DNA of 64,000 bases from NCBI RefSeq assembly GCF_003697345.1, contig NZ_RFLY01000008.1, positions 1-64,000 on the forward strand, given 5' to 3'. The notes below the pieces were generated by a model. The model was not told the DNA's origin and made no database searches. It was given only the letters and a program-made list of their open reading frames with translations. Each line of letters opens with the position of its first letter. The first letter of the stretch is position 1. The position numbers and the translations under genes are program-made. Origin of the DNA: Solilutibacter pythonis (GTDB lineage: Bacteria > Pseudomonadota > Gammaproteobacteria > Xanthomonadales > Xanthomonadaceae). Shown in pieces: positions 1 to 64,000 of the stretch.

Positions 1-3000
1 ACAACGCGACGTGCGCACCGGCAGCACGCCGGCCCGATCCAGCACCGCCGCGAGCGATGCCGCGGCGGCGTGCAGCTCGCCATAGGTGGATGCGCGATCG
101 CCTTCCAGTACTGCGAGCGCGTCCGCCGGCTGCGACCACAGAAGCGTTGCCGCCGGAGCGGTCACGATGGGCGGGGGTGCGGCCGTATCGATTGCCGCAT
201 CCGTACGCAGCAGGTCGGCCACGCGGCACTCCGGCGTCTCCACCACGTGCAACAAGGTCAAGGCGGTGAACTCCAACATGGCCGCTGTCGCCTCGGGCGC
301 GATACGCGAAGCATCCAACAGCGCTTCCAGACGTAACTGTTGGCGATCGGACACACGCAGGGTGAGCGCGTAATGATTGGCGGAGCGGGTTTCGCGCACG
401 TGCAGCCGGAACGGCAGGTCGGCCATATCCATCGCCGGAAAATTCTCGACCACCAACAAGCTGGAAAACGCCTGTTCTGCCGACAGGCCGCTGTCTTGCA
501 GCACGTCGGCGAGCGCGACGACGTCGTTGGCGGCGATCTCCACCATCTGTTCGCGCAGCTTGGCAAGCCAATCGCTGGCCGATTTTTCCGGGTCGATACG
601 AAGGCGCAACGGCAGGGTGTTGATGAATACGCCCACCATGCTTTCGACACCCGGCAGGTCGGCCGGACGGCCGGAGCGCGTCACGCCCAGCACCACGTCA
701 TCGCTGTTGCCATAGCGCGCGACGGCCAGGCCCCAGGCCAGGCTGAGCAATTCACTGAGCGTGCAGCCATGCTCGCGGCAGAACGTGCGTACCTGGGCGC
801 TATCCGCGTCGGAAAGCGCGAATACGCACTCCTCTCGGCGCCCCGGCGTATCGGGCTGTTCCGGAGACGGCAACGCCACCGCGCCTTGGTAGCCGGCAAG
901 TCGTTCGCGCCACCACTCGCGCTGCGCGGACAGGTCTTGCCGGTCGCGCCACGCCAGATAGCGGGCGAAGTCCGGCGCCGGCGCCACCTTCGGCACCGCA
1001 CCGCGCGCGGCCGTGCGGTAGTGCTCGAGTATCTGCGACACCAGCAGCGGCGTGCTCCAACCGTCGACGATCAGGTGATGGATACTCCATACCAGCCAGT
1101 AACGCCCTTTGCCACGGACGAACAGGCACATCCGCGCCAGCGGGGGCTCGGCCAGATCGACGCTGCGTGCCTGATCTTCTTCGAGCCACGCGCGCAACGC
1201 GGCTTCTTGAGCGCCGTCCTCCAACGCGGACCAATCGATGACCTGCCAAGGTGCTGTGGCCTTGGTGATGACCAACTGGTGCGGCAGCGAGATTCCTTCC
1301 CATAGCATCGCCGTACGCAGCATGGGTTGGCAGGCGACCGTGGCTTGCCAGCCGCGCGCCAGCGCATTCACGTCGACATCGCCTTCGAGTTCCGCCACGG
1401 TCTGCTGGAAATAGGGATCGCGACCGCTACGGCGGAGGCTTTCCACCAACACGCCGCGTTGCAGCGGAGTCAGAGGGAACGCACGCTCGATCGCCTGGCC
1501 ATCCGCTCGCGCAGCCAGCACAGTGAACTCGTGCCCAGGTAACCTCATCTGAGGCAGATCGCTCGGCGTCAACCTCCCCTGCCCCGGTCGCAGGCAATGG
1601 GCGATAAGGTTCTTCAGTTCATCGGCGAATGCGTCGGCCCAACGTTGGATCGTCGAGGCATCGAAGGCTTCGCCGGCGTAGTTCCATGCCAGTTCGAGAC
1701 GCGCGCCGACGACACGTGCGTTGATTTCCAGTAAGACATCGGGCGGATTGTCGGCGCCGTTACTGGAGGGCAGCGCCTGCGCATCGAGTTCAAAGCCTGG
1801 ATGCCCGCCGGTATCCACCACACCGTGATAGTTGAACAACACCTGCCCTGGGGGTTGCTCGGTGAGATGACCGGCGGCACACAACGGGAGGTATTCCAGG
1901 CCGCGTTGTTGAACGGCCCGGATCTGTTCCTTGAGCGCGACGATATCGTCGGCCAGCGTGCCGCCCGACAACATCAACGGCAACGGATGCACCGCGGTAA
2001 ACCAACCCAACACGGACGACCAGTCGCGCTCGGCAAGTACATCGCGGCCATGGCGCTCGCGATCGATCCGCACACGGAGCTTTCCGGCTTGTGCAGAAAG
2101 CGCACGCGCAAGCGCAATCAGCAGCAACTCGTCGGTATGGCAGCGATAGGCGGTACCGGCTCGTTCCAGCAGCTCCGCGGTCAATGTTGCGTCGAAACGC
2201 TGCATGCGACGTTCGACATTGCCCTGACGCGCTTCCGACAGCGCGATGACTCGATCCTGCGGTAGCCATGTCGCCGACTCGCCATCCACCTCCCGCCAAA
2301 AATCGGCATCGAAATCGCCCGCATCGGCTGCGTGCGTCAATGCAGCGACGTAGTCTGCATAGGTGGCCGTGCGAGCGCCCGGCTGCCAGTCCTCGCCACG
2401 GGCGAATGCCGCGAGGCCATCAAAGAGCTCGCCGATCAACAGGCGCCATGACACGCCATCGATGATCAGATGATGAGCGCAGACCAGCAAGCGTTCGCCA
2501 TCATCGCACTGGGCCAGAGCCACGACGGCCAGTGGCCCCCGCAGCGGCGTCTGTCGTTGCAGGACTTCCAGCGCACCAGGTACGAGTGCGTCCGCATCGC
2601 CCCGCCCTCGCCAGTCGAAACGCACGACGGCAGGCGCCGGACCCGGCGCGGCCACGGATTGACACCAGTCGTCGCCCTCGCGCTGGAAACTTGCCCGCAA
2701 CAGGTCGTGACGCTGCCACAGCCGATCCCATACCCGGGCCAGATGTGCGGGATTCGCCGGCTGCTTCAACCGCAACACCAGATACTGGTGGTAGAGATCG
2801 GGTTGCCGCGAGTGTGCGGCGAAGAACCAGCGCTGGATAGGACTCAGTGGTACGACACCATGCAAAGGCGCTATTTCTGGCGCTTTCGCCTGCGTCGAAG
2901 CCAACTGGCCCGCGAGTTCGGCCACGGTCTGATACTCGAACATCAGCTTGGGCGTAACCTCATATCCGCGCTCTCGCAGTCGTGCGATCACTTGCAGGCT

Positions 3001-6000
3001 GCGGATCGAATCGCCGCCAAGACGGAAGAAGTTATCGTGCAGCCCGACGACAGGCCGCTGAAGCACTTCGGCCCAGACGGTCGCCACCGCGCGCTCGGCG
3101 TCGCTACGCGGCTCGATGAACACATCAGCCGCGATGGGTGCCGGCTCCGGCAAGGCATGACGATCGATCTTGCCGGCGGCGTTACGCGGCAGCGGCTTCA
3201 GCACAATGAACTGCGTGGGCACCATATGCGTCGGCAACTGCGCCGCGAGAAGGCGCCGCCAAACAGTTTCTTCGTTTTGCGAGGCTTCCAACCACGCCAC
3301 CAGGCGCTGTTCTGCTCCTTGGCCTACCACACCGGCAGCTACAGCGGCCACGCCGGGCAGGTCCATCAGGTGCTTCTCGACTTCTTCCAGTTCGATCCGG
3401 TACCCGCGCAACTTGATCTGGAAGTCGTCGCGACCGATGAAATCGAGCTGCTCGTCCGCCGACAGGCGCACACGGTCACCGCTGCGATATACACGTGCCC
3501 TCTCACCGGACGGCAGCGCCAAGGTGACAAATCGCTCTTCGGTCAAGGCGGGCAACGCGTGATAGCCATCGGCAAGCACGCCCCCCAGCGCAAGCTCGCC
3601 GGGCACGTTGCGTGGCGCGAGACGCCCGTGGGCATCCAGCACCATGGCGAGACGTCCGGGCAATACGCGCCCAAGCGGAATCGGCCCGGACTCCTGGCCG
3701 ACTGGATGCATATGACTGGTGATCACCGCTTCGGTCGGGCCATAGGCGTTGATCAATTCGCAACGTTCGTTCAAGCCCAGCTCACGCCAGCGTCGCGCCA
3801 ATGTCAGCGGCAGTACATCACCGCCGACCACGATGCAACGCAATGCAGTGGTATTCCAGTCGCGGGCGGTGGTCGCGGCCACCACTGCATTGGCATAGGC
3901 AGGCGCCAGATCGGTGACGGTAATCTGCTCCGCCGTGGCGACATCCAGGAAGCGTTCCGGTTCCGGCAGATCGCCGGTCTGCGCGACCACGCAGGCGCCG
4001 ACCGACCAAGCCGCGAGCATCTGTTCCAGGGTGGTGTCGACCGCTGGATTGGTCAGATGCAGAACCCGGTCTTCGGCATGCAGATGAAGAGTCTGCGAAA
4101 TGGTGGCGATATGCTCGGCCAACGCGGCATGCGAGACTGCGACGCCCTTGGCTGCGCCAGTCGAGCCTGAGGTGTAAAGCAAGTAGGCGATGTTGCCTTT
4201 GCAATGCGCAACGGCGTCCACTTCACCTGGCCCGGTAAATCGCGCATCGTCCACGGCGACTGCTGTTCCCGCGTCAAAGCGGGACAGCAAGGCCGCCGTC
4301 GTCACCACCAACGCCGCGCCGCTGTCGGCCACGATCGCGCGCGTGCGCGCTTCGGGCCAATCGGGATCGAGCGGTACGACCGTATAGCCAACGAGCCAGG
4401 CGCCGAGCCAGGTCGCGTACCAATCCACACACCGCGGCAGGCACAAGGCAACTACCCGTGCCGCACTGCTTGACGAGTGCCGTTGCAGCCATTGGCCGCG
4501 TGCATGCGCCGCTCGCATCAATTCGTCATAGCGCAACGGGTGGACGGCCTCCAGCGCCACGCGGTCGGGGTGGCGTCGCGCCACTTCTGCAATCGTTTCC
4601 AGCACCGTGGAGCTGGAAGCGTGCCCTTCCACACGTCGGTCGTCGAGCGCGGTTTGCTCGGCCGGGAGCGGCCACGCCAGTGCCGGTTGCGCCGGTGCGT
4701 CGAGCATTGCGTCGAGCGCTTCAAAGTAGTGCGCGGCCAAGCGTTCGATCATGGCTTGGTCGAACAGCGCGGTGTTGTATTCCCAGACTGCGCTCATGTC
4801 GTCCTCGCCGATAAGCACTTCCAGGGTCAACTCGTGCTTGGCGACCTCATCCGGTACGGGCAGTGAACATGCCTGCACGCCATCCAGATCAAGGACGATG
4901 TCAGCGTCGTGACGTAGTGCGAACATCAGCTGGAACAACGGTGCATGCCGACTGCTTCGCTCCACTTCAAGCAGTTCCAGTACGCGTTCCAATGGCAGAT
5001 CCTGGTGTTCCAATGCCGCCAGTTGCTGGTCGCGGCAGCGCATAACCAAGGTGGCAAAGTCCGGGTCATCGTGCAGTTGCGTGCGCAACACGACGGTATT
5101 GACGAACAGGCCAACCAGCGGCTCAAACTCGGCGCGTGTGCGTCCTGCCACCGGCGTGCCGACCAACAAGTCGTCGCCCGCGCCAAAGCGGGCCAGTAGT
5201 GCGACGTAAGCAGCGTGCAGCACATGGAACGGTGTTGCACGACAACCGCGCGCATAGTCGGAGACGCGCTCGGCCAGTCCTGTGGGGAACGGCAACCGCC
5301 ACTTCGCACCTGCCAGTCCGAGTTGCGCCGGCCGCTCGCGATCCAGCAACAGCCCATGCAGACGTGGGGCGTCCATCAGTGTCTGGCGCCAGAAGGCTTC
5401 CGCCGTGACGTGCCGATCGAGCGTATCGCGTTGCCAACGCGCGTAGTCACCGTATTGGCACGGCAGCGGTGCAAGTATGGCCGGCGCTCCCGTGCACTCG
5501 GCTCGGTAAAGCGCGCTCAGCTCGCGAGTCAGCACGGCCAACGACACGCCATCGCAGGCGATGTGGTGTACGACGACTTGCAGCCACGCATGAGCCTCGC
5601 CACGCGCGACCAGCTGTACCCGCAGCGGCCGTTCTCGATCCAGTGCGAATGGTTGGCGCTGGAATGCGGCCACCGCCATTCTGGCTTTCGCTTCGTCTCG
5701 CAACTCGATCCTTTCCAGCGCGAACGGCGTTTCGGTCGCGACTGCGGTTCGTCCATCGAGCAGCCGACGATCCAACACCTGATGCCGTGCCAATAAGCCA
5801 GTGACGGCACGTTCGAGCGCGTCGGCATCCAGCGGGCCATGCAGCTCAAACAGTGCACTCAGATGATAAGCAGTGCTGCCCGGCTCGAATTGCTCCAGGA
5901 ACCACAACCGCTCCTGCGCCAGCGAGAGCGGCGCAGCTTCATCCAGAGCGCTGGTGGCGATGGGCTGGATGCGCCAATCGTCGGCGCCTTGATCGGCCGC

Positions 6001-6159
6001 CGATAACAGTGCGATCAGTTCCGTGCGGCAAGCGCCGATGGCGCTTCGCAGTTCGTCGTCCAGTGGCGCGCGTGTGGCCTTGTAACCCAGGCGTCCGTTT
6101 TCCACATGCAATACGATGCCGGCGCGCCGGGCGCATTCGAGAATTTCAAGAGCGGTCAT
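1..6159 (-). CDS. Nonribosomal peptide synthetase, C-A-T-E-C-A (3' end beyond window)
   Basis: This NRPS starts at the ATG at 6159, overlapping the stop of the upstream NRPS by ATGA, and stays open to the left edge (about 2053 codons seen). Order: TubC-like docking segment (about 1-55), condensation domain with HHIACDG, adenylation domain, carrier domain with the LGGDSIRS serine site, epimerization domain (PIQRWFF, HHLIIDGVSW), a second condensation domain (HHLIVDGWS) and the start of a second adenylation domain. The E domain implies a D-residue from the first module. The pocket residues of its A domain read roughly D-T-E-D-V-G-A-I-T by alignment to GrsA. That pattern resembles codes for basic amino acids (Lys/Orn/Arg), but this is a weak inference. 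No termination domain is visible, so release must be encoded beyond the edge or by another protein. Confidence 0.95.
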   Translation of the reverse strand, partial: MTALEILECARRAGIVLHVENGRLGYKATRAPLDDELRSAIGACRTELIALLSAADQGADDWRIQPIATSALDEAAPLSLAQERLWFLEQFEPGSTAYHLSALFELHGPLDADALERAVTGLLARHQVLDRRLLDGRTAVATETPFALERIELRDEAKARMAVAAFQRQPFALDRERPLRVQLVARGEAHAWLQVVVHHIACDGVSLAVLTRELSALYRAECTGAPAILAPLPCQYGDYARWQRDTLDRHVTAEAFWRQTLMDAPRLHGLLLDRERPAQLGLAGAKWRLPFPTGLAERVSDYARGCRATPFHVLHAAYVALLARFGAGDDLLVGTPVAGRTRAEFEPLVGLFVNTVVLRTQLHDDPDFATLVMRCRDQQLAALEHQDLPLERVLELLEVERSSRHAPLFQLMFALRHDADIVLDLDGVQACSLPVPDEVAKHELTLEVLIGEDDMSAVWEYNTALFDQAMIERLAAHYFEALDAMLDAPAQPALAWPLPAEQTALDDRRVEGHASSSTVLETIAEVARRHPDRVALEAVHPLRYDELMRAAHARGQWLQRHSSSSAARVVALCLPRCVDWYATWLGAWLVGYTVVPLDPDWPEARTRAIVADSGAALVVTTAALLSRFDAGTAVAVDDARFTGPGEVDAVAHCKGNIAYLLYTSGSTGAAKGVAVSHAALAEHIATISQTLHLHAEDRVLHLTNPAVDTTLEQMLAAWSVGACVVAQTGDLPEPERFLDVATAEQITVTDLAPAYANAVVAATTARDWNTTALRCIVVGGDVLPLTLARRWRELGLNERCELINAYGPTEAVITSHMHPVGQESGPIPLGRVLPGRLAMVLDAHGRLAPRNVPGELALGGVLADGYHALPALTEERFVTLALPSGERARVYRSGDRVRLSADEQLDFIGRDDFQIKLRGYRIELEEVEKHLMDLPGVAAVAAGVVGQGAEQRLVAWLEASQNEETVWRRLLAAQLPTHMVPTQFIVLKPLPRNAAGKIDRHALPEPAPIAADVFIEPRSDAERAVATVWAEVLQRPVVGLHDNFFRLGGDSIRSLQVIARLRERGYEVTPKLMFEYQTVAELAGQLASTQAKAPEIAPLHGVVPLSPIQRWFFAAHSRQPDLYHQYLVLRLKQPANPAHLARVWDRLWQRHDLLRASFQREGDDWCQSVAAPGPAPAVVRFDWRGRGDADALVPGALEVLQRQTPLRGPLAVVALAQCDDGERLLVCAHHLIIDGVSWRLLIGELFDGLAAFARGEDWQPGARTATYADYVAALTHAADAGDFDADFWREVDGESATWLPQDRVIALSEARQGNVERRMQRFDATLTAELLERAGTAYRCHTDELLLIALARALSAQAGKLRVRIDRERHGRDVLAERDWSSVLGWFTAVHPLPLMLSGGTLADDIVALKEQIRAVQQRGLEYLPLCAAGHLTEQPPGQVLFNYHGVVDTGGHPGFELDAQALPSSNGADNPPDVLLEINARVVGARLELAWNYAGEAFDASTIQRWADAFADELKNLIAHCLRPGQGRLTPSDLPQMRLPGHEFTVLAARADGQAIERAFPLTPLQRGVLVESLRRSGRDPYFQQTVAELEGDVDVNALARGWQATVACQPMLRTAMLWEGISLPHQLVITKATAPWQVIDWSALEDGAQEAALRAWLEEDQARSVDLAEPPLARMCLFVRGKGRYWLVWSIHHLIVDGWSTPLLVSQILEHYRTAARGAVPKVAPAPDFARYLAWRDRQDLSAQREWWRERLAGYQGAVALPSPEQPDTPGRREECVFALSDADSAQVRTFCREHGCTLSELLSLAWGLAVARYGNSDDVVLGVTRSGRPADLPGVESMVGVFINTLPLRLRIDPEKSASDWLAKLREQMVEIAANDVVALADVLQDSGLSAEQAFSSLLVVENFPAMDMADLPFRLHVRETRSANHYALTLRVSDRQQLRLEALLDASRIAPEATAAMLEFTALTLLHVVETPECRVADLLRTDAAIDTAAPPPIVTAPAATLLWSQPADALAVLEGDRASTYGELHAAAASLAAVLDRAGVLPVRTSRC

Positions 6160-9100
6160 AGGAATCCAGACTCGATGATCGGCTCTGCGCTTTCCGTGCT
6201 GGCCTGAACGGCGAACAAGGCGTCGATCAACTGCGCCTGCTCGCGGATGGTGGTGGTGGCAAATAGGCGACGTAGATCCAGACGCAGCTCGAATTCCTGT
6301 GCGATCAGACCCGCCAACCGGGTGGCCAGTAGTGAATGGCCGCCCAAGGCGAAGAAGTCGTCGATCACGCCAATGGGGTCGCGGTTGAACAGCGTCTGCC
6401 AGAGACGTTGCAGGCGCTGCTCGGTGGCGCTGCGCGGCATCTCCGGCGCGATTGGTCGCAATACGTCCTCGACCTGCCCCGCCAATGCACGCCGGTCGAT
6501 CTTGCGGCTTGGGGTCTGCGGCAAAGTATCGACACACTCGATGTGCGCCGGGATCAGGTGAGACGGCAGGCGATCGCGCAATGCCGACCGCAACGTTGCG
6601 GGTGCGGCCTTGCCTTGCACGAAGGCCACGAGGCAGGCGTTATCGCTTCCGTGGCGATGCACCAGAACCACGGCTTCGTCGACCTCGTCCTGCTTGCGCA
6701 ACACAGCTTCGATCTCGGCCAGCTCTATTCGCTGGCCGCGGATCTTGACCTGTGAATCACGCCGACCGAGGAACTCCAGTCGACCGTCCTCAAGCAATCG
6801 GACCCGATCGCCGGTGGCGTAGAGACGAATGCCCGCGAGCGGGCCGTGCTTCGGCGTGCGGAACGCGGCAGCGGTCTCCTCGGGCAGACCTTGGTATCCG
6901 CTGGCCAAGTAGGCGCCTGCCAGATGCAGTTCGCCCACCAGCCCCGGGCGGCAAGGTTGACCGGCCCAGTCAAGCACATGGCATTGGGCATGCGGCAGCG
7001 GCCTGCCTAGCGTGATCTTTCGACCCGGCACGAACCGGTCGGCCGTAACGATGACGGACGCCTCGGTAGGGCCATACGCGTTGTGGAACGTGCGCCCTTC
7101 GCCCCAGCGTGCAGCCAACTCGTCCGGGCACACATCGCCGGCCAGCAGCACATGGCGCAGACTCGACAGCGGCGGAGGCGTTAGCGGCGCGAGCACTGCC
7201 GGTTGGGCGATCAGGTGCGTGATCGCCTTGTCGGCCAGGTAATCGAGCAACTGTTCGCCCGAGCGGGTGGCCTCGCGCGCAATGAGCTGCAAGCAAGCGC
7301 CCTGCGTCCATGCACACAGCCATTCCAGCACCGACATGTCGAAGTACAGACCGGTGAACTGCAGCACTCGATCGCCAGGCGCCGCCGGCAGCAGTGATTG
7401 CGTCGCCAGCATCAGGTGCAGCGGGCCGCGATGCGGCACCACGACGCCTTTGGGCTGGCCGGTGGAGCCGGACGTGTAGATCAGGTACGCGGCCGAATCG
7501 GCATCGTGCTCGCAACGCGGGTTGGTGTCGGGTTGGTGTGCAAGCACTTCATCGAACGCGGCGTCGTCCAGATCGATGACCGAACCGTTGAAATCACTCG
7601 TGCATTCACCCACCGTTCCGCACGCCAACACCAGCCGGCACTGCGCATCGTCGAGAATGAAGGCGATGCGGGCCGCGGGATATTCGGGATCGAGTGGGAC
7701 ATATGCGCCACCGGCCTTGAGCACCGCCAGCAGCGCTACCGTGATGGCGACGCTGCGGTCGGCCACCAAACCCACACGCACGCCCGGGCCGACACCGCAC
7801 TCGCGCAGATGGTGGGCCAGTTGGTTCGCCCTCCGATTGAGTGCGGCGTAACTCAGCGTCGCGCCCTCGCCCGCCAGCGCCGGCAAGTCGGGGAAAGCTT
7901 CCACTACACGCTCGACGCACTGCGCCAACGAGTCGGATTCGGTGTCGTGGGCGAAGCGAGGTGTCTCGCCCTGTCCCAAAGCGATCCATCGCGGCCACTC
8001 CCGCGCGGGAACCAGACCGCAACCGGCCACCGGGTTCTCGACACACTGCGCGAACTCGCGCAGCAATCGCTGCCAGTCGGCCAACACGCTATCGACAAAC
8101 TCATCATCCACCTCCGCGCGCTGGCTTTGCAGCAGCACATGGAGACTTTCGTCTTCCGGCGTAAGCTGAACCAACAGCGGAAAATGGGTAGCGCTGGTGG
8201 CGTGCACGCGTTCGCAGATCACACCGTCGCCAAGCGACACCGTGTTGTCGAAGCGAATGTTCTCGATCACCAGCAGGCTACGGAACAGCACCGCACCATT
8301 GGAATAACCCGCCGCGGCAGCGATCTGCGCCAGCGGCAAACGATCGTGCGCCTGCAGTGCAAAGCTTTGATCACGAACCTGCAGGCACAGCTGAGCAAGC
8401 GTTTGTTCCGCCCGCAGGCGCACGCGCATCGGCACAGTGTTGATAAACAAGCCGGCCATCCGGTCCGCCTGTGCCAGCGCGGGCGGTCGACCGCTCACGG
8501 TCAGGCCGAAGCAGACGTCCGCGCTGTTGGTGTAACGACTCAGCAGCACCGCCCACACAGCTTGCAACACGCTGGCCACTGGCACCTGCAGACGGGCAGC
8601 GCACTCACGTAGCGCTCGGGTCTCGGATGCGCCCAGGCGTGCCTCGGTGACATACGTTCCAGTGGCCGGTGTCGCGGCTACGGGGAGTTCTTTTCCGCCC
8701 TGATGGTCGAGCAACTGCTCGCGCCAGAAGCGAATCTCCGGCTCCGATGGTTGTGTCTCAAGCCAAGCGATGTAATCGCGATACCGGGGCGCTGCCGGCA
8801 AACGCTCACCACGATAGAGCGCGGCCAGCTCTTCCAGCAGCAGCACGGCGCTCCAGCGGTCGATGATGAGGTGATGCACGGTGAAGATGAGCCAAGTCTC
8901 CTCCCGTCCTGCGACTACGGCATACAGCCGTACCAGTCCCGGCTCGTCCAGTACGAAAGGCTTGGCGCGCTCGGATTCGCACAACAACGAGAGCTCGCGC
9001 TGGATCCAGGCGCTGTCGTGCGCCGAGCAGTCTTGTTCCCGCCAAGCGTCCGTTGGCTGCGTTCGCAACCATTGCACCGGCCGGCTGGCGTGTTCCCAGT

Positions 9101-12100
9101 CGAAGCCCAGACGGAGGCTCTCATGGCGCTCCTGCAGGGTTTGCCACGCCGCACGCAGGCTTGCTAGATCGAGATCGCCGTTCAGGTGCAAAACCTGCTG
9201 ACTGACGTAATGGCCAGACTCCGGCGATGCCAACGCGTTATATAGCAGGCCCTCCTGTAGTGGCGAGAGGGGAAACGCTTCCACCGCATCGGAACGTGCA
9301 TGACGCAGTTGTTCACGGTCCTCCGACGATATCAGTGCGAAAGGCTCGAGATCGGTGGATGGCTGCTCCATCGATCGAGGCCCGTACTGCGCAAGATCGG
9401 CGGCCAGCGTCGCAACGGTGCGATGCTCGAGCAACCGCAAAGGGCTGATGTCCAATCCCTTATTGCGCGCCGCTGCGACCAGCTTCAATGCCGCGATCGA
9501 ATCCCCACCCAGCGCGAAAAAGTCCGCATCTGCCGCGACGTGGTCGAGTTGGAGGACTTCGCACCACAACCCGCGCAGGCGCTCGCGAAGATTCGCGTCC
9601 GGTCGAATGCGTTCGGCCAGCTCGCGCAGCGTCGGCGTTTCGACGAGCATCGCGGGCGTCATTGTCATGCCATGCTTGCGCGCTTCCGCCACAAGCCTGA
9701 GTGCATCGATCGAGTCTCCGCCCAGGGAGAAGAACGACGAATCAGGCCCCAGTTCAATGCCCGGAAACAACGGCTGCCACAAGGCGACCAGGCGGAGTTC
9801 GAACTCATCCAGCGTGGCAATCTCGCCACCCGCCTCCACCGGCGCGTCGAGCAAGGCGCACAACGCCGCGCGATCCACCTTGCCATTCGCCGTGACAGGG
9901 ATCACTTCCACGCGCAGGCACCGCACAGGGAGCAGATAGTCAGGCAGGCTGGCGCGCAGAGCCGCAAGCGGGTCGATATGCTCACCTCGATAGCACGCCA
10001 TGAGGCGCGCGCCATTGCCCCCTTCCTGGACGATCACCACTGCCTGTTCGACACCTTCCAGCGACCGTAGACGTTGTTCGATTTCACCGGGCTCGACCCG
10101 GTAGCCGCGGATCTTCACCTGATCGTCCATGCGGCCGAGGAACACCAGTTCTCCACTGGCCAGACGCCGCACCCGATCGCCGCTGCGATACATCCTTGCC
10201 TGCGGATCACGCGGGTCGGGCAAGAACCGCTCTGCCGTCAAGTCATCGCGCTTCCAATAGCCATTGGCGACGCCAGCACCGCCGATGTACAGCTCGCCAA
10301 TGCCACCGCGCGGGACTGGAGACCCGCGTGCGTCGAGCACCAGCGTGTGATAGCCCGGCAGCGGGGTGCCGATCGCGACCGATGGCGTACCACGTGTCGC
10401 TTGGGCCACATCGATGCAGGTGGCGCCTACCGTAGTCTCGGTCGGCCCGTAGTGGTTGAAGACACGGCATTGCGGCGACAGAGCGCCAACTCGCTCGACC
10501 AGAGTCCAGGGTAATGCTTCGCCGCCGCAGATCAGCACCTCTCGTGGCAGCACACGCTGTGGCCGGTCGACCACCAGCAGCGCCTGCAGATGCGATGGCA
10601 CGATCTTGAGCACATCGACCGGATGTCGCTCCAGATGCTCCGCAAGCTGATTCGGGTCGCGCCCCCACTCATCGCCGATCAATCGGAATGCGCGACCGCT
10701 CAGTAACGCACCGAACAACGACGTATGCCCGAGATCGGCCGATACCGTTGCGAGTGTGGTGAAAACCGCATCTTCACTAGGGCGCACGCGTTCCAGCATG
10801 CCAGTCACGTAGCCACACAGATTCGCGTGCGTCACCGCGACGCCCTTCGGCTGGCCCGTGGAACCCGATGTATAGATCAGATAGGCCAGCGCATCCGGAT
10901 CGTGGGCAATCGGTCGATAAGGTGCTGGCGAGAGCGTATCGAGCACTTGCCATTGCGCGGTCTCCGGTAACCAGGACGGTCGCGCGCCTTCGCCGAGCAC
11001 CAAGCGGGCGCCACTGTCTTCGACCATGAATCCGAGTCGCTCATCCGGCAGTTGCATGTCCAGCGCCAGCCACGCCTGGCCCGCGTACCAGGCCGCGAGC
11101 ATGGCCGTGACCTGGGCGGCGCTTCGCGGCAGTGCCACGGCGACGACGTCACCGCCATGCGCTTGCAACGCACCGGCAAGATTGCGCGCACGGGCACGCA
11201 GAGTCTCGAAATCGACAGTTCGGTCGCTTTCCAGTAGAGCTATCCGCGTCCCGGGCGTGGCCTCGATTCGCGCAATCGCATGAGTCGGGCCTGCATCGAT
11301 ATCAGCGCCGCTCTCTCCGGGTTGCGGCTGCCCACCCCATGTGACCGCGCCCACGTTCAATCCCGGCTCCCGTACAACCGCCGCGAGCAGATCCGAATAG
11401 CCCAGCAGCCATTCCTGCGCCGTCTCGGATGCATACAGCGCGTCGTTGTAGCCGATCTGGCAACGCAGCCGGTCACCGTCCTCGAACACCGTCAGGATCA
11501 ATTCGTGCGCCGCACCGCGCATGCCCATGTGCAGCACTTCCAGCCCAAGCGCATCACCCCATTCGTGACGCGCCTGCGAGTAGGTAAAAAAGTGCTGAAA
11601 CAGAGATGCCTGGTCCGCGCGACGGGGTATCGCCAAATCTTCCAGCAGTTGTGCCAGTGGGTAGCGTTGATGCCGCCGCGAAGCCTCCAGTTGCGACTTC
11701 AACATCGCCACAAGCTCGATGAACGAGCTGTCGGCATGCATTTGCGCACGTACCGCCATTGGATTGGCGAGGTATCCGACGATGCTGCGGTGGCGGGCGC
11801 CATGGCGTCCAAGGGTTGGCGTACCCACGACAAAATCATCCTGGCCACTCAGCTTCCAGAGCCATAGCAGGTACGTGGCAAGCAGGATCGTGTAGGGCGT
11901 GACCTGGAGTTCAGCAGCGAGCGAGCGGACACGCATACAGAGCGCCGCGGGTAACTCGTGATCCAGACGCTCGCCGGTCCACGTCCGCTGTGCGGGCCGA
12001 GCAAAATCTATTGGCAGATCCAATGCGACCGGCGCGTCCTGCAACAGTTGCTGCCAATAGGCGAGCGAGTTCTTCCCACGTGCTGAAACGAGATACTCAG

Positions 12101-12782
12101 CGCATTCGCGTTGCCAATGCTCATAGTCGCTGGTCGGCGCATTCACCGGCTGCTTCTGCAGCTCGCAGACGAGTTCTCTGACAAGCACCTCCGCGGAATA
12201 AAAGTCCGCAATGATGTGATGCAGCACCAAGGACACCAGCAGACGATCGCCCACACGAACAGTGCTGGCGCGCATCACCTCACCTTGCTCAAGTGCGAAT
12301 GGCGCGTCGGCCTCGTCAAGCAGCGCGCTGCGAGCGGTCTCGAAAGTTTCGACAGGCGCGAAATGTCGCCACTTGTTGGCATGCACGGCTTCGATCCGAT
12401 AGCAAGGCTCGCCCTCCCGCTCGCCAAACCGAGCGCGCAACATTGGATGGCGATCGCACAGACGCTCACAAGCCGCAATCAATTGCGCCTCGGTTACATC
12501 GCCACTCAAGTCAAGCACCGCGGCACAGTGCCATGCCGCGCTGGTGGGTGTCACGCGATAGAGAAACCACAATGAGCGCGCATTACCGGCGAGCGGTCGC
12601 CAGTCGAAAAAGTCGGGCAATGTATGGAGTAGCGCATCAAGCTCCGACTGCTGCGCCGTGAGCACCCTCTGCATGTCCGCACCCGGTGTCGGAGCATTGT
12701 TCGATGCCGGCGTCCACACGCCGTCGTGTCTTGTCAGTACGCCGCCACGTCGCCAGTAGTCGGCCAAAATTGCAGACAGCAT
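6156..12782 (-). CDS. Nonribosomal peptide synthetase, C-A-T-T-C-A-T (2208 aa)
   Basis: Complete NRPS preceded by a strong GGGAGG site. Domain order: short TubC-like N-terminus, condensation domain (HHIIADFYS: HHxxxD intact, following Gly replaced by Phe), adenylation domain 1 (YTSGSTGQPKG), two adjacent carrier domains (FFSLGGDSID and FFALGGDSIA), condensation domain (HHLIIDRWS), adenylation domain 2, final carrier domain (FFALGGHSLL). Aligning the A1 pocket to GrsA gives D-L-T-K-I-G-H-V-G, very close to the known Asp code DLTKVGHIG, so A1 is predicted to load Asp. The A2 pocket reads about D-M-L-I-L-A-A-V-I and I cannot assign it. A protein that begins with a C domain at the head of the line often N-acylates the first residue. 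It is the second gene of the dioxygenase-NRPS-NRPS operon. Confidence 0.96.
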   Translation of the reverse strand: MLSAILADYWRRGGVLTRHDGVWTPASNNAPTPGADMQRVLTAQQSELDALLHTLPDFFDWRPLAGNARSLWFLYRVTPTSAAWHCAAVLDLSGDVTEAQLIAACERLCDRHPMLRARFGEREGEPCYRIEAVHANKWRHFAPVETFETARSALLDEADAPFALEQGEVMRASTVRVGDRLLVSLVLHHIIADFYSAEVLVRELVCELQKQPVNAPTSDYEHWQRECAEYLVSARGKNSLAYWQQLLQDAPVALDLPIDFARPAQRTWTGERLDHELPAALCMRVRSLAAELQVTPYTILLATYLLWLWKLSGQDDFVVGTPTLGRHGARHRSIVGYLANPMAVRAQMHADSSFIELVAMLKSQLEASRRHQRYPLAQLLEDLAIPRRADQASLFQHFFTYSQARHEWGDALGLEVLHMGMRGAAHELILTVFEDGDRLRCQIGYNDALYASETAQEWLLGYSDLLAAVVREPGLNVGAVTWGGQPQPGESGADIDAGPTHAIARIEATPGTRIALLESDRTVDFETLRARARNLAGALQAHGGDVVAVALPRSAAQVTAMLAAWYAGQAWLALDMQLPDERLGFMVEDSGARLVLGEGARPSWLPETAQWQVLDTLSPAPYRPIAHDPDALAYLIYTSGSTGQPKGVAVTHANLCGYVTGMLERVRPSEDAVFTTLATVSADLGHTSLFGALLSGRAFRLIGDEWGRDPNQLAEHLERHPVDVLKIVPSHLQALLVVDRPQRVLPREVLICGGEALPWTLVERVGALSPQCRVFNHYGPTETTVGATCIDVAQATRGTPSVAIGTPLPGYHTLVLDARGSPVPRGGIGELYIGGAGVANGYWKRDDLTAERFLPDPRDPQARMYRSGDRVRRLASGELVFLGRMDDQVKIRGYRVEPGEIEQRLRSLEGVEQAVVIVQEGGNGARLMACYRGEHIDPLAALRASLPDYLLPVRCLRVEVIPVTANGKVDRAALCALLDAPVEAGGEIATLDEFELRLVALWQPLFPGIELGPDSSFFSLGGDSIDALRLVAEARKHGMTMTPAMLVETPTLRELAERIRPDANLRERLRGLWCEVLQLDHVAADADFFALGGDSIAALKLVAAARNKGLDISPLRLLEHRTVATLAADLAQYGPRSMEQPSTDLEPFALISSEDREQLRHARSDAVEAFPLSPLQEGLLYNALASPESGHYVSQQVLHLNGDLDLASLRAAWQTLQERHESLRLGFDWEHASRPVQWLRTQPTDAWREQDCSAHDSAWIQRELSLLCESERAKPFVLDEPGLVRLYAVVAGREETWLIFTVHHLIIDRWSAVLLLEELAALYRGERLPAAPRYRDYIAWLETQPSEPEIRFWREQLLDHQGGKELPVAATPATGTYVTEARLGASETRALRECAARLQVPVASVLQAVWAVLLSRYTNSADVCFGLTVSGRPPALAQADRMAGLFINTVPMRVRLRAEQTLAQLCLQVRDQSFALQAHDRLPLAQIAAAAGYSNGAVLFRSLLVIENIRFDNTVSLGDGVICERVHATSATHFPLLVQLTPEDESLHVLLQSQRAEVDDEFVDSVLADWQRLLREFAQCVENPVAGCGLVPAREWPRWIALGQGETPRFAHDTESDSLAQCVERVVEAFPDLPALAGEGATLSYAALNRRANQLAHHLRECGVGPGVRVGLVADRSVAITVALLAVLKAGGAYVPLDPEYPAARIAFILDDAQCRLVLACGTVGECTSDFNGSVIDLDDAAFDEVLAHQPDTNPRCEHDADSAAYLIYTSGSTGQPKGVVVPHRGPLHLMLATQSLLPAAPGDRVLQFTGLYFDMSVLEWLCAWTQGACLQLIAREATRSGEQLLDYLADKAITHLIAQPAVLAPLTPPPLSSLRHVLLAGDVCPDELAARWGEGRTFHNAYGPTEASVIVTADRFVPGRKITLGRPLPHAQCHVLDWAGQPCRPGLVGELHLAGAYLASGYQGLPEETAAAFRTPKHGPLAGIRLYATGDRVRLLEDGRLEFLGRRDSQVKIRGQRIELAEIEAVLRKQDEVDEAVVLVHRHGSDNACLVAFVQGKAAPATLRSALRDRLPSHLIPAHIECVDTLPQTPSRKIDRRALAGQVEDVLRPIAPEMPRSATEQRLQRLWQTLFNRDPIGVIDDFFALGGHSLLATRLAGLIAQEFELRLDLRRLFATTTIREQAQLIDALFAVQASTESAEPIIESGFL

Positions 12783-12861
12783 TGTGCCTCCCGGTTAATC
12801 AGGATCGCCGGCGCAAGCCGGAAAGGAGCGCCCACATGGACGCGGAGCTGGCTGGCAGCCG

Positions 12862-13908
12862 TCAGGCCGCTAGCTGTTCGAGCTCATCGAGCGAGAATGG
12901 CTCGGCAAGGGAAACCACCACTTTGCGCTCGCCTTCGAACGGCTCGCGAGCGTGCGCGGCCAACATGTTGTCGAGCATCACGATGTCGCCCGGCCGCCAC
13001 GGAAATTTCACCGATTCTTCGGCCATCACGCCGCGGATGTGCTCGAGCACGCTGTCTTCGAGCGGCGTGCCATCGCCATAGAACACATGCCTTGGCAGGT
13101 TGCGCGCATCGCCGAGGATGTCCAGCAACATAGCCATCACTTCCGCGCCCTGGCTCGAGGCATGGAACAGATGCGCCTGGTTGAACCACACTGGCACCTT
13201 GGTCACTGGATGCCATGCCGTACCTTGCACCAGTTGCTCCGTGCGCAGTTGCTTGTCGTTGATCCACTGCACATTAATGCCGTTTTCATGGCAGAAGTTC
13301 TCCACATCGCCGCGCGACTCCGTGCCAAAGGTCTGTTGCCACGACAGGTCCATCCCCGTGCCGTAATTGCGCACGTAGAGCAGATGCATGCGTTCGAAAC
13401 GCTCACGGATGGCCGGATCGATCCGTTCGTAGATGCGCCGGCTATCCGCGACGGGTGTCTCCCCGCCAACCGGGCTTGCAATTACGCAATGCAACCAGAT
13501 CTTCATCGGCCAGGCCGTTGTGTAGGCCTGCTCGTTATGCAGCGGTATGGATCGGTTCTTCGGGAACTCGGTCGAGGTATAGACACCTTTCGTCAGCATG
13601 GAGCGTTGACTGGACCCGAACTCATAACTGATCGGCGGATGTCCAAAGCTCCGGACGAAGCCATCGAACACATTGAGGTCAGCCACCGAGAACCCACGAA
13701 ACAACATACCAGCGTGCCTATACAGCAGCCGATCGGTCAGTCGACCGATGTCAGCGATCGCATTTTCGATTGAACTACCCGTTTCGACGGGCTCCACCAG
13801 CAAAGGAAAGCGTCGTGCCGCATCAACACAGCTCACCTGCAAAGTAGTGAGATCCGCTGTGGCTCCCGCCAATGCTGCGTCGTCCAACGGCCTGAAGTCA
13901 TCCGCCAT
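12862..13908 (-). CDS. SyrP-like TauD family Fe(II)/2-oxoglutarate dioxygenase, probable Asp beta-hydroxylase
   Basis: A 348-residue TauD/TfdA-fold dioxygenase. The metal-binding triad appears as HNE in the segment IPLHNEQAY (about residues 123-131) and a distal His in LAAHAREPF (about 319-327), where the following Arg fits the 2-oxoglutarate anchor. HxE rather than HxD in the facial triad is typical of the SyrP branch, whose characterised members hydroxylate carrier-bound Asp at the beta carbon. It lies 79 bp upstream of, and in line with, the NRPS whose first adenylation domain reads as Asp-specific. It probably supplies beta-hydroxyaspartate, a bidentate Fe(III) ligand. The Fur-like site lies just upstream. 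Substrate and stereochemistry are inferred from context. Confidence 0.88.
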   Translation of the reverse strand: MADDFRPLDDAALAGATADLTTLQVSCVDAARRFPLLVEPVETGSSIENAIADIGRLTDRLLYRHAGMLFRGFSVADLNVFDGFVRSFGHPPISYEFGSSQRSMLTKGVYTSTEFPKNRSIPLHNEQAYTTAWPMKIWLHCVIASPVGGETPVADSRRIYERIDPAIRERFERMHLLYVRNYGTGMDLSWQQTFGTESRGDVENFCHENGINVQWINDKQLRTEQLVQGTAWHPVTKVPVWFNQAHLFHASSQGAEVMAMLLDILGDARNLPRHVFYGDGTPLEDSVLEHIRGVMAEESVKFPWRPGDIVMLDNMLAAHAREPFEGERKVVVSLAEPFSLDELEQLAA

Positions 13909-13954
13909 CCCAACACCTCTCCAAAGTGGACTGATTCGGAGTACACTACACTAA

Positions 13955-13979
13955 ATTAAGAATGATTGTCATTTGCATT
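13955..13979. promoter_or_regulatory. Fur-box-like site between dioxygenase/NRPS operon and thioesterase
   Basis: The core AATGATTGTCATT (13961-13973) is a perfect 5-3-5 inverted repeat, AATGA-TTG-TCATT. It matches the centre of the Fur consensus, AATGA-TAA-TCATT, apart from the spacer. It lies in the 64-bp gap between the divergent dioxygenase and thioesterase genes and would let Fe-Fur repress both transcripts. The site abuts the probable thioesterase start, so that transcript would have a very short leader. Confidence 0.7.
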
Positions 13980-14728
13980 TGAAGAAATGTGACGTAGGTT
14001 CAATACAGCGCCCCAAGCTGATCTGCCTGCCCTACGCAGGTGGGAGCCAATATGTGTTTACACCCTGGATCCAGGCGCTGGAAGGACGCATCGATGTCAT
14101 CGCACCGGAGCTCCCGGGACGAGGGCGCCGCATCATGGAAGCTCCCAAGACGCGGCTGCGCGATGTAGTTCACTGGCTGTCGAACGAACTGCACGACGTG
14201 CTGCATGGCGACTTCGCATTGTGGGGGCATAGCATGGGTGCGCTGCTAGCCTATGAACTTGCACGCACGCTGGCCGCGAATGAACGGGCAATGCCGCGCC
14301 ACTTGTTCCTTTCGGGCGCTCGTCCGCCCCAACTGCCACGTCACACCGAGCGCTATCACGAGCTCGATGACGCCGCACTTGCATCAAAGCTGTCGCAAAT
14401 GAATGGCACGCCGGTGGAAGTTCTCGCCGATAGTGATCTGATGGCCTTGATCCTGCCCACGGTGCGCGCCGACTTTGCCATCTGCGAAACCTATCACTGG
14501 CATCCCGATCCACACACTCTGCATGTGCCCATGACGGTCATCGGTGGCGACCAGGACCCGGATATCCCGGTGGCCAAGCTTCAGGGGTGGCGCAGTTGTA
14601 CGAATGGCCCCGTTTCCATCATCGAAATGGCCGGCCATCACTTCTTCCTACGCGATCAGGTCGAGGCGATTACCGATGTCCTTGTCGAGACACTCATTTC
14701 GCCGACGCCACTCCGTACCGCAGGTTAG
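13973..14728 (+). CDS. Type II thioesterase (GrsT-like alpha/beta hydrolase) of the NRPS locus
   Basis: About 251 residues. Features are LICLPYAGGS near the N-terminus, the nucleophile elbow GHSMGALLAYELA (Ser about residue 86), an Asp in GGDQDPDIP and the catalytic His in AGHHFF. This matches stand-alone type II thioesterases that clear mis-primed carrier domains. No ATG precedes the conserved region. TTG at 13973 is used here; TTG at 13979 is equally possible, and the reading frame opens at 13955. The 3' end overlaps the convergent PepSY gene by 35 bp. Because no thioesterase domain is visible in the NRPSs, a role in product release cannot be excluded. Confidence 0.9.
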   Translation: MHLKKCDVGSIQRPKLICLPYAGGSQYVFTPWIQALEGRIDVIAPELPGRGRRIMEAPKTRLRDVVHWLSNELHDVLHGDFALWGHSMGALLAYELARTLAANERAMPRHLFLSGARPPQLPRHTERYHELDDAALASKLSQMNGTPVEVLADSDLMALILPTVRADFAICETYHWHPDPHTLHVPMTVIGGDQDPDIPVAKLQGWRSCTNGPVSIIEMAGHHFFLRDQVEAITDVLVETLISPTPLRTAG

Positions 14729-16256
14729 CGCCTTGCAGATTGTCCCGCGCCAACCAGCGCGCTGCCATGGCGCAGCTTGCCGCCAATCCCATACATAACA
14801 TATGGACTAGTGCTACCGCGCCATCGCCATCGCCGATGGCAGCCATCAGCGCCTTGCCGAAACGCAGCCAGTCGAGCAATGGCAACAGGGCGAACAGCAC
14901 AGCTGCGGCTAACAGAAGGCAAATCAAGGCGTGTCGCGGCCTTCGCACCCACCACCCCACAAAAGGGCCTGCCAGAAGTATGGTGGCGAACGCGCCGATC
15001 ACCCAATCCATCCGCGTTGCCGCATCGATAGGTATCAATCGCGTCGTCCACATGGCAACCGCCATTGCCAGAATCACCCCACCACAGCTTCCGACGCTCA
15101 ATGCAGCGACCAGACGCAGCCCGCGTGGTGGCTTGCGTTGTGCAAGGCGTTTTTCCAGCCATAACAGATTACCGGTCGCAATCAACAGGCAACTGGCGAG
15201 TGCGAGGATGAAATAGAGCAAGCGCAGCGCCAATCCACCGAAGTCGCCATAGTGCAAACGGAAGACTACTTCGTAGCCATGCGCGAGTGCATTCGCCTTG
15301 GCCGGATGCAGCGCTCGCAAGATCGTTCGATCATGGACCTGATAAGTGATCTGCCCCGTTCGTGCGAACGAACCGACACCGTGACCGTGGACGGTCAGCA
15401 TCGCGTTACGGTCGCCGAAGTGGTGAACGGACACTCGCAGCGGTTCGAGGCCAAACTGTTGCTCAGCGTCGTGGATCAACCCATCCGATCCGCGCAATAC
15501 CATCGGCTCGCCTGCTACCGGGACCTGTAACGCCGGTGGAAACAGCAAGGTCATAAGCGGTTGCGAATTGCCATCCAACCGCCCCCAGACGATCACGAGA
15601 CTGATCAACAACGCCAGGTTCAAGATCGTGCCGGTGAACGCCATCAGCAGGTGGAAGGGGAATCCGAATACGCCCACCGAGTTGTGCAGATCGAGCCAGC
15701 GCATTCGCGGACGCTTCCAGCGGATCGAAGTCAGCGAAGCCCAACTCAGCTTGGGCCAATACAGTACGAGACCGGTTACCAGCCCCAGGAAGAAAATAAA
15801 AGTCACCAAACCGACCAGATAATGCCCTAACGGCAGGTAAAGTTCCTTGTGGAATTCCTCCAGAAACTCTCCCAAGCCGGTAAGCTCCGGCGCAGGCAAC
15901 AGCTTGCCGGTGACCGGGTGGAATGCATCGGCGCGGTAGTAGTCACCCTCGTCGTCGTAGACGAACACCTGATAGTAGGCGCTCAATCGACCGGGCAGCA
16001 GCACTTCGATATGTGGATCGCGCACTGTCGAAGGTACCTGGGTGGCCGCCAGCACGCTGTCGAGACTCGCCACCGCGCGCCCCTGGCTGCCAAGGTACTC
16101 CGGCGCCTTTTCCCATAGGTCGATCTCGCGCTTGAACATGGTCAGCGCGCCGGTGAAGAACACCAGGAACAGTACCCAGGAACCGATCAGCCCCAGCCAA
16201 CTGTGCGAGATCAAAAGCCCTGCCAGGCCGCCTGACGTCTTCGGCCTAGGTCGCAT
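14694..16256 (-). CDS. PepSY-associated membrane protein, possible ferric-siderophore reductase
   Basis: A 520-residue integral membrane protein of the PepSY-TM family (PiuB/FoxB/FpvG-like). A first helix lies near residues 16-42 (LIGSWVLFLVFFTGALTMFKRE), followed by a large extracytoplasmic region and several further helices (near 150-175, 205-230, 350-375, 385-410, 430-480). Such proteins are found with TonB receptors and in several cases help reduce ferric siderophores in the periplasm. It is the last gene of the receptor-PPTase-small protein-PepSY operon and overlaps the preceding small gene by 11 bp. The reductase role is inferred from family and context. Confidence 0.85.
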   Translation of the reverse strand: MRPRPKTSGGLAGLLISHSWLGLIGSWVLFLVFFTGALTMFKREIDLWEKAPEYLGSQGRAVASLDSVLAATQVPSTVRDPHIEVLLPGRLSAYYQVFVYDDEGDYYRADAFHPVTGKLLPAPELTGLGEFLEEFHKELYLPLGHYLVGLVTFIFFLGLVTGLVLYWPKLSWASLTSIRWKRPRMRWLDLHNSVGVFGFPFHLLMAFTGTILNLALLISLVIVWGRLDGNSQPLMTLLFPPALQVPVAGEPMVLRGSDGLIHDAEQQFGLEPLRVSVHHFGDRNAMLTVHGHGVGSFARTGQITYQVHDRTILRALHPAKANALAHGYEVVFRLHYGDFGGLALRLLYFILALASCLLIATGNLLWLEKRLAQRKPPRGLRLVAALSVGSCGGVILAMAVAMWTTRLIPIDAATRMDWVIGAFATILLAGPFVGWWVRRPRHALICLLLAAAVLFALLPLLDWLRFGKALMAAIGDGDGAVALVHMLCMGLAASCAMAARWLARDNLQGANLRYGVASAK

Positions 16257-16497
16257 ACATCACCGCGTTGATCACGATCGAAGGCACTGCGAGCACCCCC
16301 AGCCCGGCCCAGGCACGTGCGGACGTGCGGACGTGATAGCAGTAAAAGGCCAACGCCACCCACAGCGGGAATGCGGCAAGCAGGATCCACAGCAGAACGA
16401 CATCGAACTGCACGAACGACAGCCAAGCCAGGTTGAGCATGAGCGTAGCGGTCACCACCGCCCCGCCGAGCAGCGCGGCTGCACTCCGGGCCCACAT
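16246..16497 (-). CDS. Small membrane protein of the siderophore operon
   Basis: An 83-residue protein with three predicted hydrophobic helices (about 5-27, 31-54, 62-80). An in-frame stop lies just upstream of the ATG, so the start is secure. It sits 23 bp after the phosphopantetheinyl transferase and overlaps the PepSY gene start. Small proteins of this size often accompany PepSY proteins in iron-uptake operons (DUF3649-like). I infer a supporting role in iron uptake and cannot assign a biochemical function. Confidence 0.75.
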   Translation of the reverse strand: MWARSAAALLGGAVVTATLMLNLAWLSFVQFDVVLLWILLAAFPLWVALAFYCYHVRTSARAWAGLGVLAVPSIVINAVMYAT

Positions 16498-16520
16498 CGA
16501 CTACACCGCTTCCACGCGCA

Positions 16521-17276
16521 TCATTGCAGCGCTCCTGGTGCATTGCCCGGCTCGTCCAACGTGTACCAGAGCAGATTCGGACTCGCCCCGGAAGGTACCG
16601 CAACGCAAAGCGAATACTCGCCGACCTGGCGGCTGATGACAGTCCAGGCATCGCCCGCGATCTTGGCGTGCCCCCGATCTCCAACCCACACACTCACATC
16701 CACATCGCGAGGTTCACGGAGAAAACCCGCCCCCTCCCCTTTCAACACGGCCTCCTTGGCAGTCCACAGGCGGTAAAACCCTTTGGTAGTCGCCCCCTCT
16801 CTATGCCACAGCTCGATCTCGGCGGGATGGAAGACGATCGAAGCCAATGCCGCGAAATCGACGGAAGAGTCCCGCCACTGGATGTCGACGCCGACCGGGC
16901 ACATCGCCACCGCCATCGCGAAGGCATCCTCGCTGTGACTGATATTGAACTGCAGTGGCGCCTCGGGAGCGCACGGCTCCGCCAGGTACGGCTTTCCGCT
17001 CGACTGGTGCCGGAACGCGAGTTGCTCAGGTCTTGCATGTCCACAGTAGCTTCCAAGAATCCGTCGCTTGAGCGAATGCGCGCGCAAGCTGCGATCGCGG
17101 TCGCGCGCATGCAGCAGGCGCGCGATGGCCGCCGCTTCGTCCCGATCCACGCAGGGAGCCACTGCAACAGCCGTTATCGCGAACCAGACATCCAGCCACG
17201 TCTCTCGTACCGCATGCCTCTGCCCGCGCCCAAGAGTGCGGGAAGAGACAGCTGCGACATGATCGAGACGGTTCAC
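16521..17276 (-). CDS. Sfp-type 4'-phosphopantetheinyl transferase
   Basis: A 251-residue protein with the family signatures FNISHS, GVDIQW and WTAKEAVLKGEG, which hold the Mg2+-binding Asp and the Glu and Lys of the WxxKEA box. It transfers 4'-phosphopantetheine from CoA to the serine of carrier domains, so it should activate the neighbouring synthetases. The start is GTG, 9 bp after the receptor gene, consistent with one transcript. Its N-terminal 20 residues are less conserved, so an internal start is possible. Confidence 0.93.
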   Translation of the reverse strand: MNRLDHVAAVSSRTLGRGQRHAVRETWLDVWFAITAVAVAPCVDRDEAAAIARLLHARDRDRSLRAHSLKRRILGSYCGHARPEQLAFRHQSSGKPYLAEPCAPEAPLQFNISHSEDAFAMAVAMCPVGVDIQWRDSSVDFAALASIVFHPAEIELWHREGATTKGFYRLWTAKEAVLKGEGAGFLREPRDVDVSVWVGDRGHAKIAGDAWTVISRQVGEYSLCVAVPSGASPNLLWYTLDEPGNAPGALQ

Positions 17277-17285
17277 ACTAGCCGC

Positions 17286-19505
17286 TTAGAACTGGTAAGC
17301 CACCGAGAACAGTGCCGTCCTCGGGGAGCCGATGTTGACACTGGGAGCAAAACGGTCGCCGTCCGAGGCGTAGTACCAAGTCCTGTCGGTGATATTCTTG
17401 AGCGCCAGTTGGAAGCGCAGGCTGCTGCTGTCACCGACGGGCAGGTAGTACCAGGCGGTGGCGTCCCACAGGGTGTACGACGGAATGATCCAGGTGTTGT
17501 CATCGTTGCCAAAGCGTCTGGATACGTAGTTGACACCCGCACCAAAGCCGAACCCCTTGAGTGATCCATCGCGGAACTCATAGGTACCCCACACGTTGCC
17601 GCTGCGCGGCGCGACGTTGCCATTGGTCTTCCCCAGCAGCGTTGGGTCCAGATCCTTGGTGACTGCGTAGTCAAAATCCGAGTAGCTGGCGATCAGGTTG
17701 AAACCTTCGGTCAGGCGCACCGTGACATCGAACTCGATGCCCTTGGAGCGCGCCTCGCCAATGAAACGGAAGCGGTCGTTGGTGCCGTTGAAATCCGGAT
17801 TGAAAGTCGGGATATTGGTCTTACGCAGATTGAACCAACTCAAGGTGAACTGCACGCGGTCATCCAACAGATGACCCTTCAGGCCACCTTCCCACTGCTC
17901 GCCCGTCTGGGGCCTGGAGTTCGGGTCGTAATTGAAGAACGGGTGGACGGTGAACGACGTAGCTCGGCTACCGTACAGCGCCAGACCATCGACGAACTCC
18001 CACGAAGCCCCCAATTGGTATGAATTGTCACTCCACTGACGATCGGCAGTCATGGCCGGACCATTCGGCTGCCCTTTGGCATAGGGCTGGTTGTAACTGG
18101 CCACCCGATACCAGTCCCGGCGCAATCCCGCGGTCAGCAGTACGCGTTCAGTCGGCTTCATCACGCTCTGCACGTACAACCCACGATAGTTGTAGTTGTA
18201 ACTGCGCTGCCGGCTCCTGATCAGCCCGCCCGATTGCAGATTGCCGTAAATCGGATTGAAAACGTTGAACAACGGCCCATCGGTATAGATGTTGACCGTC
18301 TCGATGTGCCCGTTGAACGCGCCTTCGCTGGTATTGGTGTAGCCGCCGTCGGTGCCGACGACGAAGCTGTATTTATCGTACTGGCCAGTCAGACGCAGGT
18401 TGTACTGGCCAGAGGTACCATTGAAGGGATCATTGCTGGTGACATTGCGGATCAGGGTGCCAGCGGGAATTGCACGGCCGCCAATCACGGTGTCTTCAGC
18501 ATAGTAATCCCTGGCGCGCACTTGCAGGTCACGCGAGTTGGTCTTCTGATGAGCATAGCCAACTTGCACGTCCCAATGTGTGCCAAAGTCGTGACGGTAT
18601 TGCAGGTCAGCCGTATGGCCGGTCGACCAGCTGTTCTCCCACGCTTCGCCGAAGGTGCGCGAGCGTGGCGTGCGCACGATCCGACGTTCGCCATTGAAGC
18701 TGCCGACAATCGCACCGCGATCGATCGGCAGGGTCTCGTTGAAATAGTTGTAAGTGAAGCGCAGCTCGTCGCTGTCGGTGGGACGCCAGATCAGACTCGG
18801 CGAGACGAACGTACGTTTGACCTTGTGGCCGTTACGGAAGGTATCGGAGTTCTCGTAGGAAGCCGCCAGCCGATACAACAAGCTGCCATCGGCGTTGAGC
18901 GGACCCGTGAAATCCCCCATGATATGGCGTTTGCCGTACTCGTCGACGGTCAGCTCCGTGTAGCGCCGGGCCTCGGCCTTCGGCCGTTTGGTGACGATGT
19001 TGACCACGCCACCGGGCTCGATCGCGCCAAACAGCAGCGAAGCGGGGCCCTTCAGTACCTCGATGCGTTCAATGTCAGTCGTCGAGTTGCGCTGGTTGAA
19101 CGTCAGCCTGCGACCATCGCGATAGATCGTTTCAGCGCGGAAACCGCGCAGGAACACGTCGTCGTAGGTCCCTCCAAAGCCGTGCCCACGACTGACGCCG
19201 CTGACATTCTTGAGGGCTTCGTCAAGTTGCGTGATCTTCTGATCCAGCAGGATCTGCTCGGGCAGGACAACGACGTTGCGAGGCGTTTTGAACACCGACG
19301 CGTCAATACCCAGCGCTGCCGACGAGCCGTCCCTGTTGTAGCGGGCGGGATTGGTGCCGACTACGGTGATGGTGTCGAGGGTGGTCACTTCGCTGGTAGA
19401 GACAGCGGGCACCCCGTCGGGATCGTGGACCGGATCGGCCGCCAGCGCCAACTGCGGCATCAAGGCCGAGACCAGTACAGCAAGAGTTCTTTTCCGCAGC
19501 TTCAT
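17286..19505 (-). CDS. TonB-dependent siderophore receptor (FhuA/FpvA-like)
   Basis: A 739-residue outer-membrane receptor. It has a Sec signal peptide (about 1-22, ending LALA), a TonB-box-like segment DTITVVG (about 44-50), a plug domain (about 65-175, with VSGVSRGHGFGG and a GGVVNIVTKRP segment) and a 22-strand barrel ending in Phe (VAYQF). There is no N-terminal signalling domain, so it is not a transducer type. It leads the operon that continues with the phosphopantetheinyl transferase and PepSY protein, and a Fur-like site lies upstream. The likely substrate is the siderophore made by the adjacent synthetases. Confidence 0.95.
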   Translation of the reverse strand: MKLRKRTLAVLVSALMPQLALAADPVHDPDGVPAVSTSEVTTLDTITVVGTNPARYNRDGSSAALGIDASVFKTPRNVVVLPEQILLDQKITQLDEALKNVSGVSRGHGFGGTYDDVFLRGFRAETIYRDGRRLTFNQRNSTTDIERIEVLKGPASLLFGAIEPGGVVNIVTKRPKAEARRYTELTVDEYGKRHIMGDFTGPLNADGSLLYRLAASYENSDTFRNGHKVKRTFVSPSLIWRPTDSDELRFTYNYFNETLPIDRGAIVGSFNGERRIVRTPRSRTFGEAWENSWSTGHTADLQYRHDFGTHWDVQVGYAHQKTNSRDLQVRARDYYAEDTVIGGRAIPAGTLIRNVTSNDPFNGTSGQYNLRLTGQYDKYSFVVGTDGGYTNTSEGAFNGHIETVNIYTDGPLFNVFNPIYGNLQSGGLIRSRQRSYNYNYRGLYVQSVMKPTERVLLTAGLRRDWYRVASYNQPYAKGQPNGPAMTADRQWSDNSYQLGASWEFVDGLALYGSRATSFTVHPFFNYDPNSRPQTGEQWEGGLKGHLLDDRVQFTLSWFNLRKTNIPTFNPDFNGTNDRFRFIGEARSKGIEFDVTVRLTEGFNLIASYSDFDYAVTKDLDPTLLGKTNGNVAPRSGNVWGTYEFRDGSLKGFGFGAGVNYVSRRFGNDDNTWIIPSYTLWDATAWYYLPVGDSSSLRFQLALKNITDRTWYYASDGDRFAPSVNIGSPRTALFSVAYQF

Positions 19506-19545
19506 TTACTCGCCTGAACAGCTTGAGAGGAGAGCATTATCCATA

Positions 19546-19564
19546 CAAATGCGAATCATTATCA
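19546..19564 (-). promoter_or_regulatory. Fur-box-like site upstream of TonB receptor
   Basis: This 19-bp site lies about 40 bp upstream of the receptor ATG. Its right half, ATCATTATC, is a perfect match to the Fur consensus half-site and the left half (AAATGCGA) is partial. The position fits iron-dependent repression of the receptor operon. Confidence 0.68.
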
Positions 19565-19786
19565 AGCACCCGGGGCAGATGGCTCGCCAATTCTTCTTAA
19601 AGCATTGAGCCTTAGAGCTTGGTCCGACCACATTCCCATCTGATGCTCGTTGAATCGGCCGAGCACGGTACTGCTTAAGCGACAGTGCGACCTACCTCCC
19701 CTACTTCGGATGCGCGTTTACTTGCGCCAAGCGCGTGTTGACTGGCCCGCCGCCCGCCATCCGTGGCCACTCGGGCAAGGCGTGAT

Positions 19787-21004
19787 TCATGCCACCCGCC
19801 GCATTGGCGGACGCACGCCGTAAGTGCCCCAGCGCCATAGCCACTCCAGCGGGCCATGACGGAAATGCGCGAACCAGACATGGCTGAAGGCCACCAGCAC
19901 CGCGAACACCGCCAACACGTACAGCGGCTGCCAGGCACGCGGCAACTGGCCGAACCACCCCAGTCCGTAACCATAGAAGATCCATGTGCTGATCAACGAT
20001 TGCAGCAGGTAAATGGTCAAGGCCATCCGACCCGCCGGCGCCAACCAGGACAGTGCCGATGGGTGGCGATGAAACAGCAGCACAATGGCCGCGAAATACC
20101 CCAGGCACATCCACAACTGCGCAACCCACGCCAGCAGGATGCCGGCAATCCCCCGCCAGTGAGCGATGTCGCCAATATCCGGCGCCAGCCAGGCCGCCAG
20201 CACCATCAGCGGCAATCCGAGCCCCAGGCCGAACATGGCCATGCGCCGGTAATCCAGCCAATGCCCGGCGATATCGGCAATGGCTCCGCGTTTCACCCAA
20301 GCCATGCCAAGCAGGAACATGCCAAAGAGAAGCGGGCCGATCTGAACCAACCCGAACATCACCACCAGGAGATCCCACAACCGCTGCCCGGTGGCAACGC
20401 GGAAGCTCCCCTCGCCATAGGCGCTGGCCTGCGCCGCCATCGTGGCCGCCCGTATCTCGGCAAGCGAATCTCCCGCACCGGCACCGCCCGGACCGATCAA
20501 CAGCCACAGGCCCCAGACCAGCATCGCCAGCGCCACGCCATAGAAGACAAGGCCGAATCGCCATAGCCAGCGCGCGGATCCCTCCCGGAACAGCGGCAAC
20601 AGCAAACCGACCAGCGCATAGCTCAGCAGCACATCGCCCGGCCAGACCAGCGTGGCGTGCAGCAGGCCGATCACGCCCAGCAAGGCGAGCCGGCGAAGGT
20701 AGACGACGGTCTCCACCCGTTCGGCCAACAGGGCGAAACCGATGCCGAACAGGAACGAGAACAGCGTATAGAACTTGCCCTGGACCAGCACGTAGATCAG
20801 CGCGTCGACCTGCCGGTCGATGCCGTCGAGCGAAAGGTCGATGCCGCCCTGACTCCGCGCCAGCGTATCGGCCATCCCTTCGATATTCATCAGGAAGATG
20901 CCGAACAGCGCAAAGCCACGGACGACATCCAGCGCCGCGACCCGCGTTTGCGGCGGTGTCGGGCCGCAGGACTGCGACGGAATCGACACCGGCCTTGGTT
21001 CCAT
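19787..21004 (-). CDS. DUF418 family membrane protein
   Basis: A 405-residue polytopic protein with the N-terminal signature RVAALDVVRGFALFGIFLMN, a second conserved block (KFYTLFSFLFGIGFALL, about 98-114) and the C-terminal DUF418 domain with the GRMALTIYLLQS segment. About ten hydrophobic segments are seen. Its biochemical function is unknown; the family resembles acyltransferase-3-like membrane proteins. The ATG overlaps the slyD stop by ATGA, so translation is probably coupled to slyD. About 220 bp between this gene and the Fur site of the receptor (19568-19786) holds nothing I can recognise. Confidence 0.88.
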   Translation of the reverse strand: MEPRPVSIPSQSCGPTPPQTRVAALDVVRGFALFGIFLMNIEGMADTLARSQGGIDLSLDGIDRQVDALIYVLVQGKFYTLFSFLFGIGFALLAERVETVVYLRRLALLGVIGLLHATLVWPGDVLLSYALVGLLLPLFREGSARWLWRFGLVFYGVALAMLVWGLWLLIGPGGAGAGDSLAEIRAATMAAQASAYGEGSFRVATGQRLWDLLVVMFGLVQIGPLLFGMFLLGMAWVKRGAIADIAGHWLDYRRMAMFGLGLGLPLMVLAAWLAPDIGDIAHWRGIAGILLAWVAQLWMCLGYFAAIVLLFHRHPSALSWLAPAGRMALTIYLLQSLISTWIFYGYGLGWFGQLPRAWQPLYVLAVFAVLVAFSHVWFAHFRHGPLEWLWRWGTYGVRPPMRRVA

Positions 21005-21486
21005 CAGTGCTGGTGACCGCCCTCGCCGTGGACGTGGCCGTGCTCAAGCTCCTCCTTGCTGGCCTCGCGCACTTCGACGATTTCGATCTCGAAGTCGAGG
21101 TCCTTCCCCGCCATCGGATGGTTGAGGTCGACATCCACCGTGGTCATGCCGACCTTTTCGATAGTGACCGCGCGCGGGCCGAAATTGGTGTTCAGCACCA
21201 CCTGCATACCCGGTGCCAGTTTCGCGCCCTGGAAATGCTTCTTCGGCACGCGCTGGGACAGCCCTTCGCGACGTTCGCCATAAGCTTCGCCGGCAACCAC
21301 TTCGACACTGAACTTGTCACCGGCCTCGTGGCCTTCCATCGCCTTTTCCAGCCCCGGAATGATGTTGCCATGACCAATCAGCACCGCCAGCGGCTCACCA
21401 TTTTCGTGCGAGTTCTCCACCGGCGCCCGCCCCTTCTCGGCAACGGAATAATGGAAACGGACGGCCCGGTCTTTTTCAATCTTCAT
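21004..21486 (-). CDS. slyD: FKBP-type peptidyl-prolyl isomerase SlyD
   Basis: A 160-residue SlyD: split FKBP domain around an inserted chaperone flap (about 70-125), typical N-terminus KDRAVRFHYSV and a short His-rich tail (GHVHGEGGHQH). It assists prolyl isomerisation and folding, and in enterobacteria takes part in nickel delivery to hydrogenase. The tail here is short and lacks the Cys-rich stretch of E. coli SlyD, so strong metal storage is less likely. Confidence 0.93.
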   Translation of the reverse strand: MKIEKDRAVRFHYSVAEKGRAPVENSHENGEPLAVLIGHGNIIPGLEKAMEGHEAGDKFSVEVVAGEAYGERREGLSQRVPKKHFQGAKLAPGMQVVLNTNFGPRAVTIEKVGMTTVDVDLNHPMAGKDLDFEIEIVEVREASKEELEHGHVHGEGGHQH

Positions 21487-21565
21487 GAAATACTCGCAGT
21501 AAGCACTTGAAAGTGAAGGAGGAATGGGTTCAAACTTGCGCCGATACCGGCTCAGGGAAACCCGT

Positions 21566-22111
21566 ATGACCGCCCATTATCCCGGCAGCATGCAAGCGAC
21601 GCCAGCGCGGCACCCATGCCTGGGCTTACTGCCCTTGCTGCTGATCCTCGCCGCCCCGGCCAGCCCGGCCGCGGAAAACGGCCCCGCCGCCACGCCCGGC
21701 ACCGGCGTCACGCTCGATCGTGCGATGCTCGCCAACGCCGTGCTGATGCGCGCCATCAGCCTGGTCGGCACGCCCTATGTCTGGGGTGGCAACACACCCG
21801 AAAGCGGCTTCGACTGTAGCGGGCTGGTCAACTACGTGTTCCGCGACATGCTGGATCTGCGCCTGCCGCGCACCTCGCGCGAATTATCGGCACTGGCGGC
21901 GCCCGCGGTGGACGACACCGGCCTGGCCACCGGCGACCTGGTGTTCTTCGCCAGCGGCGGCGTGGTCACGCATGTCGGCATCTACGTCGGCGATGGCCGC
22001 TTCATCCACGCCCCGCGCACCGGAGGCACGGTACGGATGGAACAGCTCGACGGCCGCTACTGGCAGGCCCGCTATGCCGGTGCCCGGCGCGTACTGGCCA
22101 GCTTGAAATAA
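21566..22111 (+). CDS. NlpC/P60 cell-wall hydrolase (first of two)
   Basis: Secreted gamma-D-glutamyl-diaminopimelate endopeptidase family. It has a signal peptide (LGLLPLLLILAAPASPA), then the NlpC/P60 domain with the catalytic Cys in FDCSGL, His in THVGIYVG and a third polar residue in FIHAPR. I chose the ATG at 21566 (AGGGAAA upstream at normal spacing) over the ATG at 21524, where the GGAGG is only one base away. It lies directly upstream of a second family member on the same strand, apparently a tandem duplication that has diverged. Confidence 0.88.
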   Translation: MTAHYPGSMQATPARHPCLGLLPLLLILAAPASPAAENGPAATPGTGVTLDRAMLANAVLMRAISLVGTPYVWGGNTPESGFDCSGLVNYVFRDMLDLRLPRTSRELSALAAPAVDDTGLATGDLVFFASGGVVTHVGIYVGDGRFIHAPRTGGTVRMEQLDGRYWQARYAGARRVLASLK

Positions 22112-22281
22112 ATGAGGGCTATCGGTCATGTAAATGAAGGCGGAATGGCAGCCCGGTGAGCCAAAAGTCAATTTTTGTGACAATAATCACGCAAATTAAC
22201 CTTAATTTAACGAAAACAGAACAACTCTTACCACGCGTATCGGCAAACTCACCGCTGATTTAGCACAGTGAAGACCGCGTG

Positions 22282-22944
22282 ATGAAGTCAAAGCTTCTCC
22301 CCGGCCGCTCCGGCGCCCAGCAAGACGCTTCCCGCAAGACCCGATTCCTTCCGGTTTCCGCCATCGTTCTCCTGGCCGCGCTTTCCGCGCCGGCGATGGC
22401 CGCCACCGATCTCCCCGCTGTACGCGGCACCGATGTCCAGACCCTACAGACGGCCGCCGCCAGCAAATCGGTCATGGCCAGTTTCGACAACTCCGCGGTA
22501 CCCGACAACATCGTGCTGATGCCCATGGGCAACGCCGCCCAAGTCACCAACGCCCCCACCCAAAATCGCGTACAAAAGTTGCTGAAGGGCGCGCTCGCCC
22601 TGCTCGGCACCCCCTACCGCTGGGGCGGTACCGGCACCGACGGCTTCGATTGCAGCGGCTTGGTCGGCTACGTGTTCCGTACCGCGTTGGGCGTGGAGCT
22701 GCCGCGCGTCTCTCGCGAAATGGCCACCCGTGGCGAACGCGTCAACCGCGACCAGATGAACGAAGGCGACCTGGTGTTCTTCAGCCGCAGCGGCCGCCGC
22801 ATCGACCACGTCGGCATTTACCTCGGCAACGGCCAGTTCGTCCATGCCCCGCGTACCGGCAAGGACGTGATGGTCTCACGGATGGATACCGGCTACTGGT
22901 CCGGCAAATTCATGCAGGCGCGCCGCGTCGCCACCCACGGCTGA
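22282..22944 (+). CDS. NlpC/P60 cell-wall hydrolase (second of two)
   Basis: About 220 residues: a signal peptide ending AMA (near residue 40), a 60-residue linker, then an NlpC/P60 domain with Cys in FDCSGLVGYVF, His in DHVGIYLG and FVHAPRTG. A GTG immediately before the ATG would add one residue; I take the ATG. It hydrolyses peptidoglycan stem peptides in the periplasm. It is separated from the first copy by 170 bp of AT-rich DNA that probably carries its own promoter, and is followed by a hairpin terminator. Confidence 0.9.
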   Translation: MKSKLLPGRSGAQQDASRKTRFLPVSAIVLLAALSAPAMAATDLPAVRGTDVQTLQTAAASKSVMASFDNSAVPDNIVLMPMGNAAQVTNAPTQNRVQKLLKGALALLGTPYRWGGTGTDGFDCSGLVGYVFRTALGVELPRVSREMATRGERVNRDQMNEGDLVFFSRSGRRIDHVGIYLGNGQFVHAPRTGKDVMVSRMDTGYWSGKFMQARRVATHG

Positions 22945-22970
22945 GCCACCCCACCCCGCGATCGTTTTGA

Positions 22971-22990
22971 GGCCGCCGAAAGGCGGCCTT
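22971..22990 (+). terminator. Hairpin terminator after NlpC/P60 gene
   Basis: A 7-bp GC stem (GGCCGCC/GGCGGCC) with a GAAA loop is followed by TT and then a mixed stretch. The short U run makes it a modest intrinsic terminator. The 250 bp after it (22993-23241) contains nothing I recognise. Confidence 0.6.
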
Positions 22991-23241
22991 CTCGTTCCAA
23001 AACCACCGGCATGAAATCCCCATGCCGCCGTCCATCGACATCCCCTGCCCGGCGACAGTACTCAACTCAGTGGCCGGGCGCCCCCAACCCGCATTCGACC
23101 AGCCCCCTGAGTCCCCGGTTGTGCGAGCGCGTCGGCATCAAGCTTCCACTATCCCGCCCAACACCACGCAGACGATCCAGTCACGCGGCGACTGCCGATC
23201 CGGCCGGCCGTGAGTGGCGACGGAACGTCATGGCCACGGCA

Positions 23242-23562
23242 TCAAAGCGAGCGGCCATCAATCGCTTGACTTGGCAACCCGGCCAGCTCGATGCACTCCT
23301 GGCAGCGCACGTTGATCGCTATGGGGCATCCAGAGAGCGCATCCACAGGTCGGGCAAAACTTGGGCTGGATGAGGTGCTTATTGAACGCGCAAGTGGAAA
23401 GCGCATTACTCCCGACTCGGTCGACAACGCGGTACGCGGCAGGAACCAAAGCAGATAGCCCTTGCACTGGCAATGCGAGCGGTTGCATTCCATCACGGCC
23501 TGCATGTCGCCCGCATCGACACCGAAGCGGGTTCGCCCACACTGGCAGCTTCCTTCGCACAT
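23242..23562 (-). pseudogene. GFA/CENP-V family zinc protein, frameshifted
   Basis: Three pieces of one GFA-family protein appear on this strand in two frames. The N-terminal part (GSCQCGRTRFGV, then ECNRSHCQCKGYLLWF) is in one frame; the middle (ALSTCAFNKHLIQPKFCPTC) is in another; the C-terminal part (AINVRCQECIEL...IDGRSL) returns to the first. Intact homologues, about 115 residues long, have all three blocks in one frame with four zinc-binding Cys pairs. Two compensating frameshifts near 23400 and 23310 explain the pattern. The gene is therefore probably inactive, unless these are sequencing errors. Confidence 0.75.
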
Positions 23563-23650
23563 GGCGCGACTCCATGGCTCGGAGGCCGATACCGCCTGTC
23601 ATGGCGTGGACCTATCGTGACCGCCCGGCAGGCTCGGGTAAAATGCCCGG

Positions 23651-24139
23651 ATGCCTTATACCCCGATCATCGGTACCCTCGGTTACATCCTCTCGCCCGA
23701 CCGCGAACAGGTGCTGATGGTGCACCGGAACGCCCGCGCCGACGACGAGCACCTCGGCAAATACAATGGTCTGGGCGGCAAACTGGAGGCGGACGAGGAC
23801 GTGCTGGCTGGGATGATCCGCGAAATCCGCGAAGAAGCGGGCATCGAATGCACCGCGTTGGAGTTGCGCGGCACCATCAGTTGGCCCGGTTTCGGCAAGC
23901 GCGGCGAAGACTGGCTTGGCTTCGTCTTCCTCATCACCGCCTTCGAGGGCGAACCGTATTCGGAAAACCCGGAAGGCCCTCTGGAATGGGTACCGCTGGA
24001 GCGCCTGCACGAACTGCCGATGTGGGAAGGCGACCGCCATTTCCTACCGCTGGTGTTCGATGACGACCAACGCGCCTTTCACGGCGTCATGCCCTACCGC
24101 GACGGCCGTCCGCTGAGCTGGCAATTCTCGCGGATGTGA
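23651..24139 (+). CDS. NUDIX hydrolase, MutT-like (8-oxo-dGTP diphosphatase type)
   Basis: A 162-residue NUDIX protein with a complete NUDIX box, GGKLEADEDVLAGMIREI followed by REEAGI (about 38-60), whose REEAGI glutamates bind Mg2+. The N-terminus (IGTLGYILSP) and the LGFVFLITAF strand resemble the MTH1/MutT-type subgroup that cleans oxidised purine nucleotides. Substrate is inferred from family only. Monocistronic by spacing. Confidence 0.88.
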   Translation: MPYTPIIGTLGYILSPDREQVLMVHRNARADDEHLGKYNGLGGKLEADEDVLAGMIREIREEAGIECTALELRGTISWPGFGKRGEDWLGFVFLITAFEGEPYSENPEGPLEWVPLERLHELPMWEGDRHFLPLVFDDDQRAFHGVMPYRDGRPLSWQFSRM

Positions 24140-24145
24140 GGCGTC

Positions 24146-24412
24146 TCAGCGCAGCTGAGAATCCTTGCTGCCACGACGGTTGTAGCCGCCATGGGCCGCC
24201 TCTCCGGCATCGCGCGTTTCCTGACAGGGCACGCACAGACGCACGCCGGCAATCGCCTGGCGCCGCGCCTCGGGGATGGGCGCATCACAGGCTTCGCAAT
24301 GGCGCAGGCTCTCGCCGGTCGGCAGGCGGCTGCGCGCCCGTGCGATGGCATCCTTCACCGTGGCGTCGATCTGCTCCTGCACGGCACCATCGCCGGCCCA
24401 GCCCGTGGCCAT
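24146..24412 (-). CDS. DksA/TraR-type zinc finger protein (YbiI-like)
   Basis: About 88 residues starting at MATGWAG, the usual start of YbiI-like proteins. It has a short helical segment and a single C4 zinc finger (CEACDAPIP...RLCVPCQ), ending in the family tail YNRRGSKDSQLR. It lacks the long coiled coil of DksA, so direct action in the RNA polymerase secondary channel is uncertain. Its stop is 7 bp from the convergent NUDIX gene. Longer starts upstream run through a perfect hairpin and are unlikely. Confidence 0.85.
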   Translation of the reverse strand: MATGWAGDGAVQEQIDATVKDAIARARSRLPTGESLRHCEACDAPIPEARRQAIAGVRLCVPCQETRDAGEAAHGGYNRRGSKDSQLR

Positions 24413-24432
24413 GTCATCTGCTCCAGAAATAC

Positions 24433-24461
24433 GGAAGGCGAAGGGATTACCTTCGCCTTCC
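24433..24461 (-). terminator. Perfect 12-bp hairpin between ferritin-like gene and DksA-like gene
   Basis: GGAAGGCGAAGG (24433-24444) pairs exactly with CCTTCGCCTTCC (24450-24461) around a 5-nt loop. A second perfect 8-bp hairpin (GTCGGGCG/CGCCCGAC, 24497-24517) lies beside it. Both lie downstream of the ferritin-like gene on its strand. The first may terminate that transcript, although its U run is poor; it could also be an mRNA-stabilising element. Confidence 0.5.
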
Positions 24462-24527
24462 AATATCGGGCTTCATTGCCCGTGCTTCAAGCGCCTGTCG
24501 GGCGACATGCGCCCGACGGTACCGGCA

Positions 24528-24995
24528 TCAGCCCTTGAACGGCGCGATGTCGCCCGGACGACGCAGCATCTTGTTGACCTCGTCGGCGTGCAGTTCCTCG
24601 CTCTCGATCATCTGCCGGGCATATTCCTCCAGCAATACCGACTTGCCCTCGACCAGATCCAACAATTCGTAATACGCCTTCAGGGCTTTTTCCTCGTGCG
24701 CCAAGCTTTCGCGCAGCATGTCGCCGATGTCGTGCTGTTCGGTTTCCAACAGCGGCCCGATCTTCAGCGAAGGATGGCCACCGAGCAAAGTCACCAGTTC
24801 GCCCGCCTTGTGTGCGTGCGAAAGCGATTCGTCGGCATTCGATTTCATCCACGAAACGATCGGAATACGGTTATAGCCGTAAACCATCAGCGAATAATGC
24901 GTGTAACGCACCACGCCGGCGAGTTCCAGCTCCATGATGGTATTGAGCGTATCAATGGCCTGGGCCTTGATGGCGGGATCGATGGTGCGACTCAT
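24528..24995 (-). CDS. Ferritin-like (bacterioferritin family) protein
   Basis: A 155-residue four-helix ferritin-fold protein. Candidate di-iron ligands are in ELELAGVVRYTHYS (helix A), ESLSHAHKAGE (helix B), HEEKALKAYYELL (helix C) and SEELHADEVNK (helix D). It probably oxidises and stores Fe(II), or acts in oxidative protection like bacterioferritin/Dps relatives. The classical haem Met of Bfr is not obvious. It is 39 bp downstream of the symporter gene, on the same strand. Confidence 0.85.
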   Translation of the reverse strand: MSRTIDPAIKAQAIDTLNTIMELELAGVVRYTHYSLMVYGYNRIPIVSWMKSNADESLSHAHKAGELVTLLGGHPSLKIGPLLETEQHDIGDMLRESLAHEEKALKAYYELLDLVEGKSVLLEEYARQMIESEELHADEVNKMLRRPGDIAPFKG

Positions 24996-25034
24996 GGGTG
25001 CCTCCTGATTAGTTAGTTTGAAGATTCCCGCTGA

Positions 25035-26375
25035 TTATGACTCACCCTTGCCCGGCGTGTCGGAATGCGAATCCACCTCGATTCCCACGTCGGTCGGGGC
25101 GGCTTCGTACACCTCACGGTCGAGCATGCCGGTTTCCTTCGCCACCAGCACCGGCACCAATACCTGGCCGGTGACGTTGGTCATCGTCCGCATCATGTCC
25201 AGCACGCGATCGATCGCGTAGAGATAACCGATGGTTTCCAGCGGCAGGCCGGCGGCGGTCAGCACCACCGTCGCCATCACCACCGCCGTGCCCGGCACGC
25301 CGGCGGTGCCGAAACTGCCCAGCACCGAGGCCAGCATGATGACCAGATACTGGTTGAGGGTAAGGTCGATGCCCATGTATTGGCTGATGAACACCGCCGC
25401 CAGCGCCGGGTAGATCGCGCCACAACCATCCATCTTGATGCTGGCGCCCAGCGGCACCGCGAAGCTTGCGTAATCCTTGTTCACGCCAAGGTTGTGGGTG
25501 GCCGCGCGCAGCGAGACCGGCAGCGCCGCGAAGCTCGACGAGGCCACGAACGCCACCTCCATCGCCGGCGCCGCGCCCTTGAAGAACTTGAGCGGATTGA
25601 GCCCGTGCGCCAGCAGCAGGCCGGTATAAACCACCACGATATGGAAGGCGCAGGCCACGTACAGCGCGATGACGAAACTGCCGAGCGGCAGCAGCTTCTC
25701 GAAACCATAAGTGCCGACCAGCGCGGCAATCAGGCCGAAGGTGCCAAACGGCGTGAACTCCAGCACATAGCGGGTGATCTGGATCCAGATATCGCTCAGT
25801 TGAGCGGCGATCTTGCGGGTCTCCGCCACCTTGTCGCCCAGCCTGACGATGGCGAAGCCGATCAACCCGGCCACGAAGATCACCGGCAGGATCGACCCCC
25901 GGCCGGCGGCCAGCACGGTTTCGCCGGCCGCGTTGACCCGGGTGCCAATGCCGGCCAGCGCGTAGAACAGGTTGTCCGGCACCACGCCCAGCAATACCTG
26001 CATCACGCTGGGCACGTCGCGCTGCGTCCAGTTCTCGGCCACCGCCAGTTGGCTCACTCCGCTACCGGGTTTCAAGATCAACCCCGCGCCGATGCCGACC
26101 AGCACCGCCAACACCGCGGTGAAAGCGAACCACAGGAAGGTGCGCCCACCCAACGCCGCCATCGATTTCTGCCCGGACAGCGCCGAGACCGCGCTGATCA
26201 CCGCGAAGAACACCAGCGGCACCGCGATCATCTTGATCAACGTGACGTAGAGATTGCCCAGCCAGCCGAACCAGGTCTCGGCGTTGGGCCCGAGCCACCA
26301 TCCCGCCAACATGCCGAGCGCGAAGCCGAGCAACACCCGCTTCCAGAACTTGATACGGAACCACCAGTCGAACAT
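25035..26375 (-). CDS. Dicarboxylate/amino acid:cation symporter (DAACS, DctA/GltP family)
   Basis: A 446-residue sodium- or proton-coupled transporter. It has the N-terminal helices of the family, the Ser-rich hairpin (FVASSSFAALPVSL, about 275-288), the substrate/Na+ helix with MDGCGAIYPA (about 312-321) and the FGTAGVPGTAVVMA hairpin (about 352-365). In glutamate transporters the helix motif is NMDGT; here it is KMDGC, so the substrate may not be glutamate. It imports C4-dicarboxylates or acidic/neutral amino acids across the inner membrane. Confidence 0.92.
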   Translation of the reverse strand: MFDWWFRIKFWKRVLLGFALGMLAGWWLGPNAETWFGWLGNLYVTLIKMIAVPLVFFAVISAVSALSGQKSMAALGGRTFLWFAFTAVLAVLVGIGAGLILKPGSGVSQLAVAENWTQRDVPSVMQVLLGVVPDNLFYALAGIGTRVNAAGETVLAAGRGSILPVIFVAGLIGFAIVRLGDKVAETRKIAAQLSDIWIQITRYVLEFTPFGTFGLIAALVGTYGFEKLLPLGSFVIALYVACAFHIVVVYTGLLLAHGLNPLKFFKGAAPAMEVAFVASSSFAALPVSLRAATHNLGVNKDYASFAVPLGASIKMDGCGAIYPALAAVFISQYMGIDLTLNQYLVIMLASVLGSFGTAGVPGTAVVMATVVLTAAGLPLETIGYLYAIDRVLDMMRTMTNVTGQVLVPVLVAKETGMLDREVYEAAPTDVGIEVDSHSDTPGKGES

Positions 26376-26451
26376 GGGTCAACCCCTGGACACGATCCGG
26401 CGACGATACCCCAGCGCCCGCCGCCCACCAAGCGTCACATCGGCACTTCAT

Positions 26452-26468
26452 AATGCGTATTCCGCATT
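26452..26468. promoter_or_regulatory. Inverted repeat in the symporter/phosphatase divergent region
   Basis: AATGCG-tattc-CGCATT, a 6-5-6 palindrome 21 bp upstream of the phosphatase ATG. It may be an operator. I found no convincing Pho half-sites (TGTCAT at 11-bp period) here, so phosphate control of the phosphatase is not supported by sequence. Confidence 0.3.
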
Positions 26469-26488
26469 AGCCCGCGACCGACTTTCCG

Positions 26489-28204
26489 ATGCCCCACGTA
26501 CCTCCTTCCATCACGCCGCTGCTTGCCGCACTCGCCGCCACCGTGCTGTCCGCCTGCGCCGCCGGCGCGCCCACCCGCGCATCCGCGCCCGCGATCCACG
26601 TCGATGTCCCCTCGATCCAGCGCCCGGACGGCGAAACCCCGGCCTGGTGGTTCCGCCACGGCGCCGCCCAGGCCTCCCAGCGCGGCGCGACGGCGGGACG
26701 GGCGAAGAACCTGATCCTGTTCGTCGGCGACGGCATGAGCCTACCCACGGTCGCCGCCGCGCGCATCTTGGAAGGCCAGCGCGCCGGCCGCCCGGGCGAG
26801 GAGCAGAAACTGGCCTGGGAAGAATTCCCCGCCACCGCGCTCAGCCGCACTTACAACACCAACGCGCAGACGCCGGATTCCGCCGGCACCATGACCGCGA
26901 TGGCCACCGGCGTGAAGACCCGCATGGGCGTGCTTTCGATCGGCCAGGACGCGCCGCGCGGCGACTGCGCCGCCGCGCGCAAATCGCCGATGTTGACGCT
27001 GTGGGAACTGGCCGCCGCCAACGGCCTCTCCACCGGCGTGATCACCACCACCCGCGTCACCCACGCCACCCCCGGCGCCACGTTCAGCCACAGTGCCGAC
27101 CGTAATTGGGAGAGCGACACCGACCTGCCGCAGGAGGCGCGCGATTTCGGCTGCCACGACATCGCCCGGCAAATGATCGAATCCGATTTCGGCAACGGGC
27201 CGGACGTGCTGATGGGCGGCGGCCGCAAGAATTTCATGCCGGTCGATCAACGCGACCCGGAATACGACGACAAAGTCGGCGAGCGCCTGGATGGCCGTGA
27301 CCTGATCGCCCAATGGAAGAGCCGCCACCCCGAGGGCGCTTACGTCTGGAACGCCAGGCAACTGGCCGAAGCCCCCGCCAACGCCCCGCTGCTCGGCCTG
27401 TTCGAACCCGACCACATGCATTACGAGCACGACCGCCCGCAGGACAAGGCCGGCGAACCGACGCTGGCCGAGATGACGCGCGCCGCCATCGCCCGCCTGC
27501 GCAGCAACCCGGAAGGCTACGTGCTGCTGGTGGAAGGCGGGCGCATCGATCATGCCCACCACGAAGGCAACGCCTATCGCGCCCTGGTCGACACCATCGC
27601 CCTGTCGGACGCGGTGCGCACCGCCACCGAGATGACCGATGAAGCCGACACCCTGATCCTGGTCACCGCCGACCACGCGCACACGATGAACTTCGTCGGC
27701 TACCCGGCGCGCGGCAACCCGATCCTGGGCAAGGTCAAGGGCGGTAGCGGCGAGGATGGCGACCCGACCCAATATGCCCGCGACGCCACCGGCCTGCCCT
27801 ACACCACGCTCAACTACGCCAACGGCCCGGGCTACGCCGGCGCCAACGACCAACAGACCGAGGGCCCGAAACGAGCCAACCGCGAATCCAGCGGCTGGCA
27901 GGTAGCCGAGCGCGGCCGGCCCGACCTGACCGACATCGATACCGAGCACCCCGACTACCTACAGGAATCGATGATCCCGATGCGCTCGGAAACCCACGGT
28001 GGCGACGATGTCGGCATCTGGGCGCGCGGCCCCGGCAGCCAGGCGGTACGCGGCAGCGTGGAGCAGAACACCATTTTCCATTTCCTGCTCCAAGCCCACC
28101 CTCGCCTGCGAAAAGCGGTATGCGACACCGGCCACTGCAATGCCGGGGGCGTACCCACCGAGCTGCCGTCACCGGGGAAATTCGCCACCCCGGTCAAGCG
28201 CTGA
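26489..28204 (+). CDS. Alkaline phosphatase, predicted lipoprotein
   Basis: A 571-residue alkaline phosphatase-superfamily enzyme. The N-terminus has a hydrophobic signal ending in the lipobox LSAC (Cys about 22). The metal and catalytic sites are visible: [11 protein letters not shown] (first Asp), [12 protein letters not shown] (the Thr or Ser nucleophile region), [10 protein letters not shown] and VTADHAHTM. The protein carries the long C-terminal insert typical of PhoA-like enzymes of Gram-negative bacteria that end near [13 protein letters not shown]. It hydrolyses phosphomonoesters in the periplasm or at the outer membrane. Transcribed divergently from the symporter. Confidence 0.92.
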
Positions 28205-28317
28205 TGCCCTTTCGGACGATGCCGGCCAGCGCCGGCTTCGTTCATTCTGGGCCTTCACCCTCCCCCACCACACGCGGCGGAGCATGGCCGCGGCGCACAC
28301 CCAAAGGAGCTTCCAAC

Positions 28318-29109
28318 ATGACCCACATCAATCTGGACGACAAAGTCTGCCTGGTCACAGGCGCGGCCAGCGGCATCGGCAAGCGCATCGCCGAGGTCTA
28401 CGCCGAAGCCGGCGGCAAGGTGGTCATCGCCGACCTCAAGCTGGACGCCGCCGAGGCCACCGCGCGGGCCATCCGCGAGGCCGGCGGCGAGGCGCTGGCG
28501 GTGGCGATGGACGTCACCGACGAGGCGCAGGTGATCGAAGGCTTCGCCCAGGCCATCGCGAAATACGGCCGGATCGACGTGCTGGTGTCGAACGCGGGCA
28601 TCCAGATCATCCACAAGATCACCGATTTCCCGCTGGCCGACTGGAAGAAGATGCTGGCGATCCACTGCGACGGCGCCTTCCTCACCACTCGCGAGGCCAT
28701 GCGCGACATGGAGAAGCGCAAGGCCGGCGGCGCCATCATCTACATGGGCAGCGTGCATTCGCTGGAAGCCTCGCCGCTGAAAGCGCCCTACGTCACCGCC
28801 AAGCACGGCCTACTGGGCTTGGCCCGCACGGTGGCGAAGGAAGGCGGCCCGCTGGGTATCCGCGCCAACGTGATCTGCCCAGGCTTCGTGCGCACGCCGT
28901 TGGTGGAAAAACAGATCCCCGAGCAGGCCAAGGAATTCGGCCTCAGCGAAGAAGAGGTCATCAAGAACATCATGCTGAAAAATACCGTGGATTTCGAATT
29001 CACCACGGTGGACGACGTCGCCAACGTCGCGCTGTTCCTGGCCGCGTTCGAAACCAATGCGCTGACCGGCCAGAGCATCGCGGTCAGCCATGGCTGGCAT
29101 ATGCAGTGA
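28318..29109 (+). CDS. 3-hydroxybutyrate dehydrogenase (SDR family)
   Basis: A 263-residue short-chain dehydrogenase. It shows TGAASGIG (NAD-binding), a conserved NAG in LVSNAGIQ, catalytic Ser in YMGSVHS and YVTAKHG (Tyr-x-x-x-Lys). Residues ending SHGWHMQ and the KHGLLGL block match bacterial D-3-hydroxybutyrate dehydrogenases (BdhA), which oxidise D-3-hydroxybutyrate to acetoacetate. AAAGGAG precedes the ATG. It lies 277 bp upstream of a patatin gene on the same strand, and a PHB depolymerase gene lies 3 kb further on, which supports this substrate. Confidence 0.9.
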
Positions 29110-29113
29110 ATTC

Positions 29114-29169
29114 GGGGCTCGGGGCTCGGGGCTCGGGGCTCGGGGCTCGGGGCTCGGGGCTCGGGGCTC
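29114..29169. repeat. Heptanucleotide tandem repeat, 8 copies of GGGGCTC
   Basis: Eight perfect copies of a 7-bp unit begin 5 bp after the dehydrogenase stop codon. Similar GC-rich heptamer arrays occur between genes in Xanthomonadales genomes. Because 7 is not a multiple of 3, it cannot be a protein repeat of fixed frame. Copy number is likely variable by slippage. Confidence 0.95.
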
Positions 29170-29386
29170 GGGAAAGCGTAGCCGTGGATTCGCACGAGTA
29201 GACATGGACACGCTTTCCGCGCCCTTGAGGAAGCGAGTTGGGGGAAGGGGGCGTCCCGAGCCCGGCAACGTCGATCCCCGCAAGAAGACACGGCACAGCC
29301 CAGTTCCGGGGCCGGAAACGAAGCATGCTTCGGCCGCACGACGATGCGACGCGGCGGCATCCATCCATGTTCAAACCGGGAACACC

Positions 29387-30586
29387 ATGAAGGACGCATC
29401 CAAACGCCTGCACGGCAGAATCGCACAATATCCCGCCATCGCCCTGGTATTGCAGGGTGGCGGCGCGCTCGGCGCCTACCAGTGCGGGGTGTACCAAGCA
29501 TTGAACGAAGCCGCCATCCGCCCCAACTGGTACGCCGGTATCTCGATCGGGGCCATCAACGCGGCGATCATCGCCGGCAACCGCCCGGAAGACCGTATCG
29601 AACGCCTGCGCGACTTCTGGGAAACCATCTGCGAACCGGCCGGGCTCGCCACCTGGCCGGCGATCTCTATCCGCGCCGGGCTGGCCATGCTGCCGATGAA
29701 CCCGGCGCTGGAAACCTGGGCCGCCACCATGAGCGCATTGGCCGCGCTCTGGCAGGGGCAGCGCGGCTTCTTCGAACCCTGGCCGGCCTCCCCCTTCCTG
29801 CTTTCCGACGGCAGCCCGCAGGCGACCAGCTTCTACGACACCACCCCACTGCTGGCGACACTCGAACGACTCGTCGATTTCGACCGGATCAACGGTGACG
29901 CCGACGTCCGCCTGACCGTCGGCGTCACCGATGTCGAAAGCGGCAATTTCCGCTATTTCGACAGCCGCGAGACCCGGATCGGGCCAAAGCACGTCCTGGC
30001 CTCGGGCGCGCTGCCGCCAGCGTTCGCGCCGGTGGAAATCGAAGGTCGCTTCTACTGGGATGGCGGCATCGTCTCCAATACGCCGCTGGAGCACATCCTC
30101 GATGACTGGCCGCGGCGGGACACGCTCGCTTTCCAGGTCGATCTATGGAGCGCCAGCGGGCCGAAGCCACAAACCATGATGGACGTGCTGGAACGCGGCA
30201 AGGACATCCAATACTCGAGCCGCACCCGGCACGGCACCGACATGGTGGCCCGTACCCAGCAGTTGCGCACCGCGCTCAACGAGCTGATCGAAAGACTGCC
30301 TGGCAAGCAACTGCCAGAAAACATGCGCGAGGCGCTGGCCCCTTGGATGGATGACCGCGTGTTCAACATCTTCCATCTGATCTATCAGGCCCGGCCGCAC
30401 GAACAACAATTCAAGGATTACGCCTTCGGCCGGTTTTCCATGGAAAACCACTGGCAAAGCGGCCTGCACGATACCCGCGCCACGCTGCAACGCACCGAGT
30501 GGTTCGACCTGCCCGACCGCGACGCCGGCTACGCCGTGCACGACATCCACCGCCAGGAACAGAAACGCAGGCTGACGCGTTTCTGA
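29387..30586 (+). CDS. Patatin-like phospholipase (DUF3734 type)
   Basis: A 399-residue patatin. The N-terminal domain has the oxyanion motif LQGGGALGAYQ (about 21-31), the nucleophile motif GISIG (Ser about 49) and the dyad Asp in DGG (WDGGIVSN, about 224-231). The C-terminal part resembles DUF3734. Members of this subgroup are often encoded next to 3-hydroxybutyrate dehydrogenase, as here, and may act on polyhydroxyalkanoate granules or lipids. The exact substrate is not established from sequence. Confidence 0.9.
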   Translation: MKDASKRLHGRIAQYPAIALVLQGGGALGAYQCGVYQALNEAAIRPNWYAGISIGAINAAIIAGNRPEDRIERLRDFWETICEPAGLATWPAISIRAGLAMLPMNPALETWAATMSALAALWQGQRGFFEPWPASPFLLSDGSPQATSFYDTTPLLATLERLVDFDRINGDADVRLTVGVTDVESGNFRYFDSRETRIGPKHVLASGALPPAFAPVEIEGRFYWDGGIVSNTPLEHILDDWPRRDTLAFQVDLWSASGPKPQTMMDVLERGKDIQYSSRTRHGTDMVARTQQLRTALNELIERLPGKQLPENMREALAPWMDDRVFNIFHLIYQARPHEQQFKDYAFGRFSMENHWQSGLHDTRATLQRTEWFDLPDRDAGYAVHDIHRQEQKRRLTRF

Positions 30587-30616
30587 GCGTGCGGCAAGCA
30601 ACGCCCTTCATTCGGC

Positions 30617-31033
30617 TCAGAACGGCTTGGCCAGCACCAGCCAGACGATCGGCACCAATGCCAGCAGCGGCAACTCGTTGACCAGCCGCAACGCGCGCGA
30701 TGACGGCAGCGACCGCCCCGCCTCCGCGCCCTTCAGCCATCGGCCGATCACGATGCCGTAGGCGAACAGCAACGCCACCAGGGTCAGCTTGGCATGCAAC
30801 CAACCGCCACTCATGCCATAGCCCATCCACATCCACGCGCCGAACACGAACAACAGGCCGAACATGATCTGGCCGAAGCGCGCCAGCCGCCTGCCCATCA
30901 GCACCAGCCGCGCATGCACCGCGGGCTCCCCGCCGGCCTCGGCGAGGTTGACCAGGATGCGCGGCAGATAGAACAGCACCGCCATCCAGGCGATGACGAA
31001 CACCAGATGGAAAGTCTTGATCCAAAGATACAT
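30617..31033 (-). CDS. hemJ: HemJ-like protoporphyrinogen oxidase (UPF0093/CopD family)
   Basis: A 138-residue protein with four membrane helices, starting MYLWIKTFHLVFVIAW. The conserved His of helix 1 and the FYLPRILV segment match HemJ, a haem-binding inner-membrane enzyme that oxidises protoporphyrinogen IX in many proteobacteria. Short family length fits. It is divergent from the methyltransferase with a 36-bp gap. Longer starts upstream run through that methyltransferase gene and are rejected. Confidence 0.85.
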   Translation of the reverse strand: MYLWIKTFHLVFVIAWMAVLFYLPRILVNLAEAGGEPAVHARLVLMGRRLARFGQIMFGLLFVFGAWMWMGYGMSGGWLHAKLTLVALLFAYGIVIGRWLKGAEAGRSLPSSRALRLVNELPLLALVPIVWLVLAKPF

Positions 31034-31069
31034 GCGGCGCTCCGACGAATTGCCGATAGGATGCCACGC

Positions 31070-31666
31070 ATGAATGACAAGACCTACGACCGCGAATACT
31101 TCGACCGCTGGTACCGGCGCGAAGGCATCGGCGATGGCAGGCGGCTCGCGCGCAAGGTCGCGCTGGCGGTGGCGATGGCCGAATACCACCTGGAACGGCC
31201 AATCGGGACAGTACTCGACATCGGCTGCGGTGAAGGCGCCTGGCGCGCACCGCTACTGAAGCTGCTCCCCGACCTCGACTATCTCGGTTTCGATGCCAGC
31301 GAATACGCGGTGCGTCGCTACGGTCGCAGCCGCAACCTGCGCCCCGCCCGTTTCGCCGATTTCGAATACCTGCGCCCGTGCGCGCCGGTCGATTTACTGG
31401 TGTGCAGCGACGTGCTGCACTACCTCGACGCACGCGAACTCGGCCGTGGCCTGCCCGGGCTTGCCGAATTGACCGGCGGCGTGGCCTTCCTCGAAACCTT
31501 CACCGCCGAAGACCAGGCGACCGGCGACGAACACGGCTTCCACGTCCGTCCGGCCCGCTGGTACCGCCAGCGCTTCCGCCGCGCCGGCCTTGTCCAGATC
31601 GGCTCACACGGCTGGCTGGGCCCGGCCCTGGCCGCAAACGCCACCTCCCTCGAAACCGCGCCATGA
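31070..31666 (+). CDS. SAM-dependent methyltransferase (class I)
   Basis: A 198-residue Rossmann methyltransferase with motif I VLDIGCGEGAW (about 47-57), an acidic residue after beta-2 (GFDASEYA) and motif IV LVCSDVLHYL. It resembles methyltransferases of unknown small-molecule substrate found in Xanthomonadales. The ATG at 31070 is used; an in-frame ATG at 31061 would add three residues. Its stop overlaps the start of the next gene (ATGA), so the two are translationally coupled. Confidence 0.85.
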   Translation: MNDKTYDREYFDRWYRREGIGDGRRLARKVALAVAMAEYHLERPIGTVLDIGCGEGAWRAPLLKLLPDLDYLGFDASEYAVRRYGRSRNLRPARFADFEYLRPCAPVDLLVCSDVLHYLDARELGRGLPGLAELTGGVAFLETFTAEDQATGDEHGFHVRPARWYRQRFRRAGLVQIGSHGWLGPALAANATSLETAP

Positions 31667-32067
31667 CGCCCCGAAAGCACGCCATGGCCCATATCCTCGG
31701 CCTATCGATCGGCCTGTCCGCTCAGCCAGCGCTGGCGGTGACGGACATCTACACGGGGACGCTCAAGACCGAAGACAGCGGCACAGATGTCTGGCTCGAA
31801 CGCTGCGACGCCATCCGCAGCACGTATCGCCTGCTCGAAGCCGCCCCCGTGCCCGCCGATGGCGCCCCTTTGGCGACGTTCCTGCGGCGCTGGGGCACGC
31901 ATCGCGGCCCGATCCAGCTCACCGTCGTCGGCGAATACCATGAGAACGACGGTGAATCGCAATTGCGCGTCACCACCATCGACAACGTGAAACCGGGCAA
32001 AAGCTGCCACCTGGCCGATATGCTGGACGCGCTGGAGCCCACCCCATCCCCCGTACCGCGCCGCTGA
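31663..32067 (+). CDS. Small secreted protein of unknown function
   Basis: A 134-residue protein with a signal peptide (about 1-25, ending ALA) and a mature domain that begins VTDIYTGTL and has two Cys (ERCDAIRS and KSCHLADM) that may form a disulfide. I do not recognise the family. The start overlaps the methyltransferase stop, and the gene lies 99 bp upstream of the PHB depolymerase. Periplasmic location is inferred from the signal. Confidence 0.7.
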   Translation: MTPRKHAMAHILGLSIGLSAQPALAVTDIYTGTLKTEDSGTDVWLERCDAIRSTYRLLEAAPVPADGAPLATFLRRWGTHRGPIQLTVVGEYHENDGESQLRVTTIDNVKPGKSCHLADMLDALEPTPSPVPRR

Positions 32068-32166
32068 CCGGGCAAGGACGGGCAACGCATCCATGCCACG
32101 ACCGACACATACCCGATCCACACCCGGACAAGGTATGCTGCGTCGCAGCATAAAAGAGGAATGTCC

Positions 32167-33417
32167 ATGCTGCTCTACCAGATACACGAATCCGCCCGCG
32201 CCTGGATGGCGCCGCTCACCTACTGGTCCGAAGCCATCGCCAAGATGTACACCGCGCCGGGCAGTTGGCTCTCCGGCCTGCCGGGCGCGCCGCGCATCGC
32301 CGCCGGCTACGAGCTGATGCACCGGATCGGCAAGGATTACGAGAAACCCGAGTTCGGCATCCACGAGATCGAGGTCGATGGACTGGCGATCCCCGTGGTC
32401 GAGCGGGTCGCCTTGGAAAAGCCGTTCTGCCGCCTGCTGCGTTTCAAGCGCTACCACGATCAGGCAGACGGCCTGGCCGGCATGAAGGACGACCCGACGG
32501 TGCTGATCGTCGCCCCGCTTTCCGGCCACCACAGCACGCTCTTGCGCGATACCGTCAAGACGATGCTGAAGGACCACAAGGTCTATATCACCGACTGGAC
32601 CGATGCCCGCATGGTGCCGAAAGAGGCCGGCGCGTTCCATCTGGACGATTACGTGGCCTACATCGAAGCATTCATCCGTCATATCGGCGTGGAGAGTCTG
32701 CACGTGGTCAGCGTCTGCCAGCCGACCGTGCCGGTGCTGGCCGCGGTATCGCTGATGGCCTCGCGCGGCGAACCGACCCCCAAGACCCTCACCATGATGG
32801 GCGGCCCGATCGACGCCCGCGAATCGCCGACCCAGGTCAACGCGCTGGCGATGAAACGGCCGCTGTCGTGGTTCGAGCAAAACCTGATCCACACCGTGCC
32901 GGCCAATTATCCCGGCCGCGGCCGCCGGGTGTACCCGGGCTTCCTGCAATACATGGGCTTCGTGGCGATGAACCCGGAGCGCCATGCCATGTCGCACTGG
33001 GACTACTACCAGGACCTGATCAAGGGCGACCAGGAAACCGCCGCCTCGCACCGCCGCTTCTACGATGAATACAACGCCGTGCTGGACATGCCGGCCGAGT
33101 ACTACCTCGACACCATCCGCACCGTGTTCCAGGACTATCTGCTGCCGCGCGGGCTATGGCGGGTCCGTGGCGAGAAGGTCGACCCGAACGCCATCGGAGA
33201 CACCGCGCTACTCACCATCGAAGGCGAACTGGACGACATCTCCGGCGCCGGCCAGACCCGCGCGGCGCTCGCGCTTTGCGGCAAGGTGCCGGAAAGCCGC
33301 AAGCGGCATGTCACCGTCGAGGGCGCCGGCCATTACGGGATCTTCAGCGGCCGCCGCTGGCGCCACAAGGTCTATCCGCAGGTGCGTGACTTCATCGCCG
33401 CGAACAGCGGCAAATGA
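32167..33417 (+). CDS. phaZ: Intracellular polyhydroxybutyrate depolymerase
   Basis: About 416 residues, starting MLLYQIHESARAW. It is an alpha/beta hydrolase whose nucleophile elbow is VSVCQPTVP, a Cys in place of Ser as in the PhaZ intracellular depolymerase family, with Asp in EGELDDISG and His in GAGHYGIFSG. It releases 3-hydroxybutyrate oligomers from native PHB granules. I take the ATG at 32167, 6 bp after GAGGA, instead of the ATG at 32161, which directly abuts it. The 3-hydroxybutyrate dehydrogenase and patatin nearby form a plausible PHB-mobilisation set. Confidence 0.93.
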   Translation: MLLYQIHESARAWMAPLTYWSEAIAKMYTAPGSWLSGLPGAPRIAAGYELMHRIGKDYEKPEFGIHEIEVDGLAIPVVERVALEKPFCRLLRFKRYHDQADGLAGMKDDPTVLIVAPLSGHHSTLLRDTVKTMLKDHKVYITDWTDARMVPKEAGAFHLDDYVAYIEAFIRHIGVESLHVVSVCQPTVPVLAAVSLMASRGEPTPKTLTMMGGPIDARESPTQVNALAMKRPLSWFEQNLIHTVPANYPGRGRRVYPGFLQYMGFVAMNPERHAMSHWDYYQDLIKGDQETAASHRRFYDEYNAVLDMPAEYYLDTIRTVFQDYLLPRGLWRVRGEKVDPNAIGDTALLTIEGELDDISGAGQTRAALALCGKVPESRKRHVTVEGAGHYGIFSGRRWRHKVYPQVRDFIAANSGK

Positions 33418-33456
33418 CGGGCATGCCAGACGCATCCGGCATCCGGCACGGCCGCC

Positions 33457-34365
33457 TCACACCTTGACCAGCAGTTGCTTGGCCAGCATCCCGTGCAGGC
33501 GGCCAATGCCGCGCGCGACGTGCAGGGCCAGCGTCAACAGCAGGAAACCGGCCAGCATCACCAGCGGCGCGGCGAATGGATATTGGCCGATCAGGTCTTG
33601 GCTCCCCGCCACATCGATCTTCAGGGGGAATCCCAAGAGCCGCGCCGGCGGCCCGAACATCAAGCCCAACGAAACCGACAGCCCGGTCAACGCCACGACG
33701 AAATAGGCGATGCCCAGCGGCAACATCAGCAGGAAATAGAAGAAAGTGCCCCAGGTTCGCGGGTCGGTGAACATCGCGCCGATCCGTTTCAGCAATGGCA
33801 TCCCGACATCGCTATAGGGCGGGCGGCGCGGCATCCGCTCATCGAGCAACGCCTCCACCAGCCGCCCTTCCACCAGCGCCAGCAACCGGCTCAAGCCAAT
33901 GAACAGCACGAACAGAGGCAACCCGACGATCAGAATCATCAGCCCCGCCGACAAGCTCATGCCGGTGACGGTCCAGGTGAAATAAGCGATGCCGGTTCCC
34001 AGCGACAGCAGCATGTAGAACAGCGCCCCGTAACTGCGCGGATCGGTGAACACGCCAAAGATCCTCCGCCACGGCGAAAGCCCGTCCAGCCACTTCGAAG
34101 GCGGGTTTGGCGTGCGCAACGCGGCCCGCACCTTGACCTCGGTGTCGCGGTAGATGTCGGCAACCTCCTCCGGGTCGCCATAGCTGCCGGCGACATCGGC
34201 GATCACCTCGGCCTCGCACTTGCCGGGATTGGCCGCCAGCTCGGCGCGCAGATATTCCTCGGCGTCGTACAGGGCGTCCTGGATCATCGCCGGGTCGGCG
34301 CCTTCCAGTGCGCGCCTGAGGTGCGCCAGATAGGCGGGAATGGTGGTTGGCAGTCCGGTGTTCAT
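33457..34365 (-). CDS. Sensor-domain membrane protein paired with PadR regulator
   Basis: A 302-residue protein. A soluble helical N-terminus (about 1-85, with LYDAEEYLRAEL and SYGDPEEVADIYRD, as in DUF1700-type proteins) precedes two tandem membrane units, each with FTDPR(S/T)(Y/W)G and two or three helices (about 105-165 and 200-285). It resembles the putative sensor domains (PF13796-like) coupled to PadR repressors. It follows the PadR gene with an ATGA overlap, so it is co-expressed with it. The signal is unknown. Confidence 0.82.
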   Translation of the reverse strand: MNTGLPTTIPAYLAHLRRALEGADPAMIQDALYDAEEYLRAELAANPGKCEAEVIADVAGSYGDPEEVADIYRDTEVKVRAALRTPNPPSKWLDGLSPWRRIFGVFTDPRSYGALFYMLLSLGTGIAYFTWTVTGMSLSAGLMILIVGLPLFVLFIGLSRLLALVEGRLVEALLDERMPRRPPYSDVGMPLLKRIGAMFTDPRTWGTFFYFLLMLPLGIAYFVVALTGLSVSLGLMFGPPARLLGFPLKIDVAGSQDLIGQYPFAAPLVMLAGFLLLTLALHVARGIGRLHGMLAKQLLVKV

Positions 34366-34745
34366 TTCAGGCTCCCCTTGAGCACGGCATCGACGGAATC
34401 GCGGGTGGCGCGCCAGGCTTCGCTCCAGTCGCGCAGCGTGGCGCGCCCGCTGCCGGTGGCGCGGTAGTAACGGCGCGGCGGGCCGCTGACCGAGGGTTCG
34501 ACAAAACTCTCCAGCAGGCCCGAAGCCTCCAGGTTGCGCAGCACCGGATACAACGCGCTCTGCTTGCCGGCCAGCACGCCACCGGCCTGCTCCAGCGCCT
34601 TGGCGATCTGATAGCCGTACATCGGCTCGCCCGAGCGCGCCACCACCGCCAGCAACGCCAGCGCCACGGTGCCAACGGACAGCTCGCGTTGGAACTTGCG
34701 CAGGCGCAGTTCGTCGTCGCTCGGCTTGTCGGTTTGGCTATTCAT
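34362..34745 (-). CDS. PadR family transcriptional regulator
   Basis: A 127-residue winged-helix repressor with the PadR hallmarks YGYQIAKAL, GKQSALYPVLRNLEASGLLES and RRYYRATGSGRATLRDW. These proteins usually repress their own operon. It heads the two-gene operon with the sensor-domain protein. Direct repeats just upstream of the start may be its binding site. Confidence 0.9.
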   Translation of the reverse strand: MNSQTDKPSDDELRLRKFQRELSVGTVALALLAVVARSGEPMYGYQIAKALEQAGGVLAGKQSALYPVLRNLEASGLLESFVEPSVSGPPRRYYRATGSGRATLRDWSEAWRATRDSVDAVLKGSLK

Positions 34746-34746
34746 G

Positions 34747-34772
34747 TTTCGATACTATTGTTGATTTCGATA
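34747..34772 (-). promoter_or_regulatory. Candidate PadR operator: direct repeats TTTCGATA
   Basis: Two identical TTTCGATA octamers start 18 bp apart (34747-34754, 34765-34772) immediately upstream of the padR ATG, in an AT-rich stretch that stands out from the local GC content. Autoregulation is common in this family, but the repeat is direct rather than the usual inverted form, so the assignment is tentative. Confidence 0.4.
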
Positions 34773-34844
34773 TAGAGAATGTGCCACTAGTCATTGTCGG
34801 CCATGCCCGCGCTATCCTCGGGTTCGGTTTCCAAGGAGTCTCCG

Positions 34845-35321
34845 ATGAGCCTGTCACCCAAGGCCGGCCCCGGCCATCAACGCCTTCGCCGTTTCATCGG
34901 CGCCTGGAGCGGCCCCGAGCGCGCGAATGCCGGAGATGCGCCGGCCAGCACCGGACATGTGCGCTTCCAACCCGATGTCGAGGGCTTGGTGCTGTTGCAG
35001 GAATACCGGCAGGAGGTCGAGGGCCGAATCGTGTTTCGCGGCCACGGGGTGATGACCATCGCCCCCGATTCCGGCGACGTGCTGTGGTGGTGGTTCGACA
35101 GCCACGATATGCCGCCGCTAACGCCGGCGCATGGCCGCTGGGAAGGCGAAACGCTGATCTTCGAGCACGAAACCCCGCAGCTCGCACTGCGCCACCGCTA
35201 TGCCTTCGATGGCGCGGATCGCTACCGCTTCAGCGTCGAAGTCAGGCGGCCGGGCGAAACCGGCTTCGAACCGTTTCTCGATGCCGACTACCGCCACGAA
35301 CGGCTGGGGCTGCACGCGTGA
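34845..35321 (+). CDS. Uncharacterised DUF1579-like protein
   Basis: A 158-residue cytosolic protein with no signal peptide. The pattern RRFIGAWSG at the start, a central GHGVMTIAPDSG block and a YRFSVEVRRPG strand fit a small beta-barrel fold like DUF1579/lipocalin-type proteins. Function unknown. CCAAGGAGTC precedes the ATG at 34845. Its stop overlaps the GTG of the cyclophilin gene (GTGA), so the two are coupled. Confidence 0.75.
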   Translation: MSLSPKAGPGHQRLRRFIGAWSGPERANAGDAPASTGHVRFQPDVEGLVLLQEYRQEVEGRIVFRGHGVMTIAPDSGDVLWWWFDSHDMPPLTPAHGRWEGETLIFEHETPQLALRHRYAFDGADRYRFSVEVRRPGETGFEPFLDADYRHERLGLHA

Positions 35322-36241
35322 AGCACGCCATACTCGCATTCGCCCTGCTCGCCCCCGCCGCCGCCGCACAGCAGGCCGCCGCCCCGTCGGACCCGCCCAA
35401 GTACCGCAGCGCCAAGGAAATCATCGACACCGCCCCGGCCAGCGCCTGGCGCACCCCGGCGCCGGACAACCTGCTCTACATGGAATTCGGCGATGGCCGC
35501 CGCGCCATCATCGAACTCGCCCCGCAGTTCGCGCCCAGGCACGTGGAAAACATTCGCCGGCTGGCAAAGGCCGGCTTCTGGGACGGCACCTCGATCTACC
35601 GCTCGCAGGACAACTTCGTCATCCAATTCGGCGATGCCGAGGCCGACGACGGCGCCAAGGCCAGACCGATTCCTTCAGGCGTCGAGAAAAAACTGCCCGC
35701 CGAATTCGAACGCAGCGCCAAGGGCCTGGCATTCACCGCCATGCCCGATCACGACGGCTGGGCGCCGCAGGCCGGCTTCGTCGATGGCTTCCCCGCCGCG
35801 CGCGAGGGCGAATCGGGCGACGCCTGGCTGGCGCATTGCTACGGCACCCTCGGCGCCGGCCGCGACAATGCGCCAGACAGCAGCATCGGCGCCGAGCTGT
35901 ACGTGGTTACCGGGCAATCACCGCGCGGGCTGGACCGCAACATCACCACCGTCGGGCGGGTGTTGCAGGGCATGGAATTCCTGAGCGCGATCCCGCGCGG
36001 GCCGGAACCGATGGGCTTCTACGAGAACGCCGGGCTGCGCACGCCGATCCAGCGCATCCGCCTGGGCAGCGCACTGCCGGAAAACGCGCGCGTCGCGCTG
36101 GAAGTGATGCGCACCGACGCCCCCGCCTTCGCCGCGGTGGTCGAGGCGCGCCGCAACCGCCGCGACGCCTGGTACGCGCGAGCGGCCGGCCATATCGACC
36201 TGTGCAACATCAACATCCCGGTACGGGTGAAAAAGCCCTGA
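35318..36241 (+). CDS. Periplasmic cyclophilin-type peptidyl-prolyl isomerase
   Basis: A 307-residue protein with a GTG start and a signal peptide ([15 protein letters not shown]). A cyclophilin domain spans about 40-240, with [29 protein letters not shown], a substrate-pocket region VIQFGD, LAFTAM and [12 protein letters not shown]. It catalyses prolyl isomerisation in the periplasm. The C-terminal about 65 residues extend past the core. Related long cyclophilins are common in Xanthomonadales. Confidence 0.87.
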
Positions 36242-36271
36242 TGGCCACTGTGACGCCGGGAAAGCCCGGCA

Positions 36272-36814
36272 TCAGCCATCCGTCGCCAGCACCTCGTGCT
36301 GGAACAGGCACATGCGATACGCGCTGCGATAGCGACCGTCGCTGAAGAACTCGTCCTTCAGCAAGCCCTCGCGCTGGAAGCCGCAGCGCTCGTAGATGCG
36401 GATCGCGGCGGCGTTGTCGACATCCACCAACAAATAGAGCTTGTAGAGGTTGAGCACGCGAAAGGCATAGTTGATGGCGAGACAGGTGGCGATGCCGGCA
36501 TGGCCGCGGCGCTGGTGCTCCGGCGCCACCATGACCAGGAATTCGGCGCGCCGGTGCAGATGGTTGATCTCGACCAGTTCCACCAACCCCACCCGCTGGC
36601 AGGCGGCGTCCTCGATGATGAAACGGCGCTCGCTCTGGTCATGGATGTGCTTCGCGAACAACTCCTCCAACTCCACGAACGATTCGTAAGGCTCCTCGAA
36701 CCAGTAACCCATCACGTTGCGGTTGTTGTTGAGCTGATGGACGAAATGCAGATCGCCACGCTCCAGCGGACGCAGACTGACCGGCGGTGTGGTGGCGTCG
36801 CGGACGGTTTCCAT
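36272..36814 (-). CDS. speG: Spermidine N-acetyltransferase SpeG (GNAT family)
   Basis: A 180-residue GNAT protein closely matching Spe[64 protein letters not shown] and the acetyl-CoA loop [10 protein letters not shown], with the C-terminal YRMCLFQHE. It acetylates spermidine and spermine and prevents polyamine toxicity. Convergent with the cyclophilin gene, with a 30-bp gap. Confidence 0.92.
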
Positions 36815-36922
36815 ACCCCGAGCTTACCTCCAGCGCGATGCGTTTTCGTCAGTGCGATAGATTTCCTCCCCACGCATTCGCCCAGGCTGCTAGTCTGGGC
36901 GCGGTTCCCAGCGAGACACCCC

Positions 36923-37216
36923 ATGCCGCTCCTCCGCATACGCATCACCGGCAGCGAAGACGACATCCGCGCCATCACCAACCTGTTGCAGAGCCTGGAC
37001 GGCATCGAACACGTCGAGGAAGTGGCCGACCTGATGCCGCATATGGACGATGCCGATTCCAGCTCGGCCGGCCTCTCCGACGTGCGCGGCCCGGACGCCC
37101 ACGAGATCGAGATCGACGCCCCCAACGATTCGACCGCCCGCCATGTACGCCAAGTACTGGAGGAGTTGGCCTTCGACCTCGACGCCATGGTCGAGTTCGA
37201 GGAAGAGGAGGACTGA
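36923..37216 (+). CDS. Small acidic conserved protein of unknown function
   Basis: A 97-residue cytosolic, very acidic protein. The first 50 residues (MPLLRIRITGSEDDIRAITN, then LQSLDGIEHVEEVADLMP) look like a small ferredoxin-fold or ACT-like alpha/beta unit; the C-terminus ends in EFEEEED. It is divergent from speG. I do not recognise the family. Base composition and a sensible start support it as a real gene. Confidence 0.7.
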   Translation: MPLLRIRITGSEDDIRAITNLLQSLDGIEHVEEVADLMPHMDDADSSSAGLSDVRGPDAHEIEIDAPNDSTARHVRQVLEELAFDLDAMVEFEEEED

Positions 37217-37278
37217 AAGCACACCGCCTGAGTCCGGGGGATACGCCACGGACTCGCCGGCCCCCACCCGCCGCCGAT

Positions 37279-37599
37279 CGGCTTGAAGACGGTGCCGATG
37301 CACTGACCGAGCACACTCGGCTTGAAGACGATACCCAGGCCCTGACCGAGCACGCTCGGTTTGGAGGCGATACCCAGGCGATGACCGGGCGCGACCGGCT
37401 TGAAGACGGCGCCCAGGCGATGACCGAGCACGACCGGCTTGAAGACGGTGCCGATGCGCTGACCCAGCACGACCGGCTTGAAGACGGTGCCAATGCGCTG
37501 ACCCAGCACGACCGGCTTGAAGACGATGCCGATGCACTGACCGAGCGCGACCGGCTTGAAGACGGTGCCGATGCGCTAACCGGGCACGCTCGGCTTGAG
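37279..37599. repeat. 39-bp minisatellite, eight tandem copies plus a partial ninth
   Basis: Eight units of exactly 39 bp run from 37279 to 37590 and a ninth begins at 37591. Each starts CGGCTTGAAGACG and differs at a few positions (GGTGCC, GATACC or GGCGCC in the middle). Because 39 is a multiple of three and the unit lacks stops, all the long reading frames over it on both strands stay open; in one + frame each unit reads like RLEDGADALTEHD. No start or gene context fits a protein here. The whole 37217-37653 gap, between a + strand gene and a convergent - strand gene, is this array and its flanks. Confidence 0.93.
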
Positions 37600-37653
37600 C
37601 ACCCGCATCGATGTCAGCGGGCCGCCATGATGCGGCGCCGGGGTCGGCCGGAA

Positions 37654-38514
37654 TCAGCCTTCGCCCGTGGCGACGGGCCGCGCGGGGTCATCAATCCAGC
37701 CGCTCCACGACCCCATGTAGAGCTTGCCGCCCTCCAGCCCTGCATGCGCCATCGCCAACAGGTGATGGCAGGCGGTGACGCCGGAACCGCACATCGCCAC
37801 CAGATCGGAAGGCGTGCGCCCGCCCAGCAGAGCGGCGAATTCAGCGAACAGCGCCTCGCGTGGCTTGAAGCGGCCATCGGCGCCGAGATTGGTCGGGAAC
37901 GGCCGGTTGACCGCGCCCGGCACGTGTCCGGCACGCCGGTCGATCGGCTCCACCTCCCCGACGAAACGCTCCGGTGCGCGGGCATCGACCAGCAGCCCGC
38001 CGTGAGCCAGATGGGCGATGACATCCTCATGGTCGAACAGGCGGGCGCGATCGAAATCGCCCGGATACGGCGTGGCCCGCGCGCGCGGTGGCGCGGCTTC
38101 GATGGAAAGCGGCAGGCCAGCCTCGCGCCAGGCTTTCAACCCGCCATCCAGCACCGCGACCCGCACATGACCGAACAACCGCAGCAGGCACCAGGCACGG
38201 GCGGCGTACATGCCGTTGTCGGCATCGTAGGCCACCACTTGCGTGTCGGGCGCGATGCCCCAGCCAGCCAGCGTCCGCGCGAACGTCTCGGCGCACGGCC
38301 ACGGATGGCGGCCCTGCCCCGTTCGCGCCATGTCGGAGAGGCGATCCTCCAGATCGGCGTGGAGCGCGCCGGGAATGTGGCCCTCGGCATGGAGCCGCGC
38401 GCCGGCGGCACGGTCGGTCAGCACCGCGCGGCAATCGAGGATCACCCAATCCTCGCGTCCGGACGCGGCGGCCAGGGTGGCGGTATCGATCAGGGTTTGC
38501 CGGTGCATCTTCAT
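37654..38514 (-). CDS. sseA: Sulfurtransferase of the rhodanese/3-mercaptopyruvate type
   Basis: A 286-residue protein with two rhodanese domains. The N-terminal inactive one includes WVILDCRAVL and AEGHIPGALHADLE; the C-terminal one carries the catalytic Cys in MCGSGVTACHHLL, where the CGSGVTA loop is typical of mercaptopyruvate sulfurtransferases. It transfers sulfane sulfur to cyanide or thiols. The start ATG overlaps the NUDIX stop (ATGA), placing it last in a three-gene coupled operon. MST versus thiosulfate preference cannot be settled from sequence alone. Confidence 0.9.
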   Translation of the reverse strand: MKMHRQTLIDTATLAAASGREDWVILDCRAVLTDRAAGARLHAEGHIPGALHADLEDRLSDMARTGQGRHPWPCAETFARTLAGWGIAPDTQVVAYDADNGMYAARAWCLLRLFGHVRVAVLDGGLKAWREAGLPLSIEAAPPRARATPYPGDFDRARLFDHEDVIAHLAHGGLLVDARAPERFVGEVEPIDRRAGHVPGAVNRPFPTNLGADGRFKPREALFAEFAALLGGRTPSDLVAMCGSGVTACHHLLAMAHAGLEGGKLYMGSWSGWIDDPARPVATGEG

Positions 38515-39128
38515 CGCGATTTCTCCAGGCGGTGGCGCAGATTCTCCACGATCATCGCAGTCGCGCCCCAGATACGCGGGTGCGCCGCCCCCGGCCATGG
38601 GCGCAGTTCGGCAACGCGGCGCTTCCGGCCCTGCCACGACAACGCCTGATGGAACAAAGTACCGGGCGCGAGAACGAAATCCAGCGGCAACTCGAACACC
38701 TCGGCCACCTCGCCCGGGTCGGGCACGGCGCGATAAGCGGGATCGATCCGCGCCACCACGGGCACCACCCGGAAGCCGGTGACGGTCGCCATCGGATCGA
38801 GAAACCCGAGCGGTACCACCTCGGGATCGCCGATACCGATTTCCTCACGGGTTTCGCGCAGCGCCGCGGCAACCACGCCTGCATCGCACGGCTCCACCGC
38901 GCCACCGGGGAAACTGACCTGGCCACCGTGATGGCGCAGGTGCTCGGTACGGCGGGTGAAGAGTATCCGCGCGCCTTCGGCACGCGTCACCAGCCCCACC
39001 AGCACCGCCGCCTCACGCAGCGTGGCCGGCAGCAGATCGTCGATACCCTCGCGGTTCCACGGCGCGTCCAGCGGCGGTCGCGGCAACGGCCGCAACGCCG
39101 GGAGGATGTCGGCCAGCCCAGGACTCAT
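38511..39128 (-). CDS. NUDIX hydrolase, NudL-like CoA pyrophosphatase
   Basis: A 205-residue NUDIX protein with LFTRRTEHLRHHGGQVSFPGG followed by the box residues ALRETREEIGI. The HGGQVSFPGG block (UPF0035 element) is characteristic of CoA diphosphatases, which cleave CoA and its oxidised forms to phosphopantetheine. The start at 39128 overlaps the stop of the DUF1289 gene (ATGA) and the 3' end overlaps the sulfurtransferase start. Confidence 0.9.
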   Translation of the reverse strand: MSPGLADILPALRPLPRPPLDAPWNREGIDDLLPATLREAAVLVGLVTRAEGARILFTRRTEHLRHHGGQVSFPGGAVEPCDAGVVAAALRETREEIGIGDPEVVPLGFLDPMATVTGFRVVPVVARIDPAYRAVPDPGEVAEVFELPLDFVLAPGTLFHQALSWQGRKRRVAELRPWPGAAHPRIWGATAMIVENLRHRLEKSR

Positions 39129-39325
39129 CGCGGAACCACCGACAGCGACTGCCAACCACGACGCGGCAGCACCTCGTGCATGATGCGACGGCGTTCGCCA
39201 TCGTCCATGGATCGCCAACGCGCAATCTCGTCACGGCTGCGCCGGCACCCCAGACACAATCCCTCCGGGTCCAACTGGCAGACGCCACTGCACGGGCTTT
39301 CGATGGTCTTCACCGGGTCGTTCAT
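39125..39325 (-). CDS. DUF1289 family small Cys-rich protein
   Basis: About 66 residues from MNDPVKTIESPC, or 72 from the upstream ATG at 39343. It has the DUF1289 Cys pattern SPCSGVCQLD...CLGCRRSRDEIARW, four Cys that may bind zinc or an Fe-S cluster. Function unknown. It is the first gene of the coupled DUF1289-NUDIX-sulfurtransferase operon, an arrangement repeated in many gammaproteobacteria. Confidence 0.85.
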   Translation of the reverse strand: MNDPVKTIESPCSGVCQLDPEGLCLGCRRSRDEIARWRSMDDGERRRIMHEVLPRRGWQSLSVVPR

Positions 39326-39348
39326 CGGCATTGGGTCGCACAAAGAGA

Positions 39349-39371
39349 AACGCCGGCGCGAGGCCGGCGTT
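39349..39371. terminator. GC hairpin between FKBP gene and DUF1289 gene
   Basis: AACGCCGGC (39349-39357) pairs with GCCGGCGTT (39363-39371), a 9-bp stem with a 5-nt loop, immediately after the FKBP gene on the minus strand. The U run is weak. Confidence 0.5.
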
Positions 39372-39388
39372 CCATTCTGCCATCGGTC

Positions 39389-40081
39389 TTACTTGATGCT
39401 GACCAGCTTGATTTCGAAAGTCACCGCCACGTTCGGCGGAAAACCCGAGCGCGGGTCGTTGCCGAAAGCCTTGTCGGGCGGCAAGGCGACTTCCCACTTG
39501 GCGCCACTCGGCATCTGGGTGATGACATCGCGCATCGCCTGCATCTCGATCTCGCTGACCTTGATGGTGGGCGTTTGCGCCGGCTGGGCCTGCTGCGGGC
39601 GCTGGCCGAACGGGAACGGGCCGCTGACCTCCAGCGAGACGGTATTGGCAAGCGTCGGCTTGGCGCCGGCGCCATTCCCGATCACCCGATACATCACGCC
39701 GCCCGGCAGCGTTTTCACACCGGCCTGGGCCTTGAACTGGTTGAGGTACTGGGTGCTCTTGGTCTGGTTCTCGCCAGCGACTTTGTTGAACTCCGCCTGC
39801 GCGGCCTGGGCCTTGGCCTGCTGGCGCCTCTGGAAAGCCTCCAGCGCCGGACGGGCCTGCTCCGGGGTGATCGCCGGCTGCTTCTTGGCCAGGCCGTCCT
39901 GCACCGCCTTCACCACCGCGGCGGTATCGACCGGCTCGCCGCTCTCGGCCAGATTGCGGGCGAAGTCATAACCAAAGGCGTAGCTCAGCTTACCCTTCTC
40001 GGAATTCATGTCCTGCGCACCGGCGACGCCCGCGGTCAGGGTGAGCGCCGCGACGGCGGCAGCCAGCAAACGCAATTTCAT
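39389..40081 (-). CDS. FKBP-type peptidyl-prolyl isomerase with N-terminal dimerisation domain
   Basis: A 230-residue secreted protein: a Sec signal (about 1-22, ending AGA), an FKBP-N helical dimerisation domain (LSYAFGYDFARNL through about 120) and a C-terminal FKBP domain with VMYRVIG and LPPDKAFGN. It is shorter than FkpA/Mip, and the FKBP core is divergent (a Gln/Pro-rich insertion near 155-165, GPFPFGQRPQQAQ), so isomerase activity could be reduced. Likely a periplasmic folding factor. Confidence 0.85.
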   Translation of the reverse strand: MKLRLLAAAVAALTLTAGVAGAQDMNSEKGKLSYAFGYDFARNLAESGEPVDTAAVVKAVQDGLAKKQPAITPEQARPALEAFQRRQQAKAQAAQAEFNKVAGENQTKSTQYLNQFKAQAGVKTLPGGVMYRVIGNGAGAKPTLANTVSLEVSGPFPFGQRPQQAQPAQTPTIKVSEIEMQAMRDVITQMPSGAKWEVALPPDKAFGNDPRSGFPPNVAVTFEIKLVSIK

Positions 40082-40222
40082 AGATTTCCTCTTGATGTGG
40101 GGCGGACATCATGCCCGCAAACAACGCGCTAGGATAATCAGCCACGGCCTTAACCGCCACTGACAGCATCAGACTACCCTTCCCGGCATTGGTTCCCGCG
40201 ACTTTTCCCACCAAGAGGCAAC

Positions 40223-41005
40223 ATGTCCGCTTCCCCGCTTTCGATCGAAACCCGCGACGGCATCCGCACTCTCACCGTCAACCGCCCCGACAAACTCAAC
40301 GCACTCGATTCGGCCACCCTCGGCGCCCTGCACCGCGCTTTCGATGAAGCCGCGAGCGATGCCGAGGTGCGCGTGGTGGTGCTGACCGGCGCGGGCGGTA
40401 AAGCCTTCGTCGCCGGGGCCGACATCAGCGAAATGAATGGCCTGACGCCGGTGGAAGGGCGCGACTTCTCGCTGCGCGGGCAACGTATGATGCGGCGGGT
40501 GGAAAAGATGCCGAAGCCGGTGATCGCCGCGATCAATGGTTTCGCCCTCGGCGGCGGGCTGGAACTCGCCATGTGCTGCCACCTGCGGATCGCCGCCGAC
40601 ACCGCCAGGCTCGGCCAGCCCGAGATCAACCTCGGCCTGATCCCCGGCTTCGGGGGCAGCCAGCGCCTGCTGCGGCTGGCCGGCCGCGCGGCAACACTGG
40701 AGCTGTGCCTGACCGGCGCGCCCATCCACGCCGAACGCGCGCGCGAACTCGGCATCGTCAACCGCGTGGCGCCGGCGGCCGAACTGATGGATGAAACGAT
40801 GAAACTCGCCACCCAACTCGCCAACGCCGCGCCGCTGGCGCTGCGCGCGATGCTCGACTGCGTGAACATCGGCGGCGAATGCGGTATCGAAGAAGGTCTG
40901 GAATATGAATCGGCCCAGTTCGGCCTGGTGTTCTCCACCGAGGACATGCGCGAAGGCACCTCGGCCTTCCTCGACAAGCGCACCCCCGCCTTCAAGGGGC
41001 GTTGA
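40223..41005 (+). CDS. Enoyl-CoA hydratase/isomerase family protein
   Basis: A 260-residue crotonase-fold enzyme. It has the oxyanion motif AFVAGADISEM (about 68-78) and GGGLELAMCCHLRIA, with the catalytic Glu in GLELA and the second Glu in LGQPEINLGLIPGFGGSQRL. Both catalytic glutamates are present, which fits a hydratase acting on short-chain enoyl-CoA (crotonyl-CoA type). Its stop overlaps the start of the next small gene (TGATG). Confidence 0.9.
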   Translation: MSASPLSIETRDGIRTLTVNRPDKLNALDSATLGALHRAFDEAASDAEVRVVVLTGAGGKAFVAGADISEMNGLTPVEGRDFSLRGQRMMRRVEKMPKPVIAAINGFALGGGLELAMCCHLRIAADTARLGQPEINLGLIPGFGGSQRLLRLAGRAATLELCLTGAPIHAERARELGIVNRVAPAAELMDETMKLATQLANAAPLALRAMLDCVNIGGECGIEEGLEYESAQFGLVFSTEDMREGTSAFLDKRTPAFKGR

Positions 41006-41367
41006 TGGCGGCGGACACCACTCCCGGCATCGACCTCGCCGCCATCGCCACGGCTTTGAACGAAGACGATGTGGATGCCGCGCTCGGCCTCGGGCTGCTG
41101 GACTGGCCGGGCGATTCGGAAACCGCGTATCGCGCCGGCCTGGCCGACACCGACATCGCCACCCTGAAGCGTGTGCGCGACGAACGCCTGGCCGCGCTGG
41201 CCGCGCGCGAACGCCACCGCGCCCGCGCCGCCCGACTGGCGCGGCAGGCCGGAGAGCGGCGGCAACGCCAGTCCGACACCCTTGCCAATGGCCCTACCGG
41301 CAAACCGGCACTCTCCGGAGCGGCGGCGGCGGCGCTGGCCCGCGCGCTGGCCAAGGCCAAACGATGA
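41005..41367 (+). CDS. Small hypothetical protein between enoyl-CoA hydratase and nth
   Basis: A 120-residue protein. The N-terminal half is acidic and helical (IDLAAIATALNEDDVDAALG); the C-terminal half is strongly basic with Arg/Ala-rich helices (RERHRARAARLARQAGERRQ). No family recognised. It is coupled to both neighbours: its start overlaps the hydratase stop and its TGA overlaps the nth ATG. Codon use matches its neighbours, supporting a real gene. Confidence 0.7.
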   Translation: MAADTTPGIDLAAIATALNEDDVDAALGLGLLDWPGDSETAYRAGLADTDIATLKRVRDERLAALAARERHRARAARLARQAGERRQRQSDTLANGPTGKPALSGAAAAALARALAKAKR

Positions 41368-42134
41368 CACCCACAAAGAACATCCCAGCCGGCAAGGCGG
41401 TGAAAAAAACGCCGTCGAAAAAACCATCGGCCGAGAAACCCGTATCGAAAAGCCCCCCCGCGGCAAAGAAAACACCGTGCGAATCCACCTTGATGAGCGC
41501 GGCCGAGATCACCGAAGCCTTCCGCCGCTGGCACGACCTGGAGCCGGAGCCGAAAACCGAGCTGGCATATTCGACGCCATTCGAACTGCTGGTGGCGGTC
41601 GCCCTCTCCGCCCAGGCCACCGACGTCAGCGTCAACAAGGCGACACGACGGCTGTTCCCTATCGCCAACACGCCAGCGACGATCGCCGCGCTGGGCGCGG
41701 AAGGGCTGAAGCCTTACATCGCCACCATCGGCCTGTTCAACACCAAGGCGGCGAATGTCGCGCGGCTGGCCGAATTGTTGCTGGAGCGCCACGGCGGCGA
41801 AGTGCCGGCCGAACGCGCCGCGCTGGAGGCGCTGCCGGGCGTCGGCCGCAAGACCGCCAACGTCGTGCTCAATACCGCCTTCGGCCAGCCGACGATGGCG
41901 GTGGACACCCACATCTTCCGTGTCGCCAACCGCACCGGGCTGGCGCCGGGCAAGGACGTGCGCGCGGTCGAAGACGCGCTGCTGGAACGCGTGCCGCCCG
42001 GATACCTACGCCACGCGCACCACTGGCTGATCCTGCACGGGCGCTACATCTGCAAGGCGCGCAAGCCCGATTGCGGCCTGTGCCCGATCCTCGACCTCTG
42101 CCACTGGCCCGAGAAAGCGCAGGCAGCCGCCTGA
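41364..42134 (+). CDS. nth: Endonuclease III (DNA glycosylase/AP lyase)
   Basis: Base-excision repair enzyme for oxidised pyrimidines. The core has the helix-hairpin-helix LPGVGRKTANVVL with catalytic Lys, the catalytic Asp in VDTHIFRV and the 4Fe-4S ligands C-x6-C-x2-C-x5-C in CKARKPDCGLCPILDLC. From the first ATG the protein is 256 residues with a 43-residue Lys/Pro/Ala-rich, probably disordered extension; an ATG at 41493 would give the usual 213-residue core. The first ATG overlaps the previous gene's stop, which favours the long form. Confidence 0.95.
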   Translation: MTPTKNIPAGKAVKKTPSKKPSAEKPVSKSPPAAKKTPCESTLMSAAEITEAFRRWHDLEPEPKTELAYSTPFELLVAVALSAQATDVSVNKATRRLFPIANTPATIAALGAEGLKPYIATIGLFNTKAANVARLAELLLERHGGEVPAERAALEALPGVGRKTANVVLNTAFGQPTMAVDTHIFRVANRTGLAPGKDVRAVEDALLERVPPGYLRHAHHWLILHGRYICKARKPDCGLCPILDLCHWPEKAQAAA

Positions 42135-42247
42135 GCCAACTGGCGGCAGGCCCGCGCACGCCAACAGAAACCTACCGGGACGATGGTGATCACCGAGCCT
42201 CGCAACCCAGCGGCAGGTTCACACACCAGCGGAAACGCCCCGGCAAA

Positions 42248-42298
42248 CGAACCGCCCCCGGAAATTGAACACTCATCCAACTTCCGGGGGGCGGTTCG
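42248..42298. terminator. Long hairpin between convergent nth and phosphate porin genes
   Basis: CGAACCGCCCCCGGAA (42248-42263) pairs with TTCCGGGGGGCGGTTCG (42282-42298) with one unpaired G, around an 18-nt loop. It lies in the gap between the two converging genes, so it can act as a bidirectional terminator. Confidence 0.65.
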
Positions 42299-42338
42299 GT
42301 CGCTACGGAGCGCTCGTTTTCCTTCGCAACCGGACCGA

Positions 42339-43637
42339 TCAGAACGCGAACTGCGTGCGCAGCGCGTACTGGTTGGTCTTGTCGTTGTTGACTTCGTTGT
42401 TGCCGCGGGTGTAGTTGAACATGAAGCGCAGATTCGGGGTGACGTAGTAATTCACGCCGAGGATCGCCGAGCTGGCCTCGCGATTGGCAATGCGCTTGTT
42501 CTTGATGGTGTCGTAACGCGCGGTCAACTCCCAGGCACCGCCTTCCGGCACCGCGGCCGACCCGAATATGCCGGTATCGGATTTGTACGGCTTATGGCCG
42601 CCAGTCAACAGCCAGCTACCCTGCACGTACCAGGTATCGACCTTCTGCGAAGGGCCGATCGGCATCCTGAAATCGGCATTGGCATATTCGGCCTGGAAGA
42701 AGGCCGGGCCGAACGCCCCGGCGGCTTCCAGCCCAATCACGCTCACGCTCTTGGCGCTGCCCGCGTTGATGCTGGCGATGGTCTGCGACGGCCCACGACG
42801 GCCCGCGTAGTTGGCAACGGCCGACAGCGTCGGAGTCGCCTGGTTGCTGTTCTCATTGCTGTACGAAAGACCGAAGTGCAGGGTGTTATCGGCATCGTTG
42901 ATCGGCGCCCAGGTGCCGCGCGCGGCAAAGCCGATGCCTTCGTTGCGCGTGCTGGAAGCGCTGCGCAGATTGAACAACGAACCGCCGATGGTGTAATTCG
43001 GCGCGCTCATCCTGTAACCAACGCCCTGCTGGAACTGGCGGCCGCTGTACAGGCCGGTGGCCGAGGAGAGCGGACGCTCCATCATCAGGATTTCGTTCGA
43101 GCTGGTGAGTTCCTCCATCGACCGGTAAGGCTTGAAATGGCCGATGGTCAGCTTGCCCGGGCCGATCTTCCTGGCGATGTACACGTCACGGAAGCCATCG
43201 GGGTTGGTGCCGGCGGCGAAGTCCTGCTCCATCTTGTAATCCCAGCCCAGCGCCTTGCCCTGCAAGGTCAGGCGGGCACGGCGGAACTCGGTGGTACCGG
43301 TGACGGGAGCGATGTCGCGGTCGAAGGCATAGGTGTCGAAATGGATGCGGCCACCCAGCGACGCCTCGAACTTCTTGTCCTGCGAGGTGATCTTGATACC
43401 GCCCTTGGTCTCCACCTTGGGCAGGTTGTCGGCCAGCTTGTCGAACTCTTCCTTGTTGGCGACGTTGATTTCCTGTTGGCCTTCGGCGCGCACTTCTAGC
43501 TCGGCGACCTTGGCTTGAAGCTCGGCGATCTGCTGACGCAGGGCGGCCAATTCGCTGCTGGAAACGTTCTGGGCATAGGCGGCCGGGCTGATGCCGGCGG
43601 CGACCGCCAGCGAGATGGCCAAGGTGGAAACGCGCAT
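42339..43637 (-). CDS. Phosphate/polyphosphate-selective porin OprP/OprO family
   Basis: A 432-residue outer-membrane porin with a signal peptide (about 1-22, ending AYA), a short coiled-coil segment (about 28-60, SSELAALRQQIAELQAKVAELE) and a 16-strand barrel ending in Phe (LRTQFAF). The barrel contains the OprP-family block GGRIHFDTYAFDRD and RRARLTLQGKALGWDYKMEQDFA. It admits phosphate under starvation. It is divergent from pstS, and four Pho half-sites lie upstream. Confidence 0.9.
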   Translation of the reverse strand: MRVSTLAISLAVAAGISPAAYAQNVSSSELAALRQQIAELQAKVAELEVRAEGQQEINVANKEEFDKLADNLPKVETKGGIKITSQDKKFEASLGGRIHFDTYAFDRDIAPVTGTTEFRRARLTLQGKALGWDYKMEQDFAAGTNPDGFRDVYIARKIGPGKLTIGHFKPYRSMEELTSSNEILMMERPLSSATGLYSGRQFQQGVGYRMSAPNYTIGGSLFNLRSASSTRNEGIGFAARGTWAPINDADNTLHFGLSYSNENSNQATPTLSAVANYAGRRGPSQTIASINAGSAKSVSVIGLEAAGAFGPAFFQAEYANADFRMPIGPSQKVDTWYVQGSWLLTGGHKPYKSDTGIFGSAAVPEGGAWELTARYDTIKNKRIANREASSAILGVNYYVTPNLRFMFNYTRGNNEVNNDKTNQYALRTQFAF

Positions 43638-43744
43638 GGGTGACTCCGAAGTCTTGTGTGGGGAATTTGAAAGGTGGAAGAAAGCCGCCGCGGCGCGCGG
43701 CGCGTTAAGGAACCGTCAAGGCGCGGCCAGGGTGTCCGAACCCG

Positions 43745-43783
43745 ATGACAATTTCATGCCATCCACATGTCAATTGGATGACA
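43745..43783 (-). promoter_or_regulatory. Pho box array upstream of oprP-like porin (four half-sites)
   Basis: Read toward the porin gene, half-sites are TGTCAT (43783-43778), TGACAT (43772-43767), TGGCAT (43761-43756) and TGTCAT (43750-43745), each exactly 11 bp apart. The PhoB consensus is CTGTCAT repeated at 11 bp, so this is a double Pho box for PhoB binding during phosphate limitation. Confidence 0.82.
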
Positions 43784-43880
43784 TTCCGGACAACCGCTCG
43801 CAAAGCCTCCAGCGGCGCGTCTCTTGCCGGACAAATCAGGAAATCGGGCGATACGAAAACAAAATCGTCCGATATCGATA

Positions 43881-43919
43881 TGTCACCCACGTGTCATCCG
43901 CACAACATGTTTTTGTCAT
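43881..43919 (+). promoter_or_regulatory. Pho box array upstream of pstS (four half-sites)
   Basis: TGTCAC (43881-43886), TGTCAT (43892-43897), CAACAT (43903-43908, weak) and TGTCAT (43914-43919) lie at an exact 11-bp period, about 64 bp before the pstS start. This is a typical PhoB-binding array on the strand of the pst operon. Confidence 0.85.
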
Positions 43920-43982
43920 CAAAGCCGGGTCGAATGGCGGCCTTGCAATCCCGCCATTTTCATTCGCTAACCGGAGTCACTC

Positions 43983-45002
43983 GTGCGCAACCTCCTCAAG
44001 ACCTCTCTTCCCATGCTGGCGATCGCCGCTGGCATGAGTGTCAACGTCCAGGCCGCCGAGGCCACTGGCGCCGGCGCTTCGTTCGTGTACCCCGCCATGT
44101 CGAAGTGGTCGGCCGACTATGCGCGCGCCACCAACAACAAGATCAACTACCAGTCGATCGGCTCCGGCGGCGGCATCGCCCAGATCAAGGCCGGCACGGT
44201 CAACTTCGGCTCCTCCGACGCCCCGCTGGCGCCGAAGGAGCTCGCGCAGTTCAAGCTGGCGCAGTTTCCGTCGGTGATCGGCGGCGTGGTGCCGGTGATG
44301 AACGTGCCGGGCGTGAGCGCCGGCGCGATGAAGCTCGACGGCGACCTGCTGGCCGACATCTACCTTGGCAAGGTCACGATGTGGAACGACCCACGCATCG
44401 TCACGCTCAACGGCGGCGTCAACCTGCCGGAAATGAAGATCACCGTGGTGCGCCGCTCGGACGCCTCGGGCACCACTTTCAATTTCGTCAACTATCTGTC
44501 CAAGGTCAGCCCGGAATGGAAATCCAAGGTTGGCGAAGGCACCTCGGTGAGGTGGCCGGTGGGCATCGGCGGCAAGGGCAACGAGGGCGTGACCGGCTAC
44601 GTGAAGCAGATGCGCGGCGCGATTGGCTACGTCGAGCTGTCCTACGCGATCCAGAACAAGCTGGCCTACGCCCGCCTGAAGAACTCGGCAGGCAACTACG
44701 TGAACCCGAGCGAGCAGAGCTTCCAGGCCGCCGCCGCCAATGCCAACTGGAGCGACTCGAAGGACTTCTACCTGGTGATGACCAATGCGCCGGGCGCGCA
44801 AAGCTGGCCGATCACCGCCACCAACTTCATCCTGATGCACAAGGAACCGAAGAACGCCGATGGCGCCAAGGCCGCCAAGGAGTTCTTCCGCTGGGTCTAC
44901 GCCAACGGCGGCCAGCAGGCCCGCCAGCTCGGCTACGTGCCGCTGCCGGCCACCCTGGTGCAGCAGATCGAAACCTACTGGTCGGCCAACATGGCCTACT
45001 GA
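43983..45002 (+). CDS. pstS: Phosphate ABC transporter substrate-binding protein PstS (first copy)
   Basis: A 339-residue periplasmic protein with a Sec signal peptide (about 1-24, ending VQA). It has the phosphate-binding loops GAGASFVYPAMSKW, YQSIGSGGGIAQI and RRSDASGTTFNF, which supply the Ser/Asp/Arg contacts to phosphate. The start is GTG, 8 bp after ACCGGAG. It is followed by a strong terminator, so much of its transcript may end before the second copy. It is the high-level PstS under Pho control. Confidence 0.95.
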   Translation: MRNLLKTSLPMLAIAAGMSVNVQAAEATGAGASFVYPAMSKWSADYARATNNKINYQSIGSGGGIAQIKAGTVNFGSSDAPLAPKELAQFKLAQFPSVIGGVVPVMNVPGVSAGAMKLDGDLLADIYLGKVTMWNDPRIVTLNGGVNLPEMKITVVRRSDASGTTFNFVNYLSKVSPEWKSKVGEGTSVRWPVGIGGKGNEGVTGYVKQMRGAIGYVELSYAIQNKLAYARLKNSAGNYVNPSEQSFQAAAANANWSDSKDFYLVMTNAPGAQSWPITATNFILMHKEPKNADGAKAAKEFFRWVYANGGQQARQLGYVPLPATLVQQIETYWSANMAY

Positions 45003-45030
45003 GCCTCTTCCTCCGTGCAAGACCCTCTTT

Positions 45031-45058
45031 GCGCGGGCTTCGGGCCCGCGCTTTTTTT
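45031..45058 (+). terminator. Strong intrinsic terminator after first pstS
   Basis: GCGCGGGC-TTCG-GGCCCGCGC stem-loop followed by seven T residues. This is the clearest rho-independent terminator in the window and would attenuate read-through to the rest of the pst operon. Confidence 0.9.
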
Positions 45059-45257
45059 GCGATGACGTAAACGACCCGGACGCATGGGGAGCAAAACCGA
45101 CACGGCTACCAAAGAACCCAAAAAACACTGGAATTTCAATTCATTACGGAATTGCGACGAGATTTGTGACGGATAGTAATCGTATTGTCACATTGAAATC
45201 GTCCCATAGACGCACCGCCCACGGCGCGGATCTATTCCCTGCTCAACAGGAGCCCAC

Positions 45258-46340
45258 ATGAATTTCCATCCGGTGCGTCTCACCGCCCTCGCCCTTGCCG
45301 CCACGGCCGTCCTGGCCGGCTGCAATCAACCCGCCGCCGACGGCACCCAGAACGCCTCCGGCAACGCGCCGGCCGCCGCCGCGGGCGAGAAAGTCACCGC
45401 CGACATCACCGGTGCCGGCGCCAGCTTCATCTACCCGCTGGTCTCGCGCTGGTCGGCCGACTACAACAAAGCCACCGGCAACAAGGTCAACTACCAGTCG
45501 ATCGGCTCCGGCGGCGGCATCGCCCAGATCAAGGCCGGTACCGTGAACTTCGGCTCCACCGACCGCCCGCTCTCATCCGAGGAGCTGGCCGAGGCCGGCT
45601 TGGCGCAGTTCCCCTCGGCGATCGGCGGCGTGGTGCCGGTGTTCAACCTCGAAGGCATCGAGCCGGGCAAGCTGCGCATCTCCGGCCCGGTGCTGGCCGA
45701 CATCTACCTCGGCAAGATCACCACCTGGAATGACGCCAGGATCGCCACCGAAAACCCCGGCGTGACGCTGCCGAAGGACAAGATAAGCGTGGTGCGCCGT
45801 TCGGACGGCTCCGGCACCACCTTCAACTTCACCAACTACCTCTCCAAGGTCAGCGCCGACTGGAAGGGCAAGGTCGGCGAAGGCACCACGGTGAACTTCC
45901 CGGTCGGCATGGGCGGCAAGGGCAACGAAGGCGTGGCCGCCTATGTCAAGCAGATCAAGAACTCGATCGGCTACGTCGAGCTGTCCTACGCGCTGCAAAA
46001 CAAGATGCCGTATGCCTCGATGCAGAACGCCGCCGGCCACTGGGTGGAACCAAACGCCGCCAGCTTCTCGGCCGCCGCCGCCAGCGCCGACTGGGCCAAC
46101 GCCAGCGACTTCAACCTGGTCATCACCAATGCGCCGGGTGCCGACGCCTGGCCGATCACCGCCACCAACTTCATGCTGATCTACAAGCAGCCGAAGGATG
46201 CGGTGCGCCAGCAGGCCACGCTCGACTTCTTCAAGTGGGCGTTCGAGCAGGGCCAGGCGCAGGCCAAGACGCTCGATTACGTGCCGCTGCCGCCGGAGCT
46301 GGTCCAGCAGATCGAAGCCTACTGGGCCTCGTTGAAGTAA
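45258..46340 (+). CDS. pstS: Phosphate ABC transporter substrate-binding lipoprotein PstS (second copy)
   Basis: A 360-residue paralogue of the preceding PstS that differs in having a lipobox (VLAGC, Cys about 22) and an Ala/Gly/Asn-rich linker, so it is probably membrane-anchored. The binding loops GAGASFIYPLVSRW, SIGSGGGIAQI and RRSDGSGTTFNF are conserved. It lies directly upstream of pstC. Half-site-like TTGTGAC and TTGTCAC sequences occur upstream at 45164 and 45185, but their 21-bp spacing is off the 11-bp register. Confidence 0.93.
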   Translation: MNFHPVRLTALALAATAVLAGCNQPAADGTQNASGNAPAAAAGEKVTADITGAGASFIYPLVSRWSADYNKATGNKVNYQSIGSGGGIAQIKAGTVNFGSTDRPLSSEELAEAGLAQFPSAIGGVVPVFNLEGIEPGKLRISGPVLADIYLGKITTWNDARIATENPGVTLPKDKISVVRRSDGSGTTFNFTNYLSKVSADWKGKVGEGTTVNFPVGMGGKGNEGVAAYVKQIKNSIGYVELSYALQNKMPYASMQNAAGHWVEPNAASFSAAAASADWANASDFNLVITNAPGADAWPITATNFMLIYKQPKDAVRQQATLDFFKWAFEQGQAQAKTLDYVPLPPELVQQIEAYWASLK

Positions 46341-46431
46341 TCCGCGCACGAACGCCGGCGGGAAGCGCGCGTCGCTTCCCGTCGTTCGCGCAAGCACGCT
46401 TTTCCGGCGCCTCCCGCATCGAGCCTTTCCG

Positions 46432-47394
46432 ATGAATGCAGTTTCCCTGCCCGCTCCCAGCAACCGCGATGCCAAGGACGCACGCAACGACAGCACCTTC
46501 CGCTGGCTATTGACGGCCGCTTCGATCTTCGTCCTGTTCACCCTGGCCGCCGCGGCGCTATCAATGCTGTGGGGCGGGCGCGAGGTGTTGTCGAGCGAGG
46601 GCTGGCGTTTCTTCACCTCAAGCGACTGGAACCCGGTCGAGAACAAATACGGCGCGCTGGTGCCGATCTACGGCACCATCGTCACCGCCATCATCGCCAT
46701 GCTGATCGCCGTGCCGGTCAGCTTCGGCATCGCCTTCTTCCTGACCGAAGTGGCGCCGCGCTGGATGCGCGGGCCGGTGGGCACGGCGATCGAGCTGCTC
46801 GCCGGCATCCCGTCGATCATCTACGGCATGTGGGGCTTCTTCGTGTTGATGCCGGTCATGCGCGAACACGTCATTCCATACCTGGACAGCCATCTCGGCC
46901 CGATCCCGGTGATCGGAAAACTGTTCCAGGGCCCGCCGATCGGCGCGGGCATGCTGACCTCGGGCATCGTGCTGTCGATCATGGTGATTCCGTTCATTTC
47001 CTCGGTGATGCGCGAAGTCTTCCTGACCGTGCCCTCCCGGCTCAAGGAGTCGGCCTACGCGCTCGGCTCGACCAAGTGGGAAGTGAACTGGGACATCGTG
47101 CTGCCCTACACCCGCTCGGCGGTGATCGGCGGTATCTTCCTCGGCCTCGGCCGCGCGCTCGGCGAAACGATGGCGGTGGCCTTCGTGATCGGCAACAGCG
47201 TGCAATTCACCAGTTCGCTGCTGGAGCCTTCCACCACCATCGCCGCGCTCATCGCCAACGATTTCGGTGAGGCCACCGAGACCTACCGCTCGGCGCTGCT
47301 GCTGCTCGGCTTCGTACTGTTCATCGTGACGTTCATCGTGCTGGCGCTGGCGCGATTGATGCTGATGCGCCTCTCTCAGAAGGAGGGCAACTGA
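46432..47394 (+). CDS. pstC: Phosphate ABC transporter permease PstC
   Basis: A 320-residue inner-membrane permease with six helices. It carries the ABC-coupling EAA-type loop (LKESAYALGSTKWEVNWDI) and the family block ELLAGIPSIIYGMWGFFVL. With PstA it forms the phosphate channel. Its stop overlaps the pstA start (TGATG). Confidence 0.95.
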   Translation: MNAVSLPAPSNRDAKDARNDSTFRWLLTAASIFVLFTLAAAALSMLWGGREVLSSEGWRFFTSSDWNPVENKYGALVPIYGTIVTAIIAMLIAVPVSFGIAFFLTEVAPRWMRGPVGTAIELLAGIPSIIYGMWGFFVLMPVMREHVIPYLDSHLGPIPVIGKLFQGPPIGAGMLTSGIVLSIMVIPFISSVMREVFLTVPSRLKESAYALGSTKWEVNWDIVLPYTRSAVIGGIFLGLGRALGETMAVAFVIGNSVQFTSSLLEPSTTIAALIANDFGEATETYRSALLLLGFVLFIVTFIVLALARLMLMRLSQKEGN

Positions 47395-48284
47395 TGAACG
47401 CCACCGCGCTCAAGCCCAAGGATTTCGAGAAGGCCGACGCCCTCTATCGCCGCCGCCGCTTCACCAATCTCATCGCGGTGAGCCTGGCCAATCTGGCCGC
47501 GTTGTTCGGCCTGTTCTTCCTCGGCTGGATCCTGTGGACGCTGATCAGCAAGGGCATCGCCCATCTCAACCTGGCGCTGTTCACCATGGATCAGCCGCCG
47601 CCGATGGAGCAAGGCGGCCTGCGCAACGCCATCGTCGGCAGCCTGATGATGTGCGCGATGGCGGTGATGATCGGCACGCCGCTCGGCATCGCCGCCGGCA
47701 CCTGGCTTGCCGAATACGGCAACCGGGCCAAGCTCGGCACGGCGGTGCGCTTCGTCAACGACATCCTGCTTTCGGCGCCCTCGATCGTCCTCGGCCTGTT
47801 CGTCTACGCAATGTTCGTGATGCAGACCGGCGGCCGCTTCTCGGCGATCGCCGGCGCCGTCGCCCTCGCTTTCATCGTGCTGCCGGTGGTGGTGCGCACC
47901 ACCGACGAGATGCTACGCCTGGTGCCGGTACAGATGCGCGAGGCCGCGCTCTCGCTGGGCGTGCCGCAATGGAAGGTGATCGTGCAGGTGTTGTATCGCT
48001 CGGCGCTGCCGGGCATCGTCACCGGCATCCTGCTGGCGCTGGCGCGCATTTCCGGCGAGACCGCGCCATTGCTGTTCACCGCCTTCGGCAACGAATTCTT
48101 CAGCCTCAACCCCAACGGCGCGATGTCCGCCGTACCGCTGGTGATGTACAAGTTCGCCGGTTCCGGCTTCGAGAACTGGGAGCACATCGCCTGGGCCGGC
48201 GCGCTGTTCATCACCTTGTTCGTGCTCGCCGTGAGCCTGTTCGCCCGCGCCATTCTGCTGCGCAACAAGATCACCCATGACTAA
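47394..48284 (+). CDS. pstA: Phosphate ABC transporter permease PstA
   Basis: A 296-residue permease with six helices, the conserved [17 protein letters not shown] and [17 protein letters not shown] blocks and the coupling loop [19 protein letters not shown]. It pairs with PstC. The pstB reading frame begins 8 bp before its stop. Confidence 0.95.
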
Positions 48285-49122
48285 TCTCTCTGCCCGGATC
48301 CCCACCATGAACGACGCCCGCCCCGCCATGCAGATGCAGGTTCGCGAAGGCCAGGCCACCATGCCGGCCTCGGTGAAAATCTCCACACGCGGCCTCGACT
48401 TCTACTACGACAAGTTCCACGCGCTGAAGAGCATCAACCTGGACATCCCGGAGAAACGCGTGACCGCGCTGATCGGCCCTTCGGGCTGCGGCAAGTCCAC
48501 CCTGCTGCGCATCTACAACCGTATCTACGCGCTGTATCCGAAGCTGGAGGCCAAAGGCGAGGTGCTGCTGGACGGTGAGAACGTACTCGACCCGAAGTAC
48601 CCGATGAACCGCCTGCGCTCGAAGGTGGGCATGGTGTTCCAGAAGCCGGTGCCGTTCCCGATGACGATCCACGAAAACGTGGCCTACGGCATCCGCCACC
48701 ACGAGAAGCTCTCGAAGTCGGAGATGAACGATCGCGTCGAGCTGGCCTTGCGTCAGGGCGCGCTGTGGGACGAGGTCAAGGACAAGCTCAACCAGAGCGC
48801 ACTGGGCCTCTCGGGTGGCCAGCAGCAGCGCCTGTGCATTGCGCGCGCCGTGGCGCTCCGCCCCGACGTGCTGCTGCTCGATGAGCCGACCTCGGCGCTC
48901 GACCCGATCTCCACCAGCCGCATCGAGCAGTTGGTCGAGGAACTGAAGCACGACTACACCATCGTCATCGTCACCCACAACATGCAGCAGGCCGCGCGCG
49001 TGTCGGATTTCACCGCCTTCATGTATCTGGGCGACCTGATCGAGCACGACGAGACCTCGACCATCTTCTCCAACCCCTCGAAACAGCAGACCGAGGATTA
49101 CATCACCGGTCGATTCGGGTAA
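48277..49122 (+). CDS. pstB: Phosphate ABC transporter ATPase PstB
   Basis: A 281-residue ABC ATPase with Walker [11 protein letters not shown]-loop [10 protein letters not shown], signature LSGGQQQRL, Walker [13 protein letters not shown] and H-loop VTHNMQQA. The first about 30 residues precede the usual PstB start, and internal ATGs at 48307 and 48361 are alternatives. It energises phosphate import and, with PhoU, relays phosphate status to PhoR. Confidence 0.95.
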
Positions 49123-49247
49123 ACGGCGGCGCCACGAACGTCCGGCCGTCCTCGGCCTGAACGGTCCGAAGCCCGCAATGCCTCGCCAGGGACAACCGTC
49201 CGGAACCCCGCCGAAAAACAGAATCCGTTTCGAAACAGGATCACCTC

Positions 49248-49958
49248 ATGCCCAACGAACACGACCACATCGTCAAGAGTTACGACGAAGAGCAGCAGCG
49301 ACTCGGCCACGAGATCCAGCGCATGGGCGCGATGGCGGTGGCGCAGCTCGAAGCCGCGCTCGACGTCATCGACCGCCGCGACGACAGCGCCGCCGAACGC
49401 ATCATCGCCAACGACGACGCCATCGATGCGCTGGAACACGAAGTCAGCCAGGACGTGATGAAACTCGCCCTGCGCGGCCCGATGGCCACCGACCTGCGCA
49501 TCATCCTGGTGGCCTTGCGCATCTCCTCGGATATCGAGCGCGTCGGCGACTACGCCGCCAACATGGCCAAGCGCTCGCTGGCACTGAACACCACCCCGGC
49601 ACTGCCGGTCACCGGCGGCCTGCACTCGCTCGGCCGGCTGGCCGCACAGCAGATGCGCGATGTCCTGCGCGCCTATCGCGATCTTGATGCGAACGCCGCC
49701 CAGACGGTGCGCGAGCACGACGCCGAGCTCGATCTCCAATACACCGCGCTGTTCCGCGAGTTGCTGACCTACATGATGGAAGACCCACGCAATATCACGC
49801 CCTGCACCCACCTGCTGTTCATGGCCAAGAACCTGGAGCGCATCGGCGACCACGCCACCAATATCGCCGAGAACATCTGGTTCCTTGCCCACGGCGACCA
49901 GCACCCGCTGCCGCCACGCGAGAAACGCGACGACAGCAGCGTGATCGCCAAGGTTTGA
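49248..49958 (+). CDS. phoU: Phosphate signalling regulator PhoU
   Basis: A 236-residue protein made of two three-helix PhoU repeats, each with the E/DxxxD metal-binding pattern (DIERVGDYAANMAK and NLERIGDHATNIAE). It transmits the Pst transporter state to the PhoR kinase to shut off the Pho regulon. Last gene of the pst operon, followed by a hairpin terminator. Confidence 0.95.
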   Translation: MPNEHDHIVKSYDEEQQRLGHEIQRMGAMAVAQLEAALDVIDRRDDSAAERIIANDDAIDALEHEVSQDVMKLALRGPMATDLRIILVALRISSDIERVGDYAANMAKRSLALNTTPALPVTGGLHSLGRLAAQQMRDVLRAYRDLDANAAQTVREHDAELDLQYTALFRELLTYMMEDPRNITPCTHLLFMAKNLERIGDHATNIAENIWFLAHGDQHPLPPREKRDDSSVIAKV

Positions 49959-49971
49959 ATTCCGCCTTCGA

Positions 49972-49990
49972 GGCCCGCTTCCGGCGGGCC
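49972..49990 (+). terminator. Hairpin after phoU
   Basis: GGCCCGC-TTCCG-GCGGGCC, a 7-bp GC stem with a 5-nt loop, 14 bp after the phoU stop. There is little U run, so termination may be partial. Confidence 0.6.
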
Positions 49991-50079
49991 GAACGCTTTC
50001 TGGCGGAGCACTAACGCTTTCTTCAACCCTTGCCAGCCCCTTGGCGCTACCATCGGTCTCCCCCAAAGGAGATGCTCCG

Positions 50080-50493
50080 ATGAAGTCTCGCAACAAGACC
50101 GCGCTCGCCCTCGGCACACTCGCCGGCTCGCTGGCGCTTTCCGGTGGCGCTTTCGCCATCCAGCCGCTCGAATCCGCCTACATGGGCGATACACCGCCCG
50201 CCCGCCAGGCCGAAGGCAAGTGCGGCTTCAAGCGGATGGATGCCAATGGCGACGGCAAGGTCTCACGTGAAGAATTCGCCGCCGCCCACGATGGCAAGGA
50301 CGACCAGTTCGCAAGCCACGACCTCGATGGCGATGGCAACATCACCCAGGCCGAAATGGACCAATACCGCGCCGACAAGAAGAAGGCTGCCGAAGGCAAG
50401 TGCGGCGAGGGCAAGTGCGGTGCCCAATCGGACGAAGGCAAAAACGACAGCGAAGGCAAATGCGGCGCCGGCAAGTGCGGTGGCAGTCTTTGA
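50080..50493 (+). CDS. Secreted EGKCG-motif RiPP precursor with two EF-hands (HvfA/bufferin-like)
   Basis: A 137-residue precursor. It has a Sec signal peptide (about 1-26, ending AFA); EGKCG near residue 45; two consecutive EF-hand loops, DANGDGKVSREE and DLDGDGNITQAE; and a Cys-rich tail with EGKCGEGKCG, EGKCG and a final AGKCG. Five Cys are present, each inside a GKCG context. In HvfA of Haemophilus, EGKCG Cys residues are converted to oxazolone/thioamide pairs that bind Cu(I), and related bufferins handle copper. AAAGGAG precedes the ATG. Placed 32 bp before the DUF692 gene. The EF-hand part suggests an added Ca2+-responsive or structural module; this is inference. Confidence 0.88.
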   Translation: MKSRNKTALALGTLAGSLALSGGAFAIQPLESAYMGDTPPARQAEGKCGFKRMDANGDGKVSREEFAAAHDGKDDQFASHDLDGDGNITQAEMDQYRADKKKAAEGKCGEGKCGAQSDEGKNDSEGKCGAGKCGGSL

Positions 50494-50524
50494 CCGGATC
50501 GGTTGACAACGGGCGCGCCGGTCG

Positions 50525-51352
50525 ATGACCGGCGCGCTTGCCGATGCCACTGTCGGCCTTGGCTTGCGCCGTGGCCTGCTGAGGGCGATCGAAACCGCGC
50601 CGGCGGGCGATTTCGATTTCCTCGAATGCGCGCCGGAGAACTGGATCGGCGTCGGCGGCGCGTTGGGCGCGCGCTTCGACGCCCTCGCCGCGCGCCATCC
50701 CATCACCCTGCACGGGCTGTCGCTCTCGCTAGGCGGCGCAATGCCCCTGGATGACGACCTGATCGATGCCATCGGCGGTTTCATGCAACGCCACGACATC
50801 CATCACTACAGTGAACACCTGAGCTACAGCGCCGACGACGGCCACCTCTATGATCTACTTCCACTAGCGTTCGACGAAACCAGCACACACCACGTCGCTG
50901 CCCGCATCGATCGCGTGCAACAACGCCTCGGCCGGCGCATTGCCATCGAGAACATCAGCTATTACGCCGCGCCCTGGCAACGCATGCCGGAAGCCGACTT
51001 CATCAATGCCGTGCTCGACGCCGCCGACTGCCAGCTATTGCTCGACGTCAACAACATCTACGTCAATGCCACCAACCACGGCTATGACGCGCGCGCATTC
51101 CTCGCCGCCATGCCGTCCGCGCGCATCGCCGGCTATCACATCGCCGGCCATCACGACGAAAGCGACGACCTCAAGATCGACACCCACGGCACCGCGGTCA
51201 AGGAAGATGTCTGGTCGCTGCTGGCACAAGCCTACCGATTACATGGCACCCACCCCACCCTGCTGGAACGCGACTTCAACTACCCGCCCTATGCCGAGTT
51301 GCGAAGCGAGCTGGCACGCATTCGCACGCTGCAAGCCGAGGCGCGCCCATGA
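50525..51352 (+). CDS. DUF692 multinuclear iron oxidase (MNIO), HvfB/BufB-like
   Basis: A 275-residue TIM-barrel enzyme. Candidate iron ligands are the conserved His/Glu/Asp/Asn residues in [47 protein letters not shown] and [12 protein letters not shown] enzymes use two or three iron ions and O2 to rework Cys residues of a precursor peptide (oxazolone/thioamide in HvfA). The adjacent EGKCG precursor is the obvious substrate. The stop overlaps the next gene's start (ATGA), so the enzyme and its partner are coupled. Confidence 0.93.
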
Positions 51353-52098
51353 GTCCCGATGACGCCCTCAAGGCCCGGCAATTCGCTTTCGCCGCCCACC
51401 TGCGCGATGCCGGGCACCCGCCACCGCCCGGCATCGGCGAGCGCCGGCTGGCGGTCTATCGCACCCTGTTCTTCAACACCATCGAAAACCTGCTGGCCGC
51501 GAATTTTCCGGTGATCCGGCGCACGCTGGGCGCGCACGGCTGGTCATCGCTCGTGTGCGAATTCCATCGCCATCACCGCTGCCAAACGCCCCTGTTCACC
51601 GAAATAGCACAAGAATTCATCGGCTGGCTCGCCGAACACGAATCCGAACACGCACCCTGGCTGCCCGAACTGGCGCATTACGAATGGATGGAACTGCGCG
51701 CCGAGATCGACGACACTCCAGCGCCGCCGCACAACGCCGAGGGCGATCCGCTGAGCGGCATTCCCGTGCTGTCCCCGCAAGCCTGGCCGCTGGCCTACGC
51801 CTGGCCGGTCGATCGCATTGGCCCCGGCTTCGTGCCCGAAACACGCCCGGATACCCCAACCCTGCTGCTGGTGCGTCGCGACCCGACGATGAAGCCGCAC
51901 TTCGCCGCGCTCTCCCCACTGGCATTCAGACTGTTGCAGATCATCTCGACGAATGACGCTGCCGATGGCGCGACACTGCTGCAAGCGCTCGCCACCGAAG
52001 CCGGCCTGCCAGACGACACCATCTTCCTTGCCGAAGCACGCACCATGCTGCAACGCCTGCGCGATGAAGGCACGCTGATCGGCACCCGGCCCCCCTGA
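51349..52098 (+). CDS. DUF2063 partner protein (HvfC/BufC-like)
   Basis: A 249-residue protein with the DUF2063 N-terminal domain ([20 protein letters not shown], through about 95) and a C-terminal winged-helix-like part. In known pairs it forms a complex with the MNIO enzyme and helps recruit the precursor. It is directly coupled to the DUF692 gene. No DoxX/HvfD gene follows; 145 bp without features separate it from the next gene. Confidence 0.9.
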
Positions 52099-52242
52099 TC
52101 CCAAGCACCCACGCAGCACGCACAAACCGCCAAGAAAAACCCCGCCTCGACACCTGTACGGGCCACCTGGAAAACCATCAGCCGATCCCTGTCCGGCCCA
52201 TACCCGTTCACGCCTCCCACGGGCAACGATTAAACTGCGCGC

Positions 52243-52887
52243 ATGTCCGACCCCACCTCGCCCAGCACCCTGCGGATTTCGATGGCCGGCCGCTTCCGCG
52301 GCTTTCTGCCAGTGGTGGTGGATGTCGAAACCGGCGGCTTCGACTGGAACCAGCATGCGCTGCTGGAAATCGCCGCCATACCGCTGGACCTCGACGAAAA
52401 CGGCCAACTGGCCCTAGGCGAGACCGCCTGCGCTCATCTCGACCCCGCGCCCGGCACCAAGATCGACCCGAAATCGCTGGAAATCACCGGCATCCAGCTC
52501 GACCATCCCTTCCGCCTCTCCAAACCTGAGAAGGAAGCGCTCGATCATGTTTTCGCCAAGGTGCGCTCGGCGGTGAAGAAACACCACTGCCAACGCGCCA
52601 TCCTGGTCGGCCATAACGCCCATTTCGATCTCAACTTCCTCAACGCCGCCGTGGCCAGGACCCGGCACAAGCGCAATCCGTTTCATCCCTTCAGCGTGTT
52701 CGACACGGTGACGATGGCCGGGCTCGCCTACGGGCAGACCGTGCTGGCGCGCGCCGTGCAAGCCGCCGGCATGACCTGGAACGCCGCCGATGCGCACTCC
52801 GCCGTGTACGACGCGGAAATGACCGCCAAGCTCTTTTGCGCCATCGCCAACCAGTGGCCGCGCGTTCTGCCGCCGCCCGCGCCCTGA
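52243..52887 (+). CDS. rnt: Ribonuclease T
   Basis: A 214-residue DEDDh exonuclease: motif [11 protein letters not shown], motif [13 protein letters not shown] and motif III with [12 protein letters not shown]. RNase T trims the 3' ends of tRNA (CCA turnover) and matures 5S and 23S rRNA. Convergent with rlmB. Confidence 0.93.
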
Positions 52888-52920
52888 CCGCCCAGCCACC
52901 GCCGGCTTCGAGCGGCGGCG

Positions 52921-53664
52921 CTACGCGCGTTGACGCACCGCCTCGAACAGCGCCACGCCCGTCGCCACTGAAACATTCAGACTCTCCATCTCGCCCGGCA
53001 TCGGGATCTTCGCCAACCCATCACAGTGCTCGCGGGTCAACCGACGTAGGCCATCGCCCTCGCCGCCCAGCACCAGCGCCACGTCGCCCTTGAGGTCGAT
53101 GGCATACAGCGAGGCATTGGTTTCGCCGGCCAGCCCGTAAACCCACACGCCCAGCTTCCGCAGATCGCGCAACGTGCGCGAAAGATTGGTGACGGCGATC
53201 ACCGGGACGCGATCGGCCGCACCGGCCGAAGTCTTACGCACGGTGGCATTGACCTGAACCGCCTTGTCGCGCGGGATCACCACCGCCGTCGCATTGGCCG
53301 CCGCCGCAGAGCGCAGACAGGCGCCGAGATTGTGCGGGTCCTGCACGCCATCGAGCACCAGCAGCAAGGCGCGCCCCGCGGCGGCCTCGACCAGCGGCGC
53401 CAGTTCGTGCTCGCCCCAGGTCTTCGCCGCCTGATAGCGCGCCACCACCCCTTGGTGACGCAAGCCGCCGGCCACACCGTCGAGCGCCTGCTGCGCGACC
53501 CGGCGCACCTCGATACCGCGCCGCCGCGCCTCTGATTCGATGTCGGCCAGCCGCGCGTTCCGCCCCCCGGCCTCGACCAGCACTTCGCGGACATTCGCCG
53601 CATCGTGCGCCAACGCCGAGGCCACGGCATTGATGCCGGCAATCCATTGGGAAGCTTTGCTCAT
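52921..53664 (-). CDS. rlmB: 23S rRNA (guanosine-2'-O-)-methyltransferase RlmB
   Basis: A 247-residue SPOUT (TrmH-type) methyltransferase. Motif 1 is DGVQDPHNLGACLRSAAAA, motif 2 LVLGGEGDGLRRL and motif 3 IPMPGEMESLNVSVATGVALFE. It methylates G2251 in E. coli numbering. It starts at MSKASQWIAGINAV and lies 35 bp downstream of rnr on the same strand, the usual pairing. Confidence 0.93.
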   Translation of the reverse strand: MSKASQWIAGINAVASALAHDAANVREVLVEAGGRNARLADIESEARRRGIEVRRVAQQALDGVAGGLRHQGVVARYQAAKTWGEHELAPLVEAAAGRALLLVLDGVQDPHNLGACLRSAAAANATAVVIPRDKAVQVNATVRKTSAGAADRVPVIAVTNLSRTLRDLRKLGVWVYGLAGETNASLYAIDLKGDVALVLGGEGDGLRRLTREHCDGLAKIPMPGEMESLNVSVATGVALFEAVRQRA

Positions 53665-53699
53665 GCCGGCATTGTAGAGCCTGGGCGATGCCGCTTCGC

Positions 53700-56168
53700 T
53701 CAATATTTCCGCTTCTGCCGCCGCGCCGGCTGGCCGCGTTGCGCCTTCTCCACGTCATTGTCCTCGGCCAGACGGAAGTCGATCTTGCGCTCCTCCAGGC
53801 TGGCCTTCAGCACCACGATGCGCACGCGATCGCCCAGGCGGAATTCGCGACCCCGGCGCTCGCCGGTCAGCGTTTTGCGGATGGCGTCGAAGTGGTAATA
53901 GTCGTGCGGCAACTGGGTGACGTGCACCAGCCCGTTGACCTTCGAATCGTCCAGTTCCACGAACAGGCCGAAGCTGGTCACGCCGCTGATCACGCCATCG
54001 AACTCGCCGCCGATGTGCCGTTCCATCCAGGCCGCGCGGTAGCGCTCGTCCACTTCGCGCTCGGCCTCGTCGGCACGGCGCGCGCGCTCGGAGCATTGCA
54101 GCGATAGGCGATCCATCTCACGGGCGCTGTAACGGAAATCATCGACGTCGCCACCGGCCAGGCCGTGCTTGATCGCGCGATGCACCAGCAGGTCGGGATA
54201 GCGGCGTATCGGCGAAGTGAAATGCGCATAGCTTTCCAGCGCCAGTCCGAAATGGCCGACGTTGGCAGGCGAATACACCGCTAGCGACTGGCTCCGCAGC
54301 AACACCGATTCGATCAGCGCGGCGTCGGCGCGCTCGCGCACCTGGTGGATCAACGCGGTGAAATCGCGCGGATGCACGCGGCTCCACGGCGGCATCGACA
54401 ATTTGAACTCCTTGAGGAACTCCTGGAGATCGGCGTATTTCTGCTCCGGCGGCCGCTCATGGATGCGGAACGGGGCCGGAATGCCGGTTTTCAGCAGGTA
54501 TTTCGCCGCCTCCACATTCGCCGCGATCATGCACTCCTCGATCAGCTTGTGGGCGTCGTTGCGCTGGAGCATGCCGGCCTGAGTCACTTCGCCACGGTTG
54601 TCGAGGACGAAACGCACCTCGCCCGACTCGAACTCGATCGCGCCACGCGACTCGCGCGCCTTCGCCATTCGCTGGTACATCTGGTGCAACTGCCGCACAT
54701 GCGGAAGCAGTTCGCCGATCTTCGCTTCAGCGGCGGCGCGATCCTCCGCCGGAATCCCTTCGCCCACCGCGTTCCAGACCTCGGTATAGGTGAGGCGCGC
54801 GTGCGAATTCATCACCGCCGTGTAGAACGTCGAGGACTTCGGCACACCGTCATTGTCGAGCTTCATGTCGCAAACGAAGCACAGCCGGTCCACCTTCGGG
54901 TTGAGCGAACAGATGCCGTTGGACAAGGTTTCCGGCAGCATCGGCACCACGTAGCCAGGGAAATACACACTGGTGGCGCGCTTCTCGGCCTCCTCGTCCA
55001 GCGGCGTGCCGGGACGCACGTAATGCGAGACGTCGGCGATGGCGACCACCAGCCGCCAGCCGCCACGCACGCGCTCGCAATACACGGCATCGTCAAAATC
55101 CTTGGCGTCCTCGCCATCGATGGTCACGAGCGGCAAGCCGCGCAGATCGGCGCGCTCACGCAGATCGGCCGCGACGACTTCCAAAGGCACGGCGGCGGCT
55201 TCGTCCAGCACCGCCCGCGGGAATTCGTGCGGGATATCGCGGCCGTGGATGGCCGCTTCGACCACCAGCGAAGGCGTCAGCTTATCGCCCAGCACGGCGA
55301 CGACACGGCCGATCGGCGGGCGGCGGGCATCCTGCGGCTGGGTGATCTCGGCGACCACCAGCTGGCCGGTTTTCGCGTCGTTGCGCTCGGCCTGCGGGAT
55401 CATCACGTTGCGCTGGATACGGGCATCGTCCGGCACCACGAAACCAACGCCGGCCTCCTCCTCGTAGCGGCCCACCAGTCGGGTGACGCCGCGCTCCAGC
55501 ACCTCGACGATCGTGCCTTCGCTGCGTCCGCGCCGATCCATCCCCGTGATCGAAGCCAGCACACGATCGCCGTGCAACACCTTGCGCATCTCCGCCGGCG
55601 GTAGGAACAGGTCTTCGCCACCCCCCGCGTCCGGGCGCAGGAAACCGAACCCCTCGGGATTGGCGATCACCACGCCGGCGATAAGATCGAGCTGCCGGGT
55701 CGGCGCGAAACCGCCACGCCGGTTCTGCAACAACTGCCCGTCACGCACCATCGCACCGAGTCGGCGATCCAGCGCCTCGCGGCGGTCGGGCGCGGTGAGT
55801 CCAAGGAGGGCGGCAATCGCATCGGCATCCAACGGGCCATCGGCATCGCCCAGCACTTGCAGGATGTATTCGCGGCTGGCGATCGGCTCGGCGTAACGCC
55901 GGGACTCACGCTGGAAATGGGGATCGTGATGCGGCCCGCCGTTGGCGGGCATCGCCTGTGGCTTCGCCTTTCGCCCCACGACATCGGCGCGGACATTCGT
56001 CTGGCGGGTTGACTGCTTGTCCGCATGGCTCCGCCCGCCCGGCACGGCCGTGCTGTCAGGCATCCACGGCGCGGCCTTACCGGTTTTCTTCGCCGGTCGG
56101 CGGCCGGGCGCCGCCGACTTGGGATTTCCAGGCTGGCCCACGCTCGTTTTCTTCGTTTTCTTCTTCAT
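53700..56168 (-). CDS. rnr: Ribonuclease R
   Basis: An 822-residue RNase II-family 3'-5' exoribonuclease: a basic N-terminal extension (Lys/Pro-rich, about 1-90), a winged-helix, two cold-shock domains (GVVIANPEGFGFLRPD), the RNB catalytic domain with IDGEDAKDFDDAVY carrying the catalytic Asp residues, an S1 domain (FDGVISGVTSFGLFVELD) and a basic tail (PARRQKRKY). It degrades structured RNA and takes part in quality control. The start at 56168 (MKKKTKKTSV) is chosen; upstream starts run toward the tRNA. Confidence 0.95.
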   Translation of the reverse strand: MKKKTKKTSVGQPGNPKSAAPGRRPAKKTGKAAPWMPDSTAVPGGRSHADKQSTRQTNVRADVVGRKAKPQAMPANGGPHHDPHFQRESRRYAEPIASREYILQVLGDADGPLDADAIAALLGLTAPDRREALDRRLGAMVRDGQLLQNRRGGFAPTRQLDLIAGVVIANPEGFGFLRPDAGGGEDLFLPPAEMRKVLHGDRVLASITGMDRRGRSEGTIVEVLERGVTRLVGRYEEEAGVGFVVPDDARIQRNVMIPQAERNDAKTGQLVVAEITQPQDARRPPIGRVVAVLGDKLTPSLVVEAAIHGRDIPHEFPRAVLDEAAAVPLEVVAADLRERADLRGLPLVTIDGEDAKDFDDAVYCERVRGGWRLVVAIADVSHYVRPGTPLDEEAEKRATSVYFPGYVVPMLPETLSNGICSLNPKVDRLCFVCDMKLDNDGVPKSSTFYTAVMNSHARLTYTEVWNAVGEGIPAEDRAAAEAKIGELLPHVRQLHQMYQRMAKARESRGAIEFESGEVRFVLDNRGEVTQAGMLQRNDAHKLIEECMIAANVEAAKYLLKTGIPAPFRIHERPPEQKYADLQEFLKEFKLSMPPWSRVHPRDFTALIHQVRERADAALIESVLLRSQSLAVYSPANVGHFGLALESYAHFTSPIRRYPDLLVHRAIKHGLAGGDVDDFRYSAREMDRLSLQCSERARRADEAEREVDERYRAAWMERHIGGEFDGVISGVTSFGLFVELDDSKVNGLVHVTQLPHDYYHFDAIRKTLTGERRGREFRLGDRVRIVVLKASLEERKIDFRLAEDNDVEKAQRGQPARRQKRKY

Positions 56169-56278
56169 CCGCTCATGCTCGCACATGCCCGCGTGCAGCG
56201 GACGCGAGCACGCCCACGATGACTTGCCAGGAAGTGTTGACAGCCCATTCATCGCCACCCATAATTCCGCTCCCACCT

Positions 56279-56363
<85 letters not shown>

Positions 56364-56381
56364 ACGGTTGGAATCAAACGA

Positions 56382-56404
56382 CCTCGCGCAAGCGGGGTTT
56401 TTTG
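56382..56404 (+). terminator. Intrinsic terminator of tRNA-Leu
   Basis: CCTCGC-GCAA-GCGGGG stem-loop (one G-T wobble) followed by a run of six T residues. Confidence 0.85.
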
Positions 56405-56539
56405 TTGCCTGGCATCTATTTATCGTTGCAAAACAATGGCTTGTAGCGCCCAGCCGGGCAGCAGGTCGTCTCACCAGATCAAACTGGCTTGCACGGCAAG
56501 TGTGAGTAACGATTCCATGCGTTGCCGACCCCGCAGGCT

Positions 56540-57689
56540 TGCTCGGCGAAAGTTTGATTGCCAGCGTCAAGCCACGACCGACGGTTTAACGGGTTGCGGG
56601 CGGGGATGACTTGCGCATCGAGATGCGCCCATCGGGCCTGAAGCGCGGGCGCTATCGCTTTCGGCTCGCTGGTCGTGGACAACCGCACTTGGACGCCGCC
56701 GGGATGTTTCGTTGAAAGAGGCACGCGAATTCGCCAGCCAGGCACGCCGAATGGTAGGAATAGCACGGCATCCACTGAATGAACATCGAAAGCAGCTGCC
56801 GGAATGTCAACGTGCTCGCAACGGCAGCTTCAGGCACGTTGCGTTGACGTGGTTGGAGGACAAGAGCAAGGGCATCTGCGTAGACACCCTTCGCAGGGCT
56901 CGTCCGGTTATCGAGCGCGACTTGGTAGCGTCATCCGGCCAGATCCCGATCTCGTCATCGATGACGGCAGATGTCCTGCCCGTTCTCCGTTCGATTCATG
57001 CGCACGCCCCCAGTCCGCCCAGCGGAACGCGCCAGTACATCACCGTGTGCGCTTGGCCATCCAGGCCAGAAAACCTCATGGCTCCGAACTTTCACTGCGT
57101 GGCGCCCTGCCCAAGCATGAAGGTGGGCATATCGCGGCGGCAACCGAAGCGCCCCCGTTGAAGGATGTCCAAATTGCCATCGACGCCTACGAGTCGCCCG
57201 TCACGCGTGCAGCCCCGTAATTGCCGCCATGCGACCGCCAGTGGTCGCGGCTGCACGTTGGGAGCACATCGACCTCGAGAATGCACTTGTTCGATACCCG
57301 CGAGCCGATGAAGATGCGTCCCGCCCATATCGTGCCAGCGCGCCGGCAAGCCATCGAGCCACCGGGGTCGATCAAACGCAAGCCTTGATGCCCATGAGTT
57401 CTCCCGACACTGGCCAAGCAAACATGCCCATACCTCAATTGCGATACGCTGAACGTGGCACTGCCGCGGATGGGTTTCCAAGGGAAACCAAGCGACGCAT
57501 GGCTCTCGCATGAGCTCGCGAAAGATCGGGCACGAACGTCTGGAAATCGACATTGATGTGCTGGAAGTACAACTTGCGCACGTCGAAGAAGAATGTCCAG
57601 CGAGCCTGCGACCATGCGACAAAAAGCGCATTGAGCTGATGTGGCTGTGAGCGGACTATCTGGATCGGTTGCGAAGGGAGCGCTCATGA
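56540..57689 (+). pseudogene. Tyrosine integrase (P4-type) pseudogene next to tRNA-Leu
   Basis: Broken pieces in all three + frames line up with one P4-like integrase. In order: LGESLIASVKPRP, a stop, LRIEMRPSGLKRGRYRFRLA (N-terminal DUF4102-type domain), LKEAREFASQARRMV, FRHVALTWLEDKSKG, TLRRARPVIERDLV (core-binding domain), ALPKHEGGHIAAATE, DVQIAIDAYESPVTRAA, AARWEHIDLENALVRYP (catalytic domain), then QATHGSR, EVQLAHVEEECP and ADYLDRLRR at the C-terminus. Several stops and frameshifts separate them, and the catalytic HxxR/Tyr region is degraded. It is inactive. Position just 3' of a tRNA and same-strand orientation are typical of an integrative element, marking the left end of an island. 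Confidence 0.88.
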
Positions 57690-58033
57690 TTCCCCTGCAC
57701 CATGAAACGTGTACCACGACACCTCGCTGCAAAGGTGATCATGCTTCGGGGATACATTACGCCAGCACGCTTCAACGGCTGCAACCCAAGCCATTGCCGT
57801 CGCTCGTTCTTGACTTGGAGATGGCTACTGAAGCCGGGGCGATTCAGAGCAGGCATCAACCAGATCCATTCGGAACGAAAATGATGTAGGAATTCCCCCG
57901 CCCCCGCATTGCCATTTTTCCGACTTGCGCACATAAGTCTCGACTGTTAGGTTCATGAAACCTTACAAAGTCAAGATTTCGTGAAATCTCACTGTCCTCC
58001 CTGTTGATTCAACACCCTCCAAAGGAAAACCGT
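57690..58033. other. Intergenic, island interior; no gene recognised
   Basis: This stretch contains only short frames without a convincing start or family resemblance. From about 57890 it becomes AT-richer and probably holds the promoter of the small peptide gene; the final segment carries AAAGGAAAA 5 bp before that gene's ATG. I see no repeat or RNA gene here. Confidence 0.5.
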
Positions 58034-58258
58034 ATGAATTTTCCAGGTACCGTCGGTGCATCCGAATTCGACATCACCATCCACCGAGATTCATCATTCG
58101 ATCCATTCGCCGATGGCGAACTGAGCGTGGCCTTCAACTGCCTTGGCACCTTCGGTTGTGCGGGCACCTTCGGCACCGGCACCGGCTGCCTTGGCACCGC
58201 GGGCTGTGCAGGTACCTTCGGTTGTGGCGGCGGCGAACAACCCGTCATTACCCAGTAA
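58034..58258 (+). CDS. Putative RiPP/bacteriocin precursor with Cys-Gly-Thr hexapeptide repeats
   Basis: A 74-residue peptide. The first about 34 residues form an acidic leader (ASEFDITIHRDSSFDPFADG), without Cys. The C-terminal part, from FNC on, is a low-complexity core of CxGT-type hexapeptides (CLGTFG, CAGTFG, a spacer TGTG, CLGTAG, CAGTFG, C) followed by GGGEQPVITQ. It has five Cys, each 5 or 9 residues apart, and several TxxC pairs that could form thioether rings. It precedes export and protease genes on the same strand. No precursor family is recognised with certainty. Confidence 0.72.
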   Translation: MNFPGTVGASEFDITIHRDSSFDPFADGELSVAFNCLGTFGCAGTFGTGTGCLGTAGCAGTFGCGGGEQPVITQ

Positions 58259-58353
58259 TTCACACTGCAAATGCCGCGCGTCGCCGGCAGCGGGGGAACA
58301 GTCCCGCTACCGGTAAGCTGCCTGCGGCCAGCCCGGACTTGTTACGGTGACTC

Positions 58354-59289
58354 ATGGCGCAGAAGAATTTGGCAGGGACGCCCCTTGATATCCAGGCACT
58401 GACCCATCGGCTTGGCAATCGCACTGTCTTGCACGACCTCAGTTTGGAAGTGGGGCTTGGCGAACTGGTTGGCCTGCTCGGCCCAAATGGAGCTGGCAAG
58501 ACCACCCTGCTGGAAATCATCGAGGGCATCCAGACACCCAGCCTGGGCGAAGTTCGGTTGTTCGGTCATCATCCACGCCGGCTTCCGCCGGCAGCGAGGG
58601 CCAGAATCGGGTTCATCTTCCAGCGTAATGCCATTCCCGAGCATGCCACGGTCGCCCAGCTCATCGAATTGTATCGACGAGTCCACGGCGACAGTTCCAC
58701 CTTGCAGCAAACTCAGCAACGGCTGGGCCTTTCCCACCTTCTTACCCGTAACGCAGGTGAGCTCTCGATAGGACAACGGCAACGGGTTTCGGTGTTCGCC
58801 GCGCTGGCCGGCTCACCTTCACTGGTACTGATGGATGAACCCACCAACGCATTGGACCTGCGCTCCAAACGCGCGGTCTGGGACACGATCATCGAACGCA
58901 AACGCGAGCACACCCTGTCCGGACTGATCGCCACTCACGACATGGAGGAGGCCGAGGCACTATGCGACCGCGTCGTGTTCATCGAGGAAGGGCATCTGCG
59001 CGGCACGCTTTCGCTACTCGCACCCGCGGAAGCGATGCCGACGATGTTGAACGTGGATTTCCATGCGCCAGCCAGTTTCATCCATAGCAGTGCAGCGATG
59101 CAATCCGTGACCGTCATCGCGGCCGACCGTGGCGACCGCTGGCGGGCACGCTGCCCCAAGGAACAGATTCCGGGATTCAACGCGGCGTTGCTTGAAGCCG
59201 AACGCGAACATGGCTTCAACGCACGCCTGGGTATCAATCCAGTGGAGACTGAATCTACCTACCTCAACTACGTTTCCAAGGCCGACTGA
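58354..59289 (+). CDS. ABC transporter ATP-binding protein of the peptide cluster
   Basis: A 311-residue ABC ATPase with Walker A GPNGAGKTT, Q-loop FQRNAIP, a signature written LSIGQRQRV (Ile for the first Gly), Walker B LVLMDEPTNALD and switch His in ATHDMEEAEA. The C-terminal 95 residues extend beyond the nucleotide-binding domain, as in drug/bacteriocin exporters of the ABC-2 type. It starts 96 bp after the small peptide gene and is followed by its permease. Confidence 0.9.
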   Translation: MAQKNLAGTPLDIQALTHRLGNRTVLHDLSLEVGLGELVGLLGPNGAGKTTLLEIIEGIQTPSLGEVRLFGHHPRRLPPAARARIGFIFQRNAIPEHATVAQLIELYRRVHGDSSTLQQTQQRLGLSHLLTRNAGELSIGQRQRVSVFAALAGSPSLVLMDEPTNALDLRSKRAVWDTIIERKREHTLSGLIATHDMEEAEALCDRVVFIEEGHLRGTLSLLAPAEAMPTMLNVDFHAPASFIHSSAAMQSVTVIAADRGDRWRARCPKEQIPGFNAALLEAEREHGFNARLGINPVETESTYLNYVSKAD

Positions 59290-59391
59290 CCGATGAACAG
59301 CATCTACCCCGCGGGCGGTCGTTGATCAGTCTTCAACGCTTTCCTGGCCCAGTCCTTCAGCCACTTCCGCCGCAATGGCGTTGGCCTTGCC

Positions 59392-60354
59392 ATGACGCTG
59401 GCCGTGCCGCTACTTTTCATGTTCATCTATGGCTACGCCTACATTTTAGGTAGCCCCGAACGCACCGTTTCCGTGGGCCTTCTGCCCGCCGCGTTGGCAG
59501 CCGACGACTGGCGGTCAGCACTGCCAGCCGACAGTTTCCGGATCAGCGAGATCGCTCCTGAAAAGCTGGAGGAGCACCTGCGTGACGGTGAACCCGCGCT
59601 GATCCTGGACCGCAACCCGACCACGGGCGAAGCCATCGTCCACACTGCGTCCTACTGGCGCCCGGTTGCCGAACTGATGCTGTGTGCGATCGAAGCCGCA
59701 CCAACTCTACCTGCCGACATCGATTCGCGGTTGCGGGTGGTAGCTCCGGGTAACTCGCCGTTTTTCATGCTGCCAGCGATCATGGTGATGGCGCTACTCA
59801 ATGTGGGGCTGTTCACTGCCGGAGTGAAACTGCTGCAGGAGCGTGCCCGCGGCACGTTGCGCCTATACCGTATGTTGCCTGTATCCATGATCTGGTACTT
59901 CGCCGCAGAGCTATGCACCAAGCTAGTGCTCGCCATGGCCATCGTCGCCGGCTACATGGTGCTGGCGATGGTGATGTTCGGACTCGAACTGAGCTGGATG
60001 CAGGTGGCTTGCGTGGGTTTGATATCGCTGTTGCTCTCGGCCGTTTTCATCTCCATTGGCCTGTGCCTGGGCTCGGTATTGTCAAGCTATTCACTGGGCA
60101 TCCATGCCTTCACCCTGTGCAACCTGCTGGTGTTGTTCCTCGGCGACCTGTTCTTCAATGCCAGCAAGTTCGCCGCCACAAAATGGATCGCACTGGCAAT
60201 GCCAACGACCTATGGCATGGACCTACTGCGCCATGTGATGTTCGATGCCTCCCTGCAGTTCCCAGTCACCCTGTCGCTGGGAGCACTGCTGTGTTGGCTG
60301 CTGACCATGCTCGCCCTCGCCCTGGGCTGCTTCAACTACAAGGCGAGGGAATAA
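59392..60354 (+). CDS. ABC-2 type permease of the peptide cluster, N-terminus interrupted
   Basis: A permease with about six helices, a large loop (about 30-120) after helix 1, a central five-helix block and an NYKARE end, as in the ABC-2 (YhgE/Pip or NatB-like) group. In the same frame an ATG at 59293 begins MNSIYPAGGR, then a TGA stop at 59323-59325, then SVFNAFLAQSFSHFRRNGVG leads into the ATG at 59392. The intact family usually has that amphipathic RRN segment, so the stop probably truncates the natural N-terminus by about 30 residues. Internal initiation at 59392 would still give most of the protein. Confidence 0.75.
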   Translation: MTLAVPLLFMFIYGYAYILGSPERTVSVGLLPAALAADDWRSALPADSFRISEIAPEKLEEHLRDGEPALILDRNPTTGEAIVHTASYWRPVAELMLCAIEAAPTLPADIDSRLRVVAPGNSPFFMLPAIMVMALLNVGLFTAGVKLLQERARGTLRLYRMLPVSMIWYFAAELCTKLVLAMAIVAGYMVLAMVMFGLELSWMQVACVGLISLLLSAVFISIGLCLGSVLSSYSLGIHAFTLCNLLVLFLGDLFFNASKFAATKWIALAMPTTYGMDLLRHVMFDASLQFPVTLSLGALLCWLLTMLALALGCFNYKARE

Positions 60355-60387
60355 TGTCCGACAACCAGATTCCCTGCATTCACGTTC

Positions 60388-60933
60388 GTGCCGGTGGGCG
60401 CCTGCCTGGCCGTTGTTACCATCATCGTGCTGGCAATCCCCAAACTCTCGGTGCTGCCCTGGTGGGCAGGGTTGTTTCTGCCATTCATGCTTACAGCAAC
60501 ATCGTTGATCCATGAAATCGGGCATTTCCTCGTCGCCCGGCTGCACGGCCACAGTGCCTTGATCCAGATGTTCAAGCACGGGCAGTTGCAGGCGCGTTGC
60601 GTGATCGAAGCAACAGGAGAACTCCCCGACTCGCACACCACTGTGCGCATCCTCGCCTCAGGTCCCTGGACGGACTGCGCCATCCTGGTCGGTTGCGCCG
60701 TCGCAGTCCACTTCATCGCCCCGCATCCGCTCATCAACCTCTCGCTCATGTGCGCGTTACTGGGCTTTACCTTTAATTTGCTCCCCGGCAAGACATCCGA
60801 CTTCGCCAGAATGCTGGGAATGGTATCGGTCCACCGCGGCCTGCTGGTCGCAGCAGCCTGGCTAGGCTCCGTGCTGCTTCTTGCAGTGGCACTGCTGACG
60901 CTTTCGCGACTGACCGGGCTGTCCCCACTCTGA
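60388..60933 (+). CDS. Membrane protein with HEIGH zinc-protease motif (M50-like)
   Basis: About 181 residues with five hydrophobic helices. Helix 2 contains HEIGHFLVARLHGH, an HExxH site of the M50 (site-2-type) kind, and a DF/NLLPG segment later that resembles the second metal ligand region. Such membrane proteases process peptide leaders or anti-sigma factors; in epipeptide clusters (YydH) one sits beside the ABC transporter. The GTG at 60388 is the first start in frame. An ATG at 60354, right after the permease stop, leads MSDNQIP in another frame; a single-base shift would fuse it to AFTFVPVGA, so the start may be frameshifted. Confidence 0.72.
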   Translation: MPVGACLAVVTIIVLAIPKLSVLPWWAGLFLPFMLTATSLIHEIGHFLVARLHGHSALIQMFKHGQLQARCVIEATGELPDSHTTVRILASGPWTDCAILVGCAVAVHFIAPHPLINLSLMCALLGFTFNLLPGKTSDFARMLGMVSVHRGLLVAAAWLGSVLLLAVALLTLSRLTGLSPL

Positions 60934-60956
60934 ACACCGCGTAGGAGATCCACACC

Positions 60957-61223
60957 ATGAGCCCCAATGTGCCGCCCCCCCCACCTGCCAAGGTCGGCGT
61001 TGTCGTCGGTGCCATCCTCGGCCTGCTTGGCACGATGGCCGGCTTCTCCTTCGGTGTCATCCGTCCGGCGCTAGCCAGTGGGAGATGGCACGAACTCCCC
61101 ATCCATTCGATCTGGCTCGGTGGACTGATCATGACTGCGATCATCGCGGTGTGCGCGCGATTCCTGCTGCGTTGGTATCGCCAGCCACACCCCGACGCAT
61201 TGCTGGACGAAGACAACTGGTGA
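60957..61223 (+). CDS. Small membrane protein of the peptide cluster
   Basis: An 88-residue protein with two hydrophobic helices (about 10-35 and 48-70) and a Pro-rich N-terminus (NVPPPPPAK). It begins 24 bp after the protease gene. Function unknown; it may be an accessory or immunity protein. No family recognised. Confidence 0.7.
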   Translation: MSPNVPPPPPAKVGVVVGAILGLLGTMAGFSFGVIRPALASGRWHELPIHSIWLGGLIMTAIIAVCARFLLRWYRQPHPDALLDEDNW

Positions 61224-61279
61224 AACCAAAGCACAGCGATCGACAATCCGCGCCACCGCACGAGGTCTGCTGACCACCG

Positions 61280-62446
61280 ATGTCCCACCTCCATATGATT
61301 CTTGTGGAATTTGGTCGCAACCGGGTCCGCAGTTCGCTGACAGTGGCCGCCATCGCTTGTGCATTCCTGTTGTTCGCGCTGTTGAACAGCGTACGCAACA
61401 CCTTCCTCGACGCCGGCTCTAGCGCCCACGGTGCGGCACGATTGGTGACTCAGTCGCGACATGCTGTGTCCAGCCCGTTACCCTTGGCGCTTCAGGAACG
61501 CATGGCCACAGTGAGTGGTTTGACTGCCCATGGCCACGCCACCTGGTTCGGCGGCTACTATCAGCAGCCCAGCACCCCCCTCGCAGCATTCGCAATTTCC
61601 GACGGTTATCTCGATGTATATCCAGAAATCGAAGTCGACCCTTAGGCACGCCGCGAATTCGCAGCACAGCGCAATGGCCTCTTGGTCGGTGAAGCGATCG
61701 CACACCGATTCAAATGGCGAGTCGGGCAGACGGTGCCCCTCGGCTCGTTGGTCTTCGTCGATCGTGCAGGCAATGACCATTGGTCGTTCGTGATTGTTGG
61801 TCTGTTACGCTCGCGCGATGGCGGAGCCAGCAACTTCCATGCGAACACGGTACTGATGCACTGGGACTACTTGGATGCCGCCTCACCCTATGTGGATGGG
61901 CACGTCGGTTGGTATGCCAGCCGTGTCGCCGATGTCGGACGCTCGGATCAGCTGGCGCGGGAAATCGATGCTCTGTCGGCCAACTCAGCGACGGAAACCC
62001 ACACCATGTCCGAACAGGCTGCGTTCGCCGCGCGGGTCCGGCAACTCGGAGACATTGATCTGATCACCCGTTCGATCATGAGTGCGGTATTGTTCAGCCT
62101 GCTTTTCACTACGGCTTGGACCATGGGGCAAACACTGCGTGAGCGCCGATCGGAACTGGCGACACTACGCGCAATCGGTTTCTCGACACGCCGCTTGGCA
62201 CTCCTGCTGACTGCCGAGACAATCCTGCTGTTCAATGCAGGTTGCCTGCTCGGTCTGTTGGTGGCCAGCGCGGTCATCGCAGTGACGGGGCACGTCATGG
62301 GTGACGTGCTCACCTTTGCAACTGTTACCACCGCAGACGGCTTTGCTGCCATTGGGTTGGCGCTGTTACTTGGCTGCGCGGTAGGCACAGCAGCATCCCT
62401 GCGCCACCTGCGTGGGAACATCTCCAGCGTGCTGGTTCGTCATTGA
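61280..62446 (+). pseudogene. FtsX/MacB-type ABC permease, split by in-frame TAG
   Basis: A FtsX-like permease reading as one frame over 388 codons but with a TAG stop at 61643-61645. The 121-residue N-terminal piece has helix 1 and part of the extracytoplasmic MacB-core domain; the C-terminal piece (from 61682, about 254 residues) completes that domain (IAHRFKWRVGQTVPLG) and adds three helices. Intact proteins of this type are about 380-400 residues, so the pieces were one gene. No MacB-type ATPase lies beside it; it may have shared the upstream ATPase. Confidence 0.8.
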
Positions 62447-62785
62447 CCCCCTCGCTGCATCGACGTGTAAACAACCCATTGCTGGGCCAACCTCCCTAAG
62501 AACCGCATGTGGAAGGTTGCGGTCGGCTGAACTATGACAATTCGTTGGCATTTGCCCCTGATACGGCACGATCCGGCTTTCTCTCGCAACGCTCCATATG
62601 CGGCTCTTAGCCCACGCGGTCGCAGCTCCACAACGCGACCCGATATAAGCCAAGTTCCCGTCTCGCTTGAGCTTTCGGTTCCCTGACGGCTTCCGCCAAA
62701 AGATTGACGCGGGAGTTTTTTGGTGTCTGTCCGCTTCATCGATCCTCCGGGAACCACACTTCGCGCCGGGCAGGATCAACAACGC
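62447..62785. other. Intergenic 339 bp, no gene; possible mobile-element remnant
   Basis: No convincing gene. Read on the minus strand it includes a segment, GCGGTTCTTAGGGAGG (at about 62490-62505), that resembles the ends of some mobile introns or transposons, and an uncommon 105-residue frame without a known family. I cannot identify the element. It borders the end of the peptide cluster, so it may mark the island's right side. Confidence 0.35.
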
Positions 62786-63682
62786 TCAGTCGTTGCGGCC
62801 ACTCAGGCGCGCGACCGCGTCGTGAGCGTGCAGGCTTTCCAGGTGAGCCACACTCGCCTCCCACGCCGCCAGCCACGGCAAGGCCGCCAGCGTGGCACCC
62901 ACTCGGCGCGCGGCATCCTCGCAGAACATGAGGTTCTCGGCATTGGCGCGGGCGAAAGCCTGTTCGTCCTCACGTTTGACCGCGGTCTGCACCGGCGTGC
63001 CCAACGCCGCCTCCAGCGCATCGACCAGCGCTTGCAGCGGCAAGTCTTCGAAGCCTTCGCGCAACGCCACCCGCACCGTCGCCACGCTGCGCTGGGCATG
63101 CGGCGTCGCCGCCAAGCCAGCCTTCGAGGCCAGCCAGTCGCGTACCGCATCCGCTTCGACCACGCCTTCACCGAACTCGGCGGCAAAGGCTTCGGCATTC
63201 AACTCGCGCGACAATGCCGCCGAGGCGGGACAGGTGCTGGAATACTCGACTTCGACCCGCAACCACGCGCGCAAGGCATCCTCTTCGGCCTCCAGCGCCA
63301 GTTCGACCGGGTAGCGCTTCCAGCCACGATTCGCACTGATCAACGCCGGGCGTTCGAGCAATTGGTCGAAGCGAAGCACCAGCCGCGCACGTTGGGCAAT
63401 ACCCTCCTGGGAATCGATCAGCCCGCGCATCAGCGCGCGCAGGTTGGCGTCATCGAGACGCGCGGATGGCAGCACCTGTTGCAGCTTGAGATACAGCCTG
63501 GACATGTGGATGCCACGTTGTCCCGCCTCGCCCAGGTTCACCGCCACATCGATGCTGGCCGGCACCCGCACGCCACCCAGCGCCAGCGGTAATGCGATGC
63601 CCTCCATGCCGACCCAATCGAGCGGCCGCGCCAGCGCTGCGGACTCGAAGGCGACATCGGGCAAGGGACGTGAAACGGACAT
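62786..63682 (-). CDS. folE2: GTP cyclohydrolase FolE2 (type IB)
   Basis: A 298-residue protein matching GTP cyclohydrolase IB: VGMEGIALPL, GIHMSRLYLKLQQVLP, and the Cys in YSSTCPASAALSREL, plus HAQRSVATVRVAL. It converts GTP to dihydroneopterin triphosphate, the first step of folate and queuosine synthesis, and can use metals other than zinc. The starts at 63682 and 63688 are equivalent; longer ones run into the neighbouring gene. Zinc-repressed FolE2 genes are common, but I see no Zur site. Confidence 0.87.
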   Translation of the reverse strand: MSVSRPLPDVAFESAALARPLDWVGMEGIALPLALGGVRVPASIDVAVNLGEAGQRGIHMSRLYLKLQQVLPSARLDDANLRALMRGLIDSQEGIAQRARLVLRFDQLLERPALISANRGWKRYPVELALEAEEDALRAWLRVEVEYSSTCPASAALSRELNAEAFAAEFGEGVVEADAVRDWLASKAGLAATPHAQRSVATVRVALREGFEDLPLQALVDALEAALGTPVQTAVKREDEQAFARANAENLMFCEDAARRVGATLAALPWLAAWEASVAHLESLHAHDAVARLSGRND

Positions 63683-63731
63683 CAACATGAACGGCTCTAA
63701 TGCGAATGGCTCGCATATTGTACCGGCGGGT

Positions 63732-64000
63732 TCAACGCCTCGCCGCCCGCCAGCTGCAACAGAGCGTTTTCCACGGCGACAATGCCCGCTCCCCCCTGCG
63801 AGCACCGGCGAGGGCGGCGAGCAAGCGGCGTGGACGGGTGGCGGAGCCGGCCGCGACTGGTTCATCGGGCAGCCCCAGCCGTTCGCGTAATTCATGGCTG
63901 ATGAGGGCGCAGCCGTCGCGGTCTTCGTCAAACAGACGGCGTTCGGCGATGTCCAGCATGCAGGCGAAGCGATCCAGAGCGGTGAGATCGTACCCATCGC
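63732..64000 (-). CDS. Unrecognised protein, C-terminal part only (5' end beyond window)
   Basis: The frame is open from the right edge to a TGA at 63732. The last about 89 residues contain YDLTALDRFACMLDIAERRLF, SHELRERLGL and an Arg/Ala-rich C-terminus. No family is recognised. The gene is cut by the window edge and lies 50 bp upstream of folE2 on the same strand. Confidence 0.5.
   Translation of the reverse strand, partial: DGYDLTALDRFACMLDIAERRLFDEDRDGCALISHELRERLGLPDEPVAAGSATRPRRLLAALAGARRGERALSPWKTLCCSWRAARR

Follow-up and report, generated by a model that had tools for sequence, protein, structure and literature searches.

A probable HvfA-type operon of Solilutibacter pythonis whose precursor carries an EF-hand pair between EGKCG motifs

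The closest described relatives of the locus analysed here come from two lines of work. Oxazolin (HvfABC) from Haemophilus influenzae derives from a Sec-type precursor whose Cys motifs are modified by HvfB and HvfC, and its operon also holds the DoxX-like HvfX. The Sec peptide acts as the leader of HvfA, HvfBC favours the precursor with this peptide attached, and the modification is now assigned as 5-thiooxazole (PMC13419390). The captophorins fontiphorin and gonophorin carry EGKCG repeats that an MNIO-PME1 pair modifies, and their product is again 5-thiooxazole (PMC12668002), the structure of the HvfA and FonA modifications coming from NMR work (PMC12668002, PMC13419390) and being proposed tentatively for EGKCG relatives in PMC12538549 as well. 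FonBC modified a two-repeat substrate and left a one-repeat substrate unmodified, and the same authors suspected EGKCG products of stochastic copper binding and aggregation (PMC12668002). EF-hands are mentioned nowhere in the oxazolin HvfBC paper (PMC13419390) and are absent from the main text of the captophorin paper (PMC12668002), whereas an EF-hand pair is present in the precursor reported here.

The second line of work concerns EfhP (PA4107) of Pseudomonas aeruginosa, which has an EF-hand pair and EGKCG repeats, four according to PMC11559002, and lies beside the DUF692 and DUF2063 genes PA4106 and PA4105. A predicted operon of efhP, DUF692 and DUF2063 genes has been in print since 2014 (PMC4053335) and is cited in two later papers (PMC8692599, PMC8719888). 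Selective Ca2+ binding at 13.7 µM and a Ca2+-dependent structure were described in 2022 (PMC9132961), and Ca2+ binding makes the protein more hydrophobic, with effects of EfhP on Ca2+-regulated traits and iron uptake (PMC9132961, PMC4053335, PMC11559002). The recombinant protein was obtained from E. coli without its signal peptide (PMC9132961) and was thus presumably unmodified. A survey of MNIO precursors by Antoine et al. in 2025 (PMC12452194) set apart, as a second type, EGKCG precursors that also contain two EF-hand_5 domains, and named EfhP; such signal-peptide-bearing chimaeras typically cluster with MNIO and DUF2063 genes.

The window analysed here is a stretch of 64,000 nucleotides from Solilutibacter pythonis (contig NZ_RFLY01000008.1, positions 1 to 64,000), and it contains three genes that most likely make an exported copper-binding peptide which also bears a calcium-binding EF-hand pair. 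The features given with coordinates below lie on the forward (+) strand. The hvfA-like precursor gene (50080..50493) encodes 137 residues in a frame that opens with an ATG at 50080, has an AGGAG-like ribosome-binding site on its 5' side and stays open to 50493. As read from the sequence, the product begins with a signal-peptide-like stretch ending in AFA (residues 1-26, 50080..50157), followed by a first EGKCG motif (residues 45-49, 50212..50226) four residues ahead of Ca2+ loop 1, DANGDGKVSREE (residues 54-65, 50239..50274). A 15-residue linker leads to loop 2, DLDGDGNITQAE (residues 81-92, 50320..50355), and the chain closes with a Cys arm (residues 105-137, 50392..50490) that carries EGKCGEGKCG and EGKCGAGKCG, so that one of the five GKCG cysteines lies N-terminal and four lie C-terminal of the EF pair. 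The gene hvfB (50525..51352), for an MNIO (DUF692) RiPP maturase, starts after 31 bases, and hvfC (51349..52098), for a DUF2063/RRE partner protein, overlaps it by 4 bases. No sigma-70-like promoter was found in 49900-52300. The neighbours identified in the window are phosphate transport genes, phoU (49248..49958, PF01895), an RNase_T-type exonuclease gene (52243..52887, PF00929) and a SpoU-type methylase gene; phoU upstream and the exonuclease gene downstream mark the site, phoU standing outside the system itself.

Family models place the precursor in the wider EGKCG group. It matched NCBIfam NF050137 (KCGExKCG_twice), a repeat already labelled as HvfA family, with 35 bits against a cut-off of 19.5, as well as Pfam EF-hand_5 (PF13202; whole-protein score 37.9 bits, gathering threshold 25.9, E=9.5e-10) over two stretches. 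The full-length HvfA equivalog NF050188 was not reached (31.7 bits against a cut-off of 95), nor was it in the five EF-hand-bearing relatives scanned, which makes the protein a member of the wider group and not an HvfA in the narrow sense. A chance reading frame with chance motifs was rejected on the NF050137 and EF-hand_5 scores and on the codon substitution ratios of the EF block given below. An origin as bufferin Buf1 was likewise discarded, as the precursor has no match to the DUF2282 Pfam model, the whole genome has none either (a control genome, Caulobacter vibrioides, gave one) and the MNIO scored 256 bits with MNIO_BufB, below its cut-off of 310. The XopAW effector model gave 34.3 bits against a cut-off of 120, which was read as general EF-hand similarity and rejected.

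The hvfB product scored 390 bits with the HvfB model NF003818 (cut-off 360), matched PF05114 and aligned with PDB 3bww at E=1.7e-64, and the hvfC product scored 268.7 bits with the HvfC model NF050145 (cut-off 142) and matched PF09836 (DUF2063) and PF22106. Both enzymes thus pass equivalog cut-offs and the precursor passes the HvfA-family domain model together with EF-hand_5, which supports an operon of the HvfA (oxazolin/captophorin) kind; this assignment is probable, and the product would be a 5-thiooxazole metallophore for Cu(I) that leaves the cytoplasm by Sec and has an EF core folded by Ca2+. HvfB is the one MNIO of the genome among the matches listed (E<=1e-20). In contrast to the oxazolin operon with its HvfX, no DoxX match occurs in the genome. 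The first-pass annotation had read from the letters a signal-peptide precursor with EGKCG motifs and two EF-hand loops, located between a first EGKCG and a Cys-rich tail with five GKCG-type Cys sites in all, directly before a coupled MNIO and DUF2063 pair. The scores above, the readable loops and the 4-base overlap bear out this description and support reading the first gene as that of an EGKCG RiPP precursor, with the other two as its partners, but the oxazolone/thioamide product expected there has since been reassigned to 5-thiooxazole (PMC13419390, PMC12668002).

The same annotation had taken the EF-hand fusion to lie outside the described architecture, and in this respect it is superseded by the published Buf_EGKC|EF-hand_5 type and EfhP (PMC12452194, PMC4053335). 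With an EGKCG domain and two EF-hand_5 domains the precursor corresponds to that chimaera, but the EF-hands of the published type are placed at the C-terminus of a short EGKCG domain, whereas here one motif precedes the EF pair and four of the five GKCG motifs follow it, a comparison made with the text description of the type (PMC12452194). In the text consulted, which covered openly licensed papers without their supplementary files, no description was found of an arrangement that puts the EF-hands between EGKCG blocks. The fusion is therefore of a published kind, and the sandwich, as the arrangement with the EF pair between EGKCG motifs is called below, is a variant of it that is widespread in the family.

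To describe this spread, loci were classed as sandwich, EGKCG only, EGKCG then EF, EF then EGKCG or none, with precursor motifs found by regular expressions within 1500 bases upstream and a loop requiring D at position 1 and an acidic residue at position 12; the counts consequently depend on these patterns. HvfB matches were present in at least 116 of 149 genomes of the window's family (E<=1e-20). The family set comprises 116 loci among the matches listed, namely 114 of HvfB type (30 + 84) and two of BufB type from the window's genus; it leaves out the match in G120, whose contig ends just upstream, and the remaining weaker BufB-type matches. It was divided into 58 sandwich, 42 EGKCG only, 12 EGKCG then EF, two EF then EGKCG and two none. 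In the named loci (best 80 of 150), 25 of which share an identical HvfB with a locus of the unnamed family set, the corresponding counts were 35, 30, 13, one and one, and HvfC was common to all 80. The two BufB-type loci (L197 and L198), from two other species of the window's genus, have only BufB-like MNIO matches at ~42-43% identity, and a Cys-rich bufferin-like precursor lies upstream in L198.

HvfB was matched in 122 of 369 genomes of the window's class (E<=1e-60). Once the twelve weakest hits and one truncated at a contig end had been set aside, the 106 new loci retained gave 87 EGKCG only, ten of which were called from one motif alone and may have arisen by chance, five sandwich and 14 none. 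One of the five sandwiches came from the window's order and two each from two other families. In a sample of Pseudomonas, to which L065 (Pseudomonas mosselii) belongs, HvfB was matched in 25 of 59 genomes (E<=1e-70). These yielded 27 loci, including a weak second MNIO: five EGKCG then EF, two sandwich, nine EGKCG only, four of which (L306, L311, L314 and L322) were judged by eye to be chance, and 11 none. EGKCG repeats hence precede the EF pair in five of the seven Pseudomonas EF-hand precursors of the sample, in contrast to the window, and the other two are sandwiches; PA4107 itself was not identified among the sampled loci. No convincing EGKCG precursor stands directly upstream in 14 of the 26 HvfB-type Pseudomonas loci (11 classed as none and three judged chance; e.g. 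L307, L310, L312 and L315), and their substrate may lie elsewhere. When the loci classed as none and three doubtful ones were rechecked, a signal-peptide Cys-rich frame was seen in L262 and L198, and no convincing precursor was seen upstream of the others. The L262 frame adjoins HvfB and has spaced CGTFCGG/CANMC-type motifs in place of EGKCG. Another locus, L084, recorded as Pantoea sp. Cy-639, has an EGKCG-then-EF precursor and an HvfB that groups with Pseudomonas, possibly as a mislabelled record or through transfer.

The set used for fine structure consisted of 100 distinct precursors with two detected loops, 78 sandwiches and 22 of the EGKCG-then-EF layout, leaving out three one-loop precursors and two EF then EGKCG. 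Only one loop was detected in L149, L153 and L175, where the second departs from the pattern solely by G-to-A at position 6, and the L192 precursor contains one EF loop only. Exactly four residues separate loop 1 from the closest upstream Cys motif in 67 of 78 sandwiches, and seven do so in 21 of 22 EGKCG-then-EF precursors; the linker between the loops has 15 residues in 64 of the 78 and in 19 of the 22, respectively. At loop position 9, on which the pattern placed no constraint, all 100 first loops and 99 of the 100 second loops have S, T or D, and at position 12, where D was also allowed, both have E in 100 of 100; D1 was demanded by the pattern and is no evidence of conservation. In an alignment of 49 precursors out of 98 with references, picked for having the EF pair, residues F25, Y34, G46, C48, G49, D54, G59, S62, E65, F77, D81, D85, G86 and E92 are invariant. 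For the EF block, dN/dS was 0.12-0.40 between the window and six of seven sandwich relatives, the seventh being saturated, and among the 28 pairs of the eight sequences it was <0.5 in 23, saturated in three and >1 in two (1.20 and 1.26, both with L033); many high dS values, together with the saturated pairs and those above 1, make this supporting evidence only.

An AF2 model built on the 49-precursor alignment (mean pLDDT 61.5) predicts a folded core at residues ~48-107, with means of 86-92 for the blocks within 51-100, flanked by low-confidence arms at residues 1-47 and 116-137 (pLDDT <50). The entering helix of EF-hand 1 is reduced to one turn (residues 50-53) that directly abuts EGKCG, strands 60-62 and 87-89 match those of a normal paired EF-hand, and the last helix covers residues 90-107. 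The 50 of 710 Foldseek matches that were listed are EF-hand proteins, mostly calmodulin, with E >=0.02 and none at E<=0.001.

The precursors with and without the EF pair share a genomic context. In the named loci (best 80 of 150), a phoU homologue was located in the fetched stretch in 31 of 35 sandwich, 28 of 30 EGKCG-only and one of 13 EGKCG-then-EF loci, most of the last being from Pseudomonas, and an RNase_T exonuclease homologue accompanied 28 of the 35 sandwich loci and all 30 EGKCG-only loci. The phoU linkage indicates that EF-bearing and EF-less precursors of the family occupy one chromosomal site, and the occurrence of both in related genera at that site suggests that gain or loss of the EF pair probably happened in situ. 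An apparent in-place swap is seen in L032, where extra EGKCG repeats replace the EF pair of its close relatives L028 and L066 while leader and tail are similar. Ten family genomes (G138, G090, G015, G038, G129, G098, G071, G045, G078 and G102) have two HvfB-type loci (e.g. L121 and L160); nine of them pair EGKCG then EF with a sandwich or EGKCG-only locus, and in G102 both are EGKCG then EF.

On a tree of 277 distinct HvfB proteins, with precursor-less loci not counted, at least 16 layout changes and at least 13 changes in EF presence are needed. Sandwiches of the two other families (L236/L247 and L249/L277) were placed among EF-less relatives; their EF segments, which are short, show 33-69% identity to those of the family, and they may represent independent gains or transfer of the precursor. 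On the 277-protein tree, 21 of 24 EGKCG-then-EF loci formed a single clade (support 92) embedded among loci of the family, whereas in a second tree of 226 tips, with the class thinned and the Pseudomonas sample added, this layout was split, 18 of 28 lying with Pseudomonas and 10 of 28 inside a 65-tip clade that holds the window. As the two trees disagree, neither an ancestral layout nor a single transfer to Pseudomonas is claimed. The window's 12-tip sandwich group has a support of only 21, and the surrounding 57-tip clade one of 95.

By analogy with its relatives, the operon would act in several steps. HvfC would probably recognise the signal peptide, residues 1-26 probably serving also as the leader for HvfBC, and HvfB would oxidise the GKCG cysteines to 5-thiooxazoles in the cytoplasm, with a loss of ~4 Da each and of at most 20 Da for five. 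The modified precursor would then be exported by Sec and bind Cu(I) in the periplasm, thereby buffering copper. Cytoplasmic Ca2+ is about 0.1 µM, and with an affinity like that of EfhP the EF pair would be largely empty in the cytoplasm and filled in the periplasm. We infer that the Ca2+-free pair, probably loose as long as Ca2+ is at its cytoplasmic level, would keep the chain flexible during its modification by HvfBC and its passage through Sec. On meeting periplasmic Ca2+ the pair would fold into a rigid core, with one Cys motif extending from its N-terminal side and four from its C-terminal side. A dual Ca2+/Cu(I) peptide, as raised in the first-pass annotation, is accordingly plausible. 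The lone N-terminal EGKCG is the least certain modification site and may stay unmodified, given that FonBC left a one-repeat substrate untouched, yet it is a conserved motif that adjoins loop 1. If EGKCG products bind copper stochastically and aggregate, as suspected for the captophorins (PMC12668002), an ordered core would not be needed, and the EF-less precursors at the same site show that such systems can do without the EF pair.

A further possibility, which we regard as doubtful, is that the EF pair serves merely to space the Cys blocks or keep the peptide soluble and binds Ca2+ without a regulatory role. The replacement of the pair by EGKCG repeats in L032, the 13 or more changes in EF presence on the HvfB tree and the two of 28 pairs without purifying selection on the EF block are all consistent with a spacer. 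However, a ligand-like residue at position 9 in 199 of 200 loops, E at position 12 in 200 of 200 and an EF-block dN/dS <0.5 in 23 of 28 pairs go beyond what a spacer needs.

It is unlikely that the product is primarily a periplasmic Ca2+ sensor of the EfhP type, in which Ca2+ would alter the surface and relay a signal while the modified cysteines tune or localise the sensor. Such a function would suit the 15-residue loop linker (64/78 sandwiches and 19/22 EGKCG then EF) and the behaviour of EfhP, itself from a predicted DUF692/DUF2063 operon, with its Ca2+ binding, its gain in hydrophobicity and its influence on Ca2+-regulated traits and iron uptake. Against it, relatives have precursors without the EF pair at this phoU-linked site, whereas the Cys motifs and HvfBC persist, and no obvious signalling partner occurs among the neighbours identified in the window. 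Quite unlikely, too, is the Ca2+-gated copper site also suggested by the first-pass annotation, in which the Ca2+-bound EF pair would join the adjacent EGKCG to the C-terminal Cys arm; were this true, Cu(I) binding that spans the two arms would be confined to the high Ca2+ outside the cytoplasm.

Binding of another metal by the EF pair, such as a lanthanide as in lanmodulin, is highly improbable, for the matches to the lanmodulin model are weak (E=0.0085 for the window precursor and, for four of the five relatives scanned, values as low as 1.3e-4), their scores of 16-22 bits, 16.2 for the window precursor, fall far under the cut-off of 135, and the proline typical of position 2 in lanmodulin loops is absent from those of the window. 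The Ca2+ selectivity of EfhP (PMC9132961) argues in the same direction.

The HvfA-type operon with a Ca2+-binding core, as the preferred reading, joins two literatures that have hardly met, that of EfhP as a Ca2+ sensor, studied recombinantly without its maturation enzymes, and that of copper peptides made by MNIOs. The discovery value of the system is moderate to low, and it is higher as a test case: Lysobacteraceae and their relatives have EF-bearing and EF-less forms of one operon at a single chromosomal site, which offers a natural comparison for the effect of Ca2+ on a copper-binding RiPP.
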